DNA from: a virus | Virus record (IMG/VR): IMGVR_UViG_3300025086_000278 | Location: 1 to 22,314 of that record | DNA length: 22,314 nucleotides | Direction: 5' to 3' (one strand) | In this document: positions 1 to 22,314 of the stretch, one piece after another | How the letters are laid out: each line of letters opens with the position of its first letter | Position numbering within the stretch: the stretch's first letter is position 1 | Notes under the pieces: model-generated | Database searches by the model: none | Seen by the model: the letters and a program-made list of their open reading frames with translations, nothing else | What the model was told of the DNA's origin: nothing | Program-made: the position numbers and the translations under genes

Positions 1-630
1 GGTACAAGGAATGTTGCTTTGGGCAAAGTTGCTGGCGACCTTCTAACAACTGGTAATGATAATATTTTAGTTGGTGCAAATGCTGGTGATAACATAGTGA
101 CTGGAAGTCAGAATGTATGTATAGGAACTGATACTTCTATTTCATCTTCTAGCGGCGGTAATCAAATTTCAATAGGGCAAGGTATAACCTGTACTGGAAA
201 TAGTAACTTTACATTTGGTGATGGAACTACTGACTCTAATATAGCTTTTGGTGCTACTACAATAACAGCACCTTCTGATATAAGACTAAAAGAAGATATA
301 CAAGACGAAAAGATCGGTTTAGCTTTTATAAATGATTTAAGACCTGTTACTTTTAGATGGAAAAAAGCTAAAGACGTACCCTCAGAAATGAAAGCACATA
401 ATCCAAATTCTGAAAAAAGAGTTATGAATGGAAAGTACAATCATGGTTTTGTTGCTCAAGAAGTCAAAGAAGTTATTGACAAATACGACTTAAAAGATGG
501 CTTTGATATGTGGACAGAAGATGAACTTGATGGTAGACAACGTATTGGTGAAGCATCTTTAATGCCTTTGATGGTTAAGGCAGTACAAGAACTTTCGGCA
601 AGAGTTGAAGAATTAGAAAACAAGGAGTAA
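1..630 (+). CDS. Tail fibre/spike C-terminus with S74 chaperone domain (5' partial)
   Basis: The frame is open through the left edge (it reads GTRNVALGKV from base 1), so the true start lies outside the window and the in-frame TTG at 19 is not a start. The visible N-terminal part is Gly/Asn/Thr-rich with short repeats of the type TGNDNILVGANAG, resembling the YadA-head-like beta repeats of trimeric fibres. From about base 271 follows an intramolecular chaperone (peptidase S74) domain. It begins PSDIRLKEDI; Ser at 274-276 and Lys five residues later match the Ser-Lys dyad that self-cleaves in endosialidase-type fibres. The C-terminus ends in a short coiled coil (LSARVEELENKE). Known role of the family: it helps trimerise the fibre and is then released. 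Inference: this is the host-recognition fibre of the virion. The domain call is firm; receptor and fibre length are unknown. Confidence 0.88.
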   Translation, partial: GTRNVALGKVAGDLLTTGNDNILVGANAGDNIVTGSQNVCIGTDTSISSSSGGNQISIGQGITCTGNSNFTFGDGTTDSNIAFGATTITAPSDIRLKEDIQDEKIGLAFINDLRPVTFRWKKAKDVPSEMKAHNPNSEKRVMNGKYNHGFVAQEVKEVIDKYDLKDGFDMWTEDELDGRQRIGEASLMPLMVKAVQELSARVEELENKE

Positions 631-633
631 AAA

Positions 634-981
634 ATGGCAATAACAAAAACAATAACAAAGTGTATTCCATATGTGAACAGCAGTAGTAAAGTTGATAGGT
701 GGGATATAGAAATGACTTATGAAAACGATAACGAAGGTGATGAAAATTACTATAGATCAAGATTTTCTACTACAGTAGATCAAAAAGATTACGATATAGA
801 TGGTAATGTAACAGCAACTAACTTTACACTTAAAGCTAAAGGTAGTTGGAGTAACGCTGACTTAGTAGCTATTTGCCCTGTATCGCATTGGGACACAGTA
901 TTTGCACAACAATTCGATAGCGTTATTACTAATCCACCAGCAGTAAGCACAGCAGATAACGAGTTTAACGTACCTAGTTAA
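634..981 (+). CDS. Unknown 115-aa protein downstream of fibre
   Basis: I do not recognise this protein. It starts with ATG three bases after the fibre stop, and the AAGGAG lying in the last codons of the fibre gene is a good ribosome binding site. The sequence is soluble-looking, with no signal peptide or membrane segment, rich in Asp/Asn/Thr and with alternating polar and hydrophobic residues that suggest beta structure. Its position between a fibre and an oxygenase-like gene would fit an accessory tail or fibre-associated protein, but nothing in the sequence proves it. Its stop overlaps the next start (TAATG). Confidence 0.7.
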   Translation: MAITKTITKCIPYVNSSSKVDRWDIEMTYENDNEGDENYYRSRFSTTVDQKDYDIDGNVTATNFTLKAKGSWSNADLVAICPVSHWDTVFAQQFDSVITNPPAVSTADNEFNVPS

Positions 982-1700
982 TGGCAGAAGTTACAGTACA
1001 TAACATGCCTTCTGTTTACGTTATGGAGACAGAGATGCCTATAAGTATGGTGAATGACCTTAACGATTATCTTGATGAATATAAAGAAGACCAAGATAAA
1101 AAGTCATTAGCCGATACTTTAGTAGGACAAATATCACAAGGCGAACAACTGCTAATGGATAATGAAGACTCCAGAGTAAAAGAATATTCTGAGTTTGTAT
1201 GTAGTCTAGGTGCTGATTATATTAATTTCTTTTTTAACAACACAGGCAACAAATTAGATCAGCCAAAAGCTATAGCAATAGACGAAACTTGGTCAGTACA
1301 TAGTTACGCTGGAGACTATAACCCTATACACGATCATGGCACTAAAACCATTATGGGTATATCTACGACTGGATGGACTAAAGTTCCACAACAGATATTA
1401 GATCAACCTACTGCTGGTTCACCACAATATTCTCTATATCAATCATCAGGTGATTGTGATGGCTATATTGCTTTTCAATATGGTCGTAACGAATTAATGA
1501 ATACAACTAGACTAAGACCGCCTCAGTCTTTTGTAATTAAACCAACTGTAGGAAAACTTTTAGTATTCCCTTCTTGGTTACAACACATGGTATATCCCTT
1601 TAAAGGTGAGGGCGAAAGAAGAACAGTAGCATCTAACTTAAATTGTTGGGATGTTCCAGTAGAATCATTAACAACGGAGAAAGAAAATGATGTGGATTAA
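981..1700 (+). CDS. 2OG-Fe(II) oxygenase-like protein
   Basis: The 239-aa product resembles the 2-oxoglutarate/Fe(II) oxygenase group found often in marine phages (the 2OG-FeII_Oxy_5/TIGR02466-like fold). Seen: the block WSVHSYAGDYNPIHDHG places His117 and His119 in an HxH/HxD position, His202 (SWLQHMVYPF) is the distal iron-ligand candidate, and the Arg pair 213-214 in GERRTVASNLN fits the residue that binds the 2-oxoglutarate carboxylate. The ligands are spaced as in a double-stranded beta-helix core. Known: such enzymes hydroxylate proteins, nucleic acids or small molecules using O2 and 2-oxoglutarate. The substrate here is unknown; the neighbouring fibre gene makes modification of a virion or surface component possible. 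The start is the ATG sharing one base with the previous stop. The last 14 bases overlap the next gene. Confidence 0.75.
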   Translation: MAEVTVHNMPSVYVMETEMPISMVNDLNDYLDEYKEDQDKKSLADTLVGQISQGEQLLMDNEDSRVKEYSEFVCSLGADYINFFFNNTGNKLDQPKAIAIDETWSVHSYAGDYNPIHDHGTKTIMGISTTGWTKVPQQILDQPTAGSPQYSLYQSSGDCDGYIAFQYGRNELMNTTRLRPPQSFVIKPTVGKLLVFPSWLQHMVYPFKGEGERRTVASNLNCWDVPVESLTTEKENDVD

Positions 1701-1848
1701 TTTATTTATGTGGATAACAGCAATTATAGCTATAGCTTCACTTGTAGCTGCGGTTACACCAACTCCTCAAGGAGATAAATGGTTAGCGAAACTTTATAAA
1801 GTTATAGATTTCTTAGCTTTAAATATTGGTAAGGCCAAGGATAAATAG
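1687..1848 (+). CDS. Small single-span membrane protein (53 aa)
   Basis: The ORF reads MMWINLFMWITAI at its start, with one hydrophobic helix over residues 3-23, followed by a short cytoplasmic-type tail with TPTPQGDKW and a Lys-rich end (NIGKAKDK). The start overlaps the end of the oxygenase gene by 14 bases, and its stop shares one base with the next GTG. From memory, similar 50-60 aa proteins with a TPTP...DK motif are common in marine phage genomes and remain unassigned. One membrane span next to other small membrane proteins and upstream of a holin and lysozyme suggests a lysis accessory or small holin, but this is inference. Confidence 0.72.
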   Translation: MMWINLFMWITAIIAIASLVAAVTPTPQGDKWLAKLYKVIDFLALNIGKAKDK

Positions 1849-2024
1849 TGAGTTGGTTTAAAAAACTTTGGCAGAATGTTCGAGGCATAGAAGAAAAAAC
1901 TGTTAGAGCAAGAACAGAAGAAGGAAAGTTTGTTGCAGACGATAAGTCTACTCCTGATGTAAATGAAGCCTATACCACTGTTAAAGTTAAAAAGAAAAAA
2001 GGCAGACCTAAAAAGAAGAAATGA
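1848..2024 (+). CDS. Small protein with basic GRPKKKK tail (58 aa)
   Basis: This reading frame starts at a GTG overlapping the previous TAG by one base and ends in a TGA that overlaps the next ATG (ATGA). The product begins with an amphipathic stretch MSWFKKLWQNV, has an acidic middle and ends in VKVKKKKGRPKKKK. The terminal GRPKKKK resembles an AT-hook core and could bind DNA or acidic membrane lipids. No family is recognised. Support comes from the tight overlaps on both sides and the absence of any alternative gene over this interval. The GTG start is the only reasonable choice close to the upstream stop. Confidence 0.62.
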   Translation: MSWFKKLWQNVRGIEEKTVRARTEEGKFVADDKSTPDVNEAYTTVKVKKKKGRPKKKK

Positions 2025-2200
2025 AAACCTCTAGTAAAAAGGTCTCTTCTTCAGCTTTTGAAAGGGAATGTGCTCTTAGGTTTGAATTCATTGAAAAACG
2101 TCTTGATGAAGGTTCAAGTAAATTTAAAAGGTTAGAAGCCTTGTTGTGGGGTGTTTATCCAGTAGTTATAACTTGTTTATTAGCGACTAGGTATCTTTAA
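2021..2200 (+). CDS. XhlA-like small membrane protein (59 aa)
   Basis: The product has a charged, probably helical N-terminal two thirds (for example FEFIEKRLDEGSSKFKRLE) followed by one C-terminal hydrophobic segment, residues about 41-56 (LLWGVYPVVITCLLA). This helix-then-membrane-anchor arrangement is that of haemolysin XhlA-like phage proteins, which act with a holin and endolysin in some lysis modules. The match is by architecture only, with no diagnostic residue. The start ATG overlaps the preceding TGA, and its TAA overlaps the next ATG by one base, so it is translationally coupled on both sides. Confidence 0.65.
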   Translation: MKTSSKKVSSSAFERECALRFEFIEKRLDEGSSKFKRLEALLWGVYPVVITCLLATRYL

Positions 2201-2550
2201 TGGACCAAGCGGTCACCTTTATAAACGAAGTAGGGTTTCCGATTGCTGCTGCATTAGGTTTAGGGTTTTTTATATGGAAACTTATCAACAGAATTATTGA
2301 TGGTATGGAAACAAAGCTTGATGTTTTAGATGATAAGGTAGCAGACCAAATAGAACAAATGGAACAAAGGCTAGGTACAAAGTTAGACTCACAGCATGGT
2401 ATATTAGTTGCTCTTATCGACAGGGTTAGATCACTAGATAATGAGATCATTAGACAAGACACATTAATAAAAACTATTTTAGGTGTTCCTCAACTTATAG
2501 ACAGTAACAAGATTGCAAAGGCAGATAGAGATGACCAAAGAAAAGACTGA
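2200..2550 (+). CDS. Holin-like protein with N-terminal membrane helix
   Basis: The 116-aa product has one hydrophobic helix at residues 11-33 (VGFPIAAALGLGFFIWKLIN), then a long charged segment to about residue 95 with coiled-coil character (KLDVLDDKVADQIEQMEQRL). This matches the BhlA/UviB-type and related small phage holin-like proteins in layout. Its neighbours are other small membrane proteins, and a second, clearer holin plus lysozyme lie 5 kb downstream. Inference: part of the lysis or envelope-remodelling region. The start is ATG at 2200, overlapping the previous stop. Its end overlaps the next gene by 20 bases if that gene starts at 2531. Confidence 0.68.
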   Translation: MDQAVTFINEVGFPIAAALGLGFFIWKLINRIIDGMETKLDVLDDKVADQIEQMEQRLGTKLDSQHGILVALIDRVRSLDNEIIRQDTLIKTILGVPQLIDSNKIAKADRDDQRKD

Positions 2551-2872
2551 GGATCAAGACTTTTTAGATGCGGATTTTAAAAACATTATGTTTGAAAAGT
2601 ACGGCAAAAAATGGACAGAGTTTCAGGAGCAAGAAGTAAAAAGAATAGAAGAAGAACAGTTAGTATCAATAGATAACGTAATATTTGAACCTATGCCTAA
2701 AAGACCGTTTCCGCGTGATAAGTATATTTATGAAGACGAAAGGTTTAATTCTAAACAAGATATGATTTATTTAAATAAATTAGGAAGAACTATTGAAATT
2801 ACATCTTGTTCATTTATTTTGTTAGCTTTGCTAGGATGTATAGGGGTTTTAGTTTGGGCAAAGTTTTTATGA
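2531..2872 (+). CDS. Tail-anchored membrane protein (113 aa)
   Basis: I do not recognise the family. The product is highly charged for about 85 residues (coiled-coil-like EFQEQEVKRIEEEQ, then a Pro/basic stretch MPKRPFPRDKY), followed by a single C-terminal hydrophobic helix (FILLALLGCIGVLVWAKFL) with almost nothing after it, so it is predicted to be tail-anchored with most of the protein in the cytoplasm. I chose the ATG at 2531 over an upstream in-frame TTG at 2513. The TGA stop overlaps the ATG of the CsgF-like gene (ATGA), so its expression is coupled to the curli module. Confidence 0.68.
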   Translation: MTKEKTEDQDFLDADFKNIMFEKYGKKWTEFQEQEVKRIEEEQLVSIDNVIFEPMPKRPFPRDKYIYEDERFNSKQDMIYLNKLGRTIEITSCSFILLALLGCIGVLVWAKFL

Positions 2873-3333
2873 CTGACTGGGATAAATACTTAGCAATAGC
2901 AGGTATTGTAGTAATTTTATTAGTTGTTGCTACAAGTGCTACAGCAGATGAAATGACTCACAAGTTTAAGAATCCAAGTTTTTCAGGTGTTGGCACATCA
3001 AGTCATTACTTAACTATAGAGAATCAAGAGGCTACGAGAAAACAAGCGATTAAAGATGAGATACAAGCACTTAAAGATGAGATAGAAAGAGAAAAAGACA
3101 ACACAGTAGAAGCTAGATTTATGAGGAACTTAACATCTAGAATTTATGCAAACTTAGCTAGACAGATAGAAGATAATTTATTTGGCGAAACAAAATCTAA
3201 TTTTGGCTCAATGGTGCTAGAAGGAAACACTATTGAGTATGAAATAAACGAAGAAACAGTCACAGTAAGAATAACAGATGAAGAAGGAAATGTTACAGAA
3301 ATCAGTGTTCCTGTGGGCAGTTTTACTTTCTAG
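2869..3333 (+). CDS. csgF: CsgF-like curli assembly factor
   Basis: The 154-aa product has a signal peptide (hydrophobic residues 8-21, likely cleavage after Ala26 in SATA-DEM). The mature N-terminus reads MTHKFKNPSFSG, closely matching the start of mature E. coli CsgF (MTFQFRNPNFGG): the M-T-x-x-F-x-N-P-x-F pattern is kept. In E. coli this peptide inserts into the CsgG barrel and forms a second constriction. Residues 55-80 form an extra charged helical segment. The C-terminal part (RIYANLARQIEDNLF, then EYEINEETVTVRITDEEGN) matches the helix and beta-hairpin region of the family. Known role: it sits at the cell surface on CsgG and helps fibre nucleation. ATG 2869 is preferred over an upstream TTG at 2806, because it yields a clean signal peptide and an ATGA overlap. 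The 3' end overlaps csgG by 56 bases. Confidence 0.85.
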   Translation: MTDWDKYLAIAGIVVILLVVATSATADEMTHKFKNPSFSGVGTSSHYLTIENQEATRKQAIKDEIQALKDEIEREKDNTVEARFMRNLTSRIYANLARQIEDNLFGETKSNFGSMVLEGNTIEYEINEETVTVRITDEEGNVTEISVPVGSFTF

Positions 3334-4093
3334 TTGTTCAATAATGATAGACCCTCTAGAGAATAATCTTCCACCAACGGAAAGAACTAAAACAGCAGTT
3401 GTTGACGCTCTGTACACAGACTTAGCTTATGTGTTAGAACCAACTAGAAAACCAGTAATCGCTGTGTATGCTGAGAACTTTACAGATCAAACAGGACAAC
3501 GCAGATCCAACAGTACATACGCAACATTTAGTACAGCAGTTACACAGGCTCCTCATGCATACTTAATAAGAGCATTAAAACAAGCAGGTGTTGAAAATGA
3601 TGGATTTTTTGAAGTAGTTGAGCGAGTTTCTCTAGATGCAGTAACAAAAGAAAGACAGTTGATAAGATCAACAAGGGAAACATTTGATGAAGATCAAAAA
3701 TTAATGCCATTAAAATTTGCTGATATGATAATGACAGGAGGAGTACTGTCTTATCAAGCAAACACAGCTAGTGGTGGAACAGGAGCAAGATATTTAGGAA
3801 TCGGTTTGTCAAAACAGTACAGATCAGATACACTTACTGTAGGTTTACGAACTGTGTCAGTAAGTACAGGAAAAGTATTGATAGAAGTTTTAGTAACTAA
3901 AACTATTCTTTCTGTTTCTTTAGACAACGATATATTTAGGTTTATCTCTGAAGGAACGGAATTAGTAGAGATAGAAGGGGGTTCAGTTAAAAATGAACCA
4001 ATTAGTATTGCTTTGCAAATGGCAATAGAAACAGCTGTTCTTGAGACGATAAAAGAAGGTGTTAAGAACAACTACTGGAGGTTAAAAGAATGA
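3278..4093 (+). CDS. csgG: CsgG-like outer-membrane curli secretion lipoprotein
   Basis: Clear CsgG homologue of about the usual length (271 aa). It has a lipoprotein signal with lipobox LLSSC (Cys20), then the CsgG fold. The block SGGTGARYLGIG (residues 165-176) followed by TVGLRTVSVSTGK and TKTILS...IFRFI is nearly the E. coli pattern, and the C-terminal EPISIALQMAIETAV helix also matches. Known role: nine subunits form an outer-membrane beta-barrel channel for curli subunits. The constriction loop (residues 74-84) keeps the Phe before STAV (Phe84, E. coli mature Phe56) but lacks the Tyr51 and Asn55 equivalents and has one extra residue. The start at ATG 3278 gives a basic n-region (MKKEMLQK); ATG 3290 is an alternative. 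The whole signal peptide is encoded inside the end of csgF. The stop overlaps the next ATG (ATGA). Confidence 0.93.
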   Translation: MKKEMLQKSVFLWAVLLSSCSIMIDPLENNLPPTERTKTAVVDALYTDLAYVLEPTRKPVIAVYAENFTDQTGQRRSNSTYATFSTAVTQAPHAYLIRALKQAGVENDGFFEVVERVSLDAVTKERQLIRSTRETFDEDQKLMPLKFADMIMTGGVLSYQANTASGGTGARYLGIGLSKQYRSDTLTVGLRTVSVSTGKVLIEVLVTKTILSVSLDNDIFRFISEGTELVEIEGGSVKNEPISIALQMAIETAVLETIKEGVKNNYWRLKE

Positions 4094-4803
4094 AAAAACT
4101 TTTACTATTATTAATGTTGTCTACACCTATGTTTGGAGCAGACAACGAAATTTACATAGACCAGAGTTCAGGGTCTAGTAATTCAAATTTTGATTTTGAA
4201 CAGTTAGGCTCAGGCAACCTTATCGGTGGAACTACAGCTGCTGCAGGTTCTATGACTGCACTAGACTTAGATGGCACAGTTATGACATTGGACATAAATC
4301 AAATAGGAAACACAAATAAATTCTTAGGAGATATTTGGGCAGACAATTACATAGGATTTTTTGAGTTTGATGGAGACACAAACACTTTTAATATGCAAAC
4401 AGATCCAAGTAATACGTATGGGGCAGATGGTTCTAATGTCAATGTTGATGTAACAGGAAGTACAAACACATTTACTTTAAATCATGCAACAACTGCTTTA
4501 GCAGGAACTCTTGATCTAGACTGGATAGTTAATGGTTCAAGTAACACTATAACAGCAGGAGTTAATGTAGATGGTGCGACTAACTACATTAATTTGGATG
4601 GAAATGACAACGCAGTTACGTATGCTGGAACTGGATACGCAGGTGGTTATTTCTGGCTAGATCATGATGGTTCTAATCGTACATTTAACATAACACAGGC
4701 ATCTACACAAGACAATGACTGGCTCAAAGTTCAGAGTGTTGGTACTACTACTAGCACTGTTTGTATCATTCAAAACGACCAAGGTACAGGCACAAGTTGC
4801 TGA
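4090..4803 (+). CDS. Secreted curlin-repeat-like protein (putative CsgA/CsgB analogue)
   Basis: The 237-aa product has a signal peptide (MKKLLLLLMLSTPMFGA, cleavage near Ala17) and then about nine strand-turn units with the pattern G-x-x-N-x-hydrophobic: GSSNSNF, GSGNLI, GNTNKF, GDTNTF, GSTNTF, GSSNTI, GATNYI, GNDNAV and GSNRTF. Some carry the Gln expected in curlin repeats (EQLGSGN, NQIGNTN). Known: curlin repeats stack as a beta-solenoid amyloid and are exported unfolded through CsgG. Spacing here is looser than in CsgA, so it may be a curlin relative or a solenoid that is not amyloid. Two Cys lie near the C-terminus (225 and 237). It directly follows csgG, whose product would be its exporter. 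The last 89 bases also encode the signal peptide of the FecR protein in another frame. Confidence 0.75.
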   Translation: MKKLLLLLMLSTPMFGADNEIYIDQSSGSSNSNFDFEQLGSGNLIGGTTAAAGSMTALDLDGTVMTLDINQIGNTNKFLGDIWADNYIGFFEFDGDTNTFNMQTDPSNTYGADGSNVNVDVTGSTNTFTLNHATTALAGTLDLDWIVNGSSNTITAGVNVDGATNYINLDGNDNAVTYAGTGYAGGYFWLDHDGSNRTFNITQASTQDNDWLKVQSVGTTTSTVCIIQNDQGTGTSC

Positions 4804-5833
4804 TATAGGAAATATCAGTGAATTAAATGGCAATGCTCAAGTTGTCAGGGATAAACCATACGGAGCAGAACTAGCTTTTCCAATACAACAGTTAGACAAT
4901 ATAAAAACAGAAGGGGGAAAGTTAGCTGTTACTTTTGTTGATGAAACTATCGTACGTGTTATGCCACACAGTAAACTCGTGATTGATTCGTATGTGTACG
5001 ATGCAAACCCTAATAAATCAGAAATGGCACTACGTTTTGCATCAGGTACTGCAAGATTTGTTACAGGTAAATTTAATAATAAAAAAGCTATACACATAAA
5101 AACGCAAAGTGCTGATGTGTTTGTAAGAGGAACAGATTTCACAATCACAACAACACCAGAAACAGGTTCATCATTAGTTATACTTTTACCAGATAAATAC
5201 GGAAACCCTTCTGGTGAAATATTGGTAAAAACAGCTATGGGTGAGGTATTACTTAATCAAGCATTTCAAGCAACAACTACGCAAACATACAATCAATCTC
5301 CTTCTAAACCAGTTATACTCGACATCAGTCTTGATCTTATAGACAATATGTTGATAGTAAATCCACCAAGAGAAACAGATGCATCGTTACAAGAAACTCA
5401 ATTACAAACTACAGCAGATTATTTAGATTTTTCAGATTTAGATGTAGATTTTTTAGCAGAAGATTTTCTAGATAACGAAGCTGACCTAGAGTTTACAGAA
5501 TTAGACATAAACTATTTAGATGTAAATTTTCTTGAAGATTTATTAAATATTATAGATGCATTAGCTATATCAGAAGAAGAGGATCAGCTTAAACAAGGTG
5601 GTGTAGGTATTCGTATTGCTGGAACAGAGATAGGTCAAGACAAAGCTACGCAAATAACAACGATAATAACAGGTCAGATAATTAGTCTGCGTAGAAATGT
5701 AGGAGAATCTGTCAGACTTGATTTAGATGGTTCTAATGCTTATACTGTTATTCTTTTTCAAAATGGAGTAGAAAACATAGTTAAGGTGAACGGAGGTTCT
5801 TCTAACACAATAACAATTAAACAAGGCAGTTGA
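4715..5833 (+). CDS. Secreted FecR-domain protein with acidic repeats and curlin-like end
   Basis: The 372-aa product has a signal peptide (VLVLLLALFVSF, cleavage after VQA, residue 26). Residues about 33-160 form a FecR domain: ELNGNAQVVR, IQQLDNIKTEGG, VTFVDETIVRVMPHSKL, then RFASGTARFVTGK and KTQSADVFVRGTDF are the hallmark blocks. Residues 235-285 are very acidic and Leu/Phe-rich, with a two-copy unit FSDLDVDFLAEDFL / FTELDINYLDVNFL of period 21. The C-terminus (DLDGSNAYTVILFQNG and NGGSSNTITIKQ) resembles the curlin-type turns of the upstream gene. Known: periplasmic FecR domains transmit envelope signals, and FecR proteins are often encoded beside CHASE2 cyclases. ATG 4715 lies inside the previous gene; it is the only start that supplies the full signal peptide. 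The stop overlaps the cyclase ATG (TGATG). Confidence 0.88.
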   Translation: MTGSKFRVLVLLLALFVSFKTTKVQAQVADIGNISELNGNAQVVRDKPYGAELAFPIQQLDNIKTEGGKLAVTFVDETIVRVMPHSKLVIDSYVYDANPNKSEMALRFASGTARFVTGKFNNKKAIHIKTQSADVFVRGTDFTITTTPETGSSLVILLPDKYGNPSGEILVKTAMGEVLLNQAFQATTTQTYNQSPSKPVILDISLDLIDNMLIVNPPRETDASLQETQLQTTADYLDFSDLDVDFLAEDFLDNEADLEFTELDINYLDVNFLEDLLNIIDALAISEEEDQLKQGGVGIRIAGTEIGQDKATQITTIITGQIISLRRNVGESVRLDLDGSNAYTVILFQNGVENIVKVNGGSSNTITIKQGS

Positions 5834-7572
5834 TGAAAAAAATAATTTTTATATGTTTACTTGTAATTTTTACGATACCTGTAGTTAATCAGTCAACAGT
5901 TTTAGATGTATTGAAACTAAAAACTTTTGATGCTTTTGTACCTAAACAACAACCTTCAGGGTATTTTACAATACTAAACATAACAGAAGAAGACATAACT
6001 AATGAAGGTGGCTACCCTTTATCAAGACAAACTTTAGCACAAATACAAATAAATCTTTTACGAAAAGGTGCTATAGGTGTGGGGTGGGTTGTTGCATTCC
6101 CTCAACCTGATCGATTTGGTGGCGACCTTGAGTTTACTGAAGCACTCTCATTCGCACCAAGTGTGTTAGCTATGTACGAAAACGACACCAATGAGTACCC
6201 AGCTACAACAGGCACAGTTATATTAGGCGAGGATGTTGGTGGCATCGAAGCTCAAGGAGTTGTACAAAATATAGACGTACTAAAGCATAATGCAAGTCAA
6301 GGATTAGCTGTTGCAAGAGCAGATGTAGACAGCTTAGTTCGTAGACTGCCTTTACTGTTGCGAACACCAGATGGTTGGGCACCAGCATATGGAACAGAGG
6401 TTCTTAAAATACTAGCAGGTGCTGATACATATGTTATAAAGACTAATCAAAACGGACTCGAAGAAATAAGAGTTAAAGGTTTGCCCCCTGTTCCTGTAGA
6501 TTCGCTAGGTCGTAAATGGGTAAGTTGGGTAGACACACCACAAACAAATTTAAAAGAAATGGATGTGGAAAATAAATTTGTGTTCGTAGGTTTTACAGCA
6601 AAAGGAATCATGCCACAGATTGCTACACCTGCTGGTTTACTAGAACCACATAAAATACAAACTGCACTCGCAGAGTCAATACTCATAGAAAATAGTCCAT
6701 ACATACCTGATTATGCTGTAGCTGTTGAACTTTTGATTTTATTCTCAACAGTTTTGTTAGTTTGGTCACTAATCACATATTTAGGTACAACTACAGGTGT
6801 TTTCGCAGCAGTTTTGATTATGGGCAGCACAGTTTTTTATGGCTACTGGACAATACAACAAAATATTTTAGTAGATGTTACATGGTCGTTGATAAGCCAG
6901 TTTGTAACAACAACTGTAGCTTTTTACTTGCGTTTTAGAGAGCAATACAAACTAAGACAACAGATAAAGAAACAGTTTGAACACTATCTTGATCCAAGAC
7001 AAATTAAAGAATTACAGAAAAATCCTGATTTATTACAGCTAGGTGGTGAAAAAAGATACTGTACGTTTTTATTCACAGATGTGCGTGGTTTTACAGCTAT
7101 GTCTGAAAAATTAGAACCAGAAGAAGTAACTAAAATTATGAATAAGGCTCTTACAATACAACAAGAAGCTGTTCAAAAATATGGTGGTATGGTCGACAAG
7201 TACATTGGTGACGCAATGATGGCTATTTTTAATGCACCCCTCGACTTAGAAGAACATGAGCATAAGGCTGTTCTTACAGCAATAGAGATACAGAAAAATA
7301 TTAAAGAAGCAGATATAGGTGTAGAGATTGGAGTTGGTGTAAACAGTGGTTACGCAGTTATAGGTAACATGGGAAGTGCTTCTAGGTTTGATTACACAGC
7401 TATAGGTGACGCTGTTAATACAGCAGCACGTTTTGAGAGTGCAACTAAACAAGTCGGTGTAGATTTAATTATAGGTGAAAGCACTAAACAAAACTGTAAA
7501 ATTAAGCTAAACTTATTAAACCCTATAGAAGTAAAAGGTAAAAGTAAGTCATTGGAGATATATACGCTATGA
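5833..7572 (+). CDS. CHASE2-domain class III adenylate cyclase
   Basis: This membrane-bound cyclase has 579 aa. An N-terminal membrane segment (IIFICLLVIFTIPVV) is followed by a CHASE2 periplasmic sensor domain to about residue 290, three membrane helices at about 294-315, 320-340 and 345-366, a linker (REQYKLRQQIKKQFEHYL), and the cyclase domain from about 405. Numbered from ATG 5833, the metal-binding Asp416 (FTDVRGFT) and Asp460 (KYIGDAMM), adenine-specifying Lys456 and Thr522 (DYTAIGDAVN), and transition-state Asn529 and Arg533 are all present. It should therefore make cAMP rather than cGMP. Known: CHASE2 senses envelope signals, and FecR proteins are common partners. The ATG overlaps the FecR stop; a TTG three bases upstream is not needed. 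Its TGA overlaps the holin ATG. A phage-encoded, apparently active, membrane cyclase is unusual. Confidence 0.93.
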   Translation: MKKIIFICLLVIFTIPVVNQSTVLDVLKLKTFDAFVPKQQPSGYFTILNITEEDITNEGGYPLSRQTLAQIQINLLRKGAIGVGWVVAFPQPDRFGGDLEFTEALSFAPSVLAMYENDTNEYPATTGTVILGEDVGGIEAQGVVQNIDVLKHNASQGLAVARADVDSLVRRLPLLLRTPDGWAPAYGTEVLKILAGADTYVIKTNQNGLEEIRVKGLPPVPVDSLGRKWVSWVDTPQTNLKEMDVENKFVFVGFTAKGIMPQIATPAGLLEPHKIQTALAESILIENSPYIPDYAVAVELLILFSTVLLVWSLITYLGTTTGVFAAVLIMGSTVFYGYWTIQQNILVDVTWSLISQFVTTTVAFYLRFREQYKLRQQIKKQFEHYLDPRQIKELQKNPDLLQLGGEKRYCTFLFTDVRGFTAMSEKLEPEEVTKIMNKALTIQQEAVQKYGGMVDKYIGDAMMAIFNAPLDLEEHEHKAVLTAIEIQKNIKEADIGVEIGVGVNSGYAVIGNMGSASRFDYTAIGDAVNTAARFESATKQVGVDLIIGESTKQNCKIKLNLLNPIEVKGKSKSLEIYTL

Positions 7573-8042
7573 AATTTGATTTAATTAAAAATGTAATTGG
7601 TGCTGTAGCACCTACACTTGGAACTGCTTTAGGTGGACCAATGGGTGGGATGGCAGCTAATATGATATCCGAGGTATTAGGTTGTGATCCTGAACCTAAG
7701 AAAATACAAAAAGCTATTGAACAGGCAACACCTGAACAGTTAGCTGAGTTAAAAAAAGTTGAGACTGATTTTGAAATCAAGATGAAAGAACTTGATGTTG
7801 ATTTGTTTGCACTAGAAACAGCAGATATACAAGATGCAAGAGGAAAATTTGGTAAAGACTGGACTGCACGAATCATAGGCATTTTTGTAGTAGGTGGATT
7901 TATGGGGTATATCTTTTTGGTAACTATCCAACCACCAGAACAGAACAGTGAAGCTTTAATTAATTTAGTGCTTGGTTATTTAGGTGGACTAGCTTCTGCT
8001 ATTATCAGTTTTTATTTTGGTGCTTCGCAAAAACAAGATTAA
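7569..8042 (+). CDS. Holin, GTA/3TM type
   Basis: The 157-aa product matches the three-transmembrane GTA-holin family in layout. It has a Gly-rich hydrophobic N-terminus (residues 7-37), a charged linker with the family-typical TADIQDARGKFGKDWTAR at about residues 84-101, then two strong helices at 101-121 and 129-151 (YLGGLASAIISFYFGAS). Known role: it forms holes in the inner membrane at a set time so that the endolysin reaches the cell wall. The lysozyme gene follows after two bases, supporting the assignment. The ATG overlaps the stop of the cyclase (ATGA), tying holin translation to the cyclase gene. Confidence 0.85.
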   Translation: MKFDLIKNVIGAVAPTLGTALGGPMGGMAANMISEVLGCDPEPKKIQKAIEQATPEQLAELKKVETDFEIKMKELDVDLFALETADIQDARGKFGKDWTARIIGIFVVGGFMGYIFLVTIQPPEQNSEALINLVLGYLGGLASAIISFYFGASQKQD

Positions 8043-8044
8043 TC

Positions 8045-8488
8045 ATGAAAATCTCACAAGAAGGTATAGCATTAATTAAAAAATTTGAGGGTTGTGAGTT
8101 AGACGCTTATCAAGACAGTGTAGGTGTGTGGACAATAGGTTATGGTCACACTAAAGAAGTCAAAGAAGGTGACAAAATAAACAAAGACGAAGCTGAACAT
8201 TTACTACAAGAAGAAATGTTAGAATACGAAGGATATATAGAAAATTTAGTTAAAGTTTCTCTAAGTCAATGCGAGTTTGACTCGTTATGCTCATGGGTGT
8301 ACAACCTCGGTCCAACAAATCTACAAGAATCTACTTTGTTACGAGTCCTTAATGAAGGTAAGTATGACGAAGTTCCTGCACAAATAAAACGATGGAATAA
8401 AGCTGGTGGTAAGGTTCTTGATGGGTTAGTTAGAAGAAGGGAAGCAGAAGCATTACTTTTTCAGGCTAAAGAATGGGAGAATGTGTAA
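8045..8488 (+). CDS. Endolysin, GH24 lysozyme (T4-type)
   Basis: The 147-aa protein is a phage lysozyme that cleaves the glycan strands of peptidoglycan. The E-D-T catalytic triad is visible: Glu15 (KKFEG), Asp24 (YQDSVG) and Thr30 (VWTIGYGHT), with the same 9- and 6-residue spacing as Glu11/Asp20/Thr26 in T4 lysozyme. The C-terminal RWNKAGGKVLDGLVRRREAE is the conserved family block. There is no signal peptide or SAR helix at the N-terminus, so it should depend on the holin encoded just upstream to reach the wall. Length is normal for the compact members of the family. The TAA stop overlaps the ATG of the next gene. Confidence 0.95.
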   Translation: MKISQEGIALIKKFEGCELDAYQDSVGVWTIGYGHTKEVKEGDKINKDEAEHLLQEEMLEYEGYIENLVKVSLSQCEFDSLCSWVYNLGPTNLQESTLLRVLNEGKYDEVPAQIKRWNKAGGKVLDGLVRRREAEALLFQAKEWENV

Positions 8489-10353
8489 TGCCATTAGCTA
8501 AGTTTGTACTAAAACCTGGAATAGATAGAGAAGGAACTTCTTATGATAGCGAAGGAGGCTGGTTCGACAGTAATCTTGTTAGGTTTAACAGAGGAAGACC
8601 ACAGAAAATAGGTGGCTGGCGTAAAGATAATGAGACTACCTTTAAAGGAACTTGTCGTGCATTACATGCTTGGGTAGAATTACAAGGAACAAAATATTTA
8701 GGTCTTGGTACAACAAGTAAGTATTATCTAGAAGAAGGTGGTACTACATATACAGATATAACACCTATCCGAGCAACTACAACGAATGGTATTACTTTTG
8801 CTGCAACGGATGGTTCATCAACAATTACAGCTACTGATTCAAACCATGGAGCAGTGGTAGGTGATTTTGTAACTATATCAGGAGCAGTTAGTTTAGGAGG
8901 AAATGTAACAGCAGCAGTTTTAAACCAAGAGTATGAAATAACACAAGTACCTTCTGTTAACACATACACATTCACAGCTGTAAACACTTCAGGAGTAACT
9001 GTAACTGCTAACGCAAGCGATAGTGGTAATGGTGGCTCAGGTGTCGATGGAGCATACCAAATAAACGTGGGTTTAGATGTATACGTGGCTAGCACAGGTT
9101 GGGGTGCAGGTACATGGGGAGCATCTACGTGGGGATCAACCTCAGCATTATCTGAAACAAATCAACTTAGATTGTGGAGTCATGATCATTTTGGTGAAGA
9201 CTTAGTTATGAATCCAAGAGCAGGAGGTATCTATTATTGGGATGAGAGTAGTGGTACAAGTAATCGAGCAGTTGTTTTGTCTGACATATCTGGTGCTAAC
9301 TTAGTTCCGACAAAAGGACTACAAGTAATCGTTTCTGAAAAAGATAGACATCTAATAGTATTAGGTGCTGATCCTATATCAGGAAGCAGTAGAAGTGGGT
9401 CAGTAGATCCCATGTTAATAGCTTTCAGCGACCAAGAAAATGCTTTAGATTTTGAACCTTTAACAACTAATACAGCAGGAAGTTTACGTCTATCAGAAGG
9501 TAGTCTTATTGTTGGTAGTATAAAAGCAAGACAAGAAATATTGATCTGGACTGATACGTCTTTGTACAGCATGCAGTTTATTGGACCACCTTACACATTT
9601 GGGTTAAATTTATTAAACAGTGGCTCAGGATTAGCTTCCCCAAATGCCTCAATCAATGTTGCACCTGGAGTGTTTTGGATGAGTTCTGATAATTTTTATC
9701 TGTATAATGGCAGTGTTCAAAAACTTCCTTGCTCTGTACATAGTTACGTGTTTGATGACATTAATTTAGGACAAATATATAAAGTCTTTGCATTCAGTAA
9801 TGCACAATTTGATGAAGTAGGTTGGTTTTATTGCTCTTCTAGCAGCACAGAAATAGATCGTTATGTGTGTTATGACTATGCTGATAATGTTTGGACATAT
9901 GGAAATTTAAGCAGAACAGCATGGTTAGACCAAGGAATTGTTAACTACCCAAGAGCAACAGCAAATAATTATTTATACCAACATGAGTTTGGGTACAACG
10001 ATGATGGTAGTCCTATGACAAATGTTTACATAGAAAGTGCAGACATAGACATAGGAGACGGCGAAGAGTTTGCATTTATAAGTAAACTAATCCCCGATGT
10101 ACGTTTTTTAAACAACAGCGAAACAGGTCAAGTTAATTTTGTTTTAAAAACAAGAGATTATCCAGGCGATTCGTTATCAACTAAAAGCACGGATGCACTT
10201 AGTAGCACAACACAGAAAAAGGATATGCGAGCAAGAGCAAGACAAGCAGTTATACGTTTTGAGTCTGACGACGATGATACAAATGCTAATAACGATGTAG
10301 GCTGGCGATTAGGTGCTACACGTTTAGAAATAAGAGGTGATGGCAGAAGATGA
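8488..10353 (+). CDS. Packaged-DNA stabilisation protein, P22 gp10-like
   Basis: The 621-aa product opens with KFVLKPGIDREGTSYDSEGG and FNRGRPQKIGGW, the hallmark start of marine-phage proteins annotated as P22 gp10-like tail accessory or stabilisation factors. Known role of gp10: it plugs the portal after packaging and joins head to tail. Residues about 95-175 contain an inserted Thr/Val-rich beta segment (GDFVTISGAVSLGGN) typical of these marine homologues. Later parts (DRHLIVLGADP, WTDTSLYSMQFIGPP) fit the beta-propeller-like body. It is longer than P22 gp10 (472 aa), as seen from memory in other marine members. I prefer ATG 8488 (TAATG overlap with the lysozyme stop) to an upstream in-frame ATG at 8473 that would lie within the lysozyme gene. 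Its stop overlaps the next ATG. Confidence 0.82.
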   Translation: MPLAKFVLKPGIDREGTSYDSEGGWFDSNLVRFNRGRPQKIGGWRKDNETTFKGTCRALHAWVELQGTKYLGLGTTSKYYLEEGGTTYTDITPIRATTTNGITFAATDGSSTITATDSNHGAVVGDFVTISGAVSLGGNVTAAVLNQEYEITQVPSVNTYTFTAVNTSGVTVTANASDSGNGGSGVDGAYQINVGLDVYVASTGWGAGTWGASTWGSTSALSETNQLRLWSHDHFGEDLVMNPRAGGIYYWDESSGTSNRAVVLSDISGANLVPTKGLQVIVSEKDRHLIVLGADPISGSSRSGSVDPMLIAFSDQENALDFEPLTTNTAGSLRLSEGSLIVGSIKARQEILIWTDTSLYSMQFIGPPYTFGLNLLNSGSGLASPNASINVAPGVFWMSSDNFYLYNGSVQKLPCSVHSYVFDDINLGQIYKVFAFSNAQFDEVGWFYCSSSSTEIDRYVCYDYADNVWTYGNLSRTAWLDQGIVNYPRATANNYLYQHEFGYNDDGSPMTNVYIESADIDIGDGEEFAFISKLIPDVRFLNNSETGQVNFVLKTRDYPGDSLSTKSTDALSSTTQKKDMRARARQAVIRFESDDDDTNANNDVGWRLGATRLEIRGDGRR

Positions 10354-10679
10354 GCAAACTTCTGACTTCTCGTCTTCCGTTAGCAGCAGGTTCAGAGATA
10401 ACTTCAGATATTTACAACAGATTAGTCCGTGTTCTTGAAATAAATCTAGGAGAGTTCGATCCTGACAACACTCGACAAATAAACACAACAGAAAGAGATA
10501 CATTATTTTTTAATCCAGGCACACTTATATGGAATACTTCAGTAGGTGTCTTACAAGTATACACTGGGGAATATTGGGTAGATTTAGGCACACCATCTAA
10601 TCCACAAGGCTATCAAGCTACTGCTGAAGTTGGTGCAGTATCAGTAAAAACCAACGGAAATATAACAATTACTTTATAA
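10350..10679 (+). CDS. Small putative virion protein (109 aa)
   Basis: The protein has a short N-terminal helix region (ITSDIYNRLVRVLEINLG) and then a compact beta motif FFNPGTLIWNTSVGVLQVYTGEYWVDLG, written here as its key pieces PGTLIWNTS and LQVYTGEYWVDLG. This motif is common in phage tail-fibre and neck-associated proteins (compare LWFNTTTNxLQVYNGTxW-type segments). Inference: a small structural or tail-attachment protein working with the stabilisation protein upstream, whose TGA overlaps its ATG. No catalytic residues or membrane segments are seen. Confidence 0.68.
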   Translation: MSKLLTSRLPLAAGSEITSDIYNRLVRVLEINLGEFDPDNTRQINTTERDTLFFNPGTLIWNTSVGVLQVYTGEYWVDLGTPSNPQGYQATAEVGAVSVKTNGNITITL

Positions 10680-10681
10680 CT

Positions 10682-11044
10682 ATGGAACCATTTTATTACA
10701 ATTGCACATTAGACAGAGTCATAGACGGAGATACGATAGATGTTAATATTGATTTAGGTTTTGATGTAATACTGTCTAAACAACGTGTTCGTTTAGCTGG
10801 TATAGATACTCCAGAATCTAGAACTAGAAACTTAGCAGAAAAAGCACTAGGATTAAAAGCAAAAGAAAGATTAATAGAACTATGTGGTAAAAAACTTCAA
10901 GTCAAGTCTTTAGGGAAGGGTAAGTATGGCAGGATTCTTGGCATACCTCACACGATAGACGGAGAAGATATCTGTGCTATGCTTATAGATGAAGGGCATG
11001 CCGTAGAATATTGGGGTGGTACTAAAGTTAAGGTCTGGGGATAA
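10682..11044 (+). CDS. Thermonuclease-like (SNase) nuclease
   Basis: The 120-aa protein is a compact staphylococcal-nuclease-type domain. Seen against SNase: Asp17 in IDGDT (SNase Asp21), Arg37 in RVRLAG (Arg35), Asp42 and Glu45 in GIDTPE (Asp40, Glu43) and Arg84 in YGRILG (Arg87). All metal-binding and catalytic residues are present, so it should be an active Ca-dependent nuclease cleaving DNA or RNA. There is no signal peptide, so it acts in the cytoplasm or is packaged. Possible roles are host DNA breakdown or attack on competing DNA; neither can be chosen from sequence. It is the last gene of the left operon and is followed within a few bases by a terminator. Confidence 0.92.
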   Translation: MEPFYYNCTLDRVIDGDTIDVNIDLGFDVILSKQRVRLAGIDTPESRTRNLAEKALGLKAKERLIELCGKKLQVKSLGKGKYGRILGIPHTIDGEDICAMLIDEGHAVEYWGGTKVKVWG

Positions 11045-11083
11045 AAAACGGAGTCCATAAATCGCTTCCACGGACTTTTTTTA
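11045..11083. terminator. Bidirectional rho-independent terminator between convergent genes
   Basis: A stem GAGTCC (11051-11056) pairs with GGACTT (11072-11077), with five Watson-Crick pairs plus one G-T pair and a 15-base loop. On the plus strand it runs into seven T (11076-11082). On the minus strand the flanking A6 at 11043-11048 becomes a U6 tail. It therefore ends the left operon after the nuclease gene and can also stop transcription from the minus-strand protease gene. The stem is short, so strength is uncertain. Confidence 0.72.
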
Positions 11084-11093
11084 TACTGACTAA

Positions 11094-11106
11094 GGGTAAA
11101 CTACCC
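11094..11106. other. Short perfect hairpin after the protease stop
   Basis: GGGTA-AAC-TACCC is a perfect 5-bp stem with a 3-base loop, starting three bases beyond the stop codon of the minus-strand protease gene. It has no T tail of its own and is followed on the minus strand by the bidirectional terminator. It may protect the 3' end of the transcript or pause RNA polymerase; it may also be chance. Confidence 0.4.
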
Positions 11107-11108
11107 CT

Positions 11109-11843
11109 CTAACAGGAGTCTTTTGCTATAAGTCTACCTGTTTTAATCAGGTACTTTATATCCCCAACTGTTAAGTCTTGTACATTTTCTATTAGATACT
11201 TAGCTTTTACAGAACTAAAACGACCTAACTCAGTGTGTCCTTTTACATCTTGTACCACATCTTGTATCTCACGTAAAATCCATTCGACTCTAGTAGTCTT
11301 GCCTTTTGTGTAATATGTACTAGATCTGCCCATGGGTACACGCACTGAAGTGTTTTCTAAAAAATCGTAGTCTTTAGGTTTTTTAGCATTAGTTAGTGTA
11401 ATTTTTATACGCTTACATTTTTTCTCGTACTTGCTGTCTTGTAAAGATTTAAAGTCTATGTTACGCTCTCGCAACGATGCACTTAGTTCTTTATATGTAG
11501 GTTTATCTGGGTGAAAGTTTTTAAGTAAAGCACAGAAAGTTGTTACAAAAACTGGTCCATGTTTACACTCATCTGCTAACAGATGAGCATACTCGTGAAG
11601 TACAACAGACCAGCATCTTGCCCAAGATCTAGGCAGAGTAATAATGTTGCCCCAAGCTTGAGCTGTTGCATTTTGATGTCTCCTGTTGCTGAACCTAACA
11701 GTGGTTGGCTTACGTTTTAATTTAGTATCTAATTGTTTGATTATATGTAAAACTTGAGTGTCGTCTAGTTCGTTTTTACTCTTACCACTCCAACTTGCTG
11801 CGTTTTCCCAAGCATACACTTTAGATCTTTGTTTATCTCTCAT
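11109..11843 (-). CDS. HExxH metalloprotease, TIGR04338/SprT-like
   Basis: The only minus-strand gene. The 244-aa product carries a zinc protease signature: VVLHEYAHLLA gives His83, Glu84 and His87, and HGPVF gives His95 as the likely third ligand, the HExxH...HG..F spacing of SprT-like and related phage peptidases. The N-terminus MRDKQRSKVYAWENA resembles, from memory, the TIGR04338 family of phage and actinobacterial metallopeptidase-like proteins. The C-terminal half is Lys/Arg-rich and not recognised; it may bind DNA or a partner. There is no signal peptide, so it is cytoplasmic. The start ATG has AAGGA seven bases upstream (minus strand, in 11851-11857) and its own promoter candidate. 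Separate, opposite transcription suggests a different timing, perhaps early; targets could be host or virion proteins. Confidence 0.8.
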   Translation of the reverse strand: MRDKQRSKVYAWENAASWSGKSKNELDDTQVLHIIKQLDTKLKRKPTTVRFSNRRHQNATAQAWGNIITLPRSWARCWSVVLHEYAHLLADECKHGPVFVTTFCALLKNFHPDKPTYKELSASLRERNIDFKSLQDSKYEKKCKRIKITLTNAKKPKDYDFLENTSVRVPMGRSSTYYTKGKTTRVEWILREIQDVVQDVKGHTELGRFSSVKAKYLIENVQDLTVGDIKYLIKTGRLIAKDSC

Positions 11844-11852
11844 AATATTTTC

Positions 11853-11899
11853 CTTTCTTGTTTCTTAATACACTTATCATACTTTATTGTACAAGAAAG
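11853..11899. repeat. 9-bp inverted repeat flanking the minus-strand promoter
   Basis: CTTTCTTGT (11853-11861) and ACAAGAAAG (11891-11899) are perfect reverse complements separated by 29 bases. One arm overlaps the ribosome binding site of the protease gene; the other overlaps its -35 candidate. The layout would suit an operator for a dimeric regulator or an mRNA structure, but only sequence symmetry supports it. Confidence 0.45.
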
Positions 11900-11903
11900 T
11901 AAA
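11876..11903 (-). promoter_or_regulatory. Sigma70-type promoter candidate for the protease gene
   Basis: Read on the minus strand, TTTACT (11903-11898; 4 of 6 to TTGACA) and TATGAT (11881-11876; 5 of 6 to TATAAT) are separated by 16 bases. Transcription would begin near 11869, leaving a leader of about 26 bases with the AAGGA ribosome binding site. It is the only non-coding region upstream of this gene. Confidence 0.55.
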
Positions 11904-11929
11904 GGAGTTTTTTATTTCAATGTTTTTTA

Positions 11930-11958
11930 TTTATTATTCTGGAGTTTTTAAGTATGAT
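11930..11958 (+). promoter_or_regulatory. Promoter candidate for the right-hand virion operon
   Basis: TATGAT at 11953-11958 (5 of 6 to the sigma70 -10) is followed by AAG and lies 17 bases after a weak -35-like TTTATT at 11930-11935 (3 of 6). Transcription would start near 11965, about 75 bases before the first gene. Because the -10 block is identical to that of the divergent protease promoter, a phage-specific recognition element is an alternative. No other non-coding space large enough for a promoter exists in the right half. Confidence 0.45.
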
Positions 11959-12039
11959 AAGAGTACAGTATATTACTGCAGCTTTTCAGGTACAGCAAAT
12001 AGCCTGCTCAAAATAACTAACATATAAGTGGAGAATAAT

Positions 12040-12144
12040 ATGCCTGGAATGAGAAGTAGAAGAGAAACGATTAGAGCAGGAAAAGACTGGTCTAAAGGTC
12101 AATACGCAGAAGACAAAAAGAACAAAAAATCTAAGAAAAAATAA
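12040..12144 (+). CDS. Very basic 34-aa protein at operon start
   Basis: The ORF begins with ATG at 12040, preceded by TGGAG six bases upstream, a good ribosome binding site, and ends in a TAA that overlaps the next ATG. The product starts MPGMRSRRETIRAGKDW and ends KKNKKSKKK, with about half of its residues charged. It could be a nucleic-acid-binding peptide, a virion DNA-condensing peptide or a leader for translational coupling. No family is recognised. The strong ribosome binding site and coupled stop are the main support. Confidence 0.6.
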   Translation: MPGMRSRRETIRAGKDWSKGQYAEDKKNKKSKKK

Positions 12145-13688
12145 TGCAGAACACTGCCCCAAGACAAGGGATTGCAGGTGCTGCTGAATATCTCGCTGCT
12201 CAAGGTCGTAATGGCGACACAATGCTGTCGCATTTAACAGCTGGCGAAACGATTATTCCTCAAGAGATTCTAGACAAGAATCCTAATTTACGAAAAGATT
12301 TACAAAACGCTTTCGATTATGAAGACGTACCTATGGATCAATATGTTGTTGGTTCTGGTGTCATGTCTATCAACCCTGAAACAGGATTACCTGAGTTTGG
12401 TTGGTTAAGTAAATCTTGGAAAAGTGTAAGAAAAACAGTTAAAAAAGCTGGTCCAGTTATAGGTGCTATAGTAGGTGGCATGATTGGTGGTCCAGTAGGT
12501 GCTTCTATAGGTGCAGGAATAGGAACTAAAACTTCTGCTATGCCTAAAGAAGACATACTAAGAAACATGGCTATCGCTTATGGTGGTGCTAACGTGTTAC
12601 AAGGGGCAGGTGTTGGCAATGCAGCAAGTGCTGCAAAAACTGCTGCAAGTTCTGCTGGTGGATGGAGTAATCCGTTTGCTGCAGCATGGGATGGTGTAGG
12701 TGCGTTTTTTAGTGGCACTAATTGGACTCCTATGGGTGTTGGTGAAACATCTGGTGTCGGTGGATTTTTCCAAGACATCGGTGGTGGTTTTAGTCGAAGC
12801 ATGGGGTTTGGTGGTACAGGAACATTAGTTGATGCAGGACTAACCAGTGCTCAAGCAGCAGACGTATCAGCATTAATGCAAGGTGGTATGGACGCAGTAA
12901 CTGCTGCACAACAGATAGGTATAACAGATCCAACAGTACTAAGAACACTAGGAACTAATGCTTTCGGTCCAGGAGTATTATCTGCTGGTGGTTCTGCGTA
13001 TGCTAGTTTAAATCCATTAGAACAATGGGCTGTGCAAACAGGATTTGATGTCGCAACAGGAATAGCACAAGAACAAGGTGGTATGGGTGGACCAATGGGA
13101 GCAGGTGCTGCAGCTTACATGGGCAGAGGTTTAACTTCTGGTGGAGCGATACCTATGCAAAATATTCAAGGAAGTAATGTTGGTATAGCTGGTATGCAAC
13201 CTATGGGAAACAACATAAATGCTCGTTCATTTCAACAAGGTGTAAACGCTCCTACAAACACAACCATAACAGACAATCGAGCAGGTAATACAGCTATGCT
13301 ACCTCAAAATGGCTCGCCTTACGATTCTGCGATAGCTCAAACAACAAAAGGTAACGAAATGTTAGATCTACTAGCAGGAACTCTTGCTAGACGTCCATTG
13401 CCTGAAACACCTGGATTAGCTAGTTTAACTACACCTTTCCCAACATTTGAACAACCAGCTTATGCAGCAGCAAATGGTGGTTTTATAGGTTCTGATAGAG
13501 GTATGTTTATGGGTGGCGGATATGTACAAGGTCCAGGCGGAGAAAAAGATGACATGGTTAACGCAAAACTTTCTAATAACGAATTCGTAATGACTGCAGA
13601 TGCTGTTCGTGGTGCAGGTAACGGCAGTATTAAACAAGGTGCAGAAAAAATGTATGAAATGATGAATAATTTTGAGAGGAGAGCCTAA
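12144..13688 (+). CDS. Putative internal virion protein, Gly/Ala-rich (514 aa)
   Basis: The protein has three parts. The N-terminus contains LSHLTAGETIIPQEILDKNP. A glycine-zipper membrane-active segment follows at about residues 104-128 (VIGAIVGGMIGGPVGASIGA), then a long Gly/Ala/Met-rich middle. The C-terminus (GPGGEKDDMVNAKLSNNEF, then VMTADAVRGAG) matches, from memory, a terminal motif shared by many marine podophage and cyanophage virion proteins. The TAGETIIP and LSNNEFVM segments look like two copies of the same short fold. Inference: an internal or ejected protein that helps DNA cross the envelope, given the zipper helix. It is coupled to the preceding small gene and to the next gene by overlapping stop and start codons. 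Confidence 0.7.
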   Translation: MQNTAPRQGIAGAAEYLAAQGRNGDTMLSHLTAGETIIPQEILDKNPNLRKDLQNAFDYEDVPMDQYVVGSGVMSINPETGLPEFGWLSKSWKSVRKTVKKAGPVIGAIVGGMIGGPVGASIGAGIGTKTSAMPKEDILRNMAIAYGGANVLQGAGVGNAASAAKTAASSAGGWSNPFAAAWDGVGAFFSGTNWTPMGVGETSGVGGFFQDIGGGFSRSMGFGGTGTLVDAGLTSAQAADVSALMQGGMDAVTAAQQIGITDPTVLRTLGTNAFGPGVLSAGGSAYASLNPLEQWAVQTGFDVATGIAQEQGGMGGPMGAGAAAYMGRGLTSGGAIPMQNIQGSNVGIAGMQPMGNNINARSFQQGVNAPTNTTITDNRAGNTAMLPQNGSPYDSAIAQTTKGNEMLDLLAGTLARRPLPETPGLASLTTPFPTFEQPAYAAANGGFIGSDRGMFMGGGYVQGPGGEKDDMVNAKLSNNEFVMTADAVRGAGNGSIKQGAEKMYEMMNNFERRA

Positions 13689-15412
13689 TGGCTGAGGGAC
13701 AAACAAGTACAAGTTATACTTTACCACCACAATACATACAAGATTTTTTAGCTGGGGGAGGCGAAGGTTCAGGAGTAGCTGGTTTATTCCCTTTATTAAA
13801 TCAATCGTTAAATCAACAGTTTGCTACAATGGGGCAACCTGGAGCAACACCTTTCACTTATGGTGGAGAACGTATTGCTGGGTTTGACCCAAGAGAACTT
13901 GCTGGTTTTGAACTGGCAGACCAAGCTATAGGAAGTTATTTACCTTATTTAAACAGACAAAGTGCATTAAATGAAGCAGGTCTTGCAACAGGTTTAGCTG
14001 GTCTAACCGCACAACAAACACAAGCTGGTCTAGGTAAAGACATGACATTAGCTGGTTTAGCAGAAGCAGACGCATTAAATAGACAAGGACTTGGTTCTCA
14101 AATTGCTGGTTATGGCGAAGCAGGAACAAGACTTAGAGGATTACAAGATACACAAGATTATGGTTTCAACCAAGCACAAAACTTATATGGAGATGCAGCA
14201 GGATCTGTAATTAGAGGTGCTGACCAAGGCGGAAGACTTGCTGGTATGGGTGCTGAAAGAAGTTTAGCTGGTTTAGGAGATGCTACTTCTACAGCAAGAG
14301 GTGCTTACGGATTATTAGGAAGCCAGTTAGGTGGTACAGATTTAACAGCTAGAGGTACACTACAAGATGCTGCTAGAACATCACTAGGTGCTACTCGTGA
14401 GTTCGATCCTGCTTCTGCCTCTAGATTTATGAACCCTTATGAAGATCAAGTAGTTCAACAAACTCTACGTGATGTTCGAGAGCAAGGTTCAATAGCGGAT
14501 CAAGGCAGAAGAGCAAGAGAGATAGCTAGTGGTGCATTTGGTGGTTCAAGATCTAGACTACAAGCTGGTGAACTGGCTGAAGCACAAAGAGGTGCGGAAA
14601 TAGATGCTGTTTCTCAACTTAGAAGAGCAGGTTTTGGTGAATCGTTAGGTCAAGCATCAACTGCTTTTGAAAATCAACAAAGAAGACAGGCAGGTGCTGC
14701 TGGTCAACTCGGTAATATTGCTGGTGGTTTAGGTAGTTTAGCAGGACAACAAGCAACTGCTGGTCAAAATTTAGCTAATCAATTCGCTAATTATGGACAA
14801 GCAGCAGGAACAACTTTAGGTAACTTAGGTACAACTATGGCTAATTTAGGTCAGTTGCGTGGTGGTGCTCAAAGTGGACTTGGCTCTGCTATACAAGGAT
14901 TAACAGGACAACGTGTTGGACTTGGTCAAAATATTGCATCTGGTGTAGGTAACTTAGGTGCAGCAACAGGTGCTGCTTATCAAAACTTAGGAAACACTTT
15001 AGGAAATTTAGGTCAAATGGGTGGTGCTGCTTTGAATCGTTATGGCTCTACGTTAGGTCAAACAGGTGTACAATCTGGTGCACTACAACAAGCAACTGGT
15101 AATCAGATGGGTGCTATCGGAAACAACTTAGGAAACTTACAAAGACAAGATATAAGTCTATTAGGTTCAGTAGGTGGAGCGAATCGTGGTATGAATCAAG
15201 CAATCAACGACTTAGCTTACCAAAATTTTGTTGGTCAGTATAACTTACCACAAAACTTGTTAGGACAGTACTCAGGTATTGCTCAAGGTATCTCGCCTCT
15301 TGCTGGTGCTACTGGTTACAATATGACTCAAACACCTAATGTAGATTATCTAAGTTCAGGACTTGGTGGCTTTATGAACGCTGTCGGTCAAACCTATGGA
15401 GCACAAACGTAA
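13688..15412 (+). CDS. Putative internal virion protein with LGNLG repeats (574 aa)
   Basis: The 574-aa product is almost free of Cys and very rich in Gly, Ala, Gln and Leu. The middle holds FMNPYEDQVVQQTLRDVREQ and then ASGAFGGSRSRLQAGE, a conserved pair of motifs seen, from memory, in virion proteins of marine podophages. From about residue 345 to 495 there is a run of degenerate repeats built on LGNLG or LANLGQ (GTTLGNLGTTMANLGQLRG, GNTLGNLGQMGG, GNNLGNLQ), likely forming long helices or a filament. The role is probably as an ejected protein or internal scaffold; no enzymatic motif is seen. Starts and ends in TAATG-type overlaps. Confidence 0.7.
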   Translation: MAEGQTSTSYTLPPQYIQDFLAGGGEGSGVAGLFPLLNQSLNQQFATMGQPGATPFTYGGERIAGFDPRELAGFELADQAIGSYLPYLNRQSALNEAGLATGLAGLTAQQTQAGLGKDMTLAGLAEADALNRQGLGSQIAGYGEAGTRLRGLQDTQDYGFNQAQNLYGDAAGSVIRGADQGGRLAGMGAERSLAGLGDATSTARGAYGLLGSQLGGTDLTARGTLQDAARTSLGATREFDPASASRFMNPYEDQVVQQTLRDVREQGSIADQGRRAREIASGAFGGSRSRLQAGELAEAQRGAEIDAVSQLRRAGFGESLGQASTAFENQQRRQAGAAGQLGNIAGGLGSLAGQQATAGQNLANQFANYGQAAGTTLGNLGTTMANLGQLRGGAQSGLGSAIQGLTGQRVGLGQNIASGVGNLGAATGAAYQNLGNTLGNLGQMGGAALNRYGSTLGQTGVQSGALQQATGNQMGAIGNNLGNLQRQDISLLGSVGGANRGMNQAINDLAYQNFVGQYNLPQNLLGQYSGIAQGISPLAGATGYNMTQTPNVDYLSSGLGGFMNAVGQTYGAQT

Positions 15413-17370
15413 TGGCAATAGATCCTAGAATATTAGAACAAGCATTAAGAATGGAACAACAAGGTGTTCGATCTGACGGAACAGGTGGTATAACTGATAT
15501 GCTTACACCACAATTTAACCCTACGCAATATTCTGAAGCAGGTGCGTTACCAGATTTAAATTTAGATTTATCTAATGTAATCGCAGGAGGTGGCTCAAAC
15601 GATCTTAGTTTCGACCCTCAACAATTTTTAAACGAATCTAACAATTTAGATCCTCAAGTAAGAGAACTGGTTAATGATGAAGTTGGTCAAGTTCTACTTA
15701 ACGCACAAGCTGGTAATGAAGAAGATGGTATACGTGCTATAACGGCAGTTGCATTAGATGAAGCAGGAGCAACGCCACCTGAAGTTGAAGAAGGTTATAA
15801 GAGTATATCAGATTTAATACAAGCAGGTGGTTTACCTGCTGTTGAACAGTTTGTAAGAGATGTGTATACGGATGGTGACAATACAGAATCTATACCTAAC
15901 TGGGCACTTCCTGCGTCTGTGTTCGGTACGTTCTTGATGAACGAGCCTGGAGACTGGAGGCAAGCGATATTAAAAGCTAGAGGCAAAACTGCTCAGACTA
16001 TGTTTAACCAAAGGGCTCAAAATAAAGCGAACAAAGATAAACTAGAACTAGATATAAAGAAAAAAGCACTAGATCTATTCGCTTCTGGTTCACCAACAGC
16101 AACAAGTCTCGTAGGGTTAGTTGGTAAAGTAACACCTGGATCTTTAGCTAAATACGAAAAATCTGGTAAACTCAGCGATCTACAACTAATAACTTCTCAA
16201 AAAGACGTAGGTGATTTATTAAAAGATTTTACTGTAGAATCTGTATCTAAATACCAAAAATCTAACAATTACGCTGACTTAGTTCGACTTCCTGGCAAAG
16301 GAGAAAAAGGTACAACTACACTTGATTTCTTAAAAGAATTTACTCCTGCTTCTGTGAAAACTTATGAAGATGGTGGTAGAGAAGACGCTAGTGTGCTGAT
16401 AAGAAAACCAAATGCTAAGAGTGGCAGTGGTATGACAATAGATAAAATGTTTGAACTGTTAGAAACATACACACCAGAAAGCGTAGATGCGTTTAAAGCA
16501 TCTGGTAATTTTAGTTCTTTAGAACCTAAAGATGCAGGCAGTTGGACACCGACAGTTGGTAACACAACTGAAGCACAGCAACAAAATGATTTAAATATCA
16601 TGGAAACTGTAGATTTTAGAGACAGATTAAAAGCACTAAGTTTACCTGAAAAAATAAAACAACTTAGAAACTATTCGTTACTTCACTCACAAACTACACG
16701 AAAAATTAATGAGAAAACACCAGCAGGAGATATTTTAAAACAACGTCTTCCTTTAGCTAAGTTCAGTGTTGAAGCTTATGCAGAAGATCTTGGTATCCCG
16801 TTAGATAACCCAGAAGTAGTCCGTATATTAAATGTAGCTAAAACTCAACTACCTTATGCATCTACAGAAGATGTCAACAGGTTAGGTGCATTAAACAACG
16901 TAAAAGATAAAGTCTCTAAGATGGGTGCTATACTAGAAGCAGTTCCTGAAAATGTAACTGGTGTTGCAGGTTTCGTGTTTGACACAAATGCTGCAAGAAT
17001 TGCTGCTGATCTTATTCCTGGATTCGACATACCTATAGAAGCTACAGTTACACAAGTTTTTAGTAGTGTAGCAGAAGTCGACTTAATAGAAGAAATACTG
17101 AAAGAAGCTAGATTTAGTGATCAAGATAGAAAGCTAGTAAGAGATTTTATAAAAGGTCGTGATTTCGCTAATCTTACTGAGAAAAAACTTAGACATAAAG
17201 AAATAATGAGCATTATTGATAGAAACTTAGATGGTATAAATTTTAAATTAGAAAACTACCAACTGCCTCCTGGCATGACTGAAGAAGATACAAGAGGTCA
17301 GGATAACTCAGAAGAAAGACTTAACCAGTTACGTCAAAACATACTAAACATGACTAATCAAGGTGGCTAA
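15412..17370 (+). CDS. Putative virion protein with four short tandem motifs (652 aa)
   Basis: I do not recognise the full protein. The N-terminus (MAIDPRILEQALRMEQQGV) is followed by an acidic helical region and a hydrophobic patch near residues 163-176. Residues 240-370 contain four copies of a unit of the form (F/Y/V)TPxSVxxYxxSGxxxDL. The C-terminal 250 residues are charged and helical. Position within the block of internal virion proteins suggests an ejected or core protein; the repeats may mediate stacking or DNA contact. Start ATG overlaps the previous TAA; the next gene begins two bases after its stop. Confidence 0.68.
   Translation: MAIDPRILEQALRMEQQGVRSDGTGGITDMLTPQFNPTQYSEAGALPDLNLDLSNVIAGGGSNDLSFDPQQFLNESNNLDPQVRELVNDEVGQVLLNAQAGNEEDGIRAITAVALDEAGATPPEVEEGYKSISDLIQAGGLPAVEQFVRDVYTDGDNTESIPNWALPASVFGTFLMNEPGDWRQAILKARGKTAQTMFNQRAQNKANKDKLELDIKKKALDLFASGSPTATSLVGLVGKVTPGSLAKYEKSGKLSDLQLITSQKDVGDLLKDFTVESVSKYQKSNNYADLVRLPGKGEKGTTTLDFLKEFTPASVKTYEDGGREDASVLIRKPNAKSGSGMTIDKMFELLETYTPESVDAFKASGNFSSLEPKDAGSWTPTVGNTTEAQQQNDLNIMETVDFRDRLKALSLPEKIKQLRNYSLLHSQTTRKINEKTPAGDILKQRLPLAKFSVEAYAEDLGIPLDNPEVVRILNVAKTQLPYASTEDVNRLGALNNVKDKVSKMGAILEAVPENVTGVAGFVFDTNAARIAADLIPGFDIPIEATVTQVFSSVAEVDLIEEILKEARFSDQDRKLVRDFIKGRDFANLTEKKLRHKEIMSIIDRNLDGINFKLENYQLPPGMTEEDTRGQDNSEERLNQLRQNILNMTNQGG
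16129..16521 (+). repeat. Four degenerate protein repeats in the 652-aa gene
   Basis: Copies lie at protein residues 240-258 (VTPGSLAKYEKSGKLSDLQ), 273-290 (FTVESVSKYQKSNNYADL), 310-329 (FTPASVKTYEDGGREDASVL) and 353-370 (YTPESVDAFKASGNFSSL). Spacing is 33-43 residues. The shared pattern is an aromatic or Val, Thr-Pro, Ser-Val, two to three residues, Tyr/Phe, then Ser-Gly/Asn and a hydrophobic. The DNA copies are strongly diverged, so the repeat is old and kept at protein level. Confidence 0.75.
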
Positions 17371-17372
17371 CG

Positions 17373-20300
17373 ATGGCGATAGATCCTGTATCAGAAGCAT
17401 TAAAGATTAAACCTCTGATTACAGATGATATCTACAACGCATACATAGGTTTAGATGCTGCAAACCAGCAATCATTTCTAGCTAGTTTAAACGAAAACGA
17501 GTTAATAAACATGCAACTGCGTTTAAGTAACCAGTTCAATGTACCTGACGAAGAGTTTGAAACTGCTTTTAGTTCTGCTAGAAGAGACTTTATGACAGGA
17601 GGCGATTTTCCAACAGATCCTACAGGTATGCCAATGTATGATATGCCAGTAGCAGGTTCACAAGCACAAGATCTTGCTCAAGAAATATTCGCTGGTATGC
17701 GGGAAAAGGATTTCGATTATTCTGGGTTACCAAATAATAAATTACGCAGAGGTCTAAGTTTTATGGACACTGCTGGTGAAAAAGAAGATTTTCTTACTAA
17801 GAACGTTGGACCACAAGGTGTTGGTTGGACTCAAGATAAATATGGTCGCTATGCGATTATGCCAGAGTTCCGTGAACAACTAGGAGGAACTCCTGGAGAT
17901 ATGCCTCTTACTATTGATAATCCTGGAACTTTTGAACGTGGTGATATAGCTGATTTTGCTGGTAGTGCACCAGAAATAACAGCAACGATACTAGCAAGTA
18001 TTGCTACTCGAAACTTAGGTTTGGGTCCAGCAGTTTTGGCTAGTGGCACAGCTGCAGGTACAGCAAAAGGTGCAGAAGAGGGAGTAGAAACTCTTGCTGG
18101 ATTACAACAACAAACTTTAGGCGAAATAGGAAAAGACGTTGCTACTGAAGCAGCACTTGGTGCTACAGCAGAACTAGGTGGTAGAGCGTTAGTCGGTGGT
18201 GGTAAAATGCTTTTTTCTCCTGCTGAAAAACGTATTCCTACAGGTGAGCGTGGTTTATTTAATTTTAAAACATATACGTATGCTCCTCGTGTAGATGCAG
18301 CTTCTGGTCCAGGAGCCAGAGAAACATTCACATTAGTTAAAGAATTAGTAGACGAAGGTGCTATCCCCGATGTAGCAAAAGCATCAGGCAGACCAATATT
18401 AGGTAGATTTTCAGGATTAGTAGAAAACATATTCGGATACAATCAACAAAAGAATGTCGTTAATGTTAAATATCTACAAGACAGAATAGATGGATTTTTA
18501 ACAGAAGTTGGTGCTGAACCATTCGACCCATTTATGGGTAAAGTTTTTCCGAAGTTAGGTGAAGAACAATTAGGTGCATTAATACAGTTTCAAAGAGAAA
18601 AATCTAAATCAGTTTTAGAAACTGCTGTAGACACTTCGTTAGAAGCGTTAAAAAGTGCTGTTAAAACAGAACAAGACGCGTTAGCTGGTAGAGTAGGCAC
18701 AGGCGAAGTACCACAAAACATAGGTAGCGAACTTTCAGGCAACGTAAATAAAGCGTATGGTGAGTTTCAAGATGCAACGACTGCTTTGTATAACGAAGCT
18801 GACCAACTGTTAGGCAATAAAGCAGTAGTTCCTACTAGTGCATTAAAACGAGACGCACAAGACATATTAAACGATATACCTAAAACTGCTGATGGTCAGT
18901 ATGTAGGTGGTGTTAGTCAAATAACTTTACAACTTTTACAAGACATAGTTAACATGCCTGCTAACATAAGTGCTACACACATGTCTGCTCTTAGAACTAT
19001 GTTTGGTGATGCAGGTTTCTCCGACGAAATGCTTTCTGGTTTTGGTCAAAAACAATTTAACATGTTAAAAGCTGCAGCAAATGAAGGTTTTGAGTTAGCT
19101 GTTAGTAATGGTGTAAAAGGTGTTCGTTACATAGATGCAAATGGTAATTTAGTTTCAGCTGAACGAAAGTTAACAACACAAGAATCTGAAAGAGCAAAAG
19201 CAGGACTGGCAAAACTAAAAGAAGCTACAAGTGCATATGGTAAAGGGATAGCTGTTTTTGACAACAGATTAATTAAAAGACTTACGAATAAAGAAGGTGT
19301 AGATCCTGATTTATTGATATCTACAGTTATCTCTAGAAACTCACCTGTAAAAATAAATCAATTTTTAAACGCTACTGACAACCCAGATGCAGCAAGAAAA
19401 ATGTTACAAAGTGGACATTTCGATTCTATGGTTGCTAATGCAACAGATGTTGAAGGTAATTTTTCTGCTTCTTCAGTTTTAAAACAAATAAAAGCGTTAG
19501 GCACCAGTTATCCTGCTTTATACAAAGATGGAGCACCTACATTATTAAGATCACTCGAACAGTTAAACAATGCTCAAAAAATTATACCTAAAGAAGAAGC
19601 TGTAAGAATAAAGACTTCACTACAACAAGCACTAGATTCTGGTAATATGGGTGAGTTTACAAATGTTGTTAAAGAATACACTAAAACTGTTGACGAACAG
19701 TTTAAATTTTTAGATGCTAATTTTAATAAACAGATAGGTAATTTTTCACCTGAAGAAGTTATACCATGGCTCACCACTAAAGCTAGTTCAGATGATGTAG
19801 CTGGTTTTATAAACTACTACAGTAGAGAAGCACCTGAAGTCGTTGAACAGTTTAGGCAAAAGTATATGGTAAATCTTATAGATAACGTGTACGATACAAC
19901 TAAAATAGATCCTGTTGGTGTAGTCCTGAATGGTGAGAGACTGTTGAAAGCTGTGCGTGCTGAACCTGCAAGATTAAATGCAGCATTCGGTGCTGAAACT
20001 ACACAAGCATTAGAAAGATTTGCAGAAAAAGCTGCATTTATAACAACAGGCAGTGGTTCGTTCTCAGGTGGTTTAGTTGCTGCTCAAGTAGCACTTAACC
20101 CTTTACAAAACGTGTCTACATTAGTGAAATTAAATGTATTAGGTAAGGTGTTAGCAAGTCCTACAGGCATACGTTATTTAACGACTATGATAGAAAACCC
20201 TAGTGTCAGAGCAACAGGTTATGCTGCTGGTCAACTAGGTGCTGACATAATAGCACAGATTGCAGCAGAAGACTCTACTGTAGATCCTGATCAATTAGAA

Positions 20301-20381
20301 AAAATGACATTAGAACTACAAAATGGACTTTTAGGTTTAAATGATGAAGATTATAATAATTATGAAGATGAGGAAAAGTAA
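17373..20381 (+). CDS. Large putative internal/ejected virion protein (1002 aa)
   Basis: The largest gene in the window. The protein starts MAIDPVSEALKIKP and sits where T7-type phages encode the big internal core protein. A membrane-prone Ala/Gly-rich segment spans about residues 190-275 (ITATILASIATRNLGLGPA, AALGATAELGGRALVGGG). The middle 600 residues are long, charged helices (for example LEALKSAVKTEQDAL). A second hydrophobic stretch lies near 905-945 (FSGGLVAAQVALNP). There is no lysozyme-type catalytic motif that I can see, unlike T7 gp16. Inference: an ejection protein that spans the envelope during DNA entry. AAGGTGG before the start is a good ribosome binding site. The first five residues equal those of the gene upstream. 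Confidence 0.7.
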   Translation: MAIDPVSEALKIKPLITDDIYNAYIGLDAANQQSFLASLNENELINMQLRLSNQFNVPDEEFETAFSSARRDFMTGGDFPTDPTGMPMYDMPVAGSQAQDLAQEIFAGMREKDFDYSGLPNNKLRRGLSFMDTAGEKEDFLTKNVGPQGVGWTQDKYGRYAIMPEFREQLGGTPGDMPLTIDNPGTFERGDIADFAGSAPEITATILASIATRNLGLGPAVLASGTAAGTAKGAEEGVETLAGLQQQTLGEIGKDVATEAALGATAELGGRALVGGGKMLFSPAEKRIPTGERGLFNFKTYTYAPRVDAASGPGARETFTLVKELVDEGAIPDVAKASGRPILGRFSGLVENIFGYNQQKNVVNVKYLQDRIDGFLTEVGAEPFDPFMGKVFPKLGEEQLGALIQFQREKSKSVLETAVDTSLEALKSAVKTEQDALAGRVGTGEVPQNIGSELSGNVNKAYGEFQDATTALYNEADQLLGNKAVVPTSALKRDAQDILNDIPKTADGQYVGGVSQITLQLLQDIVNMPANISATHMSALRTMFGDAGFSDEMLSGFGQKQFNMLKAAANEGFELAVSNGVKGVRYIDANGNLVSAERKLTTQESERAKAGLAKLKEATSAYGKGIAVFDNRLIKRLTNKEGVDPDLLISTVISRNSPVKINQFLNATDNPDAARKMLQSGHFDSMVANATDVEGNFSASSVLKQIKALGTSYPALYKDGAPTLLRSLEQLNNAQKIIPKEEAVRIKTSLQQALDSGNMGEFTNVVKEYTKTVDEQFKFLDANFNKQIGNFSPEEVIPWLTTKASSDDVAGFINYYSREAPEVVEQFRQKYMVNLIDNVYDTTKIDPVGVVLNGERLLKAVRAEPARLNAAFGAETTQALERFAEKAAFITTGSGSFSGGLVAAQVALNPLQNVSTLVKLNVLGKVLASPTGIRYLTTMIENPSVRATGYAAGQLGADIIAQIAAEDSTVDPDQLEKMTLELQNGLLGLNDEDYNNYEDEEK

Positions 20382-21316
20382 TGTCACGAATTAATTTTGG
20401 AACAATGGGTTTTAATAACCAACAGTATGGTGATTATGAAGATCTTCAACAAATGCCTGCATATACACCTCCTCCTCCTAAGTATAACACAGGTATAGAA
20501 ACTCTTGTTAATACATATTCTCCTCCTACAGATATACAAGCTCAAGCTGCAGAACAAAGAACAAGAGCAAGTCAAGTAAGTACTCCTGCTCAAAATTTAG
20601 CCAACCAACAGGCAAACGCTTTTAATCAATTATTGGTAAATGCTGGTGTAATCGCACCACCAGATGACGATGATAATGTTACAGATCCACCACCAGATGA
20701 CGATGATAATGTTACAGATCCACCACCAGATGACGATGATAATGTTACAGGTCCACCACCAGGTGGAGGTTTTACAAATTGGTGGGAACCATTTGGCTAC
20801 GCAAACGAACAAGAAGCTATAGCTTCAGGACTTTTTGAATTTAACTCAGATTTAGGTATCTGGATAATGACACCTCCTGAGGTTGTTGGAACATCGACAC
20901 TTGGCATGAGTTCTGAAGATGAAAGAGCAATAGGTATGGCAGATGAAGAAGCTGCAGAAAATCAACCTGTTGACACAGGAAACAGTTTAATTTCTGGTGG
21001 TGTCATACCTATGGATCCACCCCCAGTTGTGACAGAACCTGATCCAGTAGTTGATACACCAGTAACATACAAGTCTGTACCTGATCCTATATTAGATCAA
21101 GTAAACACACTGAGTTTGACAAATCCATATGTAACACCATTTCAAATAGAAGAACAATTTGTTTCTACACCTGAAGTACAAACACTAAACTTACCTATGG
21201 TTAATCCTCAAGGATTAGAAACCCTTGTACCGCAAAACAGTATGCCTGTGTTTGATACACAGATTCCTACAACTTTTGCAGCTAGAGACCCTATGTTAAA
21301 CACACGAGAAAGATAA
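20381..21316 (+). CDS. Pro/Asp-rich protein with tandem repeat linker (311 aa)
   Basis: Low-complexity protein with no recognised family. The N-terminus is Gln/Pro-rich (MPAYTPPPPKYN). Residues about 92-127 hold three copies of PPPDDDDNVTD, an extended acidic, proline-bounded linker. A small ordered region follows (GFTNWWEPFGYANEQEAIAS, then LGIWIMTPPE). The rest is again Pro/Val/Thr-rich with PPPVVTEPDPVVDTP. There is no signal peptide. The D-x-D-x-D-like acid runs could bind divalent metal, but this is inference. It lies between virion genes and is coupled to both neighbours, so a structural or assembly role is likeliest. Confidence 0.68.
   Translation: MSRINFGTMGFNNQQYGDYEDLQQMPAYTPPPPKYNTGIETLVNTYSPPTDIQAQAAEQRTRASQVSTPAQNLANQQANAFNQLLVNAGVIAPPDDDDNVTDPPPDDDDNVTDPPPDDDDNVTGPPPGGGFTNWWEPFGYANEQEAIASGLFEFNSDLGIWIMTPPEVVGTSTLGMSSEDERAIGMADEEAAENQPVDTGNSLISGGVIPMDPPPVVTEPDPVVDTPVTYKSVPDPILDQVNTLSLTNPYVTPFQIEEQFVSTPEVQTLNLPMVNPQGLETLVPQNSMPVFDTQIPTTFAARDPMLNTRER
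20655..20763 (+). repeat. 33-bp tandem repeat, about 3.3 copies
   Basis: The unit encodes PPPDDDDNVTD and repeats exactly every 33 bases (for example the CAGATGACGATGATAATG core at 20661, 20694 and 20727). The three copies are identical in DNA apart from one base near the end of the third (ACAGGT for ACAGAT) and a truncated fourth start. The near-perfect DNA identity, including synonymous positions, indicates recent duplication and possible copy-number change. Confidence 0.93.
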
Positions 21317-21465
21317 TGGAATTAACTAAAAAACAAAAAGAACTTTTAAACAAACACGAAAAACATCACACTAAACAGCATATGAATTTTATGAAAAGTG
21401 AAATGAAAAAAGGTGCTTCTTTCACAGCTTCTCATAAAAAAGCTATGTCAAAGGTAGGTAAATAA
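21316..21465 (+). CDS. Small basic His/Lys-rich protein (49 aa)
   Basis: The ORF runs from an ATG overlapping the previous TAA to a TAA overlapping the next ATG. The product begins MELTKKQKELLNKHEKHH and ends SHKKAMSKVGK. It is nearly a third Lys and rich in His and Met, probably one or two helices. From memory, very similar short proteins (LTxxQxxLLxKHxxHH) recur next to capsid or virion genes in marine phages but have no assigned function. Double coupling and the recurrent pattern support it as a real gene. Confidence 0.75.
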   Translation: MELTKKQKELLNKHEKHHTKQHMNFMKSEMKKGASFTASHKKAMSKVGK

Positions 21466-21743
21466 TGGCAGAATGGCAAGGTAAAAAAGTAACACTCAAT
21501 AAACCAAGACCGATACCGAAAGGTGCTGGTGGCTATGGTAAGAAACGAAAAGAAGTTTTTGTCAAAGGCTGTAGCAGTGATGGTGGTAGAGTGAAACGTA
21601 TAACTTTCGGTGACAAAAAATTAGGTAAACATCCTGGAGACAAGAGTAGAAAGAAAAGCTACTGTGCTCGTAGTGGTGGTATAAGTGGAACAACAGATAG
21701 ATGTAGTGCAAACTACTGGGCACGTAGAGACTGGAATTGTTAA
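21465..21743 (+). CDS. Small basic Cys-containing protein, DUF5872-like
   Basis: The 92-aa product has the order KKVTLNKPRPIPKG, then EVFVKG, RVKRITFGDKKLG, KSRKKSYCARSGG and a terminal CSANYWARRDWNC. This matches, from memory, a family of small phage proteins whose typical pattern is VFVK...V.KVxFGD...KRRKAFRARHxC...YWxCxxW (DUF5872-like), found with prohead or structural genes. Four Cys (positions about 36, 67, 80 and 92) could bind zinc or form disulfides. Highly basic, so nucleic-acid contact is possible. The exact role is unknown. Confidence 0.75.
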   Translation: MAEWQGKKVTLNKPRPIPKGAGGYGKKRKEVFVKGCSSDGGRVKRITFGDKKLGKHPGDKSRKKSYCARSGGISGTTDRCSANYWARRDWNC

Positions 21744-21744
21744 T

Positions 21745-22314
21745 ATGGCACAAGAATTAAAACCACCAGGAGGTCGTAGATCGTGGAGAGACGAAGCTAG
21801 GTTTAGACTACAACAAGCGTTAGGTGAAACAGGTGAACGTCTTGGTGAAGGATTATTAGGTGAAAGCGAAGAAGATAAATACTTAGAGTTTTTACAACGA
21901 GAATATGGATCAGAACTACCTAGAGACGAAGAAGGCAATATAAACGTACCTTTATCTAGACCTATGCGTGAAAGCATGTTAGATATGGCAGACTTGGGTA
22001 TGGCAGATAAAGCATTAATGATTTTATCAGGTGGTGGTTCAGTTGCTCCTAGAATGGCATTAAGTTCTGGTTTATTAGAATCAGGTATGCTTATGGGCGA
22101 TGCTAAAGCTATGGTAGATAGAGGAGAAACTATTCCTGGAGCAGTTACTGCTGCTCTGGCAGGTTTACCACCAGCAGTTGCTGCAGCCGCAAACAGAAAA
22201 ACTTTTACAGATTTAGGTAACGAAGCTGTTTCTGGAATAGGACAGTTCATGAGAGAAAATGTTCCTTCTATCGAGCGTAGTTCTATGGTAACTCCTGAAG
22301 GTGTCGATGTACCC
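21745..22314 (+). CDS. Unknown protein, 3' partial (first 190 aa visible)
   Basis: The frame opens at ATG 21745, one base after the previous stop, and has no stop before the right edge. The visible part starts MAQELKPPGGRRSWRDEARF, then a charged helical region (LGETGERLGEGLLGESEEDK), then an Ala/Gly-rich, membrane-prone region at about residues 92-150 (LSSGLLESGMLMGDAKAM, VTAALAGLPPAVAAAANRK). This composition resembles the start of large internal virion or polyvalent phage proteins. No catalytic motif is seen in the portion present. A minus-strand open frame over the same region is rejected in favour of this one. Confidence 0.72.
   Translation, partial: MAQELKPPGGRRSWRDEARFRLQQALGETGERLGEGLLGESEEDKYLEFLQREYGSELPRDEEGNINVPLSRPMRESMLDMADLGMADKALMILSGGGSVAPRMALSSGLLESGMLMGDAKAMVDRGETIPGAVTAALAGLPPAVAAAANRKTFTDLGNEAVSGIGQFMRENVPSIERSSMVTPEGVDVP

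What the first reader, a model, noticed from the sequence alone, without database searches (positions are those of the whole stretch)
11109..11843. Lone reverse-strand metalloprotease splitting the structural genes
A HExxH protease with its own promoter and shared terminator interrupts otherwise one-directional late genes. A basic, unrecognised C-terminal half is attached to the protease part. Its isolation suggests separate timing and perhaps recent insertion. It might degrade host regulators, DNA-bound proteins (as SprT-like enzymes do) or act as a defence or counter-defence factor.
Basis: partly seen in the sequence, partly recalled or inferred. Interest (0 to 1): 0.5.

Follow-up and report, generated by a model that had tools for sequence, protein, structure and literature searches.

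The report
Optional zinc protease in marine phages
A marine phage carries, backwards among its virion genes, an optional gene for a small zinc-dependent protease whose tail half has been swapped between related phages; it probably cuts a protein of the infected bacterium, but its target is not known.

Summary
A 244-aa HExxH protein is encoded on the minus strand between virion genes, with its own promoter-like site (TTTACT-N16/17-TATGAT, seen in 21 of 22 loci; the other is cut by its contig end) and a convergent terminator.

Two inferences fail. Recent insertion is not supported: composition is ordinary, both halves look purified by selection, and the gene spans a whole sub-lineage. Separate timing is untested, and the only other match to the promoter pattern in the window faces the neighbouring structural operon.

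The gene is not fixed: of 84 contigs on a tree, 27 carry it and 57 do not; two of the 57 (L029, L030) look like clean deletions inside a carrier clade. A virion-maturation role is therefore unlikely.

The protein is a distant SprT-like/TIGR04338-type zincin, below both curated cut-offs, though an orthologue just passes Pfam SprT-like. Its C-terminal ~90 residues are exchangeable: the nearest relative is 90-98% identical in flanking genes but 55% there, while more distant phages are 84-91%.

Best reading: an accessory infection-time protease whose swappable C-terminal module selects a host or DNA-bound target. Target and timing are inferred.

The parts
11109..11843 (-). Accessory zinc metalloprotease gene, 244 aa
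   Evidence: homologues; model pLDDT 86.2
11496..11843 (-). Catalytic module, about residues 1-116, with N-terminal signature D3, Q5, Y10, W12, E13
   Evidence: these residues in 27 of 27; fold match to SPRTN/Wss1/abylysin mainly over residues ~23-116
11583..11597 (-). HEYAH (HExxH, residues 83-87)
   Evidence: H83, E84, H87 in 27 of 27 members
11559..11561 (-). Third putative zinc ligand, His95 of the HG motif
   Evidence: 27 of 27 members
11112..11381 (-). Exchangeable C-terminal module, about residues 155-244 (boundary approximate, residue ~140-160)
   Evidence: identity break and tree conflict
11851..11855 (-). Ribosome-binding site AAGGA
   Evidence: sequence; AAGGA also before the start in relatives
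11876..11903 (-). Protease promoter-like site TTTACT-N16-TATGAT
   Evidence: seen in 21 of 22 loci
11930..11958 (+). Divergent promoter-like site of the downstream structural operon, TTTATT-N17-TATGAT
11869..11965 (.). 16-nt inverted repeat (11869-11884 / 11950-11965) holding the two -10 regions
   Evidence: 94% complementary
11052..11076 (-). Convergent terminator hairpin between SNase and protease
10682..11044 (+). Neighbouring SNase-type nuclease, the other optional gene of the site

Best explanation
The gene encodes an accessory, cytosolic, SprT/TIGR04338-like minimal zinc metalloprotease. An N-terminal catalytic module carries HExxH plus a third His. A C-terminal module, exchanged by recombination between phages, probably selects the substrate. 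The gene is transcribed from its own sigma-70-like promoter, back to back with the downstream structural operon, and its product cleaves a host protein or a DNA-bound protein during infection, such as a defence component, a nucleoid or transcription factor, or a DNA-protein adduct.

SHOWN by sequence: catalytic signature, conserved promoter-like site, terminator hairpin, optional presence with two contigs that fit a clean loss, low dN/dS, mosaic C-terminal module. INFERRED: transcription from that site, proteolytic activity, cytosolic location, substrate choice by the C-terminal module, a host target, benefit to the phage.
For: H83, E84, H87 and H95 in 27 of 27 members.
TIGR04338 profile matches the window protein and 10 of 10 further members tested, all below its cut-off. 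Orthologue L160 passes Pfam SprT-like, 26.0 vs 25.6.
Model pLDDT 86.2; residues ~23-116 align with SPRTN 6mdx (Z 5.8, rmsd 2.7, 89 residues), Wss1 5xbv (5.4) and abylysin (6.0).
Promoter-like site in 21 of 22 loci.
Optional: of the 80 stabilization-protein relatives kept, 13 carry the gene, 57 do not and 10 are undecided. On the tree (27 carriers, 57 non-carriers) the state needs at least 4 changes, 3 forced by starred branches. L029 and L030 lack about 0.86 kb found in L160, with flanks 87-89% and 98.4-98.5% identical.
C-module exchange: window vs L011 is 90% in residues 1-115 and 55% in 116-244, with flanking genes 90-98%; vs L005/L006/L007 it is 71-80% and 84-91%. The C-part rejects the clade {window, L011} (p-AU 2e-47); the N-part does not (p 0.33).
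dN/dS 0.09-0.36.
No signal peptide or membrane segment is apparent (own reading).
Against: No substrate, activity or expression data. Fold Z values are all under 8 and thermolysin-type chains score nearly as high (5.3), so the fold comparison places it only among HExxH zincins; Foldseek gave no PDB match with E under 0.001. The C-terminal module resembles winged helices only weakly (Z up to 6.0 to MetAP2, 5.3 to the winged helix 2yu3). No PADLOC profile matches the protein. In one search the N-part also fails to reject grouping the window with L005/L006/L007 (p 0.19), the C-part tree supports that group only at 27/0 and carries a long-branch warning, and the groups were named after the identities had been seen; the case for exchange rests mainly on the C-part rejection and on sliding identity. 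The promoter pattern was likewise written after both sites had been seen (2 of 100 shuffles reach two matches).
Confidence: 0.45

Rival explanations
1. It is a Spartan-like enzyme that clears proteins cross-linked or tightly bound to DNA during phage replication or packaging, with the C-terminal module as DNA-binding part.
For: SPRTN and Wss1 are among the top fold matches. The protein is basic throughout, pI 9.75. In some other phages the relative lies near DNA genes: a RuvC-like resolvase and an SbcC-like gene within about 1 kb in L142, an integrase/invertase-type recombinase directly downstream in L132 (a similar ORF, by eye only, in L133 and L134), and a SNF2 helicase about 1 kb away in CcrBL9. 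An SNase is beside it here.
Against: Rapid C-terminal exchange is not expected of a housekeeping repair enzyme. Two close relatives lack the gene. The C-terminal fold was not resolved as DNA-binding. The neighbours named were picked out of 17 contexts viewed and were not tested against chance.
Confidence: 0.25
2. It is a late protease that processes a virion or ejection protein, since it lies just before further structural genes.
For: Position between the stabilization-type protein and the following structural genes; promoter-like site back to back with that of the structural operon.
Against: L029 and L030 lack the gene yet keep the start of the downstream structural gene at about 98% DNA identity to carrier L160. 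55 further contigs keep both flanking structural genes without it. The catalytic module is SprT-like.
Confidence: 0.1
3. It cleaves a transcription regulator, in the manner of IrrE on DdrO, to switch host or phage transcription.
For: PprI/IrrE chains appear among the fold matches (best Z 4.0); the C-terminal part is weakly winged-helix-like.
Against: Low Z; no repressor and no integrase was recognised among the 19 window proteins scanned with Pfam and/or PHROGs.
Confidence: 0.12

Closest known systems
SprT-like family (Pfam PF10263), including SPRTN and Wss1
   Same: HExxH followed by HG-x-x-F; minimal zincin core; SPRTN and Wss1 are among the best fold matches
   Different: Window protein scores 13.8 bits against a cut-off of 25.6 (orthologue L160 passes with 26.0); N-terminal DxQxxxxYxWE signature; no CxxC pair, so no SprT-type zinc ribbon (ribbon recalled); exchangeable C-terminal module
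TIGR04338 family metallohydrolase (HEXXH_Rv0185)
   Same: Best NCBIfam match for the window protein and the 10 other members tested; some relatives align over almost the whole model (L139 positions 1-143; Hydrogenophaga 1-149)
   Different: All below the 90-bit cut-off; C-terminal extension of about 100 residues
SprT-like proteins of other phages
   Same: Phage-encoded SprT-like domain; named matches in BFVD and MPC00488 of mycobacteriophages in PMC12363180 (passages read)
   Different: Weak similarity (named SprT-like BFVD rows at E 0.013 or worse); other phage groups
ArdC antirestriction protein
   Same: HExxH zincin joined to a second domain on a mobile element; fold Z 4.6
   Different: Opposite domain order (ssDNA-binding domain first); its protease activity was reported not to be needed for antirestriction (PMC7213743, passages read)

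Membership tests
SprT-like (PF10263) | HExxH plus downstream His (HGxxF) | tested here: met
   H83, E84, H87, H95 and F99 in 27 of 27 aligned members; G96 in 26 of 27
SprT-like (PF10263) | Score over Pfam gathering cut-off | tested here: not met
   Window 13.8 vs 25.6 bits; orthologue L160 26.0 (met); L124, L013, L135 and L145 below; no SprT-like match listed for L132, L139, L144, L148
SprT-like (PF10263) | C-terminal zinc ribbon of SprT proteins (feature recalled) | tested here: not met
   No CxxC pair in the 244 residues (by reading)
TIGR04338 | Score over the curated 90-bit cut-off | tested here: not met
   31.2 bits; 10 of 10 other members 19-30 bits; 0 of 11 records over the cut-off
TIGR04338 | N-terminal region of the model shared, beyond the HExxH stretch | tested here: inconclusive
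   Window aligns from model position 61; relatives L139 and Hydrogenophaga align from position 1
SPRTN/Wss1 DNA-protein-crosslink proteases | Same protease fold | tested here: inconclusive
   Z 5.8 and 5.4, tied with other zincins and under 8
SPRTN/Wss1 DNA-protein-crosslink proteases | DNA-dependent proteolysis | not testable with these tools
   needs biochemistry
ArdC | N-terminal ssDNA-binding domain before the protease domain | tested here: not met
   Family signature begins at residue 3 and HExxH lies at 83-87; ArdC domain order from PMC7213743
IrrE/ImmA | Fold and regulator partner | tested here: inconclusive
   best Z 4.0; no regulator partner identified in the calls made
Virion maturation protease | Conserved in phages with the same virion genes | tested here: not met
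   57 of 84 tree rows lack it at the same site

The most novel reading that the evidence does not exclude
A phage counter-defence protease with an interchangeable targeting module: a constant SprT-like catalytic half is re-armed by swapping C-terminal modules between phages to follow changing bacterial defence proteins.
Probability: 0.25. Interest if true: 0.7.

Novelty: new variant of a known kind. Interest (0 to 1): 0.35.

Why it matters
SprT-like and TIGR04338 genes occur in phages and bacteria, and for those met here no substrate is known to me. Natural gains, losses and module swaps between close phages provide ready-made comparisons: the same catalytic half with different C-terminal halves, and similar phage backbones with and without the gene. 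These make substrate choice testable. If the target is a defence protein, this would be a modular anti-defence protease.

Tried and rejected
Recent insertion: GC 0.363 and GC3 0.273 against 0.337-0.432 and 0.148-0.282 for the other genes compared; not supported.

Conserved leader element near 11976-12007: no Rfam match at gathering threshold in the window and one chance-level match (E 2.3) in the region. In an IMG/VR scan (76 stretches) the element with the same surroundings was seen only in this phage group; the other matches lay in ORFs of 80 aa or more, except L153, which has unrelated flanks. A pseudoknot reading is compatible (90.4% of cells paired, slid versions at most 50%), but covariation is slight: one pair with changes on both sides, reached in 214 of 500 shuffles.

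Cultured phages: tblastn at E 1e-5 found none. At E up to 10 only 5 weak records, the best two being one Caulobacter phage at E 3e-3. Queries L160 and L124 and L135 gave 4, 0 and 0 records at E 0.1. The four cultured relatives viewed at the site (HTVC023P, DSL-LC04, HTVC027P, CRP-902) have no reverse gene annotated from the stabilization-type protein to the end of the stretch shown.

PADLOC: no match for the window protein. PDB sequence profile: one irrelevant hit, HemD, E 0.019. PHROG 4851 (E 0.002 over residues 123-232, unknown function) was not listed for the nine other family members tested. The C-terminal fold was not identified. Foldseek of the whole model found no PDB match with E under 0.001.

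Limits: carriers came largely from searches with the gene itself and from the leader-element scan; non-carriers came from the search with the stabilization protein, of whose 362 confirmed relatives only the best 80 were kept. So the tree's 27 and 57 are not prevalence; within those 80 the split is 13 with, 57 without, 10 undecided. Of 96 rows, two (L027, L028) repeat the contigs of L117 and L118 and were dropped before the tree, and 10 undecided rows were left out; nine carriers (L016-L020, L022, L024-L026) were not entered because the same contigs, or near-identical ones, were already in or not needed. The tree is a quick one with 84 rows (66 different) and a midpoint root, so it does not tell gain from loss. 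The N-terminal signature and the HExxH stretch were each used as search patterns in part of the retrieval, so their invariance is partly by selection.

Papers: the TIGR04338 search listed one paper (passages of PMC12803027 read). SprT + phage + metalloprotease listed 18 (passages of PMC12363180 read). ArdC + antirestriction + metalloprotease listed 12 (passages of PMC7213743 read). PMC9599517 was searched for protease, endonuclease, SprT, peptidase and cyclase terms without a hit. Searches (6 papers; 10 of 208 listed; 1, again PMC12363180) showed nothing on this gene in their listings.

Full report
WHAT IS THERE. The window is a 22,314-base virus record. On its minus strand, 11109-11843, an ATG-started ORF of 244 aa lies between forward genes. 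Upstream on the plus strand are a stabilization-type virion protein (phrog_3287, E 7e-74), a 109-aa ORF and an SNase (PF00565). Downstream the next large ORF starts at 12144. The protein has HEYAH at 83-87 and HG at 95-96.

IS IT A REAL GENE. Close relatives occur in 14 IMG/VR loci and wider ones bring this to 44 loci. In 27 aligned members H83, E84, H87 and H95 are present in 27 of 27, and so are D3, Q5, Y10, W12 and E13; part of this invariance reflects the search patterns. dN/dS over six pairs is 0.12-0.25 for residues 1-150 and 0.09-0.36 for 151-244, with dS above 1 in several comparisons.

ITS CONTROL REGION. TTTACT-N16/17-TATGAT ends 31-34 nt before the start codon in 21 of 22 loci (9 distinct sequences); in L125 the contig ends within the site. 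Four carriers with an extra 110-112-aa ORF in front of the protease (L120, L123, L124, L129) have the same site 34 nt before that ORF. In the window the pattern TTTAYT-N14-18-TATRAT, written after both sites had been seen, occurs twice, both times in this intergenic region, one facing each way; shuffles average 0.29 and 2 of 100 reach two. The two -10 regions lie in a 16-nt inverted repeat. This gives the protease its own promoter-like site but offers no reason to expect timing different from that of the structural operon. Expression was not testable. The terminator hairpin between SNase and protease folds with z -3.05 on the protease strand and -2.13 on the other, and a hairpin with different letters stands at the same place in L124 and L130 (by eye). 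In L160 and L163 the two genes overlap by 17 nt instead.

OPTIONAL, NOT RECENT. Loci found through the stabilization protein, through the protease and through the leader element were classified at the site. Of 96 rows, 29 carry the gene (27 contigs), 57 do not, 10 are undecided. Of the 57, 55 also lack the SNase and two (L029, L030) have the SNase without the protease. L014 and L015 have the protease without the SNase. Among the 80 loci alone the split is 13 with, 57 without, 10 undecided. On a quick tree of 84 stabilization proteins (27 with, 57 without) the protease state needs at least 4 changes, 3 forced by well-supported branches, against a mean of 22 for shuffled labels. L029 and L030 form a fully supported group with carriers L160, L162 and L163. 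Compared with L160 they lack about 0.86 kb, from just behind the SNase stop to within the promoter region: nearly the whole ORF, its ribosome site and the -10; flanks are 87-89% and 98.4-98.5% identical. The tree cannot by itself tell gain from loss, but a deletion is the simplest reading. Composition of the gene is ordinary. Four cultured relatives viewed have no reverse gene annotated at the corresponding place.

A SWAPPED C-TERMINAL MODULE. Against L011, which with L021 is nearest to the window by the stabilization protein, the window is 90-98% identical in six flanking genes and 90% in protease residues 1-115, but 55% in 116-244. Against L005, L006 and L007 it is 71-80% in the N-part and 84-91% in the C-part; DNA identity per 60 columns jumps from 70-87% (first block 98% for L005) to 92-98% near residue 160, while against L011 it drops from 83-100% to 42-68% from about residue 140 on. 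The C-part rejects a window+L011 clade (lnL difference 73.7, p-AU 2e-47); the N-part does not (p 0.33), though it does not reject window+L005/L006/L007 either (p 0.19), and the C-part support for the latter group is only 27/0, with a long-branch warning. The groups were named after the identities were known. Recombination inside the gene is the natural explanation.

WHAT KIND OF PROTEIN. TIGR04338 is the best NCBIfam match (31.2 bits, cut-off 90) and matches 10 of 10 other members tested, all below the cut-off. Pfam SprT-like gives 13.8 bits for the window (cut-off 25.6) but 26.0 for orthologue L160. The AlphaFold model (pLDDT 86.2, pTM 0.78) aligns mainly over residues ~23-116 with abylysin (Z 6.0), SPRTN (5.8, rmsd 2.7 over 89), Wss1 (5.4) and, less well, ArdC (4.6) and IrrE/PprI (3.9-4.0). 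All are under Z 8, and thermolysin-type enzymes reach 5.3, so only the zincin class is secure. In the viral library three unnamed proteins match at E under 0.001 and several named SprT-like phage proteins match weakly. The C-terminal module alone (pLDDT 72.8) gives only weak winged-helix-like resemblances. I therefore describe it as SprT/TIGR04338-like without filing it as a member of either curated family.

HOW IT PROBABLY WORKS. The architecture (constant catalytic half, exchanged second half), dispensability, own promoter-like site and lack of an evident signal peptide (own reading) fit an accessory enzyme that acts inside the infected cell on a variable partner, most simply a host protein. 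Counter-defence and clearing of DNA-bound proteins are the two leading versions. Neighbourhoods of distant relatives in other phages include DNA recombination genes (RuvC-like and SbcC-like in L142, recombinase next to L132; SNF2 helicase near the match in CcrBL9), but these are examples from 17 contexts viewed, without a statistical test. A maturation role is disfavoured because phages with very similar structural genes lack the gene.

NOVELTY. Phage SprT-like genes are in print (PMC12363180, passages read), and TIGR04338 genes are reported on Mycobacterium avium linear plasmids (PMC12803027, passages read). The listings showed nothing on this gene. The exchangeable C-terminal half in this marine phage lineage is the new element.

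Noticed in passing
window 2806-7572: Phage-borne curli-type secretion and signalling cassette: CsgF (E 8e-20), CsgG (E 5e-47), FecR (E 6e-11) and a CHASE2 + nucleotidyl cyclase protein (E 5e-23 / 7e-21) in one forward run. In L005 and L012 ORFs of about 770, 370 and 130 aa without a match to window proteins stand at the corresponding place. Papers joining pelagiphages with CsgG and curli exist (listing and abstract starts only).
   Followed up: partly
window 11976-12007: Conserved 32-nt leader element CTGCAGCTT...AGCAA...CCTGC before the downstream structural operon, seen with the same surroundings only in this phage group in one IMG/VR scan, also in L029 and L030, which lack the protease; compatible with a small H-type pseudoknot, little covariation, no Rfam match.
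   Followed up: partly
window 12040-12144: Conserved basic 34-aa ORF (MPGMRSRRETIRAGKDWSKGQ...KKK) whose stop overlaps the start of the 12144 gene by one base; a 34-35-aa version is seen in ten of the loci, the window included.
   Followed up: partly
window 10682-11044: The SNase beside the protease is strongly conserved (79-98% in the ten relatives compared that have it), while the protease beside it is among the less conserved genes.
   Followed up: no
L124:5666-6004, L120:1598-1930, L129:4139-4477, L123:884-1222: In four carriers an extra 110-112-aa ORF precedes the protease with a 4-nt overlap and has the promoter-like site in front of it; for L124 no family match beyond a weak DUF7771.
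   Followed up: partly
L132:7150-7953, L133:7150-7953, L134:6723-7514: In distant relatives the protease gene is followed directly by a recombinase-like gene (L132: integrase and DNA invertase profiles; L133 and L134 judged by eye from similar starts).
   Followed up: no

Follow-up and report, generated by a model that had tools for sequence, protein, structure and literature searches.

Two probably independent transcription units, one with a candidate structured leader RNA, meet at a divergent junction in an uncultivated marine phage group

A perfect 12-bp inverted repeat between two divergently oriented genes raises the question of whether the repeat is a functional element in its own right or a by-product of the two transcription units that meet there. 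The window, that is, the whole stretch of DNA analyzed here, is a linear 22,314-base (22.3-kb) IMG/VR fragment from the late region of a phage genome. Its source is a lytic-type marine tailed phage, distantly related to the Pelagibacter phages HTVC023P and HTVC027P and to phage DSL-LC04; the named relatives of its structural protein include phage DSL-LC04 (43% identity), roseophages and the two Pelagibacter phages. In this window, AAGTATGATAAG occurs once per strand, facing outward, at 11873-11884 (−) and 11950-11961 (+), both copies contain TATGAT, and NGTA comes next in each (TGTA on the left and AGTA on the right), exactly as a sequence-only reading had described. The main features of the locus are listed in Table 1. 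Elsewhere in the window, CsgG-like lipoprotein, curlin-repeat-like, FecR-like and CHASE2/adenylate-cyclase-like proteins were recognized by eye from their translations in one phage operon (3278-7572), and 33-bp tandem repeats at 20664-20812 encode a DPPPDDDDNVT repeat in a protein of the virion operon.

Table 1. Positions of genes, promoter elements and leader RNA elements in the window
Feature	Position	Strand	Basis
Podovirus-type stabilisation/structural protein	8473-10353	rightward	
Nuclease	10682-11044	rightward	
Terminator-like hairpin and T-run, 3′ end of the HExxH gene	11052-11076	−	consensus scan, sequence
HExxH-motif gene, 244 aa, zincin-like, weakly SprT-like, behind the left promoter	11109-11843	−	open reading frame
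Left promoter −10, TATGAT, inside the left 12-mer arm	11876-11881	−	sequence and YATSAT family core
Left promoter TCCTTTACTTT block	11896-11906	−	recurs before many genes in the early region of relatives
Left promoter −35, TTTACT, 16-bp spacer to −10	11898-11903	−	inside TCCTTTACTTT block
Right promoter ATTTATTATTC block	11929-11939	+	kept in most relatives, whether or not the left gene is present
Right promoter weak −35, TTTATT, 17-bp spacer	11930-11935	+	inside ATTTATTATTC block
Right promoter −10, TATGAT, inside the right 12-mer arm	11953-11958	+	TAT(G/C)AT ahead of 14/14 distinct leaders
Predicted virion-operon transcription start, 7 nt past −10	11965	+	inferred from −10
Hairpin P0, CAGU-AUAUU-ACUG, 4 bp	11966-11978	+	14/14 distinct sequences pair
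H-type pseudoknot	11981-12006	+	comparative, covariation
Pseudoknot helix S1, one U-C mismatch in the window	11981-11985/11992-11996	+	compensatory changes at pairs 4 and 5
Pseudoknot helix S2	11987-11991/12002-12006	+	compensatory change at pair 5
A-rich loop 3 of the pseudoknot	11997-12001	+	
Shine-Dalgarno GGAG of the 34-aa ORF	12030-12033	+	sequence
34-aa lysine-rich ORF (MPGMRSRRETIRAGKDWSKG...), opens the right operon	12040-12144	+	sequence
514-aa virion protein, tape-measure-like, starts the internal-virion operon	12144-13688	+	C-terminus matches tape-measure PHROGs

The AAGTATGATAAG pair is the sole perfect inverted repeat of at least 11 bp spanning no more than 90 bp in the window, and the record of 22,314 bases has no further match with zero or one mismatch. 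Of the whole-window dinucleotide shuffles (n = 300), 11% contained one or more perfect 12-bp inverted repeats of this span (mean, 0.12), a share that fell to 0.27% when the shuffles were confined to the 198-bp intergenic region; the repeat is therefore locally unusual, yet not unlikely at the size of the window, and the earlier statement that a stretch this long would rarely contain one by chance was too strong. Furthermore, the two arms cannot be treated as independent random sequence, because both overlie −10 elements. The perfect repeat is limited to the near-identical contigs of the window's lineage, and elsewhere just the −10 core (TATGAT) is retained: the left arm reads GAGTATGATGAG, TAGTATGATATG, TTATATGATATG and other variants in more distant relatives, the right arm remains AAGTATGATAA(G/A/C) within the window's clade, and the arm-to-arm spacing ranges from 50 to 72 bp across all relatives. 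A search before other operons of the genome and of related phages did not find the exact 12-mer. We attribute the repeat to the fact that both −10 elements bear the favoured AGTATGATA core, with flanks that coincide in this lineage. On this reading the 12-bp repeat is not itself the functional unit; the region is an ordinary divergent junction at which the −10 repeat happens to be perfect. An invertible promoter was also considered and rejected, the orientation being the same in all related loci read.

The leftward promoter belongs to a recurrent class. On the − strand (11876-11906) it combines the TCCTTTACT block with a TTTACT-to-YATSAT distance of the 16-17 bp that define the early class, and a generic consensus scan also detects it (TTTACT/TATGAT, 9/12). 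In G001 (IMGVR_UViG_3300030104_000782), a relative of 62,424 bp (62 kb), the full pattern, CCTTTACT followed by 13-19 bases and YATSAT, occurs 10 times versus a mean of 0.03 in shuffles, an enrichment that is observed directly. The block is present in up to 7 copies in partial relatives and in one copy in the window, and the 38 distinct instances, which were gathered using the YATSAT pattern itself, have spacers of 16 or 17 only. The G001 promoters of this class precede small early-region genes with a AAGAAAGGAG translation signal in their leaders, and in at least three G001 units the promoter directly follows a terminator, GGCTCCTTCGGGAGCC...TTTTTTT. Accordingly, the proposal of a phage-specific promoter element holds in part: both copies of the 12-mer resemble outward −10 elements and a group-specific promoter family exists, but the 12-mer is not what is shared. 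The class can be compared with T4 middle promoters, in which a MotA box, (a/t)(a/t)(a/t)TGCTTtA, is centred at −30 (PMC2988021); both are repeated before many pre-late genes and combine a good −10 with one extended −35/−30 block (TCCTTTACTTT here), whereas the block here holds a usable −35 (TTTACT, 16-17 bp spacer). G001 encodes a sigma-70 region-4-like protein (Pfam PF04545) that could read the TCCTTTACTTT block, which we mention as a lead only. The predicted proteins of G001 showed no evident RNA polymerase, and HTVC027P is without an RNA polymerase of its own (PMC12753301).

Several further arrangements were seen around promoters of this class. G001 10081-12988 (−) carries serial small early genes, each made up of a terminator (GGCTCCTTCGGGAGCC-T7), a TCCTTTACTTT promoter and a short ORF, resembling a row of exchangeable cassettes, and a second divergent CCTTTACT/TATGAT promoter pair lies at G001 30012-30301, between the helicase operon and replication-side genes. 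Dyads in the left-promoter spacer differ by clade (ACTTTnTTGTACAAnAAAGT at 11887-11906 of the window, TTTACTTTTAAAGTAAA in contigs L315 and L280) and may form a repressor site of the HExxH cassette; the TTGTACAA palindrome in the left spacer was dismissed as an operator, as it is not retained outside the window's clade.

The gene behind the left promoter had been called a protease. Its HEYAH...HG motif is invariant in six relatives; the best Pfam match of the window protein is SprT-like (PF10263), at 13.8 bits, below the gathering cut-off of 25.6 bits, and the best of six family members matches PF10263 with E = 0.0035. 'Protease' is therefore plausible, not established; solved structures searched with this family yielded nothing relevant. 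As judged from sequence, this single gene, flanked by its own promoter and its own terminator, is a self-contained moron-like cassette, and it is variably present between kept flanks, being absent in contigs L347/L361 and L365/L366. It shares with lambdoid moron cassettes a position on the reverse strand of a late region, a promoter and a terminator that serve one gene only, and a patchy occurrence among close relatives; it differs from them in that it sits in a lytic-looking marine phage fragment and that its promoter is the early one of the phage group itself. In four contigs (L312, L315, L316 and L321), an extra ORF separates the HExxH gene from this left promoter.

The right promoter is of a different kind. 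The early-class TCCTTTACT block is not found upstream of its −10, where ATTTATTATTC stands instead, so that the −35-region motifs of the two promoters differ. The generic consensus scan misses the right promoter, and the number of sites that it reports in the region is near chance. Natural deletions observed in two lineages (four contigs) separate the two sides: L365/L366 have lost the left −10 along with the HExxH gene but keep a TCCTTTACTTT remnant of the left −35, and L347/L361 lack the nuclease as well as the HExxH gene and its promoter, with the right promoter and the sequence after it intact in both cases. The right promoter is therefore independent of the left one. The region of the 34-aa ORF is kept in close relatives, as judged with a query whose frame was one base off. 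Two other conserved sequences were encountered. An exact 15-mer, TTTTTAAAGTATGAT, lies between the terminase and portal genes in G001 (~7303-7317, −) and in four other relatives (G009, G010, G011 and G012); it resembles the right −10 region and was rejected as the same element since it is without the leader described below, and it is possibly a second late promoter. CTTTACcATAGCAAGAGTTTAGTATTATGAT is conserved upstream of the small terminase gene (G001 9531-9843 and relatives) and is likely the promoter of the packaging operon.

These comparisons bear on two other explanations of the paired arms. A single regulator or phage sigma-like factor binding both arms, as a switch that selects either the HExxH gene or the virion operon, would account for their identity (12/12 in the window, 11/12 in L014, a separate lineage), and within-lineage arm identity does exceed the permuted value (9.08 versus 7.82 of 12; exact p = 0.017, 5 clades); however, the 12-mer window was picked post hoc, extending it to −3..+16 abolishes the signal (p = 0.18), and the −10 itself accounts for most of the identity. 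An inverted-repeat operator would be expected to keep both arms and their spacing together, and this conservation is not seen. Considering that the left arm varies, that the −35 motifs differ, that the spacing ranges over 50-72 bp and that the right arm is present where the left one has been deleted, the shared operator put forward earlier is unsupported, and we consider it unlikely; the clade-level co-evolution of the arms (p = 0.017) is a weak, post hoc and unexplained hint that independent promoters do not predict. At the other extreme, the repeat could be a coincidence in AT-rich intergenic DNA with neither 12-mer belonging to a promoter, in keeping with the frequency of such repeats in whole-window shuffles (11%) and with the near-chance number of sigma-70 consensus matches in the region. 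This is very improbable, as the two sides are conserved separately in relatives, each together with a block of its own upstream, and the block on the left recurs as a family positioned before genes. We therefore prefer, with a probability of about 0.75, to read the region as the junction of two independent transcription units, an early-class cassette promoter on the left and a virion-operon promoter with a structured leader on the right.

The structured leader was recognized directly past the right promoter. Its hairpin begins 7-12 nt past the −10 in all relatives and is therefore near +1. All 14 distinct sequences share the consensus CAGU-N5/6-ACUG (or a C-G/U-G variant) followed by GCUUU.CAGGU..AAGC-AAUA-ACCUG, and pair 4 of P0 changes from U-A to C-G and U-G among them. 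In alignment A5, 94.3% of cells conform to the pairing, four pairs are changed on both sides, and the observed covariation score is 0.166 versus 0.105 ± 0.012 when shuffled (0/500); sliding the pairing partners lowers the pairing to 21-55%. Two interleaved helices are maintained by covariation, which by comparison alone indicates an H-type pseudoknot. The window's leader was not stabler than shuffles in a nested minimum-energy fold (z = 0.27), and its S1 carries the U-C mismatch that characterises the window's clade, so the case for the leader rests on comparison. The strict pseudoknot pattern retrieved 27 stretches from 2.9 million viral contigs, all from this phage group, each with one copy and the same promoter ahead, and a covariance model found the leader once each in the window and in two ~61-kb relatives. 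Looser leader and hairpin patterns gave mostly chance matches in viral_contigs and were set aside. In the stretches read of four cultured, distant relatives (HTVC023P, HTVC027P, 023Pt_psg01 and DSL-LC04) the leader had no match, and there is a gap before the corresponding operon. Rfam returned nothing for the window at E up to 1 or for 11940-12060 at E up to 10, and two PYLIS_3 matches in relatives were below the gathering score. Neither a glutamine riboswitch (downstream-peptide/glnA), suspected from the short ORF, nor a preQ1-I riboswitch was supported by Rfam. Taken together, the leader is probably a real and undescribed structured RNA of the virion operon.

Whether the block after the right promoter acts as RNA can be questioned, because P0 alone forms a dyad, CAGT-N5-ACTG, at the +1 position of a classical operator, and CTGCAGC is invariant. 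Nevertheless, the loop length differs by one base, which would shift the half-sites, and two further interleaved helices covary; G-U pairs in P0, S1 and S2, together with the variable loop sizes, argue for RNA over a DNA dyad, and a DNA operator in place of an RNA structure seems improbable. We give a similarly low standing to put-like antitermination, in which the nascent leader RNA would modify host RNA polymerase on the virion operon. The extreme 5′ position of the leader, directly past the promoter like putL of HK022 (PMC9378689), and the length of the downstream operon are in its favour; however, put RNA is ~70 nt long with two stem-loops, whereas the leader is ~42 nt with a hairpin and a pseudoknot and occurs once per genome, and the word pseudoknot is absent from that account (PMC9378689). 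As described, the two have in common that a structured RNA immediately follows a phage promoter. On balance, we favour an undescribed cis-acting RNA of these uncultivated marine phages, a 5′-terminal hairpin plus H-type pseudoknot in the first ~42 nt of the internal-virion transcript, that would regulate the operon.

Regulatory pseudoknots in DNA-phage mRNAs are, to our knowledge, rare. The preQ1 class I riboswitch is a compact H-type pseudoknot with an A-rich loop 3, as is the leader, but the latter has no Rfam match at E up to 10. The T4-type gene 32 mRNA, also from a dsDNA phage, likewise carries an H-type pseudoknot in its 5′ leader (PMC3014915), and a 2010 review regarded the T4-type gene 32 leader as possibly the only viral pseudoknot in translational autoregulation (PMC3014915); compared by description, the leader here differs in lying on an internal virion operon with a 5′-terminal hairpin ahead of it.

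In the map that we propose, a sigma-70-type recurrent early-gene promoter (TCCTTTACTTT-N13-14-YATSATA) would drive the single reverse-strand HExxH gene leftward, and this transcript would end at its own terminator, the whole forming a variably present moron-like cassette. In the rightward direction, a different promoter, with a weak −35 and TATGAT, would start the internal-virion operon, whose transcript would begin, at about +1 to +3, with the conserved hairpin followed by the H-type pseudoknot. From sequence we infer that both promoters are active, that they use the host RNA polymerase and that they fire early and late, respectively; the leader may control virion mRNA stability or translation, antitermination, or the departure of polymerase from the promoter. 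In place of an attractive but misleading inverted-repeat pattern, this uncultivated marine phage group now has a transcription map that can be tested: an early promoter class with a defined pattern, a gene cassette that can be lost, and a virion operon headed by a conserved structured leader.
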